In this document: positions 1 through 64,000 of the stretch, piece by piece
How positions within the stretch are numbered: position 1 is the first letter of the stretch
Layout of the letters: every line of letters begins with the position of its first letter
Origin: Xanthobacter autotrophicus Py2
GTDB taxonomy: Bacteria > Pseudomonadota > Alphaproteobacteria > Rhizobiales > Xanthobacteraceae
Length of the DNA: 64,000 bases
Assembly (NCBI GenBank): GCA_000017645.1
Contig: CP000781.1
Location: 1 to 64,000 of the forward strand
Direction of reading: 5' to 3'
The notes under the pieces: generated by a model
What the model saw: only the letters and a program-made list of their open reading frames with translations
Databases searched by the model: none
What the model was told of the DNA's origin: nothing
Made by a program: the position numbers and the translations under genes

Positions 1-329
1 TTTAGGGCTCACTTTCCGACTGCCTTGCGTTGCGTTCCGATCGTCGGGAGTGCTGGCCTCGAGTTCATCTGTGCCTCGCCCCCTCCTCGCGGCAAGGATC
101 GCGCATGACTTTGCGCTGATGCCGTAACAGCGTCCTGCGGACGTACCTGAAAACACCGCTCTCAATTTGCAAAAGTGCGCGCAGCCCGAAGGGGCGCGGA
201 CGGCTTTTGCGTCACTAACCAGGGAACCGCGTCGAACGCGGTCGGGGCTCGATGCTCAAACCTCATGCGCCGGCCGCGCGTCGTGCCGGATCGAACACGT
301 TTCAGCCTGCCCTTGCGGAGACCGCCGGA
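1..329. other. Leader region upstream of dnaA
   Basis: No gene is recognised here. I looked for consensus DnaA boxes (TTATCCACA) and saw none on either strand, so the sequence does not support calling this the replication origin. In many alphaproteobacteria the origin lies elsewhere, near hemE. The stretch presumably holds the dnaA promoter, but no convincing -35/-10 pair stands out. An open reading frame continues upstream of the chosen dnaA start to position 252, but its residues do not look like DnaA. Confidence 0.5.
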
Positions 330-1850
330 ATGGAATGCGCGACGACCGCGACCACCCCTTGGGAGCGCGTCCGTCAGCGCCTGCGTGAAGAGATCGGCGA
401 GGAGAAGTTCACCAGCTGGTTCGCCCGTATGGACCTCGACAAGCTGACCGCCGACGCGGTCCAGCTCTCCGTCCCCACGCGCTTCCTCAAGTCGTGGATC
501 CAGGAGAATTATCTGCCCCGCATCGCCGACATCTGGGCCGAGGAGAGCGGCGCCAAGCGGCGCGTGGACCTTGCCGTGCGCAATGCGTTCGCCCGTCCCG
601 TGGCGCTGAAGGCGAACACGGTGCGCGAGGTGGTGACCGAGCGCACCGACATGCATTCCGGCGATACCCGCCAGCAGTCGGCCCGGATCTCCGACGGGCG
701 CTCCACCGATGCCCGCGGTGCCGATGGACGCGGCTCTGATGCGCGGGCTGTCGAGCCCCGTGCCGCGGCGGCCGCCCTGTCCGACGCGGTGGCAGGGGAC
801 GTAGCGTCCGGTTCCCCCCTCGACGCGCGCCTGACCTTCGAGACCTTCGTGGTGGGCAAGTCCAATTCGCTGGCTTTCGCCGCCGCCAAGCAGGTGGCCG
901 AGAGCGCCCCCGGCTCGGCGCCGGTGTTCAACCCGCTCTATCTCCATGCGGCCGTGGGCCTCGGCAAGACGCACCTGTTGCAGGCCATCGCCCGCGCCGG
1001 CGCGGTGGGCGGCCGGCGCACCACTTACCTGACCGCCGAGCGCTTCATGTATGGCTTCGTGGCCGCCCTGAAGACCCATTCGGCCATTGCCTTCAAGGAT
1101 GCCCTGCGCACCATCGACACGCTGGTGATCGACGACCTGCAGTTCCTGAAGGGCAACAATCTCCAGCAGGAATTCTGCCATACCCTCAACGCCCTGCTGG
1201 ACGGCGGGCGGCAGGTGGTGGTGGCGGCGGACTGTCTGCCCGGCGAGCTGGAGCATCTCGACGAGCGGGTCCGCTCGCGCCTCGCCGGCGGCCTGGTGGT
1301 GGAACTGGCCGCGCTGGAGGAGGACCTGCGCCTCGAGATCCTCAAGGCCCGCTACCAGACCCTGACCGAGCAGCATCCGGGCTTCGCGGTGCCGGCGCCG
1401 GTGCTGGAGTTCCTGGCGCGCAGCGTCGGCCAGAGTGGGCGCGACCTCGATGGCGCGCTGAACAAGCTGCTGGCCTTCAACCAGCTCACCGGCGAGCCGG
1501 TGACGCTGGAGATGGCGGAAAACGCGGTCAAGGACCTCATCCGCCCCACCGATCCCAAGCGGGTGCGGGTGGACGACATCCTGCGCGTGGTGGCCAAGCA
1601 TTATAATGTGTCGCGCGCGGACCTGCTGTCCCAGCGCCGCACCGCCACCGTGGTGAAGCCGCGCCAGATCGCCATGTATCTGGCCAAGACCCTCACGCTG
1701 CGCTCGCTGCCGGAAATCGGCCGCCGCTTTGGCGGTCGTGACCACACCACCGTGCTGCACGCGGTGCGTAAGATCGACGGCCTCGTCAACGCCGACCGGG
1801 CACTGGCCGAGGAAATCGAGGTGCTGAAGCGCCTCGCGCTGGAGGCCTGA
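330..1850 (+). CDS. dnaA: Chromosomal replication initiator DnaA
   Basis: DnaA is the AAA+ protein that binds origin DnaA boxes and melts the origin. The N-terminal domain I begins [20 protein letters not shown]. Domain II is a long Asp/Arg/Ala-rich linker (about residues 110-165). The AAA+ core has Walker A GLGKTH near residue 210 and Walker B VIDDLQFL near 265. The C-terminal DNA-binding domain ends in the DnaA signature [15 protein letters not shown] near 467-482. I chose the ATG at 330 (506 residues) because domain I follows it at once. The frame is open to 252, and those 26 extra residues look non-homologous. No strong ribosome-binding site decides the start. The gene is followed by a terminator and then dnaN. 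Confidence 0.97.
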
Positions 1851-1891
1851 GCGGGTCGTCATCGACGCTTCGGGCCCATGGTCCGCGAATC

Positions 1892-1918
1892 CGGCGCCTG
1901 ACGGCGCCGTTTTCGTTT
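1892..1918 (+). terminator. Intrinsic terminator after dnaA
   Basis: A perfect 7-bp stem CGGCGCC / GGCGCCG with a four-base loop is followed directly by TTTTCGTTT. It begins about 40 bases after the dnaA stop codon. This suggests that dnaA and dnaN are separate transcription units. Confidence 0.7.
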
Positions 1919-2272
1919 GTGCCGGCCGAGTGGAGCGGGGCGTTCCAGCGGCCGTTTCAGCCGCGCGGGTGCGGGCTGCGGTGGATCGCGGGGGCAGCGG
2001 CGGCGCCATGCGGTAAAAATAAGCCAGCCGCCCTTGCCTTGGCGCGCCTTGGGCGGCAATGTCTGCGGCCCGGCATCCGTCCTCCCGGCGGGTGCCTGCG
2101 CGACGCTTCCCGCGTTCCGCGCAATCGCCACTTGGCGCGCGATCCACCTTGCCCGTGACAGCGGGGGAGGGCGGAACGGGCGCCGTCCCCGAACGACGAG
2201 GCGGACCCACCGGCGGGACGTAGGCGCCCGTGGGAGGCCGGCTCCAGAGCGAAGAGTGAACGGGCCAGGACC
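1919..2272. other. Intergenic region between dnaA and dnaN
   Basis: About 350 bases hold no recognisable gene. Open frames on both strands read as low-complexity Arg/Gly/Pro sequence and look like chance frames in GC-rich DNA. A short AT-rich patch (GGTAAAAATAAG, about 2011-2022) could be part of the dnaN promoter. No clear promoter pair was found. Confidence 0.4.
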
Positions 2273-3394
2273 ATGAAGGTCACCGTCGAGCGCGCCGAGC
2301 TTCTCAAATCGCTCAGCCACGTCCACCGCGTCGTCGAGCGGCGCAACACCATTCCGATTCTCGCCAACGTGCTGATCAAGGCGGGCAAGAACGGGCTGGA
2401 ACTGAAAGCCACCGACCTCGACCTGGAGGTGGTGGAGAGCGTTCCGGCCGAGACCGGCCAGGCCGGGGCCACCACCGTGCCCGCCCATGTGCTCTACGAC
2501 ATCGTGCGCAAACTGCCCGAGGGTGCGCAGGTGCAACTGGAGGCGGGCGGCGAGCGGGGCACCCTCACCGTCAAGGCGTCCCGCGCCCGGTTCTCGCTGC
2601 AGACCCTGCCCGAGGCCGACTTCCCGGACCTCGCGGCGGGCGAATTCTCCCATACCTTCAAGGTGAAGGGCGCGGACTTCCGGCGCCTGGTGGACAAGAC
2701 CCAGTTCGCCATCTCCACCGAGGAGACGCGCTATTACCTGAACGGCATCTATCTCCACGTCACCGAGGGCGCCGGCGGCAAGTCCATGCTGCGGGCGGTG
2801 GCCACCGACGGCCACCGCCTCGCCCAGGCCGAGCTGGAGGCGCCGGCGGGCGCGGCCGGCCTGCCCGGCGTCATCGTGCCGCGCAAGACCGTGGCCGAGA
2901 TCCAAAAGCTGCTGGAGGACAAGGAGGCGGAGGCTACCGTCTCGCTCTCCACCACCAAGATCCGGGTGCAGGTGGGCTCCATCGTGCTCACCTCCAAGCT
3001 CATCGACGGCACCTTCCCTGATTATGGAAGGGTTATTCCCCAGGGCAACGACAAGACCCTGATCGTGGACAAGGACGAGTTCGCCGCCGCGGTGGACCGC
3101 GTCTCCACAGTGTCCAGCGAGCGCGGGCGGGCGGTGAAGCTGTCGCTGGCCGAGGGCAAGATGACACTCTCCGTCACCAATCCCGATTCGGGCAGCGCCA
3201 CCGAGGAACTGGAGGTGGACTACACCGCCGAGCCCCTCGATATCGGCTTCAACTCCCGCTACCTGCTGGACATCACCTCGCAGCTGGAAGGCGACACGGC
3301 TGAACTGAAGCTGGCCGACCCCGGCTCGCCCACCCTGGTGCGCGATTCCACCAAGACGGATGCGCTCTACGTCCTCATGCCCATGCGGGTGTGA
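2273..3394 (+). CDS. dnaN: DNA polymerase III subunit beta (sliding clamp)
   Basis: DnaN is the ring-shaped clamp that tethers polymerase III to DNA and recruits MutS, ligase and other partners. The 373-residue product has the usual family length and the three repeated clamp folds. It opens MKVTVERAELLKSLSHVHRVVERRN-like, contains ATDGHRLA in the middle domain, and ends with the family's C-terminal tail YVLMPMRV. The start fits the family N-terminus exactly. recF follows after about 185 bases without an obvious terminator, so co-transcription is possible. Confidence 0.98.
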   Translation: MKVTVERAELLKSLSHVHRVVERRNTIPILANVLIKAGKNGLELKATDLDLEVVESVPAETGQAGATTVPAHVLYDIVRKLPEGAQVQLEAGGERGTLTVKASRARFSLQTLPEADFPDLAAGEFSHTFKVKGADFRRLVDKTQFAISTEETRYYLNGIYLHVTEGAGGKSMLRAVATDGHRLAQAELEAPAGAAGLPGVIVPRKTVAEIQKLLEDKEAEATVSLSTTKIRVQVGSIVLTSKLIDGTFPDYGRVIPQGNDKTLIVDKDEFAAAVDRVSTVSSERGRAVKLSLAEGKMTLSVTNPDSGSATEELEVDYTAEPLDIGFNSRYLLDITSQLEGDTAELKLADPGSPTLVRDSTKTDALYVLMPMRV

Positions 3395-3579
3395 TCGCAA
3401 AGGCCGGTGAGCGCCGCTCGCGGGCCCTTGGTCCAGCCCGCGCGGCGGCCTGCTGGGCGATACTCTTCCGGCGCCGGTCGAAGACCGGGGCCGTTGGGGT
3501 GAGGCGGAAGCATATGTCGATCGCCGTCGCGTATCCTGCGGGAACGGCCGCATCTGATTGAAGACCGGCCCGCAGGTCC

Positions 3580-4716
3580 ATGCCCCACGCCGCCATCCGC
3601 AAGCTCACCCTCACGGCCTTCCGATCCTATCCATCGGCGCAGGTGAGCGTTGAGGACGGGCCGGTGGTGCTCACCGGGCCGAACGGCGCGGGCAAGACCA
3701 ATATTCTGGAAGCGCTCTCCTTCCTCTCTCCCGGCCGGGGGCTGCGGCGTGCCCAGCTCGGCGAGATCGGCCATCGCGCGCCGGGTGCCGCCGGCGAGCC
3801 ACCCTGGGCGGTCTCGGCCCTCGTGGAGGGCGCTCTGGGCGAGGTCCGCCTTGGCACGGGCTACGATCCGGTGCAGGAAGGCGGGGTGCGGCGCTGCCGC
3901 ATCGACGGCGAGCCTGCGCCTTCCGCCAACGCCTTCCTCGACCATCTGAAAGTGCTCTGGCTGACGCCGGAGATGGATGGCCTGTTCCTGGGGCCGCCCG
4001 GCGACCGGCGGCGCTATCTCGACCGCCTCGTGTTGGCGGTGGACGGCGCCCACGGCACAAGGGTCAACGGCCTGGAACGGGCGCTGCGCTCGCGCAACCG
4101 GCTTCTGGAGGAGAACGGCTCGGCGCGCTTCCTCGATGCGGTGGAGCACGAGGTGGCGGAACTCGCCGTGGCGGTGGCGGCGGCGCGGCTGGAGACGGTG
4201 GCCCGGCTCGGCGCCGAGATCGCCGCCCACCGCGACGATGCTTCCCTCTTTCCCTTCGCGGAGCTGGCCCTGGATGGGGCGGTGGAGCGGCTCATCGCCG
4301 TCCATCCCGCGCTGGAGGTGGAGGACCGTTACCGTGCCCTCCTGCGCGACAACCGCCCCCGCGACCGGGCGGCGGGCCGCACGCTGGAGGGGCCGCACCT
4401 CACCGATCTGTCGGTGAGCCATGGCGAGAAGCAACTGCCCGCCGCGCGCTGCTCCACGGGGGAGCAGAAATCCCTGCTCATCGGCCTCACCTTGTCCCAT
4501 GCGCGGCTGGTGGCCTCCATGCAGGGCTTCTCGCCCATCCTGCTTTTGGACGACGTGGTGGCCTATCTCGACGCCGCGCGCCGCACCGGCCTGTTCGAGG
4601 CCCTGGCCCGCCTCGGCGCGCAGGCCTGGATGACCGGCGCCGACCCCACCGCCTTCTCCGCGCTGGACGGCGCCGAGCGCTTCGAGGTGGCGCCGGGGAC
4701 GATCGGGCGGGCGTAA
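3580..4716 (+). CDS. recF: DNA replication and repair protein RecF
   Basis: RecF is an SMC-like ATPase that loads RecA at gapped DNA with RecO and RecR. The 378-residue product has Walker A GPNGAGKTN at about residues 33-41, the ABC-type signature region STGEQKSLLIGLTLSHARL near 300, and Walker B ILLLDDVVAYLD near 318-328. The N-terminal ITKLTLTAFRSY-like segment (here IRKLTLTAFRSY) is typical. It is the third gene of a dnaA-dnaN-recF series. The next gene is an ABC transporter binding protein rather than gyrB, which often follows recF in other bacteria. Confidence 0.97.
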   Translation: MPHAAIRKLTLTAFRSYPSAQVSVEDGPVVLTGPNGAGKTNILEALSFLSPGRGLRRAQLGEIGHRAPGAAGEPPWAVSALVEGALGEVRLGTGYDPVQEGGVRRCRIDGEPAPSANAFLDHLKVLWLTPEMDGLFLGPPGDRRRYLDRLVLAVDGAHGTRVNGLERALRSRNRLLEENGSARFLDAVEHEVAELAVAVAAARLETVARLGAEIAAHRDDASLFPFAELALDGAVERLIAVHPALEVEDRYRALLRDNRPRDRAAGRTLEGPHLTDLSVSHGEKQLPAARCSTGEQKSLLIGLTLSHARLVASMQGFSPILLLDDVVAYLDAARRTGLFEALARLGAQAWMTGADPTAFSALDGAERFEVAPGTIGRA

Positions 4717-4820
4717 GGCGCGGGCTCCTCTTCTGAAAATGCACTGCGCTGTCGCTGCAGTGGGTCGGGGCACGATGTGAGGCCCCCGAACAACCTCGCT
4801 TGACTCCCTCCTCACTAAAC

Positions 4821-4838
4821 ATCATATATCATACATAC
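4821..4838. promoter_or_regulatory. Candidate GntR operator before the first ABC importer operon
   Basis: An AT-rich island in otherwise GC-rich DNA contains ATATATCATACAT, which is near-palindromic about the central C. A related site, ATATATCGTGTAT, lies before the divergent GldA-family gene at about 12570, and a TATATCACAC half-site lies before the GntR gene at 11355. The shared TATATC core, and the link to one regulator gene, support an operator. This is inference from three sites only. Confidence 0.5.
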
Positions 4839-4861
4839 TAATAAGACGACCCGTGGGAGGG

Positions 4862-6118
4862 ATGATGATCCGGCAGATTCTGGGTGGCACACTGGTGCTC
4901 GCGGCGGCGGCCGCCATCGGTCTTGCACCGGCGAAGGCCGATCCGCAGGACGTGACGGTGGGCTTCGTGCTGCCGCTGTCCGGCGGTTCGGCCACCATCG
5001 GCAACCAGACAAAGCTCGGCGCCCAGGTGGCGGCCGAACAGATCAACGCGGCGGGCGGCATCGCCTCCCTCGGCGGGGCGAAGCTGAAGCTGATTTTCGC
5101 CGACAGCCAGTCCAAGCCCGATATCGGCGCCTCGGAGACCGAGCGGCTGATCCAGCGCGAGAACGTCGCCCTGCTGGTGGGCGCCTACAACAGCGCGGTC
5201 ACCTTCCCGGCCTCGGAAGTGGCCGAGCGCTACAAAACGCCGTGGATCGTCACCGGCGCGGTGAAGGACGAGATCACCGAGCGCGGCTTCAAATACGTGT
5301 TCCGCCCCAACAACAAGGCCACCTACGACGCGCGCGAGCAGCTCGACGCCATCGATCTTCTGAAGAAGGAGACCGGCAAGGGTCCCTCAAGCATCGGCCT
5401 GTTCTACGAAGGCACCGACTGGGGCCGCTCGCACGCCGCGAACATCAAGAAGTTCGCCAAGGAGCGCGGCTACACCATCTCCCTCGACGAGAGCTTCCCG
5501 CCCAACCAGGTGGACTTCACCGCCCAGATGCTGAAGATCCGCGCGGCGAAGCCCGAGGCGCTCATCGTGGTGGCCTATACGCCGGACCACCTGCTGTTCA
5601 CCCGCCAGTATTTCGAGAACAAGATCAACATTCCCTACGGCATCCACTCGGTGGGCGGCGGCTCTGAAGATCCGTCCTTCTACAAGGCGGTGCCGCAGAA
5701 GGCCGTGGACTATCTGTTCGTGCAGGAAGACTGGCAGATCGACCGCCTGAAGACCGACACCGACCCGCGCGTGGTGGATGCAAACACCCGCTTCAAGGCC
5801 CAGGCCGGCTACGATATCAATTCCTACGGCGCCCAGGGCATCTCCAACATCTATCTCATCAAGGACGTGCTGGAGCGGTCCGCCTCCGCCGACCGGGAGA
5901 AGATCCGCGACGCGCTCGCCGCCACCGACATCACCTCCGGCATGCCGCTGATCGTCGGCTACCAGCGCATCAAGTTCGATGAGCAGGGCCAGAACACCTT
6001 CGCCCATGGGGTGATTTCCGAGAACATCGGCGGCGAGCGCCGCACCATCTGGCCCTCCGCCAACCGCGCCCCCGACACCAAGCCGGTTTGGCCGGTGCCG
6101 GACTGGTCGGCCCGCTGA
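4862..6118 (+). CDS. Branched-chain amino-acid-type ABC transporter substrate-binding protein
   Basis: This is a periplasmic type-I binding protein that captures a small solute for the LivH/LivM/LivG/LivF-like transporter encoded just downstream. An N-terminal signal peptide (MIRQILGGTLVLAAAAAIG..., cleavage likely near AKA-DP) precedes a mature domain starting VTVGFVLPLSGGSATIGNQ, which is typical of the family. Length (about 419 residues) is usual. The start is ambiguous: GTG 4853, ATG 4862 and ATG 4865 are in frame, and the GGGAGG sits almost against 4862. The true ligand cannot be read from sequence. The neighbouring dehydrogenases suggest an alcohol, polyol or derived acid rather than an amino acid. 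Confidence 0.9.
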   Translation: MMIRQILGGTLVLAAAAAIGLAPAKADPQDVTVGFVLPLSGGSATIGNQTKLGAQVAAEQINAAGGIASLGGAKLKLIFADSQSKPDIGASETERLIQRENVALLVGAYNSAVTFPASEVAERYKTPWIVTGAVKDEITERGFKYVFRPNNKATYDAREQLDAIDLLKKETGKGPSSIGLFYEGTDWGRSHAANIKKFAKERGYTISLDESFPPNQVDFTAQMLKIRAAKPEALIVVAYTPDHLLFTRQYFENKINIPYGIHSVGGGSEDPSFYKAVPQKAVDYLFVQEDWQIDRLKTDTDPRVVDANTRFKAQAGYDINSYGAQGISNIYLIKDVLERSASADREKIRDALAATDITSGMPLIVGYQRIKFDEQGQNTFAHGVISENIGGERRTIWPSANRAPDTKPVWPVPDWSAR

Positions 6119-6160
6119 GGCGCGCGCAGCGCGCAGCACGCAGCACGCAGCACTCTGGCT

Positions 6161-6186
6161 GGCGCCGGGAAGCCGGCGCCCTTTTC
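6161..6186 (+). terminator. Hairpin between binding protein and permease (attenuator-like)
   Basis: A perfect 8-bp stem GGCGCCGG / CCGGCGCC with loop GAAG is followed by CTTTTC. It lies in the 139-base gap between the binding-protein gene and the first permease. Such hairpins commonly let the binding protein be made in excess over the membrane components. The short U-tract suggests partial termination or 3'-end stabilisation rather than full termination. Confidence 0.55.
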
Positions 6187-6257
6187 ACCTGCCATATCCC
6201 CGTCCCCGATCCCGGACGGCGCCGCGTGCCGCGCGCCGTCCCCACGGAGGTGACCCC

Positions 6258-7142
6258 ATGGATCCCCTGACCCTTTCCTTTGCGGTCATCAACGGACTTC
6301 TGCTCGGCGGAATCTACGGTGGCGTCGCCCTCGGGCTGAGCCTCATCTTCGGTGTCATGCGCGTCATCAATTTTGCGCACGGCTCGTTCCTGATGCTGGC
6401 CATGTATTGCTCGTATCTTCTTTGGGCGAGCCTTGGGGTGCATCCCTATGTCAGCATCCTTGTCACCGTGCCGTTCCTGTTCGCCGTCGGCTATGTGGTG
6501 CAGAGCGTAGTCATCTCCCCGCTCATCCGGCGCGAGCGGGCGCTGGTGGTGGAACCCACGAGCGCCCTGCTGCTCACCGCCGGCGTCTATCTGGTGGTGG
6601 ACAACAGCGTGCTCATGGCGTTCGGCCCGGACGTGCGCTCGGTGACCACCGACATCACCTATGAATCGATCTTCGTCGCCGGCCTGCCCATCAACATGGC
6701 CCGGCTCATCGGCTTTGCCGCCGCGATCCTCGTGGCCTTCGCCCTGTCGTTCTGGCTCAAGCATTCGGACATGGGCCGCGCCATCCGCGCCACGGCGCAG
6801 AACCGGGATGCGGCGGCCATGTCCGGCATCAACGTGCCGCTGATCTACAACGTCACCTTCGGCCTCGGCTGCGCCGTGCTCGGCCTGTTCGGGGCGCTGC
6901 TGGTGCCGTTCTTCTCCATCACCCCCACCATCGGCCTGTCGTTCGGCATCAAGTCGTTCCTGGTGGTGGTGCTGGGCGGCATCGGCTCCATCCCCGGTTC
7001 GATCCTCGGCGGGCTGCTGCTCGGCGTGTTCGAATCCGTGGCCGCCCAGTTCGTCACCGCCACCTCGGCGGCGATCTTCTCCTTCGGCCTGTTCATCGTG
7101 ATCCTGCTCATGCGGCCTGCGGGCCTCATGGGCCGAGCTTGA
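6258..7142 (+). CDS. ABC transporter permease, LivH-like
   Basis: This is an inner-membrane permease of the branched-chain amino acid (HAAT) family. The 294-residue product is almost wholly hydrophobic with about eight membrane segments. It shows the family's opening INGLLLGGIYGGVALGLSLIFGVMRVINFAHG and the cytoplasmic loop AQNRDAAAMSGINV that contacts the ATPase. GGAGGTGACCCC just upstream gives a good ribosome-binding site for the ATG at 6258. Its stop overlaps a possible alternative start of the next permease, so translation is probably coupled. Confidence 0.93.
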   Translation: MDPLTLSFAVINGLLLGGIYGGVALGLSLIFGVMRVINFAHGSFLMLAMYCSYLLWASLGVHPYVSILVTVPFLFAVGYVVQSVVISPLIRRERALVVEPTSALLLTAGVYLVVDNSVLMAFGPDVRSVTTDITYESIFVAGLPINMARLIGFAAAILVAFALSFWLKHSDMGRAIRATAQNRDAAAMSGINVPLIYNVTFGLGCAVLGLFGALLVPFFSITPTIGLSFGIKSFLVVVLGGIGSIPGSILGGLLLGVFESVAAQFVTATSAAIFSFGLFIVILLMRPAGLMGRA

Positions 7143-7159
7143 GAAGGCACGGGTTCTCC

Positions 7160-8194
7160 ATGCGCGCCTCCTTCACCCTCATCCTCGGCCTGCCGCTGTT
7201 CGTGGCGGCGCTGATCCTGCCGTTCGTGGTCGCCGACAGCTATGTGGTCCATTCGGCGGCCATGGTGCTCTATTTCGCCTACATGGCCTCGTCGTGGAAC
7301 TTCGTCTGCGGCTATGTGGGGCAGGTCTCGCTGGGCCACGCCGCCTTCTCCGGCATCGCCGGCTATGCCAGCGTGCTGCTGTTCACCGGGCTCGGCCTGT
7401 CGCCCTGGATCGGCATGATCCTCGGCGGCCTGCTGGCGGCGGCCATCTCGGTGCCGGTGGGCTATGCCACCTTCCGGCTGAAGGGGCCCTACTTCACCCT
7501 CACCAGCATCGCCTTTGCCGAGATCATGCGCATCTGGCTGGAAAATACCGACGAGTTCCTCGGCATCCCGCTGAAGGGCGCGCAGGGGCTCACGGTTCCG
7601 CCGGTGGGAGGCACCAGCTTTCTCGCTTTCCAGTTCGACGGCAAGCTGCCCTATTACTTCATCATCCTCGCCATGCTGGTGGGGGTGATGGCGGCGACCC
7701 ATGTCATGGAGCGCTCGCGGCTCGGCTTTTACCTCAAAGCCATCCGCGGCAACCGCGACGGCGCCGAGGCGCTGGGCATCGACCCCACCCGCTACTGCCT
7801 GACCGCGCTGGCGCTCTCCGCCTTCCTCACCGGCCTTGGCGGCGCCTATTACGCGCAGCTGTTCCGCTACATCAATCCGGAGCGGAACATGGGCATCGAC
7901 CTGTCCATCGACATGGCGGTGATGACTATCGTGGGCGGGCAGGGCACCCTGCTCGGCCCGACGCTGGGCGCTTTGGTGCTGCATCCGGTGGGCGAGATGG
8001 TGCGCGCCATGCTGGGCGGCCATGTGCTGGGGCTGCACCTCATCATCTACGGCGTCGTGCTGATGCTGGCGGTGCTGTATTTCCCGAAAGGCATCATCGC
8101 CCCGCTCCAGCGCTGGCTGACCCCTGCACCTAAAACACCCGCCCCGAAAGCGCCGGCGCACATGGTGACGCCCAAGGAGGTCGAGGGACGATGA
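7160..8194 (+). CDS. ABC transporter permease, LivM-like
   Basis: This is the second HAAT permease and pairs with the LivH-like protein. It has about nine or ten membrane segments and the conserved GYVGQVSLGHAAFSGIAGYAS region, followed later by the ATPase-contact loop IRGNRDGAEALGIDP. I chose ATG 7160 (344 residues), preceded by GAGAAGG. A TTG at 7139 in the same frame would add seven residues and overlap the livH-like stop. The C-terminus has a short Pro/Ala/Lys-rich tail. It overlaps the next gene by four bases (ATGA). Confidence 0.92.
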   Translation: MRASFTLILGLPLFVAALILPFVVADSYVVHSAAMVLYFAYMASSWNFVCGYVGQVSLGHAAFSGIAGYASVLLFTGLGLSPWIGMILGGLLAAAISVPVGYATFRLKGPYFTLTSIAFAEIMRIWLENTDEFLGIPLKGAQGLTVPPVGGTSFLAFQFDGKLPYYFIILAMLVGVMAATHVMERSRLGFYLKAIRGNRDGAEALGIDPTRYCLTALALSAFLTGLGGAYYAQLFRYINPERNMGIDLSIDMAVMTIVGGQGTLLGPTLGALVLHPVGEMVRAMLGGHVLGLHLIIYGVVLMLAVLYFPKGIIAPLQRWLTPAPKTPAPKAPAHMVTPKEVEGR

Positions 8195-8928
8195 GCACCC
8201 GCATCCTCGAGGTGGACGGCATCTCCAAGCGCTTCGGCGGCCTGCAGGCGGTCTCGCCGCTCTCCTTCCACATGGAGCCGGGCGAGATCCTCGGCCTGCT
8301 CGGCCCCAACGGCGCGGGCAAGACCACCGCCTTCAACATGATCGCCGGGGCGCTGCGCACCGACACCGGCGCCATCCGCTTCAGCGGCCGCGACATCGTG
8401 GGCGAGAAGCCGTGGGACATCTGCCGCCTCGGCATCGCCCGCACCTTCCAGCTCTCGAAGCCGTTCGGCGGGCTCTCGGTGGTGGAGAACGTGATGGTGG
8501 GCGCCTTCGTGCGCACGTCCTCCGAGTCGGAAGCCCGCGCCGAGGCCGAGAAGGTGGTGGATTTTCTGGGCCTGTCCGCCAAAGCCTGCACGGATGCGGA
8601 GGACCTCACCGCCTTCGACCGGCGCAAGCTGGAACTTGGACGGGCGCTCGCCACCGGCCCGCGCCTGCTGCTGATGGACGAGGTGGTGGCCGGTGCCACG
8701 CCCACCGAGGCGCAGGAGATGGTGGCGCTGGTGCGCCGGGTGCGCGACCTCGGCGTCTCCATCCTCATCGTCGAGCACGTGATGAAGGTGATCATGGGCC
8801 TGTCGGACCGGGTCATCGTGCTCGACTACGGCAAGCTCATCGCCGACGGACCGCCGCAGCAGGTGGTGAACCAGCCCGACGTGCTGAAGGCCTATTTCGG
8901 AGAGCGCTATGTCCATGCCCGCGCTTGA
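8191..8928 (+). CDS. ABC transporter ATP-binding protein, LivG-like
   Basis: This is one of two ATPases driving the HAAT importer. Walker A GPNGAGKTT lies near residues 38-46. The D-loop/Walker B region reads LLLMDEVVAGATPTEA, and the switch histidine is in IVEHVMK. The ABC signature is unusual: where LivG proteins have LSYGDQRRLEI, this one reads LTAFDRRKLEL, so the conserved Ser and Gly are replaced, and the usual Pro after DE is Val. Length (245 residues) is normal. It overlaps both neighbours, fitting one operon with the other transporter genes. Confidence 0.9.
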   Translation: MSTRILEVDGISKRFGGLQAVSPLSFHMEPGEILGLLGPNGAGKTTAFNMIAGALRTDTGAIRFSGRDIVGEKPWDICRLGIARTFQLSKPFGGLSVVENVMVGAFVRTSSESEARAEAEKVVDFLGLSAKACTDAEDLTAFDRRKLELGRALATGPRLLLMDEVVAGATPTEAQEMVALVRRVRDLGVSILIVEHVMKVIMGLSDRVIVLDYGKLIADGPPQQVVNQPDVLKAYFGERYVHARA

Positions 8929-9685
8929 TAACCTTGCAGCTGGGGCGTCCGCGTCCAAGGCGTTCGCTCGGGATGTGCCTGCGCTCGAGGTGAAGGACCT
9001 GTGGTCGGGCTATGGCGAGCAGGATGTGCTGCGCGGCATCGACATTTCGCTCAAGCCCGGCTCCATCGTGGCGTTGATCGGCGCCAACGGGGCCGGCAAG
9101 TCCACGCTCCTGCGCACCATTTCCGGCCTCATCCGCCCGCGCCGGGGCGAGATCCGCCTCGGCGGCGAGGTGCTCTCCGGCCTTGCGCCCCACCGCATCG
9201 TGGAGCGCGGCTTCGTGCAGTCGCCGGAGGGCAAGCAATTGTTCCTCGACATGTCCATCCGCGAAAACCTGCTGGTGGGCGCCGCCAACCCGCGCGCCCG
9301 GGCGCGGCGGCAAGAGACGCTGGAGGAGGTGTTCGACCTCTTCCCGATCCTCAAGGAGCGGCAGGCCTACAACGCCTCCACCCTGTCCGGCGGGCAGCAG
9401 CAGATGGTGGCGGTGGGCCGCGCGCTCATGGCCCTGCCGCGGGTGCTGGCGCTGGACGAGCCGTCGCTGGGCCTTGCCCCCATCATGGTGGACCGCCTGT
9501 TCGAGAGCATCGCCCGCATCCGCGAACGCGACCTCACCATCCTCATCATCGAGCAGAACGTGTTCCAGGTGCTGGAGATGGCGGACTACGGCTACGTGCT
9601 GGAGAACGGCGCCGTGACCCTCTCCGGCACCGGGCCGGACCTGCTCGCGAACGATCATCTCAGGGCGAGCTATCTGGGGCTGTGA
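8909..9685 (+). CDS. ABC transporter ATP-binding protein, LivF-like
   Basis: This is the second ATPase of the HAAT importer. Unlike its LivG-like partner it has fully canonical motifs: Walker A GANGAGKST, signature LSGGQQQM, Walker B VLALDEPSLGL and the switch region IIEQNVF. The LivF subfamily trait SLGLAP follows Walker B. The first 25 or so residues (MSMPALDNLAAGASASKAF) precede the ATPase core and are an uncommon extension. The start overlaps the previous gene by 20 bases. Alternative internal starts are possible but none is better supported. Confidence 0.92.
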   Translation: MSMPALDNLAAGASASKAFARDVPALEVKDLWSGYGEQDVLRGIDISLKPGSIVALIGANGAGKSTLLRTISGLIRPRRGEIRLGGEVLSGLAPHRIVERGFVQSPEGKQLFLDMSIRENLLVGAANPRARARRQETLEEVFDLFPILKERQAYNASTLSGGQQQMVAVGRALMALPRVLALDEPSLGLAPIMVDRLFESIARIRERDLTILIIEQNVFQVLEMADYGYVLENGAVTLSGTGPDLLANDHLRASYLGL

Positions 9686-9714
9686 GCCCCGCCGCCCCAT
9701 CGGGAGACATCCAC

Positions 9715-10419
9715 ATGACTGCTTTGGAGCGCGTCGCCGTCGTCACCGGCGGCGGCACGGGGATCGGCCGCGCGGTGGCCGAGCATCTGCTGGCGGACGG
9801 CTATAGGGTGGTGGTGGCCGGGCGCGACCGGGATGACGACCTGCCGGCGGCTATCGGTTTCGCCGAGCTGGATGTCACCGACGCCAAGGCGGTGGCGGCC
9901 TTCGCATCCGGCTTCCCGCGCCTGTCGGCGCTGGTGAACTGCGCCGGCATCATCCTGCACGAGGGCCGGGAACTGACGCCAGAGGGGTTCGCCAAGGTCA
10001 TCGACGTGAACCTCAACGGCTCCAACATCACGACGCTGGCCTTCCGCGCGGCGCTGGGCGCGGCGGGCGGGGCGGTGGTGAACACCGCCTCCATGTGGAG
10101 CTATTTCGGCTCGGGGCGGAACCCGGCCTATGCGGCGAGCAAGGGCGCCGTCCTCCAGCTCACCCGCTCCCACGCGGTGGGGTTCGCGGCGGAGGGCATC
10201 CGGGTGAACGCGGTGGCGCCGGGCTGGATCGAGACCCGCCTGTCCGCCGGCGCGTTGCAGAACCCCGAGCGGGCCGGACCCATCATGGCGCGCATCCCCA
10301 TGCAGCGCTGGGGCAAGCCTTCCGACGTGGCGCAGGTGGTGGGCTTCCTCCTGTCCCCGGCGGCGGCCTATGTGACGGGGGCCATCATCCCCGTGGATGG
10401 TGGCTTCGGCATCGCGTGA
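9715..10419 (+). CDS. Short-chain dehydrogenase/reductase (SDR)
   Basis: This is a classical SDR oxidoreductase of 234 residues. The dinucleotide-binding motif TGGGTGIG is at residues 10-17, the NCAG motif follows strand 4, the catalytic Ser is in NTASMWSYFGSG, and Tyr/Lys are in YAASK near 139-143. The ending GAIIPVDGGFGIA is typical. It is preceded by CGGGAGACAT, a reasonable ribosome-binding site. It lies 29 bases after the LivF-like gene and is probably the last gene of the transport operon, so it likely oxidises the imported substrate or an intermediate. The specific substrate is unknown. Confidence 0.92.
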   Translation: MTALERVAVVTGGGTGIGRAVAEHLLADGYRVVVAGRDRDDDLPAAIGFAELDVTDAKAVAAFASGFPRLSALVNCAGIILHEGRELTPEGFAKVIDVNLNGSNITTLAFRAALGAAGGAVVNTASMWSYFGSGRNPAYAASKGAVLQLTRSHAVGFAAEGIRVNAVAPGWIETRLSAGALQNPERAGPIMARIPMQRWGKPSDVAQVVGFLLSPAAAYVTGAIIPVDGGFGIA

Positions 10420-10541
10420 GGGGCGGGTGGGGAGGTGTTTTGCCCGCCGCCTCCCGCCGTCATGCCTTGGCTTGGCCGGGGCACCCATCGCGCCGCGTGC
10501 GGTTTGTGTGAAGGCGGCAGCGCGTCCCGGCCGCCCTATGG

Positions 10542-10564
10542 ATCCTCCGGTCGAGCCGGAGGAT
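10542..10564. repeat. Perfect palindromic intergenic element
   Basis: ATCCTCCGG and CCGGAGGAT form a perfect 9-bp stem around TCGAG. It lies between the convergent SDR and GntR genes and could stop transcription from either side, although no U-tract follows. Similar short CCGG-rich palindromes are dispersed in intergenic DNA of related bacteria. Copy number in this genome is unknown. Confidence 0.55.
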
Positions 10565-10608
10565 GACGGTGGGTGCGAGACGGATGACGGTGGTTCCGGT
10601 TTGCGTCC

Positions 10609-11319
10609 TCACTCGGCGGTGAGGGAGGCGAGCTTGCGCTTGCCGGGCGGGGCCTTGGCCTGCTCGTCCAGCCAGTCGGCCATGACGAGGCCCCAGGCGA
10701 TGTCCTGCTGGATGGCATGCTGCGCCCGCTCCGGATCGCGCGCCCGGAGCGCTTCCAGCACGTCATAGTGGCGGTGGTCCTCGCCGGCGATCTGGCGCGG
10801 CGGCAAGGTGGAGTGGAACACGCTGAGCAGCGGTCCCATCAGCGTCCACATATTCTCCACGATGGATTCGAGCAGCGGCAGCTCGGCGATCTCGATCAGC
10901 GCGAAGTGGAAGTCGCGGTTCTTCAGGCTCGCCTTCTTCGGGTTGGTGGCGGCGGCCTCGATGAACTCGTCCTGGATCTGCTCCAGCCGGCGGATCTGCT
11001 TGTCGGTGATGCGCTGGGCGGCGCGGGCGGAGGCGGCGCCCTCCAGCTCCATGCGGATGAGCTGGATCTCCTTCAGCCGGGCGCTGTCCAAGAGCGGCAC
11101 ATGAATGGCGGTGGCGGCCTTCATCTCCAGCGCCTGCTCGCTCACCAGGCGGAAGATGGCCTCGCGCACCGGGGTGATGGAGGTGCCCAGATCGGCCGCG
11201 AGCGCGGAGATGCGCAGCCGCTCGCCGGGCTCGAACTGCCCGTCGATCAGCGCCCGGCGGATGCGGCCGTAGACGCGGGCCGATAGATTTTCCTTCTCGA
11301 TCTGCCGCAACTCGGCCAT
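10609..11319 (-). CDS. GntR-family transcriptional regulator (FadR/FCD type)
   Basis: This is a ligand-responsive repressor or activator of 236 residues. The N-terminal winged helix-turn-helix reads YGRIRRALIDGQFEPGERL...ITPVREAIFRL, and the rest is an all-helical FCD effector-binding domain. I chose the ATG at 11319 (MAELRQIEKENLS); an in-frame ATG at 11352 would add eleven residues that do not fit the family. It lies just after the GldA-family gene on the same strand, so the two are probably co-transcribed. TATATC-type sites before the transporter and dehydrogenase are its probable targets. Confidence 0.92.
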   Translation of the reverse strand: MAELRQIEKENLSARVYGRIRRALIDGQFEPGERLRISALAADLGTSITPVREAIFRLVSEQALEMKAATAIHVPLLDSARLKEIQLIRMELEGAASARAAQRITDKQIRRLEQIQDEFIEAAATNPKKASLKNRDFHFALIEIAELPLLESIVENMWTLMGPLLSVFHSTLPPRQIAGEDHRHYDVLEALRARDPERAQHAIQQDIAWGLVMADWLDEQAKAPPGKRKLASLTAE

Positions 11320-11352
11320 GGCATCCACGCTTCTGAAAGGACCCGGATACAC

Positions 11353-11366
11353 CCTATATCACACGG
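11353..11366. promoter_or_regulatory. Possible third GntR half-site (TATATCACAC)
   Basis: TATATCACAC lies in the short gap between the GldA-family stop and the GntR start. It matches the TATATC core of the two fuller sites at 4824 and 12570 and could allow autoregulation. As a half-site it is weak evidence alone. Confidence 0.3.
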
Positions 11367-12504
11367 CCAGCCCGGGTGCGGTGCTGGGGGATTTGCTCCC
11401 CTGCATTGCATCCTCCACAAGCGCGTCCGCGAACCGCCCCTCCTCGATGGCGAGGATGGCGCGCACCACCTCCGCCTCTTCCAGCACCCGGGGGAAATGC
11501 CGGGCGTGGGGCGCCGAGAGGGTGAGGCGGGCGATGGTGGCCGCTTCCTCGGGCGTGGGGGCCGCACCGGCGAGGGCGACAAGACTCGTGGGCAGGCCGA
11601 TGGCGGCGTAGAAGCCGAGGAGATCGTCGAAGAAGTCCGCGTCACGGCCCTCCAGCACCAATTGCACCAGCACGCCGTAGGCGACCTCCAGCCCGTGCAG
11701 CGCGCGGGCATATTTCGGCACGGCGGAGAGGCCCCGCGTCATGGAATGGGCGATGGACAGGCCGCCGCTCTCGAAGCTGAGGCCGCTCATGAGCACGGTT
11801 GCTTCCACCACCAGGTCAAGGGCGTCGTCGGCCGCCTTGCGGTCCACGGCGGCGAGCGCCGCCGGGGCGTGGCGGCGCAGCACGTCGTAGCAGCCGCGGG
11901 CGAGGATCAGGGCGGAGAAGGCGGGATCGGCGCCGAACACGTTGCGGCCCTTCGCCGCCACGCAGCGCTCCACCTCGAACAGCTTCACCACCGCATCGCC
12001 GATGCCGGCGAGGAACAGAAGGCGCGGCGCCTCGGCGATCACCTGGGTATCCACCAGCACCAGGTCCGGATTGGCCGGCAGCTTCTCCACCGCGAGCAGG
12101 CGGTGGTCGTCGTCATAGAGCACGTAATTGTGGCTGGTGGGCGCGTCGGTGGAGGCAATGGTGGGGATGGTCGCCACCTTCGCGCCGATGCGGTTGGCGA
12201 GCGCCTTGCCCGCGTCGATGCACTTGCCGCCGCCCGCCGCCGCGACCAGCGGGGGCGGGGTGTCGCCCAGCGCTGCAAGCAGGCGGTCGATCTCCGCGGG
12301 TGAGCTTTCCCCGCCGAAGCGCAGGCGGGCAAGGCTCACCCCCGCCGCGTTGCACGAGGCCTGAAGGCGGGCGCCGAACAGATCGTCGATGAAGGGGTCT
12401 ATGACCAGCGCAGCGGCGTCGGTGAGGCGCGCCAGCTCGGGACCCAGATGATCCAGCGCCCCCTTGCCCTGCACATAGCGCCGCGGCGCGCCGAACACCT
12501 TCAT
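11359..12504 (-). CDS. Iron/zinc-containing alcohol dehydrogenase, glycerol dehydrogenase (GldA) family
   Basis: This is an NAD-dependent group-III metal alcohol dehydrogenase of 381 residues. The nucleotide-binding motif GGGKCIDAGKA is at about 91-101 and the substrate-loop motif PTIASTDAPTS at about 114-124. The metal ligands of GldA are conserved: Asp170 (GIGDAV), His253 (SIAHSM) and His270 (ALHGLE), close to the Asp171/His254/His271 of E. coli GldA. It lies opposite the transporter-SDR operon and upstream of the GntR gene, and its upstream region carries the same candidate operator. A role in oxidising a polyol or hydroxy-ketone brought in by the importer is likely but unproven. Confidence 0.9.
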   Translation of the reverse strand: MKVFGAPRRYVQGKGALDHLGPELARLTDAAALVIDPFIDDLFGARLQASCNAAGVSLARLRFGGESSPAEIDRLLAALGDTPPPLVAAAGGGKCIDAGKALANRIGAKVATIPTIASTDAPTSHNYVLYDDDHRLLAVEKLPANPDLVLVDTQVIAEAPRLLFLAGIGDAVVKLFEVERCVAAKGRNVFGADPAFSALILARGCYDVLRRHAPAALAAVDRKAADDALDLVVEATVLMSGLSFESGGLSIAHSMTRGLSAVPKYARALHGLEVAYGVLVQLVLEGRDADFFDDLLGFYAAIGLPTSLVALAGAAPTPEEAATIARLTLSAPHARHFPRVLEEAEVVRAILAIEEGRFADALVEDAMQGSKSPSTAPGLAV

Positions 12505-12564
12505 CTGGACCCTCCGAATTCCTGTCCTGCGTCTGGCGGGGCGCGCCCGTGGGCGTCGTTCCGA

Positions 12565-12592
12565 ACATGATATATCGTGTATGATGATCAGA
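12565..12592. promoter_or_regulatory. Candidate GntR operator/promoter before the GldA-family gene
   Basis: This AT-rich site contains ATATATCGTGTAT inside ATGATATATCGTGTATGATG and lies about 65 bases before the GldA-family start on the minus strand. It shares the ATATATC core and the R-T-R-Y-A-T right arm with the site at 4824. It probably overlaps the promoter of the dehydrogenase-gntR unit and may also affect the divergent acetyltransferase gene. Confidence 0.5.
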
Positions 12593-12682
12593 GATCAAGC
12601 ATCTCGGCGGGATGCCGTTCCATTTCCGGCAGGCACACGACCGCCCTTTTCAGCGCCGGCCCTCCTGCCGTAAAAGCTGGGC

Positions 12683-13225
12683 ATGCCGATCCGTCCCGCC
12701 ACTCCCGCCGACATCCCCGCCATCGCCGCCATCTATGACGAGGCCGTGCGCACCGGCACCGCCTCGTTCGAGCTGGCGCCGCCCGGCGTCAGCGAGATGA
12801 CGCGCCGCCACGCCGCATTGGTGGAGGCGGGCTTTCCGTATCTGGTGATGGACGAGGGCGGGGTGGTGCTGGGCTATGCCTATGTGGGCGCCTTCCGCCC
12901 GCGCATCGCCTATCGCCACACCGTGGAGAATTCCATCTATGTGGCACCGGCGGCGCAGGGGCGCGGGGTCGGCCGCGCGCTTTTGGAAGCGCTGATCGCG
13001 GCGTGCGAGGCTGCGGGCTTCCGCCAGATGGTGGCGGTGATCGGCGACAGCGCCAATGCCGGCTCCATCGGCCTGCACCGCGCCTGCGGCTTCGCCGACA
13101 TCGGCATCCTGCCGGCCACCGGCCTGAAGTTCGGCCGGTGGATCGATACGGTGCTCATGCAACGCCCCCTCGGGCCCGGCTCTGACACCGTGCCCGAGGA
13201 AGCGGACCTCAGCTTCAGCGGGTGA
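12683..13225 (+). CDS. GNAT N-acetyltransferase, phosphinothricin acetyltransferase-like
   Basis: This is a cytoplasmic acetyl-CoA-dependent N-acetyltransferase of 180 residues. It begins [20 protein letters not shown], has [20 protein letters not shown] (acetyl-CoA loop with the Q/RxxGxG/A motif at about 92-100), and ends with [25 protein letters not shown]. These are hallmarks of the Pat/Bar/MnaT group that acetylates phosphinothricin, methionine sulfoximine or similar amines. The last 11 bases overlap the end of convergent argB. Confidence 0.9.
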
Positions 13226-14123
13226 TCAGCGTGCCCGCGCCGTGGTCGGTGAGCAGTTCCAGCAGCACCGCGTGGGGCACCTTGCCGTCGAGGATGACGA
13301 CGCCTTCCACGCCCGCCTCCAGGGCATAGATGCAGGTCTCCACCTTCGGGATCATGCCGCCGGAAATGGTGCCGTCGGCGATCAGCGCCCGCACCTCGGC
13401 GATGGTGAGCTTGGGCAGCAGCTGCTTGTTCTTGTCCAGCACGCCGGGCACGTCGGTGAGCAGCAGGAAACGCTTGGCCCCCAGCGCGCCGGCGATGGCG
13501 CCGGCGAAGGTGTCGGCATTCACATTGTAGGTGCCGCCGTCCACCGCAGCCGCCACCGGGGCGAGCACCGGGATCAGCTCACGGCCGAGGATCTGGTCGA
13601 GCACTGTGGTGTCCACCGTGTCCGGCTCGCCCACGAAGCCGAGGTCCACCACATGGTCGTTGTCCACCACCACGCGGTTGGCCTTGCGGGCGCGGACCAT
13701 GTTGCCGTCCTTGCCGCACAGGCCGATGGCCTTGCCGCCGGCCTCGTTGATGAAGCCCACAATCTGCTTGTTGATGGAGCCGGCGAGCACCATCTCGACG
13801 ATTTCCACCGTGGCCTTGTCGGTGATGCGCAGGCCGGCCGCGAATTCGGACTTGATGCCGAGCTTGGCCAGCATGGCGCCGATCTGCGGGCCGCCGCCAT
13901 GCACCACCACCGGGTTCACACCCGATTGCTCCAGCAGCACGATGTCCTGCGCGAAGGTGCGCGCGCCCTCCTCGCCGCTGATGGCATGGCCGCCATACTT
14001 CACCACGACGATGGCGTCGTCGTAGCGCTGCATGTGGGGCAGCGCTTTGGCCAGGACCTCTGCCTGCAGCTGGGCTTCCGACACCTGCGTGGAAAGGGGC
14101 TCGTTCATGACGGGCTCGCTCAT
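13215..14123 (-). CDS. argB: Acetylglutamate kinase
   Basis: ArgB phosphorylates N-acetylglutamate in the second step of arginine synthesis. The 302-residue product shows [26 protein letters not shown] (ATP/substrate-binding Gly-rich loop), [16 protein letters not shown] and the C-terminal [18 protein letters not shown]. The last two segments and the N-terminal extension with a leading helix ([27 protein letters not shown], not all residues conserved) match the arginine-sensitive hexameric type. The start at 14123 or the in-frame ATG at 14108 are both possible. It is convergent with the acetyltransferase gene and not part of an arg operon here. Confidence 0.96.
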
Positions 14124-14397
14124 GATCCTTGGGGGGAGCCCGGCGGGTGCCGGGGCGGCGCCGTTCTAGCCGTTTCCCCGGCAGCGTGAAAGGGCAAGGC
14201 GGCGGGTGGCGCCTGGGCTCATGTTTTGTGCATATTCCCCAGCGGCAGTCTTCCACCGGTCGCGGAAAGGTGATCAGAAGCGGCCACCGGCCCAACACAT
14301 TCGGCAGGTCAACAGCCCTCGGCGCGCCGGGTGCGGCCTGCCTTCAGGACGCTGCTGCCTCCCCCTCCAGCCATTCGCCAGAGATCGCACGGCCCAG

Positions 14398-16035
14398 ATG
14401 ACCACCCCCTCGTCCGCTTTCCCAGCGTTGCCATCGTCCGCCACGCAGGGCCATCCCGTCCTCGGCCACCCTGTACATCCCGCGCCGCCGCGGCTGCCGC
14501 ATGATTTGCGCGGACGCTGGATCGCGCTGCTGTTCGTCGCCTGTTTCGCGCTGGTGGCGGTGCCGATCCTGACGCACCCCCTGCCGCCTTTGTCGGACTA
14601 TGTGAACCACCTGGCCCGCATGCACGTCATCGCCGCGCTGCCGGACGACCCCGACATCGCGCGCTTCTACTATCTGAAGTGGTCCATCCTGCCGAACGTG
14701 ATGATGGACCTGATCGTGCCGGTCATCGAGCGGGTCACCGACATCTATACCGCCGGCGAGATCTACACGCTGATGTGCTTCGCCCTCATCGCCGCCGGCA
14801 CGCTGACGCTCAACCGGGCGCTGTTCGGCATGTGGTCGGCGTTGCCGCTGATTGCCTTTCCGCTGCTCTACAACGCCATCTTCCTGATCGGCGTGATGAA
14901 TTATTACTTCGGCATGGGGCTGGCGCTGTTCGCGCTCGCGGCCTGGGCGTTCCTGCGGGAACGGCCGTGGCCGTGGCGGTTCGCCATCTCCACACTCTTC
15001 GTCGTGGTGCTGTTCTTCTGCCACCTGTTCGCGGCCGGGGTGTACGGCGTCGGCCTCCTCGCTTTCGAGCTGGACCGCCTGCGCCAGGGGCGCGGCCAGC
15101 CTTGGGGGCCGCGGCTCGCTACCTTCGTGGCGGCGGGCCTGCCCTTCCTGCCCATCCTCCCGCTGCTGATCGCCAGCCCCACCTGGGGCCTCAGCACCGA
15201 GAATGTGTGGGAGCCGCAGGGCAAGGTCGAAGGCATCGAAATGGTCGTGAACGTCTATTTCGACTATGTGGCCGTCCTGTTGACCGCGGTGGTGGTGGGG
15301 GCGGGCATCTGGGCCGCGCGGCACCGCCTGCTCCACGTCCATTCGCTGATGCTGCCGCTGCTCCTGGTGGCGGGCGCGGTCTATCTCGCCATGCCCCGCG
15401 TGGTGTTCGCCAGCTACATGGCGGACCAGCGCCTGCCGGTGGCCATCGCCTTCTTCGTGCTCGCCGCCATGCGCGCGGACCTGCGCCATCGCCTGGCCCG
15501 GCGCGGCTTCGCCGTGGTGCTGATCCTGCTGCTGGCGGTCCGTGTCGGCGAAGTGCAGGTGGTGTGGAACCGCCTGTCCCAATGGACAGGTGCGTTCCAC
15601 CAGTCGGTGGAGCAGATCAAGCCCGGCTCCCGCATCCTGGTGGCCTATGCCGACATCAACGGCGGCAACGACCCGCGCGACCTCGGCCTCGTCCATGCCG
15701 CCTGCCTCGCCATGATCGAGAAGTCGTCGCTGGTCACCACCGCCTTCGCGGTGAAGGGCAAGCAGATCCTGCGCGTGCACCAGCCCTATCGCGACCATGT
15801 GGACACCGAGGACGGCACCCCGCCCCAGATCGAGCAGTTGCTCGTGACCGAGGAGGAGCCCTCCGTCGACGGCCCGCGCTACTGGGACCTGTGGCCGCAG
15901 AATTTCGACTATGTCTACGTGCTGTTCACCGAGCACGGCGCCCCCAACCCGGACAGCGACCGGCTGAAGCTCGTCTATGAGGGCGAGCGCTTCCAGCTCT
16001 ACCAGGTGATCCCGCCCGGCGCTCCGCCGTCCTGA
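14398..16035 (+). CDS. Multi-pass membrane protein of unknown function
   Basis: This 545-residue integral membrane protein has about ten hydrophobic segments between residues 40 and 390 and a hydrophilic C-terminal part of about 150 residues that probably faces the periplasm. The acidic DYVNHLARMHVIAALPDD loop after the first segment resembles the first-loop arrangement of GT-C glycosyltransferases and related families, but no catalytic motif is certain. I chose ATG 14398 because the earlier in-frame stretch from 14206 is Arg/Pro-rich and unlike a protein start. No neighbour suggests a pathway. Confidence 0.8.
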   Translation: MTTPSSAFPALPSSATQGHPVLGHPVHPAPPRLPHDLRGRWIALLFVACFALVAVPILTHPLPPLSDYVNHLARMHVIAALPDDPDIARFYYLKWSILPNVMMDLIVPVIERVTDIYTAGEIYTLMCFALIAAGTLTLNRALFGMWSALPLIAFPLLYNAIFLIGVMNYYFGMGLALFALAAWAFLRERPWPWRFAISTLFVVVLFFCHLFAAGVYGVGLLAFELDRLRQGRGQPWGPRLATFVAAGLPFLPILPLLIASPTWGLSTENVWEPQGKVEGIEMVVNVYFDYVAVLLTAVVVGAGIWAARHRLLHVHSLMLPLLLVAGAVYLAMPRVVFASYMADQRLPVAIAFFVLAAMRADLRHRLARRGFAVVLILLLAVRVGEVQVVWNRLSQWTGAFHQSVEQIKPGSRILVAYADINGGNDPRDLGLVHAACLAMIEKSSLVTTAFAVKGKQILRVHQPYRDHVDTEDGTPPQIEQLLVTEEEPSVDGPRYWDLWPQNFDYVYVLFTEHGAPNPDSDRLKLVYEGERFQLYQVIPPGAPPS

Positions 16036-16041
16036 GCCCAA

Positions 16042-16074
16042 GGGGGCGTTCCGGGGGCGTTCCGGGGGCGTGCC
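16042..16074 (+). repeat. 11-bp tandem repeat, three copies
   Basis: Three direct copies of GGGGGCGTTCC (the last reads GGGGGCGTGCC) lie immediately after the stop of the membrane-protein gene and before phnM. They are followed at 16081-16100 by the palindrome-like GCACCGTCACGGTCCGGTGC. Function is unknown. Confidence 0.6.
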
Positions 16075-16131
16075 GTCACCGCACCGTCACGGTCCGGTGC
16101 AAGGCATGCCCCTTTCCGGTACAGAGCCCCC

Positions 16132-17265
16132 ATGGAAACCGTCTACACCAACGCCCGCCTGATCCTCGACGACGAGGTGATCGACGGCACCCTCACCGTC
16201 CGCGACGGCATCATCGTCGCCGTGGATGCGGGCCGCGCCCACGCGCCCTCGGCCACGGACTGCGCCGGCGACTTCATCTCCCCCGGCATCGTCGACCTGC
16301 ACACCGACGCGCTGGAAGGCCATTTCGTGCCGCGCCCCAAGGTGTTCTGGCCGGATGCGCGGGCCGCCGCGCTGGCCCATGACGGCCAGACGGTGGCGAG
16401 CGGCATCACCACCGTGTTCGACGCCATCTGCGCCGGTGGCTTCGACCAGGCCAAGGTGGAGCGGCGCGACCTGTTCGAGCTGATGCTGGACGCGGTGGAG
16501 GACGGCGCCGGCCTGTTCCGCGCCCACCACCTCGTCCACCTGCGCTGCGAGATGACGGACCCCGACCTCATGGGATTGGTGGAGCCGGCGCTGGAGCGGT
16601 CGACCCTCGCCTTCGCCTCCCTCATGGATCACACCCCCGGCGCCCGGCAGTGGCGCAACGTGGATGTGCTGCGCGGCTTCCTCCTCGGCATCGGCAAGGA
16701 TGCGGGGGAGGCCGAGCGGGAGATAGCCGAGCGCACCGCGCGGGGCCGCTCCAACGTGGAGCGCAATTTCGCGCCGCTGGTGGAGATGCTGGCCGCCACT
16801 GGCCTCGTGCGCGCCAGCCATGACGACACCACGGACGATCACGTGCGGCTCGCCCAGGAGGCCGGCTGCACGGTGAGCGAGTTTCCCACCACCCGGGAGG
16901 CCGCCGCCGCGGCGCGGGCGGCGGGGCTTGCCACCATCGGCGGCGCGCCCAACGTGGTGCGCGGCGGCTCCCATTCCGGCGGCGTCGCCATGGGCGTGCT
17001 GGCCGGGGAGGGGCTGGTGGACGCCCTCGCCTCCGACTACGTACCGGCAAGCCTGCTGCAGGCGGCGACGCGGCTGCATCTGGCCGATGGCCTGCCGCTG
17101 CCGCGGGCCATGGCCCTGGTCACCCGCAACCCGGCCCAGATGGCCGGGCTTGCCGATCGCGGCCGGCTCGAAGCGGGGCTGCGGGCTGACCTGCTGCGCT
17201 TCCGCATCGTGGACACGACGCCCGTGGTGCGTCAGGTGTTGGTGGACGGCGAGCGGGTGTTCTGA
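16132..17265 (+). CDS. phnM: Alpha-D-ribose 1-methylphosphonate 5-triphosphate diphosphatase (PhnM)
   Basis: PhnM is an amidohydrolase-fold enzyme that removes pyrophosphate from ribose 1-methylphosphonate 5-triphosphate in the C-P lyase pathway. The 377-residue product has the PhnM pattern: ISPGIVDLHTDALEGHFVPRP (metal site), FASLMDHTPGARQW, ASHDDTTDDHV, and GAPNVVRGGSHSGGVA near the C-terminus. Length is normal. It stands alone: no phnG-L, phnN or phnCDE genes flank it, so the rest of the pathway must be encoded elsewhere or this copy has another role. Confidence 0.93.
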   Translation: METVYTNARLILDDEVIDGTLTVRDGIIVAVDAGRAHAPSATDCAGDFISPGIVDLHTDALEGHFVPRPKVFWPDARAAALAHDGQTVASGITTVFDAICAGGFDQAKVERRDLFELMLDAVEDGAGLFRAHHLVHLRCEMTDPDLMGLVEPALERSTLAFASLMDHTPGARQWRNVDVLRGFLLGIGKDAGEAEREIAERTARGRSNVERNFAPLVEMLAATGLVRASHDDTTDDHVRLAQEAGCTVSEFPTTREAAAAARAAGLATIGGAPNVVRGGSHSGGVAMGVLAGEGLVDALASDYVPASLLQAATRLHLADGLPLPRAMALVTRNPAQMAGLADRGRLEAGLRADLLRFRIVDTTPVVRQVLVDGERVF

Positions 17266-17278
17266 GCCGCCGGAGGAT

Positions 17279-18343
17279 TCAGAACAGGGGCGGCACGATA
17301 CCCACCGGGAAGCCGGCGAGCTTGAGCGTGCCGGTATCGAAGCTGAGCGCGAAGGTGGTGCCCTTGCGCCCCTCCACGTCGCCCTGCTTGCCGACCATGG
17401 CGAGGGCGCTGACGATGGGCGACACCTCGCGCGGGATCACGCCGGCCCGGTCGAGCCCCTTCACCAGATCGTTGAGGCCGGCAAAGCCCAGGTCGAGCTT
17501 GCCGTTCAGCCGACCCTGCTGGTCCAGCGAGACGGCGCCGGTGGAGGTCATGGCGAGCTTGGGCGAGGTCACCGCGAAGCGCTCCAGCGTTGCCGTGCCG
17601 CCGGCCGCCGCCCAGGCCTTGAGCCGCTGCGCGATCGGCATGGGACGCAGGTCCGCCGAGGCGGAGACGGTGCCCTGGAGCGTCATGTCCACCGGCCCGT
17701 TGACCCCCAGCGCATTGAGCAGCGCACTCTCCCCGCCGAGCATGCCGGACGCGTAGTCCACCCCATCGGGCTTGCCGTCGGTGCCGGGGGCGAGGCGGGC
17801 GTGAAACTCGAACAGGCGGGCCGTGGCGAGGGGCGAGGCGGGGGTCCCGGCCGCCCCCGGCTGCTCGAGGCGCATGTCGTGGGCCTGCAGGGAGAAGCGC
17901 TGCGGCCGCCCGGACAGGTCGCCGACGCCGCTCATCTGCAGCAGCGACCAGTTGGCGCCATAGGCGGAGCCGGTGTTGAGGTCCTCGACCCGTGCCGGGC
18001 CGGCGAACTCGGCGACGATGTGGCTCGGCGCCCACACCTGCGCCACCGCATGGGCCGAGACCGCGGTGAAGCGCATGGCGTCGCCGCCCCGCGTCTCCAG
18101 CGTCGGGCTCTGGCAGCGCAGCTCGAAGCGGAACGGGAAGCCGCCGAGGCTACGGTCGGCACAGCCCCAGATGCGGCCGAGCCGGGCTTCCCGGCCGATC
18201 CAGGCATCGATCTCGCGCTGGGCGCGGTTGGCCGCATAGAACCACAGGCCGCTCCAGATCACCGCCAGGATCACGATGAGCGTGACCGGAACGATGACGA
18301 GCCAAGGCTTGCGGCGGGGAGGAAGGGCGTCGGTTGCGGTCAT
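17279..18343 (-). CDS. DUF2125 domain-containing protein
   Basis: This 354-residue protein has one N-terminal membrane helix (WLVIVPVTLIVILAVIWSGLWFYA, abbreviated positions about 14-36) and a large presumed periplasmic domain. The segment RAQREIDAWIGREARLGR...WGCADRSLGGFPFRFELRC is typical of the alphaproteobacterial DUF2125 family, whose function is not known. It is convergent with phnM, with only 13 bases between the stops. The long exported domain is repeat-poor and has few cysteines. Confidence 0.85.
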   Translation of the reverse strand: MTATDALPPRRKPWLVIVPVTLIVILAVIWSGLWFYAANRAQREIDAWIGREARLGRIWGCADRSLGGFPFRFELRCQSPTLETRGGDAMRFTAVSAHAVAQVWAPSHIVAEFAGPARVEDLNTGSAYGANWSLLQMSGVGDLSGRPQRFSLQAHDMRLEQPGAAGTPASPLATARLFEFHARLAPGTDGKPDGVDYASGMLGGESALLNALGVNGPVDMTLQGTVSASADLRPMPIAQRLKAWAAAGGTATLERFAVTSPKLAMTSTGAVSLDQQGRLNGKLDLGFAGLNDLVKGLDRAGVIPREVSPIVSALAMVGKQGDVEGRKGTTFALSFDTGTLKLAGFPVGIVPPLF

Positions 18344-18607
18344 GAACGTCCCTGGGATGGCGGCCGCGAGGCCCTGCCGCGCGGGTCAGCGCCGCGCGAA
18401 GAGGCCCCGACGTATCGGGCAGTATGGGTTTTGTCGCGCAAGTGTGCGTCAGTCTCGCCGAGGGGCTGACCAGGCGCATGCTTGCGGCGGCAAGTGCCGG
18501 CTGTTAGGCGACGGTCTGGCGTTTCTGTCAACGCCCGAGCGCGTCGTGGCGCGGGCGGGCGCGAGATGAAGGCGCGTTGACCCGAAGCTGGAGCTACGGT
18601 CGCATCC

Positions 18608-19246
18608 ATGGTGGACGAGCAGTCGGCGGACAAGGGCGGCGGACCGGCGGGCGGAATGCCGCCCCATGGGGGCGATGTCTGGGTGTTCGCCTATGGCTCG
18701 CTCATGTGGAATCCCGGCTTTGCCTTCGCCGAGCGGTGCGAGGCGCGGCTCACCGGCGCACACCGCACGCTGTGCGTCTATTCGTTCCACCATCGCGGCA
18801 CGCCGGAGCAGCCGGGCCTTGTGCTTGGGCTTGATCTGGGCGGCTCCTGCCGGGGCATCGCCTATCGCGTCGCCGCAGCGGACTGGCCGCAGACCCACGC
18901 CTATCTCACCGAGCGAGAGCAGATTTCCGGGGTTTATCGCGAGGTGACGCGCCGCATCAGCCTGCTGGATGGCACCGGCCGCGAGGCGCCGGCGGTGGCC
19001 TATCTGGTGAACCGCGCCCATCCCCAATATGCCCGCGGCCTGACGCTGCAGGACCAACTCCACTTGGTGCGGCGTTCCCACGGCAAGTCGGGGCCGAACA
19101 CGGATTATGTGGTGGCCACCGTGAAGGCGCTGGAGGGCCTGGGCATCCGTGACGCGGCGCTCGCCTTCATCGTCCACCATCTGGCCGGTGGCCATGGCGC
19201 ACCGGCCGACCTGCCGCAGGCGGACGAAGAGGACACGCTGCCCTGA
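18608..19246 (+). CDS. chaC: Gamma-glutamylcyclotransferase (ChaC family)
   Basis: ChaC degrades glutathione to 5-oxoproline and Cys-Gly in the cytoplasm. The 212-residue product has the substrate-binding loop VFAYGSLMWNPGF near residue 30 and the region LTEREQISGVYREV, which supplies the catalytic Glu. The ending VHHLAGGHGAPADLPQADEEDT is atypically acidic. The start at 18608 gives a 27-residue Gly-rich lead before the core and could be later. It is monocistronic. Confidence 0.92.
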   Translation: MVDEQSADKGGGPAGGMPPHGGDVWVFAYGSLMWNPGFAFAERCEARLTGAHRTLCVYSFHHRGTPEQPGLVLGLDLGGSCRGIAYRVAAADWPQTHAYLTEREQISGVYREVTRRISLLDGTGREAPAVAYLVNRAHPQYARGLTLQDQLHLVRRSHGKSGPNTDYVVATVKALEGLGIRDAALAFIVHHLAGGHGAPADLPQADEEDTLP

Positions 19247-19310
19247 GGGCGGGTTTCATCGGAGGGATGAAGCGGCGCCGGGTTCAGCCTCCAGCCCGAC
19301 GAAACATTGT

Positions 19311-19340
19311 CGCCCCCTCTCCCGCTTGCGGGGGAGGGTT
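19311..19340. repeat. REP-like palindrome (CCCTCTCCCGC type)
   Basis: CCCTCTCCCGC and GCGGGGGAGGG form an 11-bp inverted repeat with one mismatch around a short loop, in the convergent gap between chaC and the next gene. Elements with this sequence type are widely dispersed in proteobacterial intergenic DNA. It may also act as a transcription stop. Confidence 0.55.
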
Positions 19341-19384
19341 CAGGCTTGACGATCGGGAAAGATGCGAGATCGCCTCTCGCGCCC

Positions 19385-19786
19385 TCAGGCGGCGTGGCGG
19401 CGGTCGTGGCGGCAGCGCGGCAGGCCGGTGGAACGGGGGGCGGAGAGGACGGTGCCGCGGTCCATCAGGCGGCGCAGCGTAGGCGCGCCCTCCTCGCCGA
19501 AGACGTGGATGTGGATTTCATCTCCCCGTGTGCGCAGCGCGGCGTTGCGCGCGGCCTCTCCCGCGGGGCCGGCCCACATGGCGATGGCGCCGGCGGGCGT
19601 GCGCCGGGTGACCACCGCGAGGGCGTCGGGATAGTCGGGTGCGGCGTCGGCAGGGTAGACGGAGAACACATGACGCACGCCGTTCTCGTCGCGCCAAAAG
19701 CGGTAGCGCGAGCCGAGGCCGTGCTTCAAGCCGTTGAGGTTGCCGGCATCCACAAGGGGGACGAGGAGCGAATCAGTTGCGTTCAT
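19385..19786 (-). CDS. Hypothetical protein, 133 residues
   Basis: I do not recognise this protein. It lacks a signal peptide and membrane segments. It reads as a compact alpha/beta domain (GLKHGLGSRYRFWRDENGVRHVFSVYPAD ... ALAVVTRRTPAGAIAMWAGPAGE, not contiguous), followed by a basic tail with RCRHDRRHAA. Codon use resembles its neighbours and the frame is continuous, which supports a real gene. It starts 37 bases downstream of the plsC stop on the same strand, so it may be co-transcribed with the ftsE-ftsX-plsC group. Confidence 0.65.
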   Translation of the reverse strand: MNATDSLLVPLVDAGNLNGLKHGLGSRYRFWRDENGVRHVFSVYPADAAPDYPDALAVVTRRTPAGAIAMWAGPAGEAARNAALRTRGDEIHIHVFGEEGAPTLRRLMDRGTVLSAPRSTGLPRCRHDRRHAA

Positions 19787-19819
19787 GAGAACGAAACTAG
19801 AACGATATCGGCCCCTCGA

Positions 19820-20641
19820 TCAAGAGTTTTCCACAGGCGGTGGAAAACGGGGATCGGGACCGGTTTCCGGGGGCCTCCGCACGTCCTCCGGAGCTGCCGT
19901 ACCCAGGTCATCCAGCCCCTCGGCGAGCAGGCGGTTGCTGGCGGTTTCGATGTCCCGTTCGAGGCGCGCCATGAAGGCGGTGCGGCCAAGGCCCGGGGGG
20001 ATCGGCTCCAGCACCTCCACCAGGATGGTGCCCGGCCGCCGGATGAAGGCCCGGCGCGGCCAGTACAGCCCGGAATTGAGGGCGACGGGCAGGCACGGCA
20101 CGTTCAGGGTGGCATAGAGGTAGGCGACGCCGAACTTGTAGTCCGGCGGGGCGCCGGGCGGCCGCCGTGTGCCCTCCGGGAAGATCAGGATCTGCCGGCC
20201 CTCGGCCATGTCGGCCTGGGCGCGGCGCGTCATGGTCTTCAGCGCGGCCGAGCCGCCCTTGCGGTCGATGGGGATCATGCGCACCTTCGCCGCGATCCAG
20301 CCGAAGATGGGGATGCGCATCAGCTCCTGCTTCAGGATGAAGGCGGGATCGGAGAACAGGGGCAAGAGCGCGAAGGTCTCCCACGCCGACTGGTGCTTGG
20401 CGGCGATCAGCAGCGGCCCCTTCGGGATGTGCTCCAGCCCCCGGAACTCGGCCTTCGTGCCGGTGATGACGCGCAGCAGCAGCCGGTTGGTGGCGACCCA
20501 CAGCAGGACGCCGTACTTCCACATGAGCCAGCGCGGGAGCAGGGGTATCAGGGGCAGGAGGACGATCAGATAGAAGGTCGTCATCCCGTAGAACGCGACC
20601 TGGAAGAGCAGCGAGCGGAGGGCCGTGAGGACACCGGTCAC
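19820..20641 (-). CDS. plsC: 1-acyl-sn-glycerol-3-phosphate acyltransferase
   Basis: PlsC acylates lysophosphatidic acid to phosphatidic acid at the inner membrane. The 273-residue protein has an N-terminal hydrophobic segment (FYLIVLLPLIPLLPRW), the catalytic block AAKHQSAWET near residue 85 (the HX4E form of the family's HX4D), and the substrate-binding FPEGTR near 152. It lies last in the ftsE-ftsX-YdcF-plsC gene group, an arrangement seen in other alphaproteobacteria. A 9-bp inverted repeat (GTTTTCCAC/GTGGAAAAC) lies within its last codons. Confidence 0.94.
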   Translation of the reverse strand: MTGVLTALRSLLFQVAFYGMTTFYLIVLLPLIPLLPRWLMWKYGVLLWVATNRLLLRVITGTKAEFRGLEHIPKGPLLIAAKHQSAWETFALLPLFSDPAFILKQELMRIPIFGWIAAKVRMIPIDRKGGSAALKTMTRRAQADMAEGRQILIFPEGTRRPPGAPPDYKFGVAYLYATLNVPCLPVALNSGLYWPRRAFIRRPGTILVEVLEPIPPGLGRTAFMARLERDIETASNRLLAEGLDDLGTAAPEDVRRPPETGPDPRFPPPVENS

Positions 20642-20778
20642 GAAGGTCTCCAGTCGCTTGGGTCCGTTTCATCTGAGCCTGCGTCCGGTCGGGCGGCGGA
20701 TGTCCGGCGACGGATCTTGCAGGGCACGGCCACCTGATCGGCGATCCCGCGGCCAAACTCAAGAGAGGAACGCCGCAA

Positions 20779-21600
20779 TCAGGGCGAAAGCCGCGCCTCC
20801 GCCGGGCGGAAGCCGGCGCTGGCGGCAGGAATGGGCGTGGGCGTGACGCGGAGCGTGGCGGGGGCGATGGGAGCAGGCTGCGCAGGGCGAGGGGATTCGC
20901 CGGCACCTGCCACCGCTTGCGCCGGGCGGATCTTCACCGTGGCCATGATGAACTTCAGGTACTCCTTCACCAGCAGCTTCAGGGTGCCAGGATCGCTCCA
21001 CCAGCTTTCCGGCTGGGTGCGGGTGGTGACGACGGGGTAGGACACCAGCTCCACGTCCGGCAGAGCCCGGCCCAGCTCCATCATGGCCCGGGGCATGTGC
21101 CAGGAGGAGGTGACCACCACGAGCGAGCGGAAGCGCTTCTCCCGTGCCCATTCCGCCGCCTCCAGCGCGTTGCCGCGGGTGTTCAGCGCCTTGTGTCCGA
21201 GATCGATGCAGCAGCCCAGCAGATGCTCGCCATCCGGCAGGGCGCGGCGCATCTCGTCCATGGAGGTGGTGGGGTTGACGCCGGTGATCAGCAGGCGCCG
21301 GCCCCGCCCGTCGGCCAGAAGGCCCACCGCATCAACGATGCGCGATGGTCCGCCGGTGAGTACCACGATGGCGTCCGCCGGCTTCACCGCCGCCGGCTCG
21401 CGGGCGGCGATCTGCGCGGTGAAGGCCAAAAATCCCGCCGCAACCGCGACGCCGGCCACGCCCGTCAACAGCACCAGGCTCACGACGAGGCGGCGCAGAA
21501 GGCTGCGCGGGCGGGCCGGGGTTTGAGCCCGTGCGCCCGTCCTGCCTGTCGCGGACTGCTTCTGCCGCACCGCTCTGCGCCCGGTGTTGGACATGGTCAT
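20779..21600 (-). CDS. YdcF family protein (DUF218)
   Basis: This protein has one N-terminal membrane helix (about residues 23-47, LRRLVVSLVLLTGVAGVAVAA) and a DUF218/SanA-YdcF domain: DAIVVLTGGPSRIVDAVGLLADG...LLITGVN, then VVTSSWHMPRAM. The family is linked to envelope integrity and vancomycin resistance in some bacteria, but its reaction is not settled. I chose ATG 21600; the frame stays open to 21681, but that lead overlaps the ftsX end and is not membrane-like. The C-terminal 40 residues are Pro/Ala-rich. Confidence 0.88.
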   Translation of the reverse strand: MTMSNTGRRAVRQKQSATGRTGARAQTPARPRSLLRRLVVSLVLLTGVAGVAVAAGFLAFTAQIAAREPAAVKPADAIVVLTGGPSRIVDAVGLLADGRGRRLLITGVNPTTSMDEMRRALPDGEHLLGCCIDLGHKALNTRGNALEAAEWAREKRFRSLVVVTSSWHMPRAMMELGRALPDVELVSYPVVTTRTQPESWWSDPGTLKLLVKEYLKFIMATVKIRPAQAVAGAGESPRPAQPAPIAPATLRVTPTPIPAASAGFRPAEARLSP

Positions 21601-21682
21601 GAAACGGAGAATGCCCGTGGAATGCGGCGGAGGCGAGGAAGACCGCAGCCGGTCAGCCCGCCCCGCTTCCGCCGGGCACATT

Positions 21683-22684
21683 TCATTGGATCGTCCTCAA
21701 CGTCCGGTAAACGGTGACGCGGGAGGTCAGGGCGGTTGCGAGCGCCACCACTGCCACCGCCACCGCGATGCCCAGGAAGCCCCACAGGCCGGGATTCAGC
21801 CAGCTCACCACCGTGGGCAATTCCGGATCGCCGCCGAGGCCGAGCTGGGGCAAAGCGGCGATGGTGCCGAATACCGCCGCGGCGCCAAGGCCGCCGATGA
21901 GCCCGCCCTGGGTGCCGATCTTCAGGAAATGGCGCTGGAATTGGGCGGCGATGAAGCCGTCCCGCGCGCCGACGAAATGCAGCACTTCCACCACCGCCCG
22001 GTTGGTGGCCACCGCCGCGCGGGTGGCGAACACCACCGAGAGCACGGTGGCGAGCCCCACCAGCGCCAGCATCACCACGCCGATGAGCATCACCGCGTCG
22101 GTCACCGCCACGAGGCGCCGGGACCAGCCGCGATGATCGTCCAGGGAGGCGGTGGGGATCTTGTCGGTGAGGGTGCGCTTCAGCCGGGCGAGATCGGCGG
22201 TGCCCGCGCCGTCGAGGCGCAGCACCACTACCCGGGGCACCGGCAGGTCGTTGAGGTCGAGGCCGGAGCCCAGCCACGGTTCCAGCAGGCGCGAGGTTTC
22301 CTCGCCGGTGAGGATGTGGGCGTCGGCGATGCCGGGGGTCTTGCGGGCGATGTCGGCGGCGGCCTGCACCTGGGCGTCGGTCGAGGCCTTGTCGCCGGCG
22401 CGGATCTGGATGGTGACTTCCCGCGTCACGTCCGAGCGCCACTGGCTCGCGGTGCTGCGCACCGCCACCGCCGAGCCGATGGTGATGGCGGCGAGGAATG
22501 TCATGATGGCCACCACCGCCACCAGCGCCCGCCCGGCAATGGTGGCGGAGGGCACGATGGAGGTGGGCTGGCGCGCCTTTTCCGGCCGGGGCTTGGCGGG
22601 GGCGGATTTGGCGGCCCGCGCCGGATCGCCAGGCACGGCGGCGACCGGCGGCTTGCCGGCGGGGGCGGTGTCATTCGTAGACAT
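21683..22684 (-). CDS. ftsX: Cell division ABC transporter permease FtsX
   Basis: FtsX is the membrane partner of FtsE and relays division-ring ATPase activity to periplasmic cell-wall hydrolases. The 333-residue protein has a Pro/Ala/Lys-rich cytoplasmic N-terminus, a first membrane helix (ALVAVVAIMTFLAAITIGSA), a periplasmic domain of about 110 residues, then three more helices. It overlaps ftsE by 14 bases. The region GVVMLALVGLATVLSVVFATRAAV followed by VEVLHFVGARDGFIAAQF is typical of FtsX. Confidence 0.94.
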   Translation of the reverse strand: MSTNDTAPAGKPPVAAVPGDPARAAKSAPAKPRPEKARQPTSIVPSATIAGRALVAVVAIMTFLAAITIGSAVAVRSTASQWRSDVTREVTIQIRAGDKASTDAQVQAAADIARKTPGIADAHILTGEETSRLLEPWLGSGLDLNDLPVPRVVVLRLDGAGTADLARLKRTLTDKIPTASLDDHRGWSRRLVAVTDAVMLIGVVMLALVGLATVLSVVFATRAAVATNRAVVEVLHFVGARDGFIAAQFQRHFLKIGTQGGLIGGLGAAAVFGTIAALPQLGLGGDPELPTVVSWLNPGLWGFLGIAVAVAVVALATALTSRVTVYRTLRTIQ

Positions 22685-23378
22685 AGAGGCGCCCGTCGGC
22701 GATCACGAGGCGGCGGGCGTCGTACTGGTCCATGAGCGCGATGTCATGGGTGGCCAGCAGCACCGACGTGCCGGACTTGTTGAGTTCGATGAAGAGGCGC
22801 AGCAGCCGGCGGGCCAGCGTCGGGTCCACATTGCCCGTGGGCTCGTCGGCGAGCAGGAATTCCGGTCGGCCGATGAGGGCGCGGGCGATGGCAGCCCGCT
22901 GCTTCTCGCCGCCCGAGAGGATGGGCGGCAGCACATGCATGCGGTCGCCGAGGCCGACCCAGCCCAGAAGCTCGGTCACCTCGGCGCGGTAGCTCGCCTC
23001 CTCCTTGCCCAGCACGCGCAGGGGCAGCGAGACGTTCTCATAGGTGGTGAGGTGGTCCAGCAGGCGGAAATCCTGGAACACGATGCCGATGCGCCGGCGC
23101 AATACCGCCACCTCGTCCGGATCGAGGGAGGAGACATCCCGCCCGAACAGGGTGATGAGCCCGCGCGTGGGCTTCAGCGACAGGAACAGCAGGCGCATGA
23201 GGGTGGTCTTGCCGGCGCCCGAGGGGCCGGTGAGAAACTGGAACGAATTGGGCTGGATGCCGAAGGACACGTCCTTCAGCACTTCCTGTCCCATCCCGTA
23301 TCTCAGGCCGACATTCTCGAACCGGACCAACGCCCCTTCCTTCCCGCGAATCGCCAGTGATGCATAAGGCCCCAACAT
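22671..23378 (-). CDS. ftsE: Cell division ATP-binding protein FtsE
   Basis: FtsE is the ATPase of the FtsEX complex at the septum. It has Walker A GPSGAGKTT, signature LSGGEKQRAAIARAL, Walker B FLLADEPTGNVDP, and the FtsE-typical VGLRYGMGQEVLKDVSF near the start. I chose ATG 23378, which gives 235 residues with a 15-residue lead before LVRFENVGLRYG. A TTG further in could be used instead. The frame is open to 23585 but that lead is Arg-rich and not homologous. hpt is divergent. Confidence 0.95.
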   Translation of the reverse strand: MLGPYASLAIRGKEGALVRFENVGLRYGMGQEVLKDVSFGIQPNSFQFLTGPSGAGKTTLMRLLFLSLKPTRGLITLFGRDVSSLDPDEVAVLRRRIGIVFQDFRLLDHLTTYENVSLPLRVLGKEEASYRAEVTELLGWVGLGDRMHVLPPILSGGEKQRAAIARALIGRPEFLLADEPTGNVDPTLARRLLRLFIELNKSGTSVLLATHDIALMDQYDARRLVIADGRLYVYE

Positions 23379-23611
23379 AAACGAAGCGCGCCGGCCCGCC
23401 ACCGGCCGGGACTGTGGGTGTCGGGGAGACGGACGGTGATCCCGGCGTCGCCTCGCACCCGCGCGCGGAGGAGGGTGGATGAGGGCTGCCAGTGCTTTCC
23501 GGTGTCGGCCGGCATACATCCGCGACGGCCCTCCCCGGGGTGCCCGGCCATCGTCCGGGTGGACGCCCCGTCCCATAAGGCCCATGCTCGCGCATCTTGC
23601 GATGAGGAACC

Positions 23612-24148
23612 ATGACCCTGCCCAACGTCACCGTTCTCTACGACGAGAACCGCATCGCCGCCCGCAACCACTCCCTCGCGGTCGAGATCGCCGCCACCAA
23701 TCCGGAGCGCCTGCTCGCCGTCGCGGTGCTGAAGGGCTCCTTCATGTTCGCCGCCGACCTGCTGCGCGCGCTGCACGGCTCCGGCCTTGAGCCCGAGGTG
23801 GAGTTCATGCACGTGTCCTCCTATCGCGAGGCCACGGTTTCCTCCGGCCAGGTGGAGATCCTGCGCGACGTGCAGAGCGACGTGCGCGACCGCGACGTGC
23901 TGCTCATCGACGACATCCTCGAATCGGGCCGCACCCTGGCCTTCGCCAAGGACCTCCTGATGGCGCGCGGGGCGCGGCGGGTACTGGTGTGCGTGCTGCT
24001 GGAGAAGCCCGGCAAGCGGGCGGTGCACATCGACCCCGACTTCGTGGGCTTCACCTGCCCCGACGTGTTCGTAGTCGGCTACGGCATGGACGTGGCCCAC
24101 GCCTTCCGCCAGTTGCCCTTCATCGGGCACATCAAGGGGCTGGGCTAA
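23612..24148 (+). CDS. hpt: Hypoxanthine phosphoribosyltransferase
   Basis: Hpt salvages hypoxanthine (and often guanine) to the nucleoside monophosphate using PRPP. The 178-residue product has the PRPP-binding motif DVLLIDDILESGRTL near residues 93-107, LKGSFMFAADLLRAL near 36-50 and the C-terminal PDVFVVGYGMDVAHAFRQLP. The start at 23612 gives the normal family length and follows GCGATGAGGAACC. It is divergent from ftsE. Confidence 0.95.
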   Translation: MTLPNVTVLYDENRIAARNHSLAVEIAATNPERLLAVAVLKGSFMFAADLLRALHGSGLEPEVEFMHVSSYREATVSSGQVEILRDVQSDVRDRDVLLIDDILESGRTLAFAKDLLMARGARRVLVCVLLEKPGKRAVHIDPDFVGFTCPDVFVVGYGMDVAHAFRQLPFIGHIKGLG

Positions 24149-24203
24149 AGCCCGCGCGGCGCTTGAGCGGGGGCCAGTTTTCAGCCCGCGCGGCGCTTGA
24201 GCG
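24149..24203 (+). repeat. 21-bp direct repeat downstream of hpt
   Basis: AGCCCGCGCGGCGCTTGAGC plus G occurs twice, at 24149-24169 and 24183-24203, with 13 bases between. The pair fills the gap between the convergent hpt and secreted-protein genes. Each copy contains GCGCGGCGC. It may be a local duplication. No terminator-like stem with a U-tract is evident. Confidence 0.6.
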
Positions 24204-24214
24204 AAGGGACCGCC

Positions 24215-24853
24215 TCACCCGCCCTTCATGCGCGCGGCGATGCGCTGGCCGATCTCGTAGGCCCGCTGCTCCAGCAGCACCGGCATCTCGCACACATAGG
24301 TGAGGGAGCGCGCCCGCTCGTCGAAGATGCGGGCGTCCCACGTCAGCTGCTCGTCCAGGGTCTTGGTCTCCGCGCTCTCGGCGGGGACGTTGGTCATGAC
24401 GGCGGTGGCCTTCGCCTGGCTTAGTTTCTCGCCCTCCTCGCGGATGCGGTCGGCGAGGCGCTGCTGGCCGCGGGCATAGCGCTCGATGCCGTGCATGATG
24501 CGGCTGCGCTCGGTGTTGATGATCTCGTAGGTTCCAGCCATCACCCGCAGCAGCCTTGTGTTGGCCTCGGGGCCGGCCTCGCGCGCGAAGAGCTGGAGCA
24601 CCACGTCGACCTCGTCCATGGGGGTGCGGCGGGAGGAGATCCTCTGGGCGACGGTGGCCGCCTCCTGGTCGTCGGTCCATTTGCCGGCGGTGGCGGGGTC
24701 CGGCCCGTTCCACACCTGGGCGAGATCGATCTCCGGCGCCTTGCGCTGCATGCATGGCCAGTCCGGGTCGGCCTTGGGCTGGGCCAGCGCCGGCAGGGAT
24801 GCCGCCAGGAGCAGGCCGGCGGCGATGAGGGGGAGCGAAACGGAGCGTATCAC
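24215..24853 (-). CDS. Secreted hypothetical protein of the alcohol-oxidation/lut-like cluster
   Basis: This 212-residue protein has a clear signal peptide (MIRSVSLPLIAAGLLLAASLPALAQ, cleavage after ALA) and a helical mature domain with Cys in DWPCMQRK and YVCEMP. The segment DWPCMQRKAPEIDLAQVWNGPD opens the mature protein. It overlaps the permease gene by four bases (ATGA), so it is translated with the ABC components. I infer that it works in the periplasm with that transporter, possibly like the exported LutG component of methylotroph lut clusters. The specific function is unknown. Confidence 0.8.
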   Translation of the reverse strand: MIRSVSLPLIAAGLLLAASLPALAQPKADPDWPCMQRKAPEIDLAQVWNGPDPATAGKWTDDQEAATVAQRISSRRTPMDEVDVVLQLFAREAGPEANTRLLRVMAGTYEIINTERSRIMHGIERYARGQQRLADRIREEGEKLSQAKATAVMTNVPAESAETKTLDEQLTWDARIFDERARSLTYVCEMPVLLEQRAYEIGQRIAARMKGG

Positions 24854-25722
24854 GCGGCTTCTCCTTTGGGACCGCCACGCCGCCCCATGATGCCGCGCCC
24901 GGGATCATAGGCGACGACGGCGAGGGCGAAGAAGACGATGGTGGTGCCGAGCACGACGGCGAAGGAGGTGGGCTCGAACACGCCGTAGAGCGCGTTGCGC
25001 ACCAGCTCCACCGCATGGGTGAAGGGATTGACCATACAGACGATGTAGAGCGTCTCGCTCGCGTCGCGCACCCGCCACAGGGGGTAGAGGGCGGAGGAGG
25101 CGAAGAACATGGGGAAGATGACGAAGTTCATCACGCTGGCGAAATTCTCCAGCTGCCGGATCAGCGAGGAGATGACCAGCCCGATGGAGCCCAGCATCAG
25201 CCCGGTGAGGATGAAGGCGGGCAGCGCCGCGAGGTAGCCGATGGGCGGCATCTCCACCTCCCACAGCCGGGCGATGGCGAGGAACACATAGACCTGCGCC
25301 AGCGACACCACCACGCCCGCCACCAGCTTCGACAAGAGCAGGAACCAGCGCGGGAACGGGCTGGTGAGCAGCACCCGCATGGAGCCGACCTCCCGGTCGT
25401 AGACCATGGAGAGGGAGGACTGCATGCCGTTGAACAGCTGGATCATCACCGCGAGGCCGGGCGTCACATAGACCTCGTACAGCACATAGGTGTCGTAGGG
25501 CGGGATGATGGACACGCCCAAAACGCTGCGGAAGCCGGCTGCGAAGATGAACAGCCACACCAGCGGCCGCACCAGAGCGGAGAGGAAGCGCTCCTTCTGC
25601 TGCACGAAGCGCAGCAGCTCGCGGTTCACGATGCCGCCAAGGCATACCGCATGGCCGGCCAGGCCCAGCGGGCGGGCGACGGGCGGGGCGAGGACGTGGG
25701 GCGGCAGCACGGTGTCGGTCAT
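24850..25722 (-). CDS. ABC-2 type transporter permease, PQQ-alcohol-dehydrogenase-associated (PedC/LutF-like)
   Basis: This is an inner-membrane ABC-2 permease of about 290 residues with six hydrophobic segments. The region IVNRELLRFVQQKERFLSALVRPLVWLFIFAAGFR marks the family encoded beside PQQ-dependent alcohol dehydrogenases. A later segment reads YDREVGSMRVLLTSPFPRWFLL. I chose ATG 25722, preceded by GAGG at good spacing; ATG 25743 is also in frame and would overlap the ATPase gene. It is in one operon with the ATPase upstream and a secreted protein downstream. ABC-2 permeases usually export, yet here a binding protein gene is nearby, so direction is open. Confidence 0.9.
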   Translation of the reverse strand: MTDTVLPPHVLAPPVARPLGLAGHAVCLGGIVNRELLRFVQQKERFLSALVRPLVWLFIFAAGFRSVLGVSIIPPYDTYVLYEVYVTPGLAVMIQLFNGMQSSLSMVYDREVGSMRVLLTSPFPRWFLLLSKLVAGVVVSLAQVYVFLAIARLWEVEMPPIGYLAALPAFILTGLMLGSIGLVISSLIRQLENFASVMNFVIFPMFFASSALYPLWRVRDASETLYIVCMVNPFTHAVELVRNALYGVFEPTSFAVVLGTTIVFFALAVVAYDPGRGIMGRRGGPKGEAA

Positions 25723-25732
25723 GCTGGTGTCC

Positions 25733-26530
25733 TCATGCCGCATCCCCGGCGCGGGCCGCCGTCATGGCGCGGAAGGCGGCTTCCAGCGCGGCCGTGCCGC
25801 CCTCGGGGACAGGTTCCGCCTCGGGGCGGGCGGGGGCGAGATGGCCGCCGGCCACCTCGCCGGCGGTGCCGTGGGCGATGATGCGGCCCTTGTCGAGCAC
25901 GTAGATGTCGTCCTCCGGATGTACCTCGTCGAAGATGTGGGTGGCCCACAGCACCGCGAGGCCATCCTCGGCCACCAGCCGGCGCACGATGTCCACGATG
26001 GCGGCGCGGGAAGAAAGGTCGAGGCCCACGGTGGCCTCGTCCAGCAGCAGCAGGCGCGGGCGATGGATGAGGGCGCGGGCGATCTCCACCCGCCGCGCCT
26101 GCCCGCCAGAAAGGGTGCGCACCTTCTCGTGCAGCCGGTCGGCGAGGCCCACCAGATGCAGCAGCGCCGAGATGCGCGCCTTCAGCGGCCGGCCGGAAAG
26201 GCCGTGCAGGGCGCCGTGGTAGGCGAGATTCTGGTTGACGGTGAGGTCGAGGTCCAGCGTCCGGTTCTGGAACACCACCCCCAGCTCCGCCAGCGCCGCC
26301 GATGGTGCGGAGGCGAGGTCGCGGCCGAAGATGCGCACCGCGCCTTCGCGCGTGCTGTAGAGCCGCGTCGCCAGCGAGAACAGGGTGGTCTTGCCCGCGC
26401 CATTGGGCCCGAGCAGCGCCACGAAGCGCCCCGCCGGGACGGTCAGCGACACGTCGTCGAGGGCGCGCCGGGCGCCGAAGGCGTGGCTGACCGCGCGGAT
26501 TTCCAGCGCCGGCGCTTCCTGATCGTTCAT
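25733..26530 (-). CDS. ABC transporter ATP-binding protein, PQQ-alcohol-dehydrogenase-associated (LutE-like)
   Basis: This is the ATPase partner of the ABC-2 permease, 265 residues long. Walker A is GPNGAGKTT, the signature LSGGQARRVEIARAL, Walker B LLLLDEATVGLD and the switch histidine in WATHIFDEV. It belongs to the group found next to PQQ alcohol dehydrogenase genes. I chose ATG 26530 (MNDQEAPALEIRAVSHAFG); the open frame to 26941 runs through a palindromic repeat element and is not coding. The C-terminus has a 40-residue extension rich in Pro/Glu/Ala beyond the core. Confidence 0.9.
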   Translation of the reverse strand: MNDQEAPALEIRAVSHAFGARRALDDVSLTVPAGRFVALLGPNGAGKTTLFSLATRLYSTREGAVRIFGRDLASAPSAALAELGVVFQNRTLDLDLTVNQNLAYHGALHGLSGRPLKARISALLHLVGLADRLHEKVRTLSGGQARRVEIARALIHRPRLLLLDEATVGLDLSSRAAIVDIVRRLVAEDGLAVLWATHIFDEVHPEDDIYVLDKGRIIAHGTAGEVAGGHLAPARPEAEPVPEGGTAALEAAFRAMTAARAGDAA

Positions 26531-26599
26531 GCCGCCTCTCCGGGGCAGTGCGAAGACATGACCGCCTGAACGTCGGCCGGCGTCCGCGTCCCCAATCCG

Positions 26600-26716
26600 G
26601 CCGTCATGCCCGGCCTTGTGCCGGGCATCCACGCCGTGCCGCCAGTACTGCGCTTCGGGAGGTCGCACCCGGCCGATCCGCGTGGATAGCCGGCACAGGG
26701 CCGGCCATGACGTTGG
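26600..26716. repeat. Palindromic interspersed element (RIME/MITE-like)
   Basis: The left end GTCATGCCCGGCCTTGTGCC and the right end, read on the minus strand as GTCATGGCCGGCCCTGTGCC, form imperfect terminal inverted repeats of about 34 bp. Both run on into ATCCACGC. They flank about 40 bp of unique sequence. Each end is itself a hairpin (GGC...GCC). It sits inside a 257-base gap between the beta-propeller and ATPase genes of one operon. The sequence type is familiar from dispersed intergenic repeats of Rhizobiales. No transposase gene is inside. Confidence 0.7.
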
Positions 26717-26787
26717 CTTTGAATCGTTTGTCTGGTGACCATTCGGTTGGCCGCGTCCATGCTGAGGCCGTCGTGAAAGACTGCCAC

Positions 26788-27774
26788 CTATTGGGGCGAG
26801 ACCACAACGCCCCACGGGGCACCGCCGACCTTGATGGATTTCACCACCTTCAGCTCCGGCACGTCGATGACGGACACGTCGTTGGAATTGCCGTTGGTGG
26901 TGAACAGCAGCTTCTCGTCGGGGGTGAAGGCGAGCTGCCATACCCGCTGGCCCACGAGGAGATATTTCTCCACCTCGAAAGTCTCGGCATTCACCACAGC
27001 CACCCGGTTGGCGGGACCGAGCGCCACGAAGGCGCGCTTGCCATCCCTAGTGATGCGCACGCCCACGGGCTGGATGGATTCCTTGGACACGCCGGGGATC
27101 TTGAAATCGATCTTCCTGATGATCTGGCGGGTCTGCGGGTCGATCACCGAGACCGTGCCGCCCACTTCCGCCGACACCCACAGGCGCTTGCCGTCGGCGG
27201 AGAATTCGGCGAAGCGCGGGCGCGCGTCCACCAGCACGTTGCCGATGATCTTGTTGGTCTTGGTGTCGATGAAATGGGCCATGTTGGTGGTTTCGGAGGT
27301 GGCCACCAGCGTGTTCCCGTCCGGGCTCACGGCCATGCCCTCCGGCTCGGTGCCCACCGGCACCTGGGCGATCACCTTGTTGGCCTCCACGTCGAGCACG
27401 GTGACCTGGTTGTCGTCCTCGTTGGCGATGTAGAGCGGGTTGCCGGTGGGATGCAGCGCGAACAGCTCCGGATCGGGACCGGACTTCAGCTTCCGCAGGA
27501 TCTTGAGGGTCGCGGGATCGATCACCTGCACCGCGTGGTCGTCGCTGGCGCAGACATAGACCGCCTTGCCGTCCGGGCTGATGGTGATGCCGCGTGGGCG
27601 CCGGCCCACCTTCACCGTCTGCTTCACCTCCAGCGTGGTGGAATCGATCACGCTGATGGTGTTGCCCTTCTCGTTGGACACATAGACCGTATAGGCGGAC
27701 GCGGCGTCGGCGGCGAGCAGCGCGGCGGCGCCGGCCAGCAGCGCGGCAAGCCGGCGGGGACGAAGAAGGGTCAT
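26788..27774 (-). CDS. YVTN beta-propeller repeat protein, PQQ-alcohol-dehydrogenase-associated (LutD-like)
   Basis: This exported protein of 328 residues has a signal peptide (LRPRRLAALLAGAAALLAADAASA) and about seven YVTN-type repeats, for example YTVYVSNEKGNTISVIDS, GKAVYVCASDDHAVQVIDP and NPLYIANEDDNQVTVLDV. Such repeats fold into a beta-propeller. This subfamily is encoded beside PQQ alcohol dehydrogenases and their ABC transporter. I chose ATG 27774, where the signal peptide begins, with GGAGG nearby on the coding strand. It is downstream of the binding-protein gene by 53 bases. A second propeller gene lies at 30458. Confidence 0.88.
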   Translation of the reverse strand: MTLLRPRRLAALLAGAAALLAADAASAYTVYVSNEKGNTISVIDSTTLEVKQTVKVGRRPRGITISPDGKAVYVCASDDHAVQVIDPATLKILRKLKSGPDPELFALHPTGNPLYIANEDDNQVTVLDVEANKVIAQVPVGTEPEGMAVSPDGNTLVATSETTNMAHFIDTKTNKIIGNVLVDARPRFAEFSADGKRLWVSAEVGGTVSVIDPQTRQIIRKIDFKIPGVSKESIQPVGVRITRDGKRAFVALGPANRVAVVNAETFEVEKYLLVGQRVWQLAFTPDEKLLFTTNGNSNDVSVIDVPELKVVKSIKVGGAPWGVVVSPQ

Positions 27775-27827
27775 GAAGTGTCCTCCCGGACGGTGGCGCT
27801 TTTCGCGCGCTGTCATTTCAGGCCGCG

Positions 27828-29090
27828 TCATTTCAGGCGGCATCGGGATTCGCCCTCGTCGGTGCCGAGGGTGTCGAGGGGGGTGCGCTGGTGCAGGAAG
27901 CCGTCTTCCGGCGCCACCGAGACGATGTCGAGGGGTTGCGCGATGAGCAGCGGCTGGCGCAATTGCTGGTCCCACGGCCGGATGCTCACCGGCACGCCCT
28001 TGAAGGCCGCGAGGCTGAAATCCGGCGTGCGCAGGAATGCGGCAAGGGTGGCGGGGTCGGCGCTTTTGGTGCGTGTGGTCGCCTCGCCGATCATGCGCGC
28101 GGCGACCCAGGCCTGGTAGTCCGCCGGCCGCATGGTGCGGGAGGCCGAGCGCAGGAAGCGGCTCTGCAATTGCGCCGAGCCCCAGGCATCCTGCGCCGGG
28201 TGCCAGGTGGAGGCGGTGAGGCCCTGCGTGCCCACCACGAGGCGCGGCTCGTAGGTGCGGAAGGGAATGTAATTGCCGAAATCGTTGGCCTCGTCCGCCA
28301 CCACGATCACGTCCGCGTCCACGCCCCGGCTGAACACCAAAGCATCGGAACGGGTGATGCTGTCGGAGCGCTCGCGCCCCAGCGGGCCGAAGGTCCAGGG
28401 CTTGTCGGCCACGATCTTCAGCCCGAACTTCTTCGCCGAGCGGCGCAGCGCCTCGGCATAGAGGGCGTCCGCCGGCTGCGGGCCGGTGATGAGGAACAGC
28501 TTGGTCCAGCGCTTGGTGGCGAGGAACTGCACCAGCGCGTCGGTGAGCATGGCGCGGCTCGGCGCCACGTGGAACACGTTGGCCCGGCAGTCCTCGGCGC
28601 GCAGGGCATCGTCGGTGGCGCCCACGTTGAACAGGACGGCGCCCTTGTCCTTCACCGCATCGGCCACCTTGAGCAACTCGGCACCGGGCAGGTTGACGAT
28701 GAGGAGGCGGGTGCCGTTCGCCACCAGGGCGCGGGCGGCCTCCGCGGGGTCGTCGTCCTCGGCCAGCGTGGTGGTCTCAAGGGCGAAGCTCTGGCCGGTG
28801 AAGAGGCCGGTGGTGGTGTTGTCCTTCAGGGCCAGTTCCGCGCCAGCCACGGCCTCGTCTTCCGGCACCGCCAGGAGGTCGTAGAGCGGGGGCGGCGGCA
28901 CGGCACGGGTGATGAGTCCGATGCGGATCTCCAGCGGCTTCGCCTCGGCGTCGGGCTTGGCCGCGGCTGGCGCCGTGGCATCCGCTTGCGGCTGCTGCGC
29001 CTGCGCCAGACCGAGGCCAGCCACCGGGCACAAAGCCGCCACCGCGAGCAGCACGGTCGGTAGCAGCGGGCGAACAACGCGGATCAGCAT
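27828..29090 (-). CDS. Periplasmic ABC-type binding protein, PQQ-alcohol-dehydrogenase-associated (LutA-like)
   Basis: This 420-residue exported protein has a signal peptide ending GLGLAQAQQ and a type-I periplasmic-binding fold: IRIGLITRAVPPPPLYDLLA, GAELALKDNTTTGLFTGQSF, and LIVNLPGAELLKVADAVKD. It matches the family of branched-chain-type binding proteins found with PQQ alcohol dehydrogenases rather than amino-acid importers. It is the first gene of the leftward group binding protein, propeller, ATPase, permease, secreted protein. In methylotrophs the homologous position (lutA) takes part in lanthanide utilisation. The ligand cannot be read from sequence. Confidence 0.88.
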   Translation of the reverse strand: MLIRVVRPLLPTVLLAVAALCPVAGLGLAQAQQPQADATAPAAAKPDAEAKPLEIRIGLITRAVPPPPLYDLLAVPEDEAVAGAELALKDNTTTGLFTGQSFALETTTLAEDDDPAEAARALVANGTRLLIVNLPGAELLKVADAVKDKGAVLFNVGATDDALRAEDCRANVFHVAPSRAMLTDALVQFLATKRWTKLFLITGPQPADALYAEALRRSAKKFGLKIVADKPWTFGPLGRERSDSITRSDALVFSRGVDADVIVVADEANDFGNYIPFRTYEPRLVVGTQGLTASTWHPAQDAWGSAQLQSRFLRSASRTMRPADYQAWVAARMIGEATTRTKSADPATLAAFLRTPDFSLAAFKGVPVSIRPWDQQLRQPLLIAQPLDIVSVAPEDGFLHQRTPLDTLGTDEGESRCRLK

Positions 29091-29148
29091 GGGGCCAAAA
29101 TCAGCATCGCTTGAGCAGGGTCCGTGGCGTCCACGTCCGAAGAGGCGA

Positions 29149-29192
29149 AGATCTAGACACCATCGTCTGAGGGGTGCAACCGAATAGATCTA
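29149..29192. promoter_or_regulatory. Repeated AGATCTA motif in divergent promoter region
   Basis: AGATCTA occurs at 29149-29155 and 29186-29192, each within a small palindrome (TCTAGA and TAGATCTA). They lie in the 177-base gap between the divergent binding-protein gene and the DUF3280-like gene. Spacing of 37 bases and their position suggest a shared regulator site for both arms of the cluster. No matching regulator is encoded in the window, so this is tentative. Confidence 0.35.
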
Positions 29193-29267
29193 AGAAAACA
29201 ATAAGATGTTCCCGGCTTGCCACGCCCGGTGCGGCTGTGACACCCTCACCCCGAAAAGGTTGGCGCC

Positions 29268-29843
29268 ATGTGGTGTGCTTACAAGGGTCTTCAAACCGCC
29301 CGGCGTGTCGGCGCGGGCCTTGCCGTAGCGTTGGCGATCTCTTGCGCCTTCGCGGGGGTGCTCGCCTGCGGGCCGGCGGCGGCTGCGGGCGTGCCCACCG
29401 CCGTGTTCGGCTTTGAATTCTTCGATGATACCCTCGACACCCGGCCCGACGTGCTGGCCGAGCAGGCGGCGCGCCTGAAGCTGGTGAATGCGGAGCTGGC
29501 CCGGCTCATCGCCGAATCCGGCGAGATGGCGCCGGTGGACCTTCAGGGCGAGGCCGCCCGCATCGCCGAGCTCGGGCCCTTCTACAAGTGCAACGGCTGC
29601 GAGGCGGAGATTGCCGGCGCCGCCGGCGCCCAGCTCGAGGTGCTCGGCATGGTGCGCAAGCTTTCCAATCTCATCCTCACGTTCACGATCCGGGTAAAGG
29701 AGGTGGGCGGGACAGAAAGGCTGGTACGCGGCGGACAGGTGGACATCCGCGGCAACACTGACGAATCCTGGCTGCGCGGGGTGCGCTACCTGATGAAGAA
29801 TCGCATCCTTGCGCCGGACCGGCCGCCGCTCGACCCCAGATAG
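29268..29843 (+). CDS. Secreted DUF3280/DUF2380-like protein (LutB-like)
   Basis: This 191-residue protein has a long signal sequence (hydrophobic core VGAGLAVALAISCAFAGVLACG, cleavage near AAA-GVP) followed by VPTAVFGFEFFDDTLD, which is characteristic of the DUF2380/DUF3280 group. FYKCNGCEAEIAGAAGAQ contains a CxxC pair that could bind metal or form a disulfide. It starts the rightward arm, followed by the MxaD-like and propeller genes. Relatives accompany PQQ alcohol dehydrogenase clusters, and no enzymatic role is known. Confidence 0.8.
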   Translation: MWCAYKGLQTARRVGAGLAVALAISCAFAGVLACGPAAAAGVPTAVFGFEFFDDTLDTRPDVLAEQAARLKLVNAELARLIAESGEMAPVDLQGEAARIAELGPFYKCNGCEAEIAGAAGAQLEVLGMVRKLSNLILTFTIRVKEVGGTERLVRGGQVDIRGNTDESWLRGVRYLMKNRILAPDRPPLDPR

Positions 29844-29921
29844 GACCGCCGCTCGCCGTCGGCGCATTTGCACAAGACTACGGCCCGGGGAACGGGCCGC
29901 ACCATCGGAGGAACGTGTTTC

Positions 29922-30458
29922 ATGAAGCTGTTGCTTGCCGCCGCCGCGGCGTTTTCCATTGCGCTCCTGCCCGTCGCTGCCGACGCGCACGGCCCCACCC
30001 GCAAGAAGGTGACGGAGACCGTCGAGATCAACGCCCCCGCCGAGAAGGTGTGGGCCGCCATCGGCAATTTCCAGGACATGAGCTGGCATCCGGCTGTGAC
30101 CGCAAACACCGGACAGGGCGGCAATGCCATCGACGCGACCCGCAAGCTCACGCTGCAGGGCGGCGGCACCATCGACGAGGTGCTTTACAAGTTCGAGCCT
30201 GAGCAGAAGAGCTATTCCTACCGCATCGCGGAAGTGGACGTGAAAGTCCTGCCGGTGACCAATTATTCCTCCACCATCACCGTCACGCCCATCGACGCTA
30301 CCCATTCCAAGGTGGAGTGGCGCGGCGCCTTCTATCGCGGCTACCCCAACAACGATCCGCCGCCGGAGCTGAGTGACGAGGCCGCTATCGCCGCGGTGAC
30401 CGGCGTCTATCGCGGCGGCCTCGACGCCCTGAAGGCCAAGCTGGAAAAGGGCTCCTGA
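29922..30458 (+). CDS. SRPBCC family protein, MxaD-like
   Basis: This 178-residue exported protein has a signal peptide (LLLAAAAAFSIALLPVAADA) and a START/SRPBCC domain: VTETVEINAPAEKVWAAIGNF, DMSWHPAV, KLTLQGGGTIDEVLY. MxaD of methylotrophs has this architecture and helps electron transfer from methanol dehydrogenase to its cytochrome. GGAGG lies ten bases before the ATG at 29922. Its stop overlaps the next start (TGATG), so the two are translationally coupled. The dehydrogenase itself is not in the window. Confidence 0.85.
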   Translation: MKLLLAAAAAFSIALLPVAADAHGPTRKKVTETVEINAPAEKVWAAIGNFQDMSWHPAVTANTGQGGNAIDATRKLTLQGGGTIDEVLYKFEPEQKSYSYRIAEVDVKVLPVTNYSSTITVTPIDATHSKVEWRGAFYRGYPNNDPPPELSDEAAIAAVTGVYRGGLDALKAKLEKGS

Positions 30459-31444
30459 TGGGGCTGAAGGCGAGGGGGGCTGTCGCCGCCCTCGCGCTCT
30501 TGCTGGGTGCTGCCGCTTCTGTCGCTTCCGCTGCGGCGGAGGAAGCCTTCGTCACCGACCAGCCCGGCAACGAGGTGGCGGTGGTGGATCTGCGCGGCAC
30601 GGACGGGGCGCCCGCGCGTCTCGTCGCCCGCATTCCCGTGCCCGGCCAGCCGGCGGGCGTGGCGGTCTCGCAGGACGGCCGGCGCGCCTTCATCACCAGT
30701 CCCGAGGGCAAGGCCCTCAGCGTCATCGATACGGCGGCGCGCAAGGTCATCGCCCGCATCCCTCTCACCGGCGGTCCCCTCGGCGTGGCGGTAGCCCCGG
30801 CCGGACGTCCGGTCTATGTGGCCGACTGGTACGGCGCGCGCCTGCTGGTGGTGGATCCCGACAAGCCCGATGAGATCCGCACCGCGCCTGCCGGCGCCTC
30901 CCCCTCCGGCCTCGCGGTGACGCCGGACGGTGCCTTCGTGCTGTCGGCCGACCGCGACGACGACACCGTCTCCGTCATCGACGCTGCGCGGCTGGAGCGG
31001 GTGGCGGTAATCCATGTGGGCAAGCGTCCGTTCGGCATCACCCTCTCGGCGGATGGAACGCGCGCCTATACGGCCAATGTGGGCTCGGACGACGTGAGTG
31101 TCATCGATGTGGCCGCCCGCGCGGTGGTGGCCACGGTGAAGGTGGGATCGCGGCCCTATGCGGTGGCGCTGACCGGACGCCTTGCCTTCGTCACCAACCA
31201 GTATGCCGGCACCGTGAGCGTGTTCGACGTGGCGACGCTGGAGCCGCGGGGCCTCGTCCATGTGGGCGAATATCCCGAAGGTATCGCAGCCGGCGCCGAT
31301 GGCCGGCAGGTCTATGTGGCCAACTGGTTCGACAACACGCTCTCCACCATCGACGTGCAGACCCTGAAGGTGGTGGCGACGGTGGAGGTGGGTGAGGGCC
31401 CCCGCGCGTTCGGCGCCTTCATCCGGCGCGACGCGAAACCTTGA
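30458..31444 (+). CDS. YVTN beta-propeller repeat protein, second copy
   Basis: This exported 328-residue protein has a signal peptide (residues 1-28, ending ASAAAEE) and about seven propeller repeats such as EAFVTDQPGNEVAVVDL, RPVYVADWYGARLLVVDP, TRAYTANVGSDDVSVIDV and AFVTNQYAGTVSVFDV. It is the same length as the leftward propeller at 26788-27774, but the two are clearly diverged rather than a recent duplication. It is coupled to the MxaD-like gene. Candidate roles are a periplasmic scaffold or metal/cofactor handling for alcohol oxidation. Confidence 0.87.
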   Translation: MGLKARGAVAALALLLGAAASVASAAAEEAFVTDQPGNEVAVVDLRGTDGAPARLVARIPVPGQPAGVAVSQDGRRAFITSPEGKALSVIDTAARKVIARIPLTGGPLGVAVAPAGRPVYVADWYGARLLVVDPDKPDEIRTAPAGASPSGLAVTPDGAFVLSADRDDDTVSVIDAARLERVAVIHVGKRPFGITLSADGTRAYTANVGSDDVSVIDVAARAVVATVKVGSRPYAVALTGRLAFVTNQYAGTVSVFDVATLEPRGLVHVGEYPEGIAAGADGRQVYVANWFDNTLSTIDVQTLKVVATVEVGEGPRAFGAFIRRDAKP

Positions 31445-31512
31445 TATCGTCGGCCCCGGTCATTGACCGATGCCGAGCGGTTCCGCTCACAGGCCATCGG
31501 TCAAGCCGTGCC

Positions 31513-31547
31513 CAAAAAGAAACGACCGGCGGGGATGCCACCGGTCG
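31513..31547 (-). terminator. Intrinsic terminator after fae
   Basis: Read on the minus strand, CGACCGG / CCGGTCG stems (7 bp, extended by GG-CC pairs) are followed by TTTCTTTTT. It lies about 100 bases after the fae stop and right after a 16-codon open frame (31556-31606). On the plus strand no U-tract follows, so it mainly serves fae. Confidence 0.78.
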
Positions 31548-31555
31548 CTTCAGAC

Positions 31556-31606
31556 TTACTTGTTGAAAAATAGGGCGGCCAACCGCTGAAGCAGACCCTT
31601 CGGCAT
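31556..31606 (-). CDS. Possible 16-residue peptide between fae and its terminator
   Basis: The short frame MPKGLLQRLAALFFNK is in the same frame as fae and separated from its TAG stop by 13 sense codons. It is amphipathic and basic, with hydrophobic residues on one face. No strong ribosome-binding site precedes it. It could be translated alone, by stop-codon readthrough of fae, or not at all. Its position before a strong terminator means it is part of the fae transcript. Confidence 0.25.
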   Translation of the reverse strand: MPKGLLQRLAALFFNK

Positions 31607-31645
31607 CGCCGGAAGGTCGCCGCTCTGCCCAGGGTGGTTTCCGCT

Positions 31646-32155
31646 CTAGGCCGCCGCGAAGGGGTGCTTCACCAGATCGCGCTGCTCGGTCGCTTCCTTG
31701 GCGGAGGGGTAACCCGCCACGGCGCGCTCGATGGAGAGCTTGGTCGCCTCGTAGTTGTACTGCTGGATCTTGGCGTCATCCGCCGCTTCCCAGTGGATGA
31801 ACACGCCGACGGAGATGTAGAGGTCGTCGGCCTCGTCCACGGGGATGGTGCCTTCGGCCACCGCGTCCTGCACCGCCTTGGCGACGCCGCGCTGCGCGGG
31901 TCCGAACATCTGCACCGCCTGCCGCGCATCCTTGATGGTCACCTTGTTGAACAACAGGGTGTTGGGCTTGCAGGGCATGTTGGGGGCGAGCACCGCGAGA
32001 AGCGAGGTGAAGCCGTCCTTGTTGTTGGTGAGGCTGTTGCAGAACGCCGTCTCGGCGGCGCTGCCGCGCGGCCCGATGATGAGATCGATGTGAGCCACCT
32101 CGTTGCCGTCGCCGACAAGCGCTTCACCGATCAGAACCTTGTTAATCTTAGCCAC
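31646..32155 (-). CDS. fae: 5,6,7,8-tetrahydromethanopterin hydro-lyase (formaldehyde-activating enzyme)
   Basis: Fae condenses formaldehyde with tetrahydromethanopterin in the cytoplasm, the first step of the H4MPT-linked formaldehyde oxidation pathway. The 169-residue product matches the methylotroph enzyme: [20 protein letters not shown] (with the catalytic His), [28 protein letters not shown] (not contiguous limits), and [20 protein letters not shown]. The start is a GTG at 32155 preceded by GAGGGAGGG. It stands beside the lut/PQQ accessory genes and has its own promoter region and terminator. It strongly implies growth on methanol or another C1 source. Confidence 0.97.
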
Positions 32156-32185
32156 CTTATGCCCTCCCTCGTAGATCGAACAGGG

Positions 32186-32243
32186 ATGACCGCCCCGAAG
32201 GCATTCCGGGAAGCGGTCATATGCCGCCTACCCTTGTTGTCAG
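32186..32243 (-). promoter_or_regulatory. Candidate fae promoter overlapped by an inverted repeat
   Basis: On the minus strand CTGACA (32243-32238) and TATGAC (32221-32216) are 16 bases apart and look like a -35/-10 pair. The -10 overlaps one arm of an inverted repeat, GCGGTCAT (32213-32220) and ATGACCGC (32186-32193). Inner arms CCC-C-GAA / TTC-C-GGG extend the pairing. It could be an operator or a 5'-end stem-loop of the fae mRNA. Confidence 0.45.
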
Positions 32244-32568
32244 CGCCCGGCAGGAGTGCCGAACCGGTTCACCAGATAGCGGCGGGACACTAGCCGAGCC
32301 CGCCTTCGCCAGCAAGCCGGCCGCAAGGGGAAACCATGCGGCACTGCAGCGAGAGCGTTGTTGCCCTCGAAACGCGCAAATCCGCAGATTTTGCTGCGGT
32401 CATGATCGGTTAGAAGACGTTATTGGGGCTTCCCCCCGCTTTCATGGCAAGATTGGCTGGATAAACGTGCCGACCCTGAGCGTGGCTTGAAGCCGCAGCC
32501 GAGGTCGTTCGCCACGCCCGGTGAGAAGATCCGGGTTCCAAGAGAGTCTGGCTGCAAAGCAGCTGTCC
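32244..32568. other. Non-coding part of the fae upstream region
   Basis: No gene is supported in this stretch. Frames here are short, and their translations look like chance frames. GC content falls visibly compared with flanking genes, consistent with regulatory DNA. I saw no tRNA-like cloverleaf. Confidence 0.4.
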
Positions 32569-32591
32569 TTGGCACCGTATTTGCTTTGCAG
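32552..32591 (+). promoter_or_regulatory. Near-consensus sigma-54 promoter inside a 10-bp inverted repeat
   Basis: TTGGCACCGTATTTGCT at 32569-32585 matches the sigma-54 consensus YTGGCACGRNNNTTGCW with a single mismatch, with GG and GC ten bases apart as required. It is flanked by the perfect inverted repeat CTGCAAAGCA (32552-32561) and TGCTTTGCAG (32582-32591), whose right arm overlaps the -12 element. Transcription would run rightward toward the small gene at 32733. A stem ACTGCC/GGCAGT lies at 32657-32675 in the putative leader. Confidence 0.6.
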
Positions 32592-32732
32592 TGAATGCTG
32601 AGAAGTTCATAAGAAGACCGGCGGTAGATCACGATAATACCGCGAGCCAGAGGTAAACTGCCGGTGCGAGGCAGTGGGACGGAAAACGGAAGGGCGGCAG
32701 ACCCAGCACAGCCAAATGGGGAAGTCACCGTC

Positions 32733-32939
32733 ATGTTCGTCGTGCTTTATGCGTGCCTGATCACCGCGCCGGCCACCTGCCGGGAAGAGCGGATCAATGT
32801 TTCGGTGGAGGTGGCCGCGCCCACCGCCTGCATGATGTCGTCGCAGTTCACCATCGCCCAGTGGAGCGAGGAGCATCCCCAGTGGCAGGTGGGCCGCTGG
32901 AAGTGCGTGCCCGCGAGCCGCCTTTCCCGCGACATCTGA
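32733..32939 (+). CDS. Conserved small protein, 68 residues
   Basis: This small cytoplasmic protein has no signal peptide. It has Cys residues in YACLITAP, ATCREERI, TACMMSSQ and RWKCVPA, and a Trp pair in QWQVGRWKC. From memory it resembles a widespread but uncharacterised rhizobial small protein (MFVVLYACLI... CREERI pattern). I chose ATG 32733, preceded by GGGGAAG. Frames from 32664 add a non-conserved lead. The sigma-54-type promoter 150 bases upstream could drive it. The four cysteines suggest metal binding or redox sensing. Confidence 0.72.
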   Translation: MFVVLYACLITAPATCREERINVSVEVAAPTACMMSSQFTIAQWSEEHPQWQVGRWKCVPASRLSRDI

Positions 32940-33092
32940 GCCCGCGCCCGGCCGGCGCGTCCCGCGGGGCGGTCCAGGACGGCTCCCGCGAAATCCGGGC
33001 GTCCGACCTCTCTATCGGACCTCCCCTTGCGTCGGTGTGGCCGCCCTCCCATCCTTTAGGTCGAGGCGCGGCTCACGCGTCGGGAGGACGGG

Positions 33093-34046
33093 ATGAATCA
33101 CCTGAAGACGGCGATCCTGCTTGCCGGCCTCACCGCCCTGTTCATGGCGGTGGGCTTCGCCATCGGTGGGCGGGGCGGCATGATGATCGCGTTCGTGGTG
33201 GCGTCGGCCACCAACCTGTTCAGCTACTGGAATTCCGACAAGATGGTGCTGCGCATGTACGGCGCGCGCGAGGTGGACGAGACCACCGCGCCGGACTTCG
33301 TGCGCATGGTGCATGAGCTGGCGCGCCGGGCCGACTTGCCACCGCCGCGCGTGTTCATCATGGACAATCCGCAGCCCAACGCCTTCGCCACCGGCCGCAA
33401 CCCGCAGAATGCCGCAGTGGCGGCCACCACCGGCCTGCTCCAGTCCCTCAGCCCCGAGGAGGTGGCGGGGGTGATGGCGCACGAATTGGCGCACATCAAG
33501 CACTACGACACCCTCACCATGACCATGACCGCCACCATCGCCGGCGCCATCTCCATGCTGGCGAACTTCGGCCTGCTGTTCGGCGGCGGCAACCGCAACA
33601 ATAACAACCCGTTCGGCGCCATCGGTACCATCCTGATGGTGATCCTGGCTCCGCTCGCCGCCATGCTGGTGCAGATGGCCATCTCCCGTTCGCGGGAATA
33701 TGAGGCCGACCGGGGCGGTGCCGAGATCCTGGGCCGGCCCATGGCGCTGGCCTCGGCACTGGCCAAGATCTCCGGTGCGGCCCACGAAGTGCCCAATTAT
33801 GAGGCGGAATCAAACCCCGCCACGGCCCATATGTTCATCATCAATCCCCTGTCGGGGGCGCGGATGGACAATCTCTTCTCCACCCATCCGGCGGTGGAGA
33901 ACCGCATCGCCGCCCTGCGCGCCCTGTCGCAGCAGATGGGTGGCGGCGGCTTTGCGCCCGGCCCGGCTCCCGCGGTGCGGCCGCCGGGCGGCAACCCGTG
34001 GGGTGTCGACCCCGGGGGTGGCCAGCGCCGCGGGCCTTGGGGGTGA
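33093..34046 (+). CDS. htpX: Membrane zinc metalloprotease HtpX
   Basis: HtpX is an inner-membrane M48 protease that degrades misfolded membrane proteins together with FtsH. The 317-residue protein has two N-terminal hydrophobic segments, the zinc site HELAH within [15 protein letters not shown] near residue 130, two further membrane helices, and the third-ligand region [13 protein letters not shown] near 205. The C-terminus is Gly/Pro-rich. The ATG at 33093 follows GGAGGACGGG, a good ribosome-binding site. Confidence 0.96.
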
Positions 34047-34201
34047 GGCGAGGCCCGCGCCGTCCGGTCCTTTAGCACCCGCGTTCGGATCGAAGCCGGA
34101 CGTTTCCGCCCGCGGCCCTGTGCGGCGCCATCCCCGCATTTCCTGTCGATGTCGGGCGCGCGTGCGCTGACAGGGCGCGGACCGCTCGATACCGTGCGCT
34201 C

Positions 34202-36967
34202 ATGAGCTCAGACCGCGCCCGGACCGCCACCCCAGACCTTCCGCAGGACTCCCCCGAGCCCGCCAGCGTCGCTCCCGCCCCCGCGCGGGCGGAGGAGGCG
34301 CGTGTCACGCCCATGATGGCGCAGTATCTGGAGATCAAGGCGGCCAATCCGGACAGCCTGCTATTTTACCGCATGGGCGATTTCTACGAGCTGTTCTTCG
34401 CCGACGCGGAAGCCGCCTCGCAGGCGCTCGGCATCGTGCTGACCAAGCGCGGCAAGCACCTGGGCGAGGACATTCCCATGTGCGGCGTGCCCATCGACCG
34501 CGCCGAGGAATATCTGCACAAGCTCATCGCTCTGGGCTTCCGCGTGTCGGTGTGCGAGCAGCTGGAGGACCCGGCGGAGGCGAAGAAGCGCGGACCGAAA
34601 TCCGTGGTGCGGCGGGACGTGACCCGCCTCGTCACCCCCGGCACGATCACCGAGGACGCGCTGCTGGATGCCCGGCGCGAGAACGTGCTGGCGGCGCTCG
34701 CCCGCGTGCGGGCCGGATCGGGGCCGGAGGATTTCGCCTACGCGCTGGCCTATACCGATATGTCCACCGGCAGCTTCCGGGTCACCGCCACCGCGCGTGA
34801 CGACCTCTCCGGCGACCTCGCCCGCCTCGATCCGGCGGAGATCCTGGTCTCCGACGCGGTGCTGGACGACGGCGAACTGCGCGCGCTGCTGCGGGCCTTT
34901 CCGGCGGTGACGCCCCTGCCGCGCCAGTCCTTCGACGGAGCGGGGGCGGAAAAGCGCCTCGCCGATTTCTTCGGCGTGGCGGCGCTCGACGCCTTCGGCA
35001 CCTTCGCCCGCGCCGAGCTGATCGCGGCGGCGGCCATCGTCGCCTATGTGGATCGCACCCAGCTGGGCGCCAAGCCGCTGCTCTCCCGTCCGGTGAAGGA
35101 AGCGGAAGGCGGCATCATGGCCATCGATGCCGGCACGCGGGCCAATCTGGAGCTGGTGCGCACCACCTCCGGCGAGCGGCGCGGCTCCCTGCTCGCCGCC
35201 GTGGATCGCACGGTGACGGCGGCCGGCGCGCGCCTCATCGCCCGCCGCATCGCCGAGCCGCTTACGGACCTTGCCGCCATCCGTGCCCGGCACGACGGCG
35301 TCGCCCATCTGGTGGAGGAGGGGGAATTGCGGCGCGAGCTGCGCGCCCGGCTCTCCCGCGCCCCCGACATGGCCCGAGCAGTCACCCGCCTCGCCCTCCA
35401 GCGCGGCGGCCCGCGCGACCTTGCTGCCGTGCGCGATGCGCTGGACGGTGCCCTCGCCATCGCCGGCCTGTTCGCCGCCGCGCCACCGGCGGACCTTGCC
35501 CGCTCAGCGGCGGCGCTGGCGCGGGTGCCCCATGCCCTGGTGCTCGACCTCGCCTCGGCGCTCGCCGAGAGCCTGCCGCCCCTCCGTCGCGACGGCGGCT
35601 TCATCCGCGAAGGCTGCGACGCCGAGCTGGATGCGACGCGTGCCCTGCGCGACGAGAGCCGGCGCGTGGTGGCGGCGCTGGAGCGGCGCTACGTGGACGA
35701 GACCGGCGTGCGCGCCCTGAAGATCCGGCACAATGCGGTGCTCGGCTATTTCGTCGAGGTCTCCGCCCAGAACGCCGACCGCCTGCGCGAGGCGCCACAC
35801 GACGCCGTTTTCGTCCACCGCCAGACCATGGCGGGGGCGGTGCGCTTCTCGTCCGTCGAGCTGGGCGATCTTGAGAGCCGTATCGCCAGCGCCGGCGAGC
35901 GGGCGCTGGGGCTGGAGCAGGCCATCTTCGACCGGCTGGCTGCCGCCGTGGTGGCCGAGACCGAGACCATCCGCGCCGCCGCGGAGGCGCTGGCGGAACT
36001 CGATGTGGCTGCGGGCTTTGCAGAGCTTGCGGCGGTGGAGAACCATGTGCGCCCGCACATGGAGCCGGGGGTCGCCTTCGCCATCGCCGGCGGGCGCCAT
36101 CCGGTGGTGGAGCAGGCCCTCGCCAAAGAGGGCGGGCCGTTCGTGCCCAACGATTGCGACCTCTCCCCGCCGGAGGGGTTCGAGGACGGGCGCATCGTGC
36201 TGGTCACCGGGCCGAACATGGCCGGCAAGTCCACCTTCCTGCGCCAGAACGCGCTCATCTGCGTGCTGGCGCAGGCCGGCGCCTTCGTGCCCGCCCGGTC
36301 CGCGCGCATTGGCGTGGTGGACCGCCTGTTCTCCCGCGTGGGCGCGGCGGATGACCTCGCCCGCGGGCGTTCCACCTTCATGGTGGAGATGGTGGAGACC
36401 GCTGCCATCCTGAACCAGGCCACCGCCCGCTCCCTGGTCATCCTCGACGAGATCGGGCGCGGCACCGCCACCTTCGACGGCATGTCCATCGCCTGGGCGA
36501 GCCTTGAGCACCTGCACGAGGTGAACCGCTGCCGGGCGCTGTTCGCCACACATTTCCACGAACTGACCGCCCTGTCCCAGCGCTGCAAGCGGCTCTCCAA
36601 CGCCACGGTGAAGGTCACCGAATGGCATGGCGACGTGATCTTCCTGCATGAGGTGGTGCCGGGGGCGGCGGATCGTTCCTACGGCATCCAGGTGGCCAAG
36701 CTCGCCGGCCTGCCGGAGGCGGTGATCACCCGCGCCAAGGCGGTGCTGGCGGAGCTGGAAGCGGCCGAGCGCGCCTCTCCGGCCCAGAAGCTCATCGATG
36801 ATCTGCCCCTGTTCGCGGTGCGCCCGAAGCCTGCGGCCGCCGCATCAGCGGACCCGAAGGCCGAGGCGACGCTCTCCGCCCTCGACGGCATCGACCCCGA
36901 CAGCCTGAGCCCGCGCGAGGCGCTGGATGCGCTCTATCGGCTGAAGGGCCTCCGGCGCGAGGGGTGA
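34202..36967 (+). CDS. mutS: DNA mismatch repair protein MutS
   Basis: MutS recognises mismatches and starts repair with MutL. The 921-residue product has the mismatch-reading Phe-X-Glu in [12 protein letters not shown] near residues 57-68, connector, lever and clamp domains, Walker [11 protein letters not shown] near 672-681, Walker [12 protein letters not shown] near 750, and [11 protein letters not shown] near 783. About 40 residues rich in Pro/Ala precede the core at the N-terminus, so the start could be later, but ATG 34202 is the first good one. It is not in an operon with htpX; 155 bases separate them. Confidence 0.98.
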
Positions 36968-37140
36968 AGGCACAGCCCGGATTGTCTTTTCCGCCACTGC
37001 CCGCCCATTCCCACCACCGTCGCCCTCCGGCTTGACCGGCGGGCCCAACTCACCACGTGAACCGGTGGTGGCGTGCCGGAAGTGTTATTCCAGTGGCAGT
37101 CCCGGACGTCCGGCCGAGCCGGGCTGCGATGGCGCGCGAT

Positions 37141-37163
37141 CGCCCGTCGATGGCGGGCGTTTC
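37141..37163. terminator. Stem-loop between mutS and the convergent gene
   Basis: CGCCCG / CGGGCG with a seven-base loop is followed on the plus strand by TTTC. It lies just beyond the stop of the leftward 460-residue protein gene and 174 bases after mutS. It may end transcription from the left. Confidence 0.4.
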
Positions 37164-37169
37164 AGCCCG

Positions 37170-38552
37170 TCAGCCGCCGTTCTGGGTCGCCGGCGCGGCC
37201 GGCTGGGCCGGCGGGCGCTGGAGCAGTTCGCCCCAGGCGGAGAAGGCATCGTTGAAGGCCTGCTCGCCGGCGGGGCCCTTCTCGAAGGCCAGGACCGCCT
37301 TCTTGTTGTTGGTGTAGGTGATGAGCGTATCCAGCCACGGATAGGCCTGCAGCAGCGTCACGTTGCGCTGGCGGTCCGCAGGCTTCTCGGACAGGCCGAC
37401 CAGGAACAGGGTGGGGTTCACCCGCACCGCGAGGCCCGCCAGCGGTGTGCCGAGGGCCTGCTGGTTCGGCTTCATGCGCACCGCATCCACATTGGAGACG
37501 CCGCCGAAGGGGAAGTCGTCGGGCAGCTTGAAGCCGATCTCGATGGTGTGGGAGGCCGGCAGGGTCTGGTCGGTGTTGCGGCGGAGCACGAAGCTCATGT
37601 TGATCTTGCGCTCGGGGATAACCACGTCACCGCGCAGGCCGATGTCAGGGGGAAGGCCGGGGCCGGCGTTGACGGTCTCGGTCTTCCAGACCACGGTGCC
37701 CTCGAACACCTGCGGCTGGGCACCGCCGGGGGTCTCCTCCAGCAGCACGGCGCGGGCGGGACCGCCGCCGGCCCGGGGCGCGGCGGCCGGGGCGCGCCGG
37801 GCGGCATCGCCGGAGGCGCGCACCACCCGGTCGGAAATCTTGGGCTGGTCGCTGGAGCCGGAAGCGGCCGGTGCGGCGGCGCGCTGCTCGGAGGAGCCGC
37901 CCAGGAACATGTCACGATTCACCACCGCGAAGGCGATGCCGCCCAGCACCAGCAACGCGAGCGCCAGCCACAGGGCGAATTTCTTCCAGGAGGGGCCGCC
38001 CTCCCCATTGGTGGAGTGGCGGGCGCCGTTGGCGGCGGCGACCCGGCTGCGCACCTCGCCGCGACCGCGCACTGGCGGGCGGCTGTCGGCCTCGGCGTCG
38101 TCCTCTTCCTCCTCGCTGCGCTGGCGGGGCGGCAGGCGGCGCTCGGCACGGCCATTGGATTCGGGCGCGGGAGCGTGCGGTTCGGCCGGCGCGGCCGGCG
38201 GCGGGCGCAGCAGATCCCTGGCGGTGGGCGGAGCGGCAGGCGCATGGGCGGGAGGCTCAGGCGCGGCAGTCGGCTCCGCCTCCTCCCGGTCCTCGGGGGC
38301 GGCTTCGGCCTCGTCCTCGACGGTGTCGGCTGAATTGTCCTGCTGGGCGTAGTCGGCCTCGACCCGGCGGATGGCCTCCTCGAGGCTCATGCGCTCGCGG
38401 GTGATCTCGCCCTCGGGCAAAGGCGGGTCCACCCCGCGCAGCTGGCGCATGAGGGCCGTGCGGGCCCGGTCATAGACCGCGCGCCGACCCTCCCCGGTCT
38501 TCTGGGGCAGGCTCGAAATCGCGCGGACCAGCAACGGGTAGTAGTCAGCCAT
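37170..38552 (-). CDS. Hypothetical protein with one membrane helix
   Basis: This 460-residue protein begins with a conserved motif ADYYPLLVRAISSLPQKTGEGRRAVYDRARTAL (about residues 2-35) seen at the start of many alphaproteobacterial proteins of unknown function. A Pro/Ala/Glu-rich disordered region of 120 residues follows. One membrane helix, FALWLALALLVLGGIAFAVV, lies near 192-211, and a presumed periplasmic domain makes up the rest. That domain contains NMSFVLRRNTDQTLPASHTIE and repeated Ala/Pro near its end. It is convergent with mutS and read in the same direction as purA. Confidence 0.78.
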   Translation of the reverse strand: MADYYPLLVRAISSLPQKTGEGRRAVYDRARTALMRQLRGVDPPLPEGEITRERMSLEEAIRRVEADYAQQDNSADTVEDEAEAAPEDREEAEPTAAPEPPAHAPAAPPTARDLLRPPPAAPAEPHAPAPESNGRAERRLPPRQRSEEEEDDAEADSRPPVRGRGEVRSRVAAANGARHSTNGEGGPSWKKFALWLALALLVLGGIAFAVVNRDMFLGGSSEQRAAAPAASGSSDQPKISDRVVRASGDAARRAPAAAPRAGGGPARAVLLEETPGGAQPQVFEGTVVWKTETVNAGPGLPPDIGLRGDVVIPERKINMSFVLRRNTDQTLPASHTIEIGFKLPDDFPFGGVSNVDAVRMKPNQQALGTPLAGLAVRVNPTLFLVGLSEKPADRQRNVTLLQAYPWLDTLITYTNNKKAVLAFEKGPAGEQAFNDAFSAWGELLQRPPAQPAAPATQNGG

Positions 38553-38705
38553 GAGAGACGTGCGCTTCGCCTTGAGCCGTTAGGGCAGCTTGCCATGACA
38601 CAAGGTCACGAAAGACGCCCTATCGCATTTATATGCTGCATTTCCTGGACGCGAACCGCAGTTCGCGCCGCGTGAAATGCTCCGGATCCGCGTCACGCCC
38701 GAAGA

Positions 38706-40001
<1,296 letters not shown>

Positions 40002-40207
40002 CTTAAGGCGCCTCCCGGTCCGGCGCGGGTGCATCGCAACGCACGCGCGCACAAAGGAAAGCCCCGGCTCAGGTCCGGGGCGTTACGAATGCGTCTTACG
40101 GGATCGGCGCTGGCGAGGCAAGGTAAACGAGGCGCAGCGCGCGTGCGGAAGGCGCCGCGTGGCAAAGCCGTTGGCGCGGGCACATGGTTCGTGCTCTACC
40201 TTGCGCG

Positions 40208-41599
40208 ATGAAACCGCCTTCTCGCGCCCACAAGCCCGCCCGCCGCCCCGGTTCAGGATCCGCCCCGGCTCCTGGCAGACCTACTGCTGGCAAACCTGCC
40301 GCCGCGACGCCCGGCCTTGCCGCCCGCATCCTCGCCGTGGACGGCCTTGAGCAGGTGCTGCGCCACGGTGCCGCGCTTGAGGATGCCCTCGATGCCGATG
40401 TCGCCCTCGACCCGCGCGACCGGGCACTCGCCTACCGCATCCTCGCCACCAGCCTGCGCCGCATCGGGACCCTGCGCGCCCTGATCGCCAAGCTGATGGA
40501 GCGCGGCCTGCCGAAATCCGCGCCGCGGCTGGAATCCGTGCTGCTGGCCGGGGCGACGCAGATCCTGTTCATGGACGTGCCCAACCACGCCGCCGTGGGC
40601 CTGTGCGTGGACGTGGCCCGCGCCGACCGCAACACCGCCGGGTTCGCCGGCCTCGTGAATGCCGTGCTGCGCCGCCTCACCCGCGAGGCGGATGCGCTGA
40701 TGGTGGGCATCAGCCCCGATTTCGCCGATACGCCGGAATGGATGGGCCAGCGCTGGATCAAGGCGTACGGCCTTGAGACCACCCGCGCCATCGCCGCCAT
40801 GCACAAGGTGGAGCCGCCCCTCGACATCACCGTGAAGGCGGACCCTGCGCTGTGGGCGGAGCGCCTGTCGGGCGAGGTGTTGCCCACCGGCTCGGTGCGC
40901 ATCCTGCAGGCTGGGCCGGTGCGCGCCCTGCCGGGCTTCGCCGAGGGCGACTGGTGGGTGCAGGATGCCGCCGCCGCATTGCCGGCCCGGCTGCTGGGCG
41001 ACGTGAAGGGCCTGAAGGTTGCGGATCTGTGCGCCGCCCCGGGCGGCAAGACGGCGCAGCTTGCGGCGGCGGGTGCCATCGTCACCGCCGTGGACCGTTC
41101 GTCGTCCCGCCTCACCCGGCTGAAGGAAAACCTGGAGCGCCTGAAGCTTTCCGCCCAGGTGGTGGCGGGGGATGCGGCCGACTTTTCCGGCGGCCCGTTC
41201 GATGCCGTGCTGCTGGACGCACCGTGCTCGGCCACCGGCACCCTGCGCCGGCATCCGGACATCGCCGTCAACAAGCGGCCGGGGGACCTCGTCACCCTTG
41301 CCGGCCTTCAGGCCCGGCTGATCGCCCATGCGGCGGACCTGCTCAAGCCCGGCGGCACCCTGGTCTATTCCACCTGCTCGCTGGAGCCGGAGGAGGGGGA
41401 ACAGCAGGTTGAACGGCTGCTGGCCGCCCGCAGTGATATAATCCGCGCACCAATCGTGCCCGGAGAGGTGGAAGGCATCGATCCGTTCATAACTCCTCAA
41501 GGGGATGTGCGCACTCTTCCCAGTCACTGGATGCGGGGGGAAGCGGAGCGGTCGGGTCTCGACGGCTTCTTCGCCGCCCGGCTGAAGCGCCGGGCCTGA
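40208..41599 (+). CDS. rsmB: 16S rRNA (cytosine-967-C5)-methyltransferase, RsmB/NOL1/NOP2/Sun family
   Basis: RsmB methylates C967 of 16S rRNA. The 463-residue protein has an N-terminal basic lead, a NusB-like RNA-binding helical domain (about residues 30-150), and a Rossmann methyltransferase domain with the SAM motif DLCAAPGGKTAQLA near 274 and the two catalytic-cysteine motifs DAPCSATGTL and YSTCSLEPEEGEQQ. I chose ATG 40208 rather than the upstream in-frame 40184, as the lead is shorter and Lys/Pro-rich. Family members without precise substrate data exist, so C967 is the likely target. Confidence 0.92.
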   Translation: MKPPSRAHKPARRPGSGSAPAPGRPTAGKPAAATPGLAARILAVDGLEQVLRHGAALEDALDADVALDPRDRALAYRILATSLRRIGTLRALIAKLMERGLPKSAPRLESVLLAGATQILFMDVPNHAAVGLCVDVARADRNTAGFAGLVNAVLRRLTREADALMVGISPDFADTPEWMGQRWIKAYGLETTRAIAAMHKVEPPLDITVKADPALWAERLSGEVLPTGSVRILQAGPVRALPGFAEGDWWVQDAAAALPARLLGDVKGLKVADLCAAPGGKTAQLAAAGAIVTAVDRSSSRLTRLKENLERLKLSAQVVAGDAADFSGGPFDAVLLDAPCSATGTLRRHPDIAVNKRPGDLVTLAGLQARLIAHAADLLKPGGTLVYSTCSLEPEEGEQQVERLLAARSDIIRAPIVPGEVEGIDPFITPQGDVRTLPSHWMRGEAERSGLDGFFAARLKRRA

Positions 41600-41666
41600 G
41601 GTCTCAGGCCTGGTTGGCCCGGTCGGCCCTCCCATCCGTTGCGAATCAGTCGGTGAAGACGAGCGC

Positions 41667-43511
41667 ATGCGGATTTGGAATGGAGCGGCGGGGCCTCTTC
41701 AGGTCGTGGCCAAGGGCGTTTTCGCCAGAGGCGTCCTGGCCAAGGGTCTCGCCCCGTCAGCGGGGAGAGCCGTGAGCCGGAGCGGCCTGAGAGAGCGCAC
41801 GCGCCTGATGGCCCTCCTCGCGGAGCTGTGGTCGCAGCAGGTGCTTGCGCGCCTCGGCGGCCGTACCATGGCACTCGGCTACGTGCCGGTGCCGGTGCCC
41901 GAGCGACTGCTCATCGCCCCCCAGGACCTGCGTACCGGCGACGCGACGCTGGCCAGCGAGATCTATTCCGGCCGCTTCGCCTTCGCCGGCAAGGTGATGC
42001 TGCTGGACGGGCGCACCCCGTTCGAGCTGGTGCCACCTTCCGTGGAATGGGCCGAGGCGCTGCACGGCTTCGGCTGGCTCAGGCACCTGAAGGCCGCCGG
42101 CACCACCATCGCCCGCGCCAACGCCCGCTCGCTGGTGGGCGACTTCATGCGCGATCCCGGCAAGGCGCGGGCGGTGGCGGCGCGGCCGGACGTGGCGGCG
42201 CGGCGCATCATCTCCTGGCTGACCCAGGCGACCTTCTTGCTGCAGGACGCCGACCACGATTTCTACCGCCGCTTCATGCGCTCGCTGGCCCGGCAGGTGC
42301 GCCAGCTGCGGCGCATGGCCAACGACGCGCCGGACGGCCAGCCGCGCATGCTGGCGGTGACCGCCCTCGTCTTCGCTGGCCTGTGCATGTCGGACCAGGG
42401 CCGGCTGCTGAAGGCGGCGGACAAGCGCCTGTCTGAGGAGCTGGACCGCCAGATCCTGCCCGATGGCGGCCCGCTCACCCGCAATCCCGGCATGCTCATC
42501 GAATTGCTGCTGGATCTTCTGCCGCTGCGCCAGGCCTTCACCGCGCGCAACCAGCCGGCACCCCCCGCGCTCATGAATGCGGTGGACCGGATGATGCCCA
42601 TGCTGCGCTTCTTCCGGCATGGCGACGGGGCGTTCGCCCATTTCCACGGCATGGGGCACACGGCGGCGGACCAACTCGCCACCATCCTCGCCTTCGACGA
42701 CGCCCGCGGCGCGCCGGTGGCGAACGCGCCCTATTCCGGCTACCAGCGGCTCGATGCCCGCGCCCTCATGGTGATCGCCGACACCGGCCCCCCGCCCCCC
42801 GCCATGGCGAGCTGGGAGGCCCATGCCAGCTGCCTCGCCTTTGAATTCTCCTCCGGCCGGCACCGCATCGTGATCAATTGCGGCGTGCCGGAGGTGCATC
42901 GGGAGATGTGGCGGCAGGTGGCGCGCTCCACCGCGGCCCATTCCACCGCCGTCATCGCCGACACCTCGTCCTGCCGCTTCCTGCAGGGCGGCTCCATGAC
43001 GCGCATTTTCGGCGCGCCCATCGTCTCCGGACCCAAGCACGTGGATGTGCAGCGCGGTACCCGCAACAATGCGCTGCTGCTGCGCGCCAGCCACGATGGC
43101 TATGCGGAGCCGTTCGGCCTCATCCACCAGCGCTCGTTCCGCCTCGCCATGGAAGGCAACCGGCTGGACGGCGAGGATGTGTTCAAGGCGGCCGAGGAGG
43201 GCGCCAAGCTGCCTGCGGAGACCTTCGCCATCCGCTTCCACCTGCATCCGTCCGTGACGGTGGAACGGCTGGACGATCCCCACACCGCCTTGCTCAGCCT
43301 GCCCAACGGTGAGGCCTGGGCCTTCGCCGCGCCGCACGTGCCGCTGGGGGTGGAGGAAAGCGTTGATCTTGCCGCCGCCGGTGGCCCGCGCCGCACCGCG
43401 CAACTGGTGCTGTCGGGCGAGGTGGTGCGCACGCCGCGCGTCATCTGGACCTTCGTGCGCACCCGCGAAGCCCAGAGCGTGCCGCCGGGCCGCCCGCCGG
43501 CACGGGGATAG
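41667..43511 (+). CDS. Heparinase II/III family protein
   Basis: This 614-residue protein belongs to the heparinase II/III family of polysaccharide lyases. The helical toroid N-terminal part includes LDRQILPDGGPLTRNPGMLIELLLDLLPL, and HFHGMGHTAADQL near residue 330 and YSGYQRLDARAL near 355 belong to the family's central region. A beta-sheet C-terminal domain follows. There is no clear signal peptide; the N-terminus has a moderately hydrophobic stretch. In many alphaproteobacteria the gene sits beside rsmB, as here, and its substrate (possibly a glycan of the envelope) is unknown. It follows rsmB by 67 bases. Confidence 0.87.
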   Translation: MRIWNGAAGPLQVVAKGVFARGVLAKGLAPSAGRAVSRSGLRERTRLMALLAELWSQQVLARLGGRTMALGYVPVPVPERLLIAPQDLRTGDATLASEIYSGRFAFAGKVMLLDGRTPFELVPPSVEWAEALHGFGWLRHLKAAGTTIARANARSLVGDFMRDPGKARAVAARPDVAARRIISWLTQATFLLQDADHDFYRRFMRSLARQVRQLRRMANDAPDGQPRMLAVTALVFAGLCMSDQGRLLKAADKRLSEELDRQILPDGGPLTRNPGMLIELLLDLLPLRQAFTARNQPAPPALMNAVDRMMPMLRFFRHGDGAFAHFHGMGHTAADQLATILAFDDARGAPVANAPYSGYQRLDARALMVIADTGPPPPAMASWEAHASCLAFEFSSGRHRIVINCGVPEVHREMWRQVARSTAAHSTAVIADTSSCRFLQGGSMTRIFGAPIVSGPKHVDVQRGTRNNALLLRASHDGYAEPFGLIHQRSFRLAMEGNRLDGEDVFKAAEEGAKLPAETFAIRFHLHPSVTVERLDDPHTALLSLPNGEAWAFAAPHVPLGVEESVDLAAAGGPRRTAQLVLSGEVVRTPRVIWTFVRTREAQSVPPGRPPARG

Positions 43512-43519
43512 GCGGGGGC

Positions 43520-44203
43520 TCAGAGCTGCCGCGTGATGTTTGCTGCGAAGGAGAGGATGTGCGCCCGCGTCGCCTCTTCGGCGCCGTCGCCGTCGCGGGC
43601 GGCGAGGGCGGAGACGATGGCGGCGTGCTCGTCCACCACGCGGGCATGATGGCCGGCATCGCGGAGCGACACGAACCATACCCGCTGCGCCCGCTCGTGC
43701 AGATTCTTCAGGATGTCGCCCAGCACCGGGTTGCCGGCGGCCGCCGAAATGGTGGTGTGGAAGGCGCGATCGAGCGCCATGGCCGTTGCAACATCACGCT
43801 CCGCCGCCGCCGCGCCGCCGCGCCGCACATTGTCGGCCAAAGCGGCGAGGGTGGCACTGTCGGCGCGCTCGGCGGCAAGGCGGGCGCAGAAGCCTTCGTT
43901 CAGCAGCCGCACCTCCACCATGTGGCGCACTTCGTCGGCGCTGATGGGACGCACGATGATGCCCTTGCGCGGCAGCACCTCCACGAGGCCGTCGCGCATG
44001 AGCCGGTCGAACGCCTGGCGCACCGGGGTGCGGCCGAGGCCGAGGCTGGACGCCACCTGCGCCTCGCTCAGGGCCTCTCCGGGGCGGAACACGCACATGA
44101 TGATGCGTTGCTTGAGCACCTCATAGGCGGTGTCGCGCAGCGAGCGGCCCGGAGCGGTGCCGGTCTCCGCCGTCGCCTCCCCCAGCTCTGCTTCGATCTG
44201 CAT
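43520..44203 (-). CDS. GntR-family transcriptional regulator (FadR/FCD type)
   Basis: This 227-residue regulator has a winged helix-turn-helix domain (AYEVLKQRIIMCVFRPGEALSEAQVASSLGLGRTPVRQAFDRL, about residues 28-72) and a helical FCD ligand-binding domain ending LSFAANITRQL. It is the last gene of the DUF2848/second-importer group on the minus strand, 32 bases after DUF2848. It probably senses the imported compound and controls the operon. Its best candidate operator is the TAGCT...AGCTA repeat before the LivH-like gene. Confidence 0.91.
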   Translation of the reverse strand: MQIEAELGEATAETGTAPGRSLRDTAYEVLKQRIIMCVFRPGEALSEAQVASSLGLGRTPVRQAFDRLMRDGLVEVLPRKGIIVRPISADEVRHMVEVRLLNEGFCARLAAERADSATLAALADNVRRGGAAAAERDVATAMALDRAFHTTISAAAGNPVLGDILKNLHERAQRVWFVSLRDAGHHARVVDEHAAIVSALAARDGDGAEEATRAHILSFAANITRQL

Positions 44204-44235
44204 GGGCGCCCTCCGGACGTGTCTTCTTTTCGAGT

Positions 44236-44922
44236 TTAGCCGGCGATCGGCAGGATGTTCACATCATAGCCGTGGCGGATGGTGTGTTTCAGCACCGGGT
44301 CCTCCAGCTCGAACTCGAAGCGCGCCGCGGGACGGATGCCGCCCTTGGCCGCGAGGGTGCCGCAAAACATGGCGGTGCCCTCGGAAAGGCCCGGCCCGTA
44401 GCCAGCGATGATCTCGCCCGGGGGCAGCATGGCCGAGACCGGGCCCTCCTGGTATAGCACCCGTTCCCCGTCGATGGTGGCGAACGAGCGGATGATCAGG
44501 CTGTCCCAATGGGGCAGCACGTCGTCCAGCACCCACAGCTCGGGGGCGACGGGCTTGTCGCACATCTGCTTGGAGACGGTGATGCCGTAGGTCTCCACCG
44601 TGCGGTCAGTGTGGTCCGAGCCGACGCCGAGGAACCGGCGCCCGCCACTCTCAAGCACCATGAACTCCACCTCGCCGGATGAGTCCGGCCCGGTGCATTC
44701 GATGGCGTCGGCGGTGGTGAAGCGGGCGGCCGCCACCCGGTAATAGATGGGGGTGGAGGCGGGGCGCGGCACGCCCAGCTCTTCCAGCTCCACGATGTGC
44801 TTTTCCAGCGCCGCCTTGTCGCGGCCGGTCCAGCCGGCGATCACAGCGTGGCGGATCTCCACCGCAAGGCGCTTGGCGGCGCCGTCGGCATGGAGGGTGA
44901 AGTCAAGTGTCGTGCCCGGCAT
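44236..44922 (-). CDS. DUF2848 family protein (fumarylacetoacetase-like)
   Basis: This 228-residue protein matches DUF2848, which is related to the fumarylacetoacetate hydrolase fold. The segment VGSDHTDRTVETYGITVSKQMCDKPVAPELW is distinctive, and the end HTIRHGYDVNILP is conserved. Such proteins occur in catabolic operons and are predicted to hydrolyse carbon-carbon bonds or to handle diketo acids, but no reaction is proven. It lies downstream of a hairpin and the binding-protein gene and upstream of gntR. Confidence 0.88.
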   Translation of the reverse strand: MPGTTLDFTLHADGAAKRLAVEIRHAVIAGWTGRDKAALEKHIVELEELGVPRPASTPIYYRVAAARFTTADAIECTGPDSSGEVEFMVLESGGRRFLGVGSDHTDRTVETYGITVSKQMCDKPVAPELWVLDDVLPHWDSLIIRSFATIDGERVLYQEGPVSAMLPPGEIIAGYGPGLSEGTAMFCGTLAAKGGIRPAARFEFELEDPVLKHTIRHGYDVNILPIAG

Positions 44923-44952
44923 GGATGTGTCTTTCGAGGGAATGGAAGAAGA

Positions 44953-44992
44953 GCCGGCGCCTTCCGGTCAGGGGCAGGAGGAAGGCGCCGGC
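44953..44992 (-). terminator. Strong hairpin between binding-protein and DUF2848 genes
   Basis: GCCGGCGCCTTCC and GGAAGGCGCCGGC form a perfect 13-bp stem with a 14-base loop. On the minus strand TCTTCTTCC follows. It is well placed to attenuate transcription into DUF2848 and gntR or to stabilise the binding-protein mRNA end, much like the hairpin after the other importer's binding protein at 6161. Confidence 0.6.
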
Positions 44993-45013
44993 CGTACGCG
45001 GAGTGTGCCGAGG

Positions 45014-46186
45014 TCAGTTCGGCATCCGCGTATCCAGAAGGGTCCACTTCCCGCCCTTCACCTCAAGGATGTAGACGGGCTTCACGGCGTCGCCGTCGGC
45101 GAAGGAGATGGCGCCTTCGAGCGCCGGCACGTCCTTCAGCTTGGCCACCTGGTCGCGGACCGCGCTGCGCTCGGCGGCGAGCTTGGCCTTGTCGCCGGTG
45201 GTGCCGGCCCGCTTCATGGCCTCGGCGTAGAGGTAGACGATGTCGTAGACCGAGGCGTCCATCTGGTTGGGGTCGGTGCGGTTGAGGCCTGCGGCCTTGG
45301 TGCGCTTGGCGAATTCCGCCGCGAAGGCGCGGGTCTTGTCGTTCACCTCGGGGAAGAAGGTGGTGCCGATGGTGAGCGTCTCGCCGGCGCCATCCATGCG
45401 CTTGGGCAGCTCGGGATCGGCGATGGTGGTGCCGCCGATGAGGCGGGTGGAGACGCCCTGGCGCTTCAATTCCTTGGCGATGGTGATGGCGCCTTCCGGC
45501 GGCGAGCCGAGGCCGACCACGTCGGGCGCCATCTGCTTCAACTGCGCCACCTGGGGCGACAGGTCGAAGGCGGCGAGCTGGAAGTCCACGGCGCCCTTGG
45601 AGGGGATCGAATACTTCTCGAACATCTTGGGCACCACGCCGGTGCCGATGGATTTGGAGACCACGTCGTCGGTGGCATAGGCCGCCGCGCCCGAGGCCAT
45701 GGGCAGCTTCTTGTCCTTGATGGACGCCAGCACCTGGTCGATCACCTTGCCTTCGTCGGTGGTGTTGCGGAAGCCGTAGGTGAAGCCCTTGGTGAGGCCC
45801 GGCGCCGAGGAGGCCATGGACATCTGCGAGATGCCCTCGCGCTCGCCCACCGGGAAGGTGGTGCGCACTTCCGAGGAGGAGAACGGCCCGATGATGGCCA
45901 GCGCCCCGGCATCCTGCGCGAACGCGCGCACGGCGGTGGTGGCCTGCTTGGGATCGCCGGCGGTGTCGAACTTCACCACCTTGATCTTCTTGCCGTTGAT
46001 GCCGCCCTTGGCGTTGATTTCCTCGACCGCCATGTCCACCGCCACCTCATTGGTGTTGGCAAGGCTCACATAGGGGCCGCTCTTGGCCATCATGTAGCCG
46101 AGGACGAGCTCTTCCTCCGCCCGCGCGGTGCCGGCGGTGACCAGCGCGGCCAGGAGGCCGGCGCCAAGAAGCAGACTTTTCTTCAT
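45014..46186 (-). CDS. Branched-chain amino-acid-type ABC transporter substrate-binding protein (second system)
   Basis: This 390-residue periplasmic binding protein has a signal peptide (KKSLLLGAGLLAALVTAGTARA) and mature start EEELVLGYMMAKSGPYVSLANTNEVAVDMAVEEIN (limits not contiguous). The segment IKVVKFDTAGDPKQATTAVRAFAQD is typical of LivJ/LivK-like proteins. I chose ATG 46186; ATG 46192 is two codons earlier and equally possible. It lies after the two ATPase genes rather than first in the operon, which is less usual. The ligand is unknown. Confidence 0.92.
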   Translation of the reverse strand: MKKSLLLGAGLLAALVTAGTARAEEELVLGYMMAKSGPYVSLANTNEVAVDMAVEEINAKGGINGKKIKVVKFDTAGDPKQATTAVRAFAQDAGALAIIGPFSSSEVRTTFPVGEREGISQMSMASSAPGLTKGFTYGFRNTTDEGKVIDQVLASIKDKKLPMASGAAAYATDDVVSKSIGTGVVPKMFEKYSIPSKGAVDFQLAAFDLSPQVAQLKQMAPDVVGLGSPPEGAITIAKELKRQGVSTRLIGGTTIADPELPKRMDGAGETLTIGTTFFPEVNDKTRAFAAEFAKRTKAAGLNRTDPNQMDASVYDIVYLYAEAMKRAGTTGDKAKLAAERSAVRDQVAKLKDVPALEGAISFADGDAVKPVYILEVKGGKWTLLDTRMPN

Positions 46187-46225
46187 GTCCAATTCTCCTC
46201 TGGATTGCTCTGGTTTTTCTGTGTG

Positions 46226-46248
46226 TCGCGCGTGTTTTCGTCACGCGA
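46226..46248 (-). repeat. Hairpin between LivF-like and binding-protein genes
   Basis: CGCGTG and CACGCG form a 6-bp stem around TTTTCGT in the 88-base gap. It is weak as a terminator but may mark mRNA processing in the operon. Confidence 0.35.
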
Positions 46249-46274
46249 ACCGGTCTTCACTTCACTTGAAAAGA

Positions 46275-46997
<723 letters not shown>

Positions 46998-46998
46998 G

Positions 46999-47760
46999 TC
47001 AGGCCTCCCCGTCCGAGCCGATATAGGCCTCGCGCACCCTGGGATCCTGCCGCACGCGGGAGAGGGGACCCTCGGCGATCTTCTCGCCGAAATTCAGCAC
47101 CACCACGTTCTGGCAGATGGACTCCACGAAGTGCATGTCGTGCTCCACCACCAGCAGGGTGGTGCCCTTGGCCATCAGTGCCTTGAGGTGATCCCTCAAG
47201 GCGTTGGTCTCGGAGGGATTGAGGCCGGCGGCGGGCTCGTCCAGCATCAGCAGGCTGGCGCCGGCGAGCGTGGCACGCACCAGGTCGATGCGCTTGCGCA
47301 CGCCGTAGGGCAGGGCGGAGACGGTCTCGTCCGCCCAGCGGCCGAGGCCGCTTTCCTCCAGCGCGGCGCGGGCCTCGCGCTTCCAGCGGTGGTTGGGGAT
47401 GAGACGGTAGGGGGTGAGCAGCGCGGCCAGTGAGGAGGCACGCACATGCTGGCCCACCAGCAGGTTTTCCAGCACCGACAGATGCGGCATCAGCCGGACG
47501 TTCTGGAACGAGCGGGCGACGCCGGTGCCGATGCGGCGGCGGGAGGGCATGCCGGTCACGTCCACGCCGTTCACCGTGATGCGGCCGGCATCCACGCCAT
47601 AGACGCCGCTGACCATGTTGAACACCGTGGTCTTGCCGGCCCCGTTGGGGCCGATGAGCGCCGTGGAGACGCCCTTCGGCACGGTGAAGGACAAGTCGCG
47701 GATGGCCTGTACGCCCGCGAACGACTTGGACAGGGCGGAGATTTCCAGCGCCGTGCTCAT
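46999..47760 (-). CDS. ABC transporter ATP-binding protein, LivG-like (second system)
   Basis: This 253-residue ATPase has Walker A GPNGAGKTT, the LivG-type insert with THVTG-like spacing (here VNGVDVTGMPSRR), signature LPYGVRKRIDLVRA, and Walker B LLMLDEPAAGLNP followed by VVEHDMHFVESI. The signature is closer to consensus than in the first system's LivG. I chose ATG 47760, four bases inside the LivM-like gene end (ATGA overlap). Confidence 0.93.
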   Translation of the reverse strand: MSTALEISALSKSFAGVQAIRDLSFTVPKGVSTALIGPNGAGKTTVFNMVSGVYGVDAGRITVNGVDVTGMPSRRRIGTGVARSFQNVRLMPHLSVLENLLVGQHVRASSLAALLTPYRLIPNHRWKREARAALEESGLGRWADETVSALPYGVRKRIDLVRATLAGASLLMLDEPAAGLNPSETNALRDHLKALMAKGTTLLVVEHDMHFVESICQNVVVLNFGEKIAEGPLSRVRQDPRVREAYIGSDGEA

Positions 47761-48599
47761 GAGGAGGCCTCCGGCGCGCGGCGACGGAACAGGCGGAACA
47801 GGGCGGCCGTCACCAGCCCCTGAGGGCGCAGCGCCATGAAGACGATGATGAAGACTGCGAACACGGCGTAGCGCCACTGGTCGGAGGCGCGCAGCAGCTC
47901 CGGGACCAAAGTGAAGAAGACGGCGCCCACCAGCGGACCCCACACGGTCTGGGTGCCGCCGAACAGCACGTAAAGGACGGTGAAGACCGACAGCAGCACG
48001 TTGAAATGCTGGGCCTCCACGAAATTGTAATGGTGCGCATAGAGGGCGCCGCCGAAGCCGGCCACCATGGCGCCCAGGGCGAAGGCCGCCACCTTCATGC
48101 CGCGCACCGGGACGCCGAGCAGGTCCGCCACCGTGGCGTCGCTTTTCACCGCCGTCAGCTCGAGGGCGAAGCGGGTGCGGGAGATGTAGAGCATCAGCAC
48201 CACCACGCCCGCCGCCGCCGCGAACACCACGTTGGGGCCGGCATAGTCGGTGACGGGATAGCCCGCCGCGCCGCCTACCACTTCGAGATTGAGGAACAGC
48301 GCGGAGATCACCTGCCCAAGTGCGAAGGTGGCCATGGCGAAATAGATGCCGTGGGTGCGCAGCACCGGCAGGCCGATGAGGAGGCCGGTGAGCCCCGCCG
48401 CCAGCGCGCCCGCCGGGATGGCGGCCCACATGGGCCACATATATTCGTTGGTCAGGAAGGCCGAGCCATAGGCGCCGATGGCCATGAAGCCGGCGATGCC
48501 GAGATTGAGCTGCCCGGCGGCCAGCGGCAGGTAGACCGCATAGGCCGCCATGACATTGAAGGCGAGGACGACGAGGACGCCGGTCAGATAGCCGCTCAT
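47757..48599 (-). CDS. ABC transporter permease, LivM-like (second system)
   Basis: This 280-residue inner-membrane permease has seven or eight hydrophobic segments and the conserved LPLAAGQLNLGIAGFMAIGAYGSA and the ATPase-contact loop ELTAVKSDATVADLLGVPVRG. ATG 48599 overlaps the LivH-like stop by one base (TAATG), so translation is coupled. It ends with a basic tail RLFRRRAPEASS. Confidence 0.92.
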   Translation of the reverse strand: MSGYLTGVLVVLAFNVMAAYAVYLPLAAGQLNLGIAGFMAIGAYGSAFLTNEYMWPMWAAIPAGALAAGLTGLLIGLPVLRTHGIYFAMATFALGQVISALFLNLEVVGGAAGYPVTDYAGPNVVFAAAAGVVVLMLYISRTRFALELTAVKSDATVADLLGVPVRGMKVAAFALGAMVAGFGGALYAHHYNFVEAQHFNVLLSVFTVLYVLFGGTQTVWGPLVGAVFFTLVPELLRASDQWRYAVFAVFIIVFMALRPQGLVTAALFRLFRRRAPEASS

Positions 48600-49471
48600 T
48601 ACAGCTTCTCCCGGCTGGGGGCGCGGCCCATGAGGCCCTGCGGCCGGACGATGAGGATGAGGAGCAGCAGGCCGTAGACGGTGATGTTCACCACGTCCGC
48701 GCCGATGAAGGAGATGGAGACCACCTCGGCAAGGCCGATGAGCAGGCCGCCCAGCACCGCGCCCCAGATGGAGCCCATGCCGCCCACGATCATGGCGGCG
48801 ACGCCCTTGAAGCCGACGCCCTCGCCCATGAAGGGCGACACCTGCTGGTAGTTCACCGCGAACAGGATGCCGGCCAGCGCCGCCAGCGCCGCCGAGGCGA
48901 CGAAGAGCTGCGGCACCAGGCGGGCGATGTCGATGCCCATGAGCAGCGCCGTCTCGCGGCTTTCCGCCACGGTGCGGATGCGCCGTCCGGCGGCGGTCTT
49001 CGCCAGCACGAAGGACAGAGCGGCCACGATGCCCAGCGACAGCACCAGAGAGGCGAGCTGGGCATAGCCGATGACGAGGCCGCCGAGGCGCAAATTGAGG
49101 TCCGGCAGCAGCGCCGGGAACGCCTGCTGGTCCGATCCGAACTGAACCAGCATGAGGTTTTCCAAAAGCACCAGGAAGCCGAGGGAGGACACCAGCGGCA
49201 CCTCCGGATCGCCGCCCTGCATGGGCCGGTAGGCGAAGCGCTCCACCAGCAGGGAGATGAAGGCGGCGGCGGCCAGCGCCCCGGCGGCGGCGAGCAGGAA
49301 GGGCCAGCCGGCCTTCATCAGCCCGAAGGCCAGCATGCCGCCGGCCATGAACAGGCCGGGGAGGGAGAAATTGAGGAAGTTCAACACCCCGATGGCGAGG
49401 GTGAAGGCCACCGCCACGAGCATGTAGATGGCCCCGAGCATGAGGCCGTTGACGATCTGCTGCGCGACCAT
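48599..49471 (-). CDS. ABC transporter permease, LivH-like (second system)
   Basis: This 290-residue permease starts the second importer operon. It has eight or so membrane segments, the opening VAQQIVNGLMLGAIYMLVAVAFTLAIGVLNFLNFSLPG (not contiguous) and the ATPase-contact loop VAESRETALLMGIDIARL. Its promoter region lies upstream at about 49472-49600, where an AT-rich inverted repeat is found. Confidence 0.92.
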   Translation of the reverse strand: MVAQQIVNGLMLGAIYMLVAVAFTLAIGVLNFLNFSLPGLFMAGGMLAFGLMKAGWPFLLAAAGALAAAAFISLLVERFAYRPMQGGDPEVPLVSSLGFLVLLENLMLVQFGSDQQAFPALLPDLNLRLGGLVIGYAQLASLVLSLGIVAALSFVLAKTAAGRRIRTVAESRETALLMGIDIARLVPQLFVASAALAALAGILFAVNYQQVSPFMGEGVGFKGVAAMIVGGMGSIWGAVLGGLLIGLAEVVSISFIGADVVNITVYGLLLLILIVRPQGLMGRAPSREKL

Positions 49472-49918
49472 GGCGATGGGGCAACCTCGCTGGAACGCCG
49501 GGATGGAGCACCCGCCAGCCGCAGTCGCGACGGGCGAATTAGCTAATATACAAAGCTATCTTGCTTTCCCATGCAAGCTGAAATTTCAGGCGGATTTCAG
49601 ATTTCAGTCGGCCAGCCAGAGTCATTGCGACGTTGCGGATTAGTGACTTTATTCCAAGGGGTTATAGTGAACGAAAAGAGGGTTCCGGCGCCCGGCGCTG
49701 ACGCCGGGGTGAGCTGCGCGGTGCCCAACGGTGCGGCAGGTCGGCTTCGGTGATCCGGCGTCCGCAGGTGGGTCGGCCGATGCCAGCGAGGGGTCGGGCT
49801 GATCTTGCCGGCCTCGATCTTGCTATGGCCGTTTCAACCCATCGTCCGATGCCAGGGGTTGTCACAGCCCGACGATTTTTGTCGGAACCCGGACATTGGT
49901 CGTCACCGTGAGGTGGTC
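49472..49918. other. Regulatory region between the second importer and the AAA ATPase
   Basis: This 447-base gap holds the divergent promoters for the LivH-like and AAA genes but no gene I can support. It is AT-rich between 49536 and 49680. A stem CCCGGCG/CGCCGGG with loop CTGA lies at 49691-49708 without a U-tract. TTATAGT at about 49662 could be a -10 for the rightward gene, but no good -35 pairs with it. Confidence 0.45.
49540..49558. promoter_or_regulatory. Inverted repeat TAGCT-N9-AGCTA, candidate GntR operator
   Basis: TAGCT (49540-49544) and AGCTA (49554-49558) flank AATATACAA in an AT-rich patch about 70 bases before the LivH-like start. Position and symmetry fit an operator for the operon's own GntR regulator. 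Only one site is seen, so this is tentative. Confidence 0.4.
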
Positions 49919-51631
49919 ATGAAGCTCATCGTCGAACGTCTGGTCGTCGAATCCCTGGTCGAGGCCTTTCCCGATCAGGCCCATCTTCTGGCCCAGCCGC
50001 GCCTGTCCACCCGCATGGAGCTGGGGCTCGACACGCTGAAGCCCGACGAGCTGGCCCACCTCCACGACCTGGTGCTGAAGAATGGCGGCACCGCCGTGCG
50101 CGGGCAGGAAGAGCAGCTCGCCAACCTCGTCGGCGTGTTCAAGGACGAAGGCCGGCGCTTCGCCCCGGAAGAGCTGGAAGACCTCGCCGGCGAGCTGGCC
50201 CTCTACTTCGTGAACTCATCCATCCGCGGCTGGCTGTTCCGCATGAATGCGGGCGGCAAGCCCGAGCCCTACCTCATCACCCGGCTCGACTACACGCCCC
50301 CCGGCGAGGAGGAGGCCGGCCGCGTCATCATCGAGCTGAAGGCCAACAATCGCGGCAAGATCCATGTGGAGAACCTGCTGATCCGCTCCAAGGATCTGCG
50401 CGGCCTTACCATTCCCGGCACGCTGGCGGCCAAGGGCTGGCTGATGGAGGACGCGGGCCTGCTCGCCTCCTTCGACGACCAGATGGTGCGCTATTTCGAG
50501 TGGCGGGCGCGCTACGGCCACCAGTTCTCCGGCAAGGGCACCGGCATCTTCGCCGAGGATCCCACCGCCAACCGCCGCGACACCGACTGGGCGCGCAAGT
50601 CGATCATCGTGCTGTCCTCCTCGGGCTCCGAGGCGCGCCTGGTGAATGACGAGGAACTGCTCGGCGAGCGCACGCTGGGCAACGAAACCTCGGGCTTCTT
50701 CCTCGACAAGATCGTGAAGAAGGCGGACAAGCAGAACCTCTTCCACATGGCGGTGGACGAGGCGCTGAAGGCGGCGCAGGCGAACGTGCGCAAGGGCTCG
50801 TTCACCGACATGCCGGTGCACCCCCTCATCCTCATGTTCCATCTGGAACTGCACCACCACGTGTGGGTGCATGTGGACGACATCCGTCCTTACGAATACC
50901 ACCCCGAGCTGAAGCACAAGCTGGTGCTGCCGCCCGAGCAGACCGACCTCATCGACATCCTCACCGCCGAGATGAACACGCTCATGGACGACGTGGTGGC
51001 GGGCAAGTCCGGCGGCACCACCGTGCTGTGCGCCGGCCCGCCCGGCGTCGGCAAGACCCTTACCGCCGAGGTCTATTCGGAGATCATCCAGCGCCCGCTC
51101 TACCGGGTGCATTCCGGCCAGCTCGGCCTCGATGTGGCCCACATGGAGCAGGCCCTGAAGGATGCCCTCACCCGCGCCCAGCGCTGGGGCGCGGTGATGC
51201 TGATCGACGAGGCGGATGTCTACATCAAGCGCCGGCAGGACAACCTCACCATGAACGCGGTGGTGGGTGTGTTCCTGCGCGTGCTCGAATACTTCAACGG
51301 CCTGCTGTTCCTCACCACCAACCGGGTGGACGATATTGACGAGGCCATCATTTCCCGCTGCATCGCGCTCATCAAATACCATTCGCCGGGGCCGGATGAC
51401 CGCCGCAAGATCTGGCGGGTGATGGCGGATCAGTTCGGCCTGCCGCTGTCGGACGAGCTGATCGGCAAGCTGGTGGTGATGTTCCCGGAGACCTCCGGAC
51501 GCGATATCAAGGGCCTCGCCAAGCTGGTGGCGAAATATTGCTCGCAGAAGAACGAGCCGCCCAACATCGACGCCTTCCGCCGCTGCGCCATTTTCCGCGC
51601 TCTCGACGTGCCACCGGTGGAGGCGGCCTGA
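49919..51631 (+). CDS. Solitary AAA-family ATPase with novel N-terminal half
   Basis: This 570-residue cytoplasmic protein has a C-terminal AAA ATPase module: Walker A AGPPGVGKTL near residue 373, Walker B VMLIDEADVYIKRR near 427, sensor-1 LTTNR near 465 and an arginine-finger region ISRC near 480. The first 350 residues match no family I know. They include a helical start (VERLVVESLVEAFPDQAHLL) and a beta-rich part with GRVIIELKANNRGKIHVENLLIRSKDLRGL. I chose ATG 49919; the open frame to 49805 adds non-conserved residues. It is a single-gene unit ending in a strong terminator. Confidence 0.85.
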   Translation: MKLIVERLVVESLVEAFPDQAHLLAQPRLSTRMELGLDTLKPDELAHLHDLVLKNGGTAVRGQEEQLANLVGVFKDEGRRFAPEELEDLAGELALYFVNSSIRGWLFRMNAGGKPEPYLITRLDYTPPGEEEAGRVIIELKANNRGKIHVENLLIRSKDLRGLTIPGTLAAKGWLMEDAGLLASFDDQMVRYFEWRARYGHQFSGKGTGIFAEDPTANRRDTDWARKSIIVLSSSGSEARLVNDEELLGERTLGNETSGFFLDKIVKKADKQNLFHMAVDEALKAAQANVRKGSFTDMPVHPLILMFHLELHHHVWVHVDDIRPYEYHPELKHKLVLPPEQTDLIDILTAEMNTLMDDVVAGKSGGTTVLCAGPPGVGKTLTAEVYSEIIQRPLYRVHSGQLGLDVAHMEQALKDALTRAQRWGAVMLIDEADVYIKRRQDNLTMNAVVGVFLRVLEYFNGLLFLTTNRVDDIDEAIISRCIALIKYHSPGPDDRRKIWRVMADQFGLPLSDELIGKLVVMFPETSGRDIKGLAKLVAKYCSQKNEPPNIDAFRRCAIFRALDVPPVEAA

Positions 51632-51661
51632 CCGCAGACACCTGTCCCCCAGAGGACCTTG

Positions 51662-51694
51662 CGCCCGCCCGGTTTACGGGCGGGCGTTTCTTTT
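51662..51694 (+). terminator. Strong intrinsic terminator after the AAA ATPase gene
   Basis: A perfect 10-bp stem CGCCCGCCCG / CGGGCGGGCG with loop GTTTA is followed by TTTCTTTT. It lies 30 bases after the AAA stop. On the minus strand no U-tract follows. Confidence 0.88.
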
Positions 51695-51710
51695 CGGCCC
51701 GGGGGCCGGT

Positions 51711-52601
51711 TCAGCAGCAATTGTAATGGACCGTCCCGAAGCCGGACACGTCATAGCCGCCGAGATCGGCGGCGCGGGCCTCGAAGGCGGGCGCGCGGCA
51801 GAATGCCACCAGCTTCTGGAACGGCGGATCGAAATAGGCCTTGCGCCAGACCAGGAGGTCGAAGCGCTCCTCCAGCAGCGGCAGGAAGCGCAGATTGTGA
51901 AGGCGCGCCGCCGCGGCGATGCCGAGCCCCACGTCCGCCCGCCCGGCGGCGATGGCCAGCGCCAGGTCGGTCTCGGTCCGCTCGACGGCGTCCACTACCC
52001 GGAGGTCGGCGCGCACCATCTTCTCGGCGGACAACAGCCGGTCCAGCACCAGCTCGCTGCCGGCTTCCGGCTGCCGCGCCTGGAAGCGCAGGCCCCGGAC
52101 ATCTTTCAGGCTTTTGGGAGGACGGGCGATATCGGGCCGGTAGAGGAGGCCGCGCACCCGCCGGGCCCATTCGATCAGCACCCATGGCTCGCGGCAGAAG
52201 CGGCCTTCCACCGTACCCACGTTCCAGCCCTGTGGATCGGGCACGTGCAGGCCCACGGCGATGCATTCGCCTCGCTCGGCGCGGGCGAGCCCATCGAGCG
52301 CGCCGTCGAGGAAGGCGGCGATGCCGGAGCGCGATTCGCGCAGCGCCCAGTCGAGCAGGGGGTCGTGCCCGCCGGCGAGAACGAGCGGGAAGGGTGCACG
52401 CTCGCCCGGCGCCTGGGTCTCCCCGGCCTCGCGCGGTTCAGTGGCGCCTCCCAGCCAGCTCTCGATTTCCTTGCGCGGAAACAGCAGTTTGCCCGTCACC
52501 CGCCGGACCGGGAGACTGCCCGTCGCCACCAGATCGTAGACCTTGCGCTCCTTCACGCGCAGCAGCGCCGCCAGCTCGCGGGTGGTCAGGAAATCCGACA
52601 T
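51711..52601 (-). CDS. Excisionase-type HTH and periplasmic-binding-fold regulator
   Basis: This 296-residue protein joins an N-terminal excisionase/MerR-like helix-turn-helix (TTRELAALLRVKERKVYDLVATGSLPVRR, about residues 5-33) to a C-terminal PBP-like domain (PF12727 type) with LVLAGGHDPLLDWALRE. The second domain resembles periplasmic solute-binding folds that sense oxyanions. I chose ATG 52601 because the HTH starts there. It lies next to mog, and I infer a role in molybdenum or tungsten sensing, but no ligand is proven. It is divergent from mog. Confidence 0.82.
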   Translation of the reverse strand: MSDFLTTRELAALLRVKERKVYDLVATGSLPVRRVTGKLLFPRKEIESWLGGATEPREAGETQAPGERAPFPLVLAGGHDPLLDWALRESRSGIAAFLDGALDGLARAERGECIAVGLHVPDPQGWNVGTVEGRFCREPWVLIEWARRVRGLLYRPDIARPPKSLKDVRGLRFQARQPEAGSELVLDRLLSAEKMVRADLRVVDAVERTETDLALAIAAGRADVGLGIAAAARLHNLRFLPLLEERFDLLVWRKAYFDPPFQKLVAFCRAPAFEARAADLGGYDVSGFGTVHYNCC

Positions 52602-52909
52602 GCTCCGATGCACCGTCACGGCAGGAACCCGAAAAAAACGACACGTTTCACCTATATTCACATGAATACGGTTTCACGCGAAATTCAACCTCTATCGCTG
52701 CGGTATGGCGGCGCGCCCGGGTGACGCTGAGATGGACACGGGGAAATGGACACGGGCTTGCATTTCGGCCCCGGTCGCGCCAGCACAGGCGGACCGCCTT
52801 GGAGCCGGGCCCGATCGGGTTGAACCCGCCTGATCGGCGCATCCGTCTCCCGCCCTCGAGATCGGGGACGCGCAGCCAGCGCGTGCTCTGGACCAACCGG
52901 ATCGCTCCC
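52602..52909. other. Divergent regulatory region between HTH regulator and mog
   Basis: This 308-base gap holds no supported gene. The part nearest the regulator is AT-rich with an A-run at 52632-52638. It contains the inverted repeat described separately. The part near mog is GC-rich and featureless. Confidence 0.5.
52655..52668. promoter_or_regulatory. Palindrome TATTCACATGAATA, candidate autoregulatory operator
   Basis: TATTCA and TGAATA are perfect inverted arms with CA between, 54 bases before the HTH-regulator start. Near-repeats GTTTCAC (52645-52651 and 52671-52677) lie on both sides. The position fits autoregulation and perhaps control of mog. Confidence 0.45.
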
Positions 52910-53443
52910 ATGTCGCCAGCCCGCATCGGCATCGTCACCATTTCGGACCGCGCCAGCTCCGGCGGCTATGCCGACCTCTCGGGGCCGGCCATCGAGGCAT
53001 GGCTGCGGCAGGCCATCACCAGCCCCTGGAGCGTCGACTATCGGGTCATTCCGGACGGTTTCGAGAGTGTGCGCGATACCCTGATCGACATGTGCGACCA
53101 TGCCGGCCTCGACCTCATCTGCACCACCGGCGGCACCGGCCCGGCCCCGCGCGACCTGACCCCTGAGGCCATGGCGGCGGTGATCGAGAAGCCGCTGCCC
53201 GGCTTCGGCGAGCAGATGCGCCGCATCAGCCTGAACGAGGTGCCCACCGCCATCCTGTCGCGGCAGGAGGCGGGGGTGCGCGGCAAGACCCTGATCGTGA
53301 ACCTGCCGGGCAAGCCGGCCTCCATCGCGGTGTGCCTCGGGGCGGTGTTCCCGGCCATTCCCTATTGCCTCGACCTCATCGGCGCGGGGCGCATCGAGAC
53401 CGACCCGCAGGTGTGCGTCGCCTTCCGCCCCAAGGGAGCGTGA
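52910..53443 (+). CDS. mog: Molybdopterin adenylyltransferase (MogA-type)
   Basis: Mog adenylates molybdopterin before metal insertion, a late step of molybdenum cofactor synthesis. The 177-residue protein has ARIGIVTISDRASSGGYADLSGPAIEAWL at its start, the MPT-binding TTGGTGPAPRDLTPEA and NLPGKPASIAVCLGAVFPAIPYCLDLI. Length and motifs fit. I chose ATG 52910; upstream frame is not coding. The gene ends in a 15-bp tandem duplication that includes its stop codon. Confidence 0.94.
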   Translation: MSPARIGIVTISDRASSGGYADLSGPAIEAWLRQAITSPWSVDYRVIPDGFESVRDTLIDMCDHAGLDLICTTGGTGPAPRDLTPEAMAAVIEKPLPGFGEQMRRISLNEVPTAILSRQEAGVRGKTLIVNLPGKPASIAVCLGAVFPAIPYCLDLIGAGRIETDPQVCVAFRPKGA

Positions 53444-53471
53444 GGCCTTGGAGCGTGAGGCCTTGGGAGCG
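53435..53471 (+). repeat. 15-bp tandem duplication across the mog stop codon
   Basis: GGAGCGTGAGGCCTT occurs twice in a row (53435-53449 and 53450-53464), with a partial third copy GGGAGCGCG after it. The mog stop TGA lies in the first copy. It looks like a recent slippage duplication. Confidence 0.7.
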
Positions 53472-53474
53472 CGA

Positions 53475-54365
53475 TTAAAGCACCACCACGCCGCGGTGCT
53501 TGGCCTCGCCTTCCGGCTCCACGTGGATGGTGATGATGGCGTCGTCCATGTCCTGCTCGAAGGCGCTCTCGATGCGGTCGCAGATCTCGTGAGCGGCCGC
53601 TACCGTCATGGCGCCCGGCACCACCAGGTGAAACTCCACGAAGGTGATGCGCCCGGCATGGCGGGTGCGCAGGTCGTGGGCCTCGATGGCGCCGGCGGCG
53701 TGGATTGAGACCAGCTCCTTGATGCGCGCCACCACGTCCGGCGGCGGGGCGGCGTCCATCAGGCCGCCCACGGATTCCTTCATCATGCCCCAGCCGGTCC
53801 ACAGCACGTTGAGGGCGACGAGCCCGGCCAGCAGCGGGTCCAGCTGCGGCCATCCGGTGACCGGAACCAGCACGAAGCCCGCCAGCACGGCTGCGGAGGT
53901 GACCACGTCCGACATCAGGTGCTTGGCGTCAGCGATCAGGGCCGGCGAGCGATAGGCCCGGCCGACGCGCATCAGGATGACGTACCACACCACGTTGACG
54001 ACGGTCGCTGCGCCGTTCAGCAGCATGCCCTTCACCGGCTGGTCGGGCAGGGTGGGGTTCTGGAAGCCGTTATAGGCCTCGCGCATGATGGTGAGCGCGG
54101 CGATCACCACCAGCACCCCCTCGATCACCGCCGAGATGTATTCCGCCTTGTGGTGGCCGAACTGGTGGTTGTCGTCGGCGGGCCGCGAGGACACCTGCAG
54201 GGCGATCAGCGCCGCGCCGGAGGCGGCCACGTTGATGATGCTCTCCAGCGCATCGGACAACAGCGCCACGGAGCCCGTCACCCACCACGCCAGCGCCTTG
54301 AGGCCGAGCACGATGATGCCGACGAGCACGCTCGCCGCCGCCACCCACAGCGTCTTGCGGCTCAT
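53475..54365 (-). CDS. Cation diffusion facilitator family transporter
   Basis: This is an inner-membrane proton-driven exporter of divalent metals (Zn, Co, Fe, Mn or Cd type). The 296-residue protein has about six membrane helices, metal-site residues in SDALESIINV, HHKAEY and DAKHLMSDVV, and a cytoplasmic C-terminal domain (ARIKELVSIHAAGAIEAHDLRTRHAG... VHE-type). The metal cannot be read from sequence. I chose ATG 54365, the helix-starting residue. It is convergent with mog. A palindrome lies 130 bases upstream of the start. Confidence 0.93.
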   Translation of the reverse strand: MSRKTLWVAAASVLVGIIVLGLKALAWWVTGSVALLSDALESIINVAASGAALIALQVSSRPADDNHQFGHHKAEYISAVIEGVLVVIAALTIMREAYNGFQNPTLPDQPVKGMLLNGAATVVNVVWYVILMRVGRAYRSPALIADAKHLMSDVVTSAAVLAGFVLVPVTGWPQLDPLLAGLVALNVLWTGWGMMKESVGGLMDAAPPPDVVARIKELVSIHAAGAIEAHDLRTRHAGRITFVEFHLVVPGAMTVAAAHEICDRIESAFEQDMDDAIITIHVEPEGEAKHRGVVVL

Positions 54366-54662
54366 GTCCGCCTCCTGTCCTGTCAAAGGCGAGCGCGGCC
54401 GGTTCGGCCCGCGCATGTCCGTCCGCACTGCTCGCGGCCCTCGGGGGCCTGCGCCGCCGCTGCGGACAAGGTGCCTGTGGAGCAGCTTCCCACCGGAGCG
54501 GATCGCTCCGCTGATTGGAAGTTGGCTCAAATTCAATGGGTTGGGCGATATGCCCGGCCCGGAACGATCCGGACGCGCTATGCTCTAGCCGCTGGGCCGG
54601 TGCAGCGCAACGCCCCATGATGCCGCCCGTCCGCCCATCCCCGCTGCCGGCCGGCGGGACGG
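54366..54662. other. Intergenic region with palindrome CGGAGCG-GAT-CGCTCCG
   Basis: This 297-base gap is non-coding. The perfect 7-bp inverted repeat CGGAGCG / CGCTCCG with spacer GAT lies at 54494-54510. It may be an operator for the leftward metal-exporter gene or a transcript stem after the DUF4239 gene. An AT-rich patch at 54511-54545 could hold the exporter promoter. Confidence 0.4.
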
Positions 54663-55421
54663 TTACTTCACCATGTGCTGCAACGCCTTCAGCATGGCGT
54701 CGGACGGTATTATTATAATTCCGTCAAAGGGCGTGCTCATCTCCAGGATCAGGAAGATCGCTCCGCCCAGGGAGAGGGCACACAGGAGAAAAATCGACAC
54801 CGACACCGAGTTGACCGGCGAAAACAACCCGAAGCTCATGAAGATGAAGGTGAGCCAGACGATCAGCACGACGGTGAAGATGGGCGGCACCTGCACTGCG
54901 CTTTCCTCAATCAGCACCCAGCGCAAGGCCGCCAACGACTTGTAGCGGTCGATCGCCTCCGCCTTGAGTTCCACCTGGTCCGGCGTCTTCGGCTCAAGCG
55001 CGCGCACCATCTGGCCCACATGCGAGAGGGTCTGCTCGGACACCTCGCTGTTGACGAGGGTCTTCGTGGTGTCCGCCGGCCAGGTCTCGTCGAGGGCGTG
55101 CTCGGTATAGCCGCGCAGCGCGGCGCGGGCCGGATCGGCGTCCGGACCATAGTGCCGGAGCGACAGGTCGAGGGTGATGAGATAGGTGGCGTATTGCTGC
55201 ACGTCGCGGTTGGTGGTGTCGAAATTCCCCTTCACCGACGCGGTCATGAGGCCGAGGATCAACGAGGCCATGGCCGCCACCATACCCACCGCGAGCTTCA
55301 CCGCCTCCTGCGTTTCCTTGGAGAGGTGCTGTTCCTTCAGCTTGCGGGAGGCCGCCATGCCGGCGATGGCACCGCCGAACAGACACACGAAGACGATCCC
55401 GGCGACCACCAGTGCGTCCAT
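54663..55421 (-). CDS. DUF4239 (bestrophin-like) membrane protein
   Basis: This 252-residue protein has an N-terminal helix (VVAGIVFVCLFGGAIAGM), another (VGMVAAMASLILGLMTASV), a long helical loop of about 110 residues, and two C-terminal helices (FTVVLIVWLTFIFMSFGLF and VSIFLLCALSLGGAIFLILEM). That order matches DUF4239, related to bestrophin-like channels of unknown function. I chose ATG 55421 (MDALVVAG); ATG 55433 adds four residues. It stands alone. Confidence 0.82.
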   Translation of the reverse strand: MDALVVAGIVFVCLFGGAIAGMAASRKLKEQHLSKETQEAVKLAVGMVAAMASLILGLMTASVKGNFDTTNRDVQQYATYLITLDLSLRHYGPDADPARAALRGYTEHALDETWPADTTKTLVNSEVSEQTLSHVGQMVRALEPKTPDQVELKAEAIDRYKSLAALRWVLIEESAVQVPPIFTVVLIVWLTFIFMSFGLFSPVNSVSVSIFLLCALSLGGAIFLILEMSTPFDGIIIIPSDAMLKALQHMVK

Positions 55422-55576
55422 GCCTTCACCCACCCCCAGATGCAGCGGTTCTGTCTGTGATGGTCAGAACAGCCCGCGCCGATAGGTAGCGCTCCGGCGC
55501 GGGAGGTAAAGAGGCAATCGCGCCCGCCGCTGCGTCAGGTCGGGTCGATCACCGGCGCAGGCCCGGGGCGCTGCTG

Positions 55577-56425
55577 CTATTCCGCAGCCTTCACCGGCGC
55601 GTCGGCCGCAAGCTTCGCCTCGGCGTCTTCCTGCTGCTTGAGCACGTCGGGATGCGGCATGGACATGATGTTGTAGCCGGAATCCACGAAATGGATCTCG
55701 CCCGTCACGCCACCCGACAGCTCGGACAGCAGGTAGAGGGCGGAGCCGCCCACTTCCTCGATGGAGACGGTGCGGCGCAGGGGGGCGTGGCGCTTCTGGT
55801 AGTTGAACATCAGGCGGGCATCAGCGATGCCGGCGCCGGCGAGCGTGCGTACGGGCCCCGCCGAAATGGCGTTCACGCGGATGCCGGCCGGCCCGTAATC
55901 GGCGGCGAGGTAGCGCACCGAAGCTTCCAGCGCCGCCTTGGCCACGCCCATCACGTTGTAATTGGGCATGACGCGGGTGGAGCCGCCATAGGTCAGGGTG
56001 ACGAGCGACCCGCCATTGGGCATCAGCGCGGCGGCGCGCTTGGCGATCTCCGTGAAGGAGAAGCAGGAGATGACCATGGTGCGGGAGAAATTCTCTCGGC
56101 TGGTATCAGCGTAGCGGCCCTTCAGCTCCGACTTGTCGGAGAAGGCCACCGCATGCACCAGGAAATCGATGGTGCCCCAGCGCTCCTTCAGCGCCGCGAA
56201 CACGGCATCCACGCTGGCGAGGTCTTCCACGTCGCACGGCAGGAGGATGGAGGAGCCGAGGCTCTCGGCCAGCGGCTTCACGCGCTTGGCCACGGAATCG
56301 CCCTGGTAGGTGAAGGCGATCTCGGCGCCCTGGCCGGCCAAGGCTTTGGCGATGCCCCAGGCGATGGAATGGTCGTTCGCGACCCCCATCACCAAGCCAC
56401 GCTTGCCCTTCATCAGGTCCTGCAT
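55577..56425 (-). CDS. fabI: Enoyl-[acyl-carrier-protein] reductase (NADH) FabI
   Basis: FabI reduces enoyl-ACP in the last step of each fatty-acid elongation cycle. The 282-residue SDR-type enzyme has GVANDHSIAWGIAKALA at the nucleotide site, HAVAFSDKSELKGRY, and the catalytic Tyr-Lys pair in MPNYNVMGVAKAALE. I chose ATG 56425; ATG 56413 (KGKRGLVMGVAND) is also possible. It lies downstream of fabB on the same strand with about 226 bases between. Confidence 0.95.
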   Translation of the reverse strand: MQDLMKGKRGLVMGVANDHSIAWGIAKALAGQGAEIAFTYQGDSVAKRVKPLAESLGSSILLPCDVEDLASVDAVFAALKERWGTIDFLVHAVAFSDKSELKGRYADTSRENFSRTMVISCFSFTEIAKRAAALMPNGGSLVTLTYGGSTRVMPNYNVMGVAKAALEASVRYLAADYGPAGIRVNAISAGPVRTLAGAGIADARLMFNYQKRHAPLRRTVSIEEVGGSALYLLSELSGGVTGEIHFVDSGYNIMSMPHPDVLKQQEDAEAKLAADAPVKAAE

Positions 56426-56651
56426 CACCCACCCTCTCGCGCCTGAAACGCCGATAGCAGACCGCGCGGGCCGGCACCACGGCACGGCCCTTCACCTTTC
56501 ATGACCGACCCTGACGCATGCCTCTGGGGGAGGTCGTAGAACCCTTGCCCCGGATGGCCCTGCCTCAAGCCGGTATTGCCCCCGCTGGCCTGGCCTGCAG
56601 GGGCTGCACGGCGGACATCCGCCCGGCGGGGCTCAGGCCTCCGTCGTGCAA

Positions 56652-57875
56652 TCACGCATCCACGTGCTTGAAGACCAGCGACGCATTGGTGCCGCCGAAG
56701 CCGAACGAATTGGACAGCACCGCGCCGAGCTTCACATTGTCCTGCCGCGCGCGGACGATGGGCATGTCGGCGAACACCGGGTCCAGCTCCTCGATGTTGG
56801 CGCTCTCGCAGATGAAGCCGTTCTGCATCATGAGGAGGCAGTAGATGGCTTCCTGCACTCCGGTGGCGCCCAGCGAGTGGCCGGTCAGCGACTTGGTCGC
56901 CGAGATGGGCGGGCACTTCTCGCCGACGCCAAACACCTTGCGGATGGCCTCGATTTCCGGCGGATCGCCGGCCGGGGTCGAGGTGGCGTGCGGGTTGATG
57001 TAGTCGATGGGCAGGTTCACGGTGGACAGGGCCATGCGCATGCAGCGCTCGGCGCCCTCGCCCGAGGGGGCGACCATGTCGTAGCCGTCGGAGGTGGCGC
57101 CGTAGCCGGCGACCTCACCATAGATCTTGGCGCCGCGGGCCTTGGCGTGCTCCAGCTCTTCCAGCACCAGCACGCCCGCGCCGCCGGCGATGACGAAGCC
57201 GTCGCGGTTCACATCATAGGCGCGGGAGGCCTTGTGGGGCGTGGCGTTGAATTTGGAGGACATGGCGCCCATGGCGTCGAACAGGCTGGAGAGGGTCCAG
57301 TCCAGCTCCTCGCAGCCGCCGGCGAAGACCACGTCCTGCTTGCCGTACTGGATCTGCTCGTAGGCGTTGCCGATGCAGTGGTTCGACGTGGCGCAGGCCG
57401 ACGAGATGGAATAGTTGACGCCCTTGATCTTGAACCAGGTGGCGAGCGTCGCCGACGCGGTCGAGCTCATGGCCTTGGGCACGGCGAACGGGCCGATGCG
57501 CTTGGGGCCCTTGGTGCGGGCGATGTCCGCCGCTTCCACGATGGTGCGGGTGGACGGGCCGCCGGAGCCCATGACGATGCCGGTGCGCGGGTTGGAAACC
57601 TCGGACGGCTCCAGCCCCGAATCGCGGATGGCCTGGTCCATGGCGACATGGTTCCAGGCGGTGCCGCCGCCGTGGAAGCGCATGGCGCGGCGATCCACCA
57701 CCTCTTCGGCGTTCAGCGTCGGCGCGCCCTGCACCTGGCAGCGGAAGCCGAGCTTGGCCTGGTCCTCCGCGAAGGAGATGCCGCTCTTGGCCTCGCGCAG
57801 GCTGGCGAGCACCTCTTGCGTGGAGTTGCCGATAGACGAGACGATGCCCATCCCGGTGACGACGACGCGCCGCAT
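56652..57875 (-). CDS. fabB: 3-oxoacyl-[acyl-carrier-protein] synthase I
   Basis: FabB condenses malonyl-ACP with growing acyl-ACP and is needed for unsaturated fatty acids. The 407-residue protein has the catalytic Cys in [12 protein letters not shown] near residue 163, the two histidines in [11 protein letters not shown] and [11 protein letters not shown], and the active-site Lys in that second segment. It starts 55 bases after fabA stops, so the two form a fabA-fabB operon as in other proteobacteria. Confidence 0.96.
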
Positions 57876-57929
57876 GTCAAATCCCCATTGGAAAGCAGCA
57901 GTATGGCCGCGGATCGTGGCGGCGCCTTG

Positions 57930-58469
57930 TCAGGCGCTCGCCGCTCCCGCGGCGGGTGCCGCATCGGCCTGGAACAGGCCCACCTTCAGATCCTTCGCGC
58001 GATAGATGACGGCATCGTCCGCCGACAGCCAGCCATCGGCGATGCCCAGCACCAGCTTGGAGCGCATCACCCGCTTGAACTCGATGCCGTAGACCACCTT
58101 CTTCACGCCCGGCAGAACCTGGCCTGAAAACTTGAGTTCGCCGAGGCCCAGCGCCCGGCCGCGGCCGGGCGAGCCCAGCCAGCCGAGATAGAAGCCGACC
58201 AACTGCCACATGGCGTCGAGGCCCAGGCAGCCGGGCATAACCGGGTCGCCCTTGAAGTGGCAGGCGAAGAACCACAGGTCCGGGTTCACGTCGAGCTCGG
58301 CGCGGATGAAGCCCTTGCCGAATTCGCCGCCGGTCTCGGAAATCTCGACGATGCGGTCGAACATCAGCATGGGCGGCAGCGGCAATTGCGCGTTTCCGGC
58401 GCCGAACAGCTCGCCACGTCCGCAGGCGAGGAGATCTTCATATGCGAAGCTGGTTTGCCGGTCCGCCAT
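57930..58469 (-). CDS. fabA: 3-hydroxydecanoyl-[acyl-carrier-protein] dehydratase/isomerase
   Basis: FabA dehydrates 3-hydroxydecanoyl-ACP and isomerises the trans-2 to cis-3 product, opening the route to unsaturated fatty acids. The 179-residue protein has the catalytic His in [23 protein letters not shown] near 70, with the Asp in the same segment. I chose ATG 58469 ([22 protein letters not shown] follows); ATG 58487 adds six residues. It is the first gene of the fabA-fabB unit. Confidence 0.95.
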
Positions 58470-58487
58470 TCTCAAGCGTGTCGCCAT

Positions 58488-58830
58488 TCTGCCCGGAAGG
58501 GGTTGATCCGCGAGGGGACCCCTGGGGGTGTTGCCGAAAGAGCCCTAAGGCCCGCCCCCGTCATCGGCGGCGGGCACTCCCTAACATAGGGACGGGCGCA
58601 CTCAAAGTCATGAAAGCGTCACGCCGTACGCAACGGTGCCGCAACGGAGCGATCCGTTTGGCGAGAGGCGATCGCGGGTGGGGGCAAAGGGAAATTCGGT
58701 CCAGGCGTGAACCCAGCCGACCCCGGCCGCGTTGCTCGCCTGTCGCTTGCAGTGCGCCTTGGCCCAGCGTTAAGGACGTTTCGTAAGGATTTTGGTCAAG
58801 GGTGCCATCTCGACGGCTCGGGAGACGGAC
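58488..58830. other. Divergent promoter region of fabA and mscL
   Basis: This 343-base gap has no supported gene. A stem GCCCGCC / GGCGGGC lies at about 58552-58575 without a U-tract. No regulator site could be identified with confidence for either gene. Confidence 0.4.
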
Positions 58831-59253
58831 ATGCCGGTGTTGAAGGAGTTCAGGGAATTCGCGGTCAAGGGCAATGTGATGGATCTCGCCATCGGCGTGA
58901 TCATCGGCGCAGCCTTCGGCAACATCGTGACCTCGCTCGTGGGCGACATCTTCATGCCGGTCATCGGCGCCATCACCGGCGGTCTCGATTTCTCGAACCA
59001 CTTCATCCCCCTGTCGTCGGCTGTGACGGCCGACAACCTGGTGGACGCCAAAAAGCAGGGAGCGGTACTGGCGTATGGCTCCTTCATTACCATCGCCATT
59101 AATTTCCTGATCGTGGCGGCGGTGCTGTTCCTGGTGGTGCGGACCATCAACACCCTGCGCCGGGCCGAGGAGAACAAGCCGGCGCCGGCGCCGACCCGCT
59201 CCGAGGTGCTGCTCACCGAGATCCGCGACATGCTCGCCAAACGCCCGAGCTGA
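58831..59253 (+). CDS. mscL: Large-conductance mechanosensitive channel MscL
   Basis: MscL is a pentameric membrane channel that opens under high membrane tension to release solutes. The 140-residue protein begins [34 protein letters not shown], the first transmembrane segment, then a periplasmic loop and a second helix ([24 protein letters not shown]). The C-terminus is charged and ends [12 protein letters not shown] chose ATG 58831, the family start; the open frame from 58792 is not conserved. Confidence 0.96.
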
Positions 59254-59273
59254 CACGCCCGACCTTAGGCGCC

Positions 59274-60347
59274 TCAGCGCACGTCCACGCCCACCGCATC
59301 GGCAATGGAGGCGAAGCCGTCCGCCTTCAGGCGGGCGGCGAGATCCGTCTTGATCCGGGTCACGAGGCCGGGGCCATGGAACACCAGGGCGGAATAGATC
59401 TGCACCAGGCTCGCCCCGGCGCGGACCTTGGCATAGGCGTCCGCTCCGGAAGCAATGCCGCCCACGCCGATGATGGGCAGCCGGCCGCCCACAAGCCGAT
59501 AAAGCGCCCCGAGGCGCTCGGTGGACAGGGCCAGCAGGGGCTTGCCGGAGAGGCCGCCGGTCTCGTCCTTGAACTTGCTTTGCAGGCTCGCCGGGCGCGA
59601 CAGGGTGGTGTTTCCCATGATGATGCCGTCCACGCCGGTGGCGAGGGAGGCCTCCGCCACGTCGGCCAGGGCCGCGTCGTCGAGGTCCGGCGCCACCTTT
59701 ACCAGCAGGGGGGTGCGCGCGGCGGGATCGGGCATGGAGGCATTGCGCACGCTAATGACGTGGGCGAGCAGGGTTTCCATCTCCGCCCGCGCCTGCAGCG
59801 CCCGAAGGCCCGGCGTGTTGGGCGAGGAGATGTTGCACACCAGATAGTCGGCGAGGCGGCAGGTGGCCGAGACGCCGGCGCCGTAATCCTCCAGCGCGTC
59901 CTCGCTCTCCTTGTTCTTCCCCACATTGGCGCCGACGATGCCGTGCTTGCCGCTGGCCCGGCGCTGCCCAAGGCGGAAGACGAAGGGGGCGAGGCCCTCG
60001 CTGTTGAAGCCGAAGCGGTTGATGACCGCCTCGTCCTCATCCAGCCGGAACAGGCGGGGCAGGGGATTGCCCGGCTGCGGGCGCGGCGTCACCGTGCCGG
60101 CCTCCACAAAGCCGAAGCCGAACCTGAACAGGGCGTCCGCCACCTCGCAATGCTTGTCGAAGCCGGCGGCAAGGCCCACCGGATTGGGGAAATCGAGCCC
60201 CCACACCCGCGTCGCCAGCACCGGATCGTCGGGTCCCCCCGACAGGTCCGGCACCAGGCCGCTCTTCAACACGCGGATGGACAGGTGATGCGCCTGCTCC
60301 GGCGTCATGAACCGGAACAGGGGCTTGAGGACGCCGTAGAGGTCCAT
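59274..60347 (-). CDS. pyrD: Dihydroorotate dehydrogenase (quinone), class 2
   Basis: PyrD oxidises dihydroorotate to orotate with quinone as acceptor at the inner membrane, the fourth step of pyrimidine synthesis. The 357-residue product has the N-terminal helical membrane-association region, FPNPVGLAAGFDKHCE, TVTPRPQPGNPLPRLFRL, NISSPNTPGLRALQ and KVAPDLDDAALADVAE. I chose ATG 60347, just 8 bases after the pyrE stop region. It is the second gene of a pyrE-pyrD pair. Confidence 0.95.
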   Translation of the reverse strand: MDLYGVLKPLFRFMTPEQAHHLSIRVLKSGLVPDLSGGPDDPVLATRVWGLDFPNPVGLAAGFDKHCEVADALFRFGFGFVEAGTVTPRPQPGNPLPRLFRLDEDEAVINRFGFNSEGLAPFVFRLGQRRASGKHGIVGANVGKNKESEDALEDYGAGVSATCRLADYLVCNISSPNTPGLRALQARAEMETLLAHVISVRNASMPDPAARTPLLVKVAPDLDDAALADVAEASLATGVDGIIMGNTTLSRPASLQSKFKDETGGLSGKPLLALSTERLGALYRLVGGRLPIIGVGGIASGADAYAKVRAGASLVQIYSALVFHGPGLVTRIKTDLAARLKADGFASIADAVGVDVR

Positions 60348-60355
60348 CCGCGCGG

Positions 60356-61054
60356 TCACTCGCCGGTGACGGCGGTGCCGCCGTGGGCCTTCGACCAGGA
60401 GTGGGGATCGTGGAGGAAGGACTCGATCTCGGCGATCTGGGCGGATTCGAACCGGTTCATGGTCTTCACCGCCGCCAGCACGTCCCACCAGGTGGCGAGG
60501 CGGTGCAGGCTGAGCCCGGCCTGGTCGAAGATGCCCGAGGCCTCGGCGAAGATGTCGTAATAGAAGAACACGAAACAGTGCGAGCACTCCGCCCCGGCCT
60601 CGCGCAGGGCGTTGACGAAGGTCACCTTGCTCTTGCCGTCGGTGGTGAGGTCCTCCACCAGCAGCACCCGCTGGCCGGGGGCCAGGTGTCCCTCGATCTG
60701 TGCGTTGCGCCCGAAGCCCTTGGGCTTCTTGCGCACATACTGCATGGGCAACATCAGCCGGTCCGCCACCCAGGCTGCGAAGGGGATGCCCGCCGTCTCG
60801 CCGCCGGCTACGGTATCGAACTGCTCGTAGCCGATCTCGCGGAAGATGGTGGAGATGCCGAAGTCCACCAGCGTCTGGCGCACGCGGGGGAAGGAGATGA
60901 GGCGCCGGCAGTCGATATAGACCGGGCTGGCCCAGCCGGAGGTGAAGATGAACGGCTCGCCGGAGGAAAAGCGCACGGCCTCCACCTCCAGCAGCATCCG
61001 CGCGGTCTGCTCGGCGATGGTGGCCTTGTCCGGAAAAGCAGTGACATTCGCCAT
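60356..61054 (-). CDS. pyrE: Orotate phosphoribosyltransferase
   Basis: PyrE converts orotate and PRPP to orotidine monophosphate. The 232-residue protein has the PRPP motif [14 protein letters not shown] near 122-135 and [23 protein letters not shown] near 35-57. The end [19 protein letters not shown] extends slightly beyond the usual length. I chose ATG 61054; the open frame to 61141 is not conserved. Confidence 0.94.
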
Positions 61055-61350
61055 GGGAAGGGCCTCGGTGCCTCGATTATGTGACGCGCATATATCAGAG
61101 CCGTGGCCTAATGCGACAGCCCAGGCGCCGCAGGCACGCAAATGAGCCGCAGGCCGGGGGATGTGCCGTGGGGAGGGCCGCGCGCCTCAGGTGTCCGGAA
61201 CGGGCGTCAGCACCGGGCGACTGCCGAAATGTACCTTGAGAATCTTGATGACCGACCGACGGTGGCTTTCACGCCTTCAGGCGAATGGGCGGTCCGGGAC
61301 CAGCGTGATGACGGCCGGGGACCCGATGCGGTGACGCCCCGGCCTGCGCT
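61055..61350. other. Intergenic region upstream of pyrE
   Basis: This 296-base stretch holds the pyrE promoter but no clear element. GCATATATCAGAG at about 61088-61100 is AT-rich. An open frame of 92 codons on the plus strand (61142-61420) is Arg/Pro-rich and overlaps the small gene, so I did not call it. Confidence 0.4.
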
Positions 61351-61560
61351 TCAGCCCTCGCCGCGACGGCCGGGCTTGCCGATGCCGCTCACGTCAAACT
61401 CCAGTCCGTCGGCGGTATAGCGCGGGTCCGGCCCGGTGCCGGCCGCTTTCGCGCCACCCTTTGCCCGCAGCGGTAAGCCCAGGGAAAGACTGAGACGCCG
61501 CTTGCGAGCGGCGATTTCTTTCCGTAGCGGGAAGACGGGGACGTTAATCGTGATCGTCAT
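61351..61560 (-). CDS. Small hypothetical protein, 69 residues
   Basis: I do not recognise this protein. It starts TITINVPVFPLRKEIAARKRRLSLSLGLPLRAKGG: a beta-strand-like segment, then a basic region, then a Gly/Pro-rich tail. I chose ATG 61560, with GGAGC upstream; ATG 61566 would add two residues. Codon use resembles coding sequence and no better frame is present, but conservation is unknown. Confidence 0.5.
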   Translation of the reverse strand: MTITINVPVFPLRKEIAARKRRLSLSLGLPLRAKGGAKAAGTGPDPRYTADGLEFDVSGIGKPGRRGEG

Positions 61561-61703
61561 AGCCACGCTCCAAAAGTATATCGCGCGTTCAAGTCAGCAT
61601 GGATCAGTTACAAACTTTAACAGAATAGTAACATTTCCATGCCCCGAGGGCGTGCTTCTATGGCACGGCCACATAACGCTGGCTGAAGGCGGCGTTTATT
61701 GGG

Positions 61704-61721
61704 CGTTCATGCGGATGAACG
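61704..61721. repeat. Short inverted repeat downstream of the hybrid kinase
   Basis: CGTTCAT and ATGAACG form a perfect 7-bp stem with loop GCGG, about 65 bases beyond the kinase stop. No U-tract follows on either strand, so it could be a weak transcript end or a protein-binding site for the neighbouring small gene. Confidence 0.35.
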
Positions 61722-61784
61722 AGGGCTTAACCCGGATGCTCCGAGCCTGTTGCAAAATGGCTGCGCGCGACCTGCGCAAACAGG

Positions 61785-64000
61785 CTATTCCGCCGCCGAG
61801 CGGGCGAGGCGCCAGTGGGCGAGGAGGGCGCGCAGCGCCGCCGGCTTCAATGGCTTGCTGAGGATTTCCATGTCCGCCGCGCGGGCCGCATCGCGCACCT
61901 TCTTGCTGCGGTCCGCGGTGATGAGAACGGCCGGCAGTTTCCCCAGTTTCCACCTCAGCGACATGACCGCGTCGATGCCGTGGCCGTCGTCGAGGTGATA
62001 GTCCACCAGGGCCACGTCCGGCATCTTGCGCGTCAGCCGCACCGCCTCCAGGGCGCCGGCGGCGCTCGACGCGGTGATGACCTCGCAGCCCCAGCCCTTC
62101 AGCAGCAGTTCCATGCCTTCGAGGATGGCCGGCTCGTTGTCGATGGCGAGGACGGTGAGCCCGTCCAGCTGTGCGCCGCGGCGGGTCGGCGCGGGGACGG
62201 CCTGCGGCTCCTCCGGCATGGAGACGGCCACCGGCAGGTCGACGCTGAAGGTGGAGCCCTTGGACGGCTGGGAGGTGACGTCCACCTTGTGCTCCAGCAC
62301 CCGGGCGATGCGTTCCACGATGGAGAGGCCGAGTCCGAGCCCGCGCGCCACCTTGGCGCCCTGGTCGAGCCGCTGGAACTCCTGGAACACCACCTTGTAC
62401 TTGGAGCGCGGGATGCCCACCCCGGTGTCGTGCACCTCCACCCGCAGCCGGCCCGCGTGGCGGCGGCAGCCCACCAGCACGCGCCCGTGGGGGGTATATT
62501 TCACGGCGTTGGAGATCAGGTTCTGCAGGAGCCGGCGCAGCAGCCGCCGGTCCGAGCGCACGGCGAGCGAGCACGGCACGAAGGTGAGTTGGAGATTCTT
62601 CTCCCGCGCCAGCGGGGCGAATTCCATCTCCAGCGGCTTCAGGATGTCGGCGATGCGGAACGGCGCGATCTCCGGCCGCATCACGCCCGAGTCGAGGCGG
62701 GAGATGTCGAGCAGGGCGGAGAGGATCTCCTCCACCGATTCCAGCGAGGCATCCACGTTGCCGGCGAGGCGCTCCTCCTCCGGTCCCCGCGCCCGCTCCA
62801 CCATGGTGGTCACGTAGAGCCGGGCGGCGTTGAGCGGCTGGAGGATGTCGTGGCTCGCGGCGGCGAGGAAGCGCGTCTTGGAGAGGTTGGCTTCCTCCGC
62901 CTCGGCCTTGGCCTTCTCCAGCGCTCCGTTGAGGCGCTCCAGCTCCTCGGTGCGCTCGCGGACGCGGCGTTCCAGATTCTCGTTGGCCCGCTCCAGGGCC
63001 AGGGCGGCTTCCACGGAAGCGGTGATGTCGGTGAAGGTGACGGCGATGCCGCTGTCGGGCATGGCATCGGACCGCGCCTCGATCACCGCGCCGCGCTGGT
63101 GCAGGCGCTCGGAGAAGTCGGGGCTGGGATGGGCGTAGCGGGCGATGCGCGCGCCCACCCCCGCAGCGCTCCCCTTGGCCTCGTCGTCGGCGGGGGCGGA
63201 GGCGAGGATGTCGGTCAGCGGCACGCCCACCGCGTAGCATTCGGCCGGCAGGTCCAGCATCTGGCCGAACTGGCGATTCCAGCACACGAGGCGCAGGTCG
63301 CGGTCGAACACGGCGATGCCCTGGCGCACATGGTCGATGGCGCTCTGCAACAGCTCGCGATTGTACTGGATGGCGGCGGAGGCATCGTCGAGCAGCTTCA
63401 AGGCCGCCTTGGTGGAGACGGTGCGCTTGCGCAGCAGCAGTGACAGCACGATGCGCGAGGAGGCCGCCCCCACCGCCGAGGCCAGCAGGTGCTCGGCATA
63501 GCGCACCATGCCGGCGTCCGCCTCCCGGTGCGGATCGAGGATGAAGCCGTGCTGGCGGGCGTAATTCTCGAAGGCGGCGCGGGCCCGCTCGGCGCCGAGA
63601 TAGCGTTCCACCGTCGCCATGACCTCGCCCAGCGTGACCGAGGAGCGCCAGCGCAGGAAGGCCGGGCGCATCTGCCCGCGGTCGCCGCCACCGGCGAACA
63701 GGCGGGCCTGCACCCGCTCGATCTGGCTCGGCTGGGTGAGGAGGGACACCACCACCAGCACCAGCGTGTTGATGCCGAGGCTCCAGGCCACGCCATGGGC
63801 CAGCGGCGTGGCGGAAAGGCCGAGCAGCGCCGTGGGCTTCAGCAGCCATAGCCCGAACGGGCCATTCTGCACCACGGTGGAGGAGATGAGGCCGGCCTCG
63901 GCAAGGCTCGGCAGCAGCAGCGTATAGGCCCACAGCGCGCTGCCGGTGAGGATGGCGGCGATGGCGCCGTTGGCGGTCGCGCGCTGCCACAGGATGCCGG
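61785..64000 (-). CDS. SSS-fused hybrid sensor histidine kinase/response regulator, incomplete at window edge
   Basis: This gene runs off the right edge, so the N-terminus is missing. The visible 738 residues begin in the C-terminal membrane part of a sodium/solute-symporter (SSS/PutP-like) domain (SALWAYTLLLPSLAEAG, then ALLGLSATPLAHGVAWSLGINTLVLVVVSLL), followed by a linker, a PAS-like domain, a coiled coil, a histidine kinase with the H-box SHDILQPLNAARL, HATPase motifs GVGIPRSKY and GLGLGLSIVERIA, and a receiver with LVDYHLDDGHG and SKPLKP. The architecture resembles CbrA/CrbS-type kinases that respond to carbon sources. An ATG-like start at 63875 is inside the symporter domain and is not the true start. 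Confidence 0.9.
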   Translation of the reverse strand, partial: GILWQRATANGAIAAILTGSALWAYTLLLPSLAEAGLISSTVVQNGPFGLWLLKPTALLGLSATPLAHGVAWSLGINTLVLVVVSLLTQPSQIERVQARLFAGGGDRGQMRPAFLRWRSSVTLGEVMATVERYLGAERARAAFENYARQHGFILDPHREADAGMVRYAEHLLASAVGAASSRIVLSLLLRKRTVSTKAALKLLDDASAAIQYNRELLQSAIDHVRQGIAVFDRDLRLVCWNRQFGQMLDLPAECYAVGVPLTDILASAPADDEAKGSAAGVGARIARYAHPSPDFSERLHQRGAVIEARSDAMPDSGIAVTFTDITASVEAALALERANENLERRVRERTEELERLNGALEKAKAEAEEANLSKTRFLAAASHDILQPLNAARLYVTTMVERARGPEEERLAGNVDASLESVEEILSALLDISRLDSGVMRPEIAPFRIADILKPLEMEFAPLAREKNLQLTFVPCSLAVRSDRRLLRRLLQNLISNAVKYTPHGRVLVGCRRHAGRLRVEVHDTGVGIPRSKYKVVFQEFQRLDQGAKVARGLGLGLSIVERIARVLEHKVDVTSQPSKGSTFSVDLPVAVSMPEEPQAVPAPTRRGAQLDGLTVLAIDNEPAILEGMELLLKGWGCEVITASSAAGALEAVRLTRKMPDVALVDYHLDDGHGIDAVMSLRWKLGKLPAVLITADRSKKVRDAARAADMEILSKPLKPAALRALLAHWRLARSAAE

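Follow-up and report, generated by a model that had tools for sequence, protein, structure and literature searches.

The locus at 24215–32155 of the window, by which we mean the whole 64,000-nucleotide stretch analysed here, is most probably a cluster for lanthanide utilisation and transport (lut), set among conserved neighbouring genes, that serves XoxF methanol dehydrogenases whose genes lie at other places in the genome; we put the probability of this reading at about 0.88. It is carried by what we observe of gene identity, synteny, genomic partners and co-occurrence within the genus. With its partner enzymes and its outer-membrane receptor encoded at other sites of this genome, the locus is genuine and mostly as expected, apart from one protein family of unexplained role, DUF3280, that adjoins it in many genomes.

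Gene content of the locus

The cluster lutG-F-E-B-A occupies 24215–29090 on the minus strand, and four of its five proteins score above curated NCBIfam cut-offs in a profile search. The features are as follows (chosen start codons: ATG at 26530 for lutE, at 27774 for lutB and at 29922 for the MxaD-like gene).

24215–24853, minus strand: lutG-like gene, a 212-aa secreted protein with homologues after LutF in other lut loci
24850–25743, minus strand: lutF, ABC-2 type permease (TIGR03861, 397.3 bits; cut-off 241.35)
25733–~26530, minus strand: lutE, ABC ATPase (TIGR03864, 328.7 bits; cut-off 302.25)
26788–~27774, minus strand: lutB, secreted YVTN beta-propeller (TIGR03866, 523.5 bits; cut-off 287.3)
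27828–29090, minus strand: lutA, periplasmic binding protein (TIGR03863, 471.2 bits; cut-off 413.6)
29091–29267, no strand: 177-bp region that separates the divergent lutA and DUF3280 genes (from coordinates), presumed to hold the promoters of both groups
29268–29843, plus strand: DUF3280 gene, predicted exported protein (PF11684, 161.9 bits; cut-off 30.1)
~29922–30458, plus strand: MxaD-like exported protein (PF10604, 127.5 bits; cut-off 27.4)
30458–31444, plus strand: YVTN2, second secreted YVTN beta-propeller (TIGR02276 repeats, 218.3 bits)
31646–32155, minus strand: fae, formaldehyde-activating enzyme (TIGR03126, 251.7 bits; cut-off 118.05)

All of the genes described in the first-pass annotation—a leftward group, a rightward group and fae—are present, and the profile scores listed are far above chance. 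That annotation had considered the combination of a binding protein with an ABC-2 permease unusual; the combination is in fact normal in this family (TIGR03863, TIGR03864 and TIGR03861; Lut and PedA1A2BC). The lut names were transferred by family and position, the gene-order comparison covering the Methylobacterium loci described below.

Three of the proteins are less directly named. The LutG-like protein matches nothing in Pfam or NCBIfam at 1e-3; its model (pLDDT 92.3) predicts mostly long helices, and a homologue is present in 65 of the 80 named lut loci, after LutF wherever both are laid out in order. For the MxaD-like protein, Pfam returns PF10604 alone and no MxaD family match, and the label is a provisional one taken from homologues beside other lut clusters. 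YVTN2 falls under the TIGR03866 cut-off (162 vs. 287.3) and, judged by gene layouts, such a propeller adjoins MxaD in 6/80 lut loci; a count of 78/80 for YVTN2 was discarded as worthless, because the same query also matches LutB.

The lutC and lutD genes are absent between lutB and lutE, where the gap is 257 bp, and LutC had no match in the genome in a search run without a positive control. We do not treat either gene as essential for lut membership, because mutants of both in Methylorubrum extorquens AM1 are described as having small or no defects (PMC7391723).

Conserved synteny and partners elsewhere in the genome

The first-pass annotation had proposed a lanthanide- or PQQ-related accessory function, and comparison with methylotroph lut clusters upholds it at the level of sequence. 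In three Methylobacterium loci (L041-L043), YVTN2 and MxaD are followed by a DUF3280 gene oriented divergently to LutA-LutB-LutE-LutF-LutG, and a TonB receptor (lutH-type) lies downstream; the A-B-E-F-G order is therefore common to these loci and the window, as are the divergence of DUF3280 from lutA and the nearby YVTN2-MxaD pair. The lut cluster described for M. extorquens AM1 has the same succession: a binding protein, a propeller-type exported protein, an ATPase, a permease and a further exported protein (PMC7391723). Our locus differs from AM1 and L041-L043 in that it lacks lutC/lutD between lutB and lutE and has no lutH next to lutG; instead, the LutH-like gene adjoins xoxF, lanM lies at C1:3136423-3136842, and fae and DUF3280-MxaD-YVTN2 stand directly beside the cluster. 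The MxaD-like homologue near lutA in L041-L043 is 51% identical, and LutA and LutF of the window each cluster with their Methylobacterium counterparts (SH-aLRT 99 in both cases) in quick trees that have SH-aLRT support only and long branches, including L044, L045, L038 and L039, near the window rows. The alignments comprised 17 of 31 LutA rows (A1) and, with the window, 42 of 63 LutG rows (A3).

Conservation is closer still within the genus. The block HtpX, Fae, YVTN2, MxaD-like, DUF3280, LutA, B, E, F, G and HPRT is kept in all six congener lut loci of the single-copy type that were compared (L118-L122, L124), with LutA 77–93% identical; the seventh locus compared, L123, is a different, second lut copy. 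Among 14 congeneric genomes, LutA and XoxF occur in an identical set of 11, and LutA lies within 8 kb of XoxF in three congeners. Across the 80 named lut loci, xox genes lie within the examined flanks of only 40, many of these flanks stopping at contig ends.

Neither a TIGR03075 dehydrogenase nor a PF00593 TonB receptor is encoded in the window itself (1–64000), as the first-pass annotation had reported for XoxF/MxaF/ExaF and the receptor; the genome contains two and three matches, respectively, all outside 1–64000. The annotation had placed the partner elsewhere, and a search of the genome for xoxF and a lutH-like receptor recovered two XoxF proteins and one LutH-like match. Both dehydrogenases are XoxF-type: their best structure match is the solved XoxF 6oc5 (1149.9 and 1033.3 bits), with 6dam second, and both have Asp in the WDx(D/A)G motif (WDYDG and WDFDG), where we take Asp to denote XoxF and Ala MxaF. 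These two are its sole TIGR03075 proteins, and the genome has no MxaF, which is present in 9/14 genomes of the genus; the search behind the absence of the congeners' mxaF scored 40 of 855 first-look candidates.

The LutH-like receptor (C1:2013582-2015954) is 46% identical to a Methylobacterium protein over residues 84–873 of 888 (E 5.4e-213); its gene is the genome's only strong LutH match and adjoins the first xoxF. In two of the 11 congeners carrying LutA and XoxF (G153 and G154), no strong match to LutH was obtained. The distance from the lut cluster to the first xoxF and the receptor gene is ~1.98 Mb, and the second xoxF would lie ~143 kb from it on a circular contig, counted through the contig ends; hence the description of the locus as lacking its dehydrogenase holds for the window and otherwise reflects distance. 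The MtdB- and Mch-type genes adjoin the first xoxF, a c-type cytochrome and MoxJ-like partners are encoded in the same genome, and PqqE is above cut-off. The lanmodulin is a secreted, four-EF-hand protein that by sequence match is closer to the Hans type than to the Mex type (156.6 bits to 9pi2, 147.2 to 8dq2, which we take to be Hans-LanM, and 74.6 to 6mi5).

Related clusters are known in other bacteria. PedA1A2BC of Pseudomonas putida KT2440, required there for La-dependent growth, has the same four kinds of protein (binding protein, YVTN propeller, ATPase and permease), but its genes adjoin the ethanol-type pedE and pedH, whereas the dehydrogenases here are XoxF and distant (PMC6839425). 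Bradyrhizobium and Sinorhizobium have lutABEFG homologues with xoxF and a LutH that is weak or not found (PMC12628762), unlike the present genome with its one clear receptor.

A model for lanthanide use and its competitors

We infer the substrate, direction of transport and regulation, as well as the roles of LutB, LutG, DUF3280, the MxaD-like protein and YVTN2, as follows. The LutH-like TonB receptor would admit a lanthanide chelate across the outer membrane; LutA, assisted by LutB and LutG, would deliver it to the ABC transporter LutE/LutF; and this transporter would bring the lanthanide into the cytoplasm, as published work on Methylorubrum indicates, and there its presence would allow xox expression. 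Lanmodulin would handle lanthanide in the envelope, and XoxF, with lanthanide and PQQ, would oxidise methanol. Electrons would leave via the cytochrome and MoxJ-like partners, contact with which is probably aided by the MxaD-like protein; formaldehyde would be taken by Fae with the MtdB- and Mch-type enzymes, and DUF3280 would be an additional envelope protein of the same system. Methylorubrum mutants of the same lut genes fail to use La (PMC7391723). Against the lut reading count the missing LutH match in G153 and G154, the LutC search that found nothing, the distance between the cluster and the first xoxF, the presence of xox genes in the flanks of only 40 of 80 lut loci, and the export-associated class of the permease.

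The direction of transport, which the first-pass annotation left open, is more probably inward. The ABC-2 permease class is better known for export, and LutF also matches ABC-2 families that include the drrB and nodJ exporter models. The Methylorubrum authors leave room for the metal being released in the cytoplasm and then exported to the periplasm again; however, their lutA, lutE and lutF mutants retain La in the periplasm, which points to import (PMC7391723), and a dedicated binding protein is taken as a mark of import for PedA1A2BC (PMC6839425). We consider it unlikely, on this balance, that LutEF is an exporter.

It is very unlikely that the cluster serves another PQQ alcohol dehydrogenase, Ped-like and acting on larger alcohols, with lanthanide methanol oxidation not its main task. 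The same protein families do adjoin Ped dehydrogenases, TIGR03861 is named for PedC, and XoxF-type enzymes can accept a broad range of alcohols; but no ExaF/PedH or PedE type is found among the genome's TIGR03075 dehydrogenases, fae adjoins the cluster, and formaldehyde-pathway genes of the MtdB and Mch types adjoin the first xoxF. We give very little credence to the idea that the cluster is a remnant that has ceased to function with the distant xox genes, a view that would accord with the ~1.98 Mb separation and the missing mxaF: the frames of the cluster are all open, the block is kept in 6/6 congener loci with highly similar LutA, and LutA occurs in the same genomes as XoxF. We have set these three readings aside in favour of a lut cluster working with the distant XoxF enzymes.

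The DUF3280 protein and wider implications

Of 38 high-scoring DUF3280 genes, 33 stand divergent to LutA, against none of 30 lower-scoring ones, a count over 68 of 77 rows from which the nine weakest, all <42 bits, were omitted. In a VIA-align comparison, the modelled fold of the DUF3280 protein resembles TolB-N/CsgG/LpoB over the domain; the TolB N-terminal domain, CsgG, LpoB, PelC and FlgT are the nearest known systems for this protein alone. The window protein carries a CxxC pair, which we dropped as a mark of lut-linked DUF3280 since it is not specific: it occurs in 20 of 21 rows of alignment A2 (the window and 20 DUF3280 rows of suitable length), in 16/16 sampled members >140 bits, of which five do not neighbour LutA, and in 10/10 sampled members of 111–129 bits not adjoining LutA; among sampled members <75 bits, one of ten has it, at a different place.

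The link of high-scoring DUF3280 to lutA and the predicted TolB-N/CsgG/LpoB-like fold are possibly new. The DUF3280 group in this genus also encodes a secreted beta-propeller, and TolB unites both kinds of domain, N-terminal fold and propeller, in one protein linking envelope parts. By this analogy we tentatively suggest, as a speculation with the odds against it, that lut-linked DUF3280 is an unrecognised part of bacterial lanthanide handling and may form with a propeller (YVTN2 or LutB) a two-protein TolB-like adaptor connecting the lanthanide receptor or XoxF to LutEF. Some Calvin-cycle bacteria assimilate methanol carbon as CO2. For this reason, such an adaptor could also be the reason why DUF3280 is enriched, so far without explanation, in Calvin-cycle genomes (PMC7895386).

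In conclusion, the dehydrogenases, receptor, PQQ gene and lanmodulin that belong with these accessory genes are all in the same genome, at several places. As its only methanol dehydrogenases of this family are of the lanthanide type, unlike the congeners with MxaF, the strain is predicted to need a light lanthanide for methanol growth by this route. DUF3280, a family of unknown function, acquires a modelled fold and strong genomic ties to lutA, which make a role in lanthanide biology directly testable.

Gene content and identity of the locus

The locus is a lut cluster of a known type with a dispersed layout, and the first-pass annotation was correct in interpreting it as a lanthanide/PQQ accessory set. 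Its gene inventory was also accurate, with both divergent groups and fae present:

29090 down to 24215, − strand: five genes in order, for a periplasmic binding protein (LutA), a secreted YVTN propeller (LutB), an ABC ATPase (LutE), an ABC-2 permease (LutF) and a small secreted protein (LutG)
Start 177 bp from the binding-protein gene, + strand: group of three, for DUF3280, a PF10604 protein resembling MxaD, and another YVTN propeller (YVTN2)
After the second YVTN propeller, − strand: fae (NCBIfam TIGR03126)

The least expected result is that one DUF3280 subfamily is tightly tied to lut; its predicted fold is TolB-N-like.

The first four minus-strand proteins pass the curated cut-offs of NCBIfam TIGR03863, TIGR03866, TIGR03864 and TIGR03861, families described as components of PQQ-dependent alcohol oxidation systems; NCBIfam and Pfam searches returned no family for the 212-aa secreted protein. 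The GC content of the window is 0.65–0.73 in 2-kb steps, and the locus shows no compositional break. By eye, from their N-termini, the first genes of the window (252–4716) resemble dnaA, dnaN and recF, so the window start seems close to the replication origin.

Synteny also marks the locus as a lut cluster: three Methylobacterium loci (L041–L043) have the same arrangement, in which YVTN2 and MxaD are followed by DUF3280 divergent from LutA-LutB-LutE-LutF-LutG, and then by a TonB receptor; in L041, LutB and LutE are separated by two small ORFs whose location fits that published for lutC and lutD (names by position). Quick trees place window LutA in a nine-row set and window LutF in a seven-row set, both including the Methylobacterium copies (SH-aLRT 99 each), with six copies from the same NCBI family, of Ancylobacter type, placed apart.

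A LutA alignment was scanned against named genomes, and the best 80 of 576 confirmed candidates were taken as loci. With window proteins as queries, the gene counts in these 80, all lower bounds because contig ends cut many loci, are at least 78 for LutB, 73 each for LutE and LutF, 65 for LutG, 40 for XoxF, 21 for DUF3280, 18 for Fae, 12 for the LutH-like receptor and 7 for MxaD. The YVTN2-MxaD pair lies directly upstream of LutA in three gammaproteobacterial loci (Candidatus Thiodiazotropha, L051; Chromatiales, L076; Lamprocystis, L117), and its pairing with lut thus extends past Alphaproteobacteria. The PF11684 (DUF3280) family includes one class above 140 bits that is mostly next to lut, one at about 111–129 bits that has the same CxxC and is located away from lut, and one below 75 bits that is mostly without CxxC.

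Partners elsewhere in the genome and their linkage

The genome comprises contigs of 5,308,934 and 316,164 bases. The partner dehydrogenase had been expected elsewhere, and two XoxF-type TIGR03075 dehydrogenases indeed lie outside the window on the main contig, C1 (2007513–2009129 and 5192460–5194076; 3 candidates, all scored); in 14 control genomes the family gave below-cut-off matches in 9 and above-cut-off matches in 0. The solved lanthanide-dependent XoxF 6oc5 is closest to both (1149.9 and 1033.3 bits), and both have the Asp of the WDxDG motif, a position that is Ala in MxaF and at which Asp marks lanthanide use.

The neighbourhood of the first xoxF includes genes for TIGR03874 (c-type cytochrome), TIGR03871 (MoxJ-like), TIGR03865 (CXXCW), TIGR04557 (SoxYZ-like) and TIGR04559 (zinc metallohydrolase) proteins, together with MtdB- and Mch-type genes, a second ABC system and a TonB receptor. 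This receptor is the one strong genome match to the Methylobacterium LutH candidate (46% over residues 84–873 of 888, E 5.4e-213), a lutH-like partner that the annotation had proposed to look for; the genome's other two TonB receptors gave segments of at most 40 bits in direct comparison. The ABC system between xoxF and the LutH-like receptor (L003:12040–14636) has an NMT1/SsuA-like binding protein, and NMT1-type binding proteins recur near lut in at least 37 of the best 80 named loci. The queried lut/xox accessory genes are absent within the 20 kb of the second xoxF (L004:8892–10715). PqqE is encoded at C1:2027967–2029031 (560.9 bits; cut-off 381.35). A secreted EF-hand protein (C1:3136423–3136842) matches Hans-type lanmodulins, scoring 156.6 bits against 9pi2 and 147.2 against 8dq2, which we take to be Hans-LanM, vs. 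74.6 against 6mi5. A 2023 study lists Xanthobacter among the members of the Hans cluster of lanmodulins (PMC10232371).

Among 14 genomes of the genus, the window genome included, an XoxF-motif dehydrogenase occurs in 11, and LutA passes its cut-off in the identical 11 (tallies uncorrected for kinship). Neither occurs in G152, G156 or G157; G152 is 88% complete and has one dehydrogenase, with neither the XoxF nor the MxaF motif found. LutH is matched strongly (E below 1e-200) in 9 of the 14; in G153 and G154, XoxF and LutA are present but a strong LutH match is missing, which argues against LutH as a strict companion. Published work describes lutABEFG homologues in rhizobia with LutH weak or missing (PMC12628762) and reports widespread LutH-like receptors in methanotrophs (PMC12482762).

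LutA lies less than 8 kb from XoxF in G151, G154 and G155, 57–125 kb away in G041, G073, G094 and G145, and on a separate contig in G113, G130 and G153; in the window genome it is about 1.98 Mb from the first xoxF and, if the contig is circular, about 143 kb from the second. Linkage is therefore variable across the genus, and the separation from the dehydrogenase noted in the annotation represents one end of this range. A second, divergent lut-like set is present in G130 (L123, contig C464, 3699–15500), 41% (LutA), 57% (LutB), 70% (LutF) and 56% (LutE) identical to the window proteins; its dehydrogenase resembles XoxF at 38% and carries a WDFDG motif, and the set looks like a separate system serving another alcohol dehydrogenase.

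Absence of MxaF

The search for both dehydrogenase types yielded two copies of xoxF but no mxaF: the TIGR03075 search (3 candidates, all scored) gave no third dehydrogenase. The MxaF motif occurs in 9 of the 14 genus genomes; XoxF without it is found in the window genome and G153. When a 19.9-kb mxaF stretch of G113 was compared with the genome, its first 6.5 kb were collinear at C1:3232657–3239082. Among the 40 candidates scored out of 855, the rest matched nothing beyond the two regions with xoxF and short repeats; individual mxa genes may therefore have been overlooked. The other flank in G113 has no match in C1:3218000–3232657. Within C1:3218000–3237900 (L199) the collinear match ends at C1:3232657, with a transposase-like ORF and reductase-like ORFs beyond, by eye; the region carrying mxaF in G113 (congener stretches L178 and L198) is missing at the collinear place. 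Loss of mxaF in the lineage of the window genome is likely.

Lanthanide transport

The Methylorubrum extorquens AM1 study (PMC7391723) reports that growth on methanol with La is abolished in lutE and lutF mutants and slow in lutA, lutB and lutG mutants; that lutH is required when mxaF is absent; that La is retained in the periplasm in lutA, lutE and lutF mutants; and that an MxaD homologue matters only with La supplied. PedA1A2BC of Pseudomonas putida, which comprises the same kinds of protein as lut, is required for La-dependent growth, and its authors regarded the binding protein as pointing to import (PMC6839425). The weakest step is the direction in which the ABC-2 permease works, because the AM1 authors allow lanthanide export back into the periplasm (PMC7391723). 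By homology and synteny, the best reading of the window locus is that it would follow the lanthanide import scheme of the AM1/Ped type.
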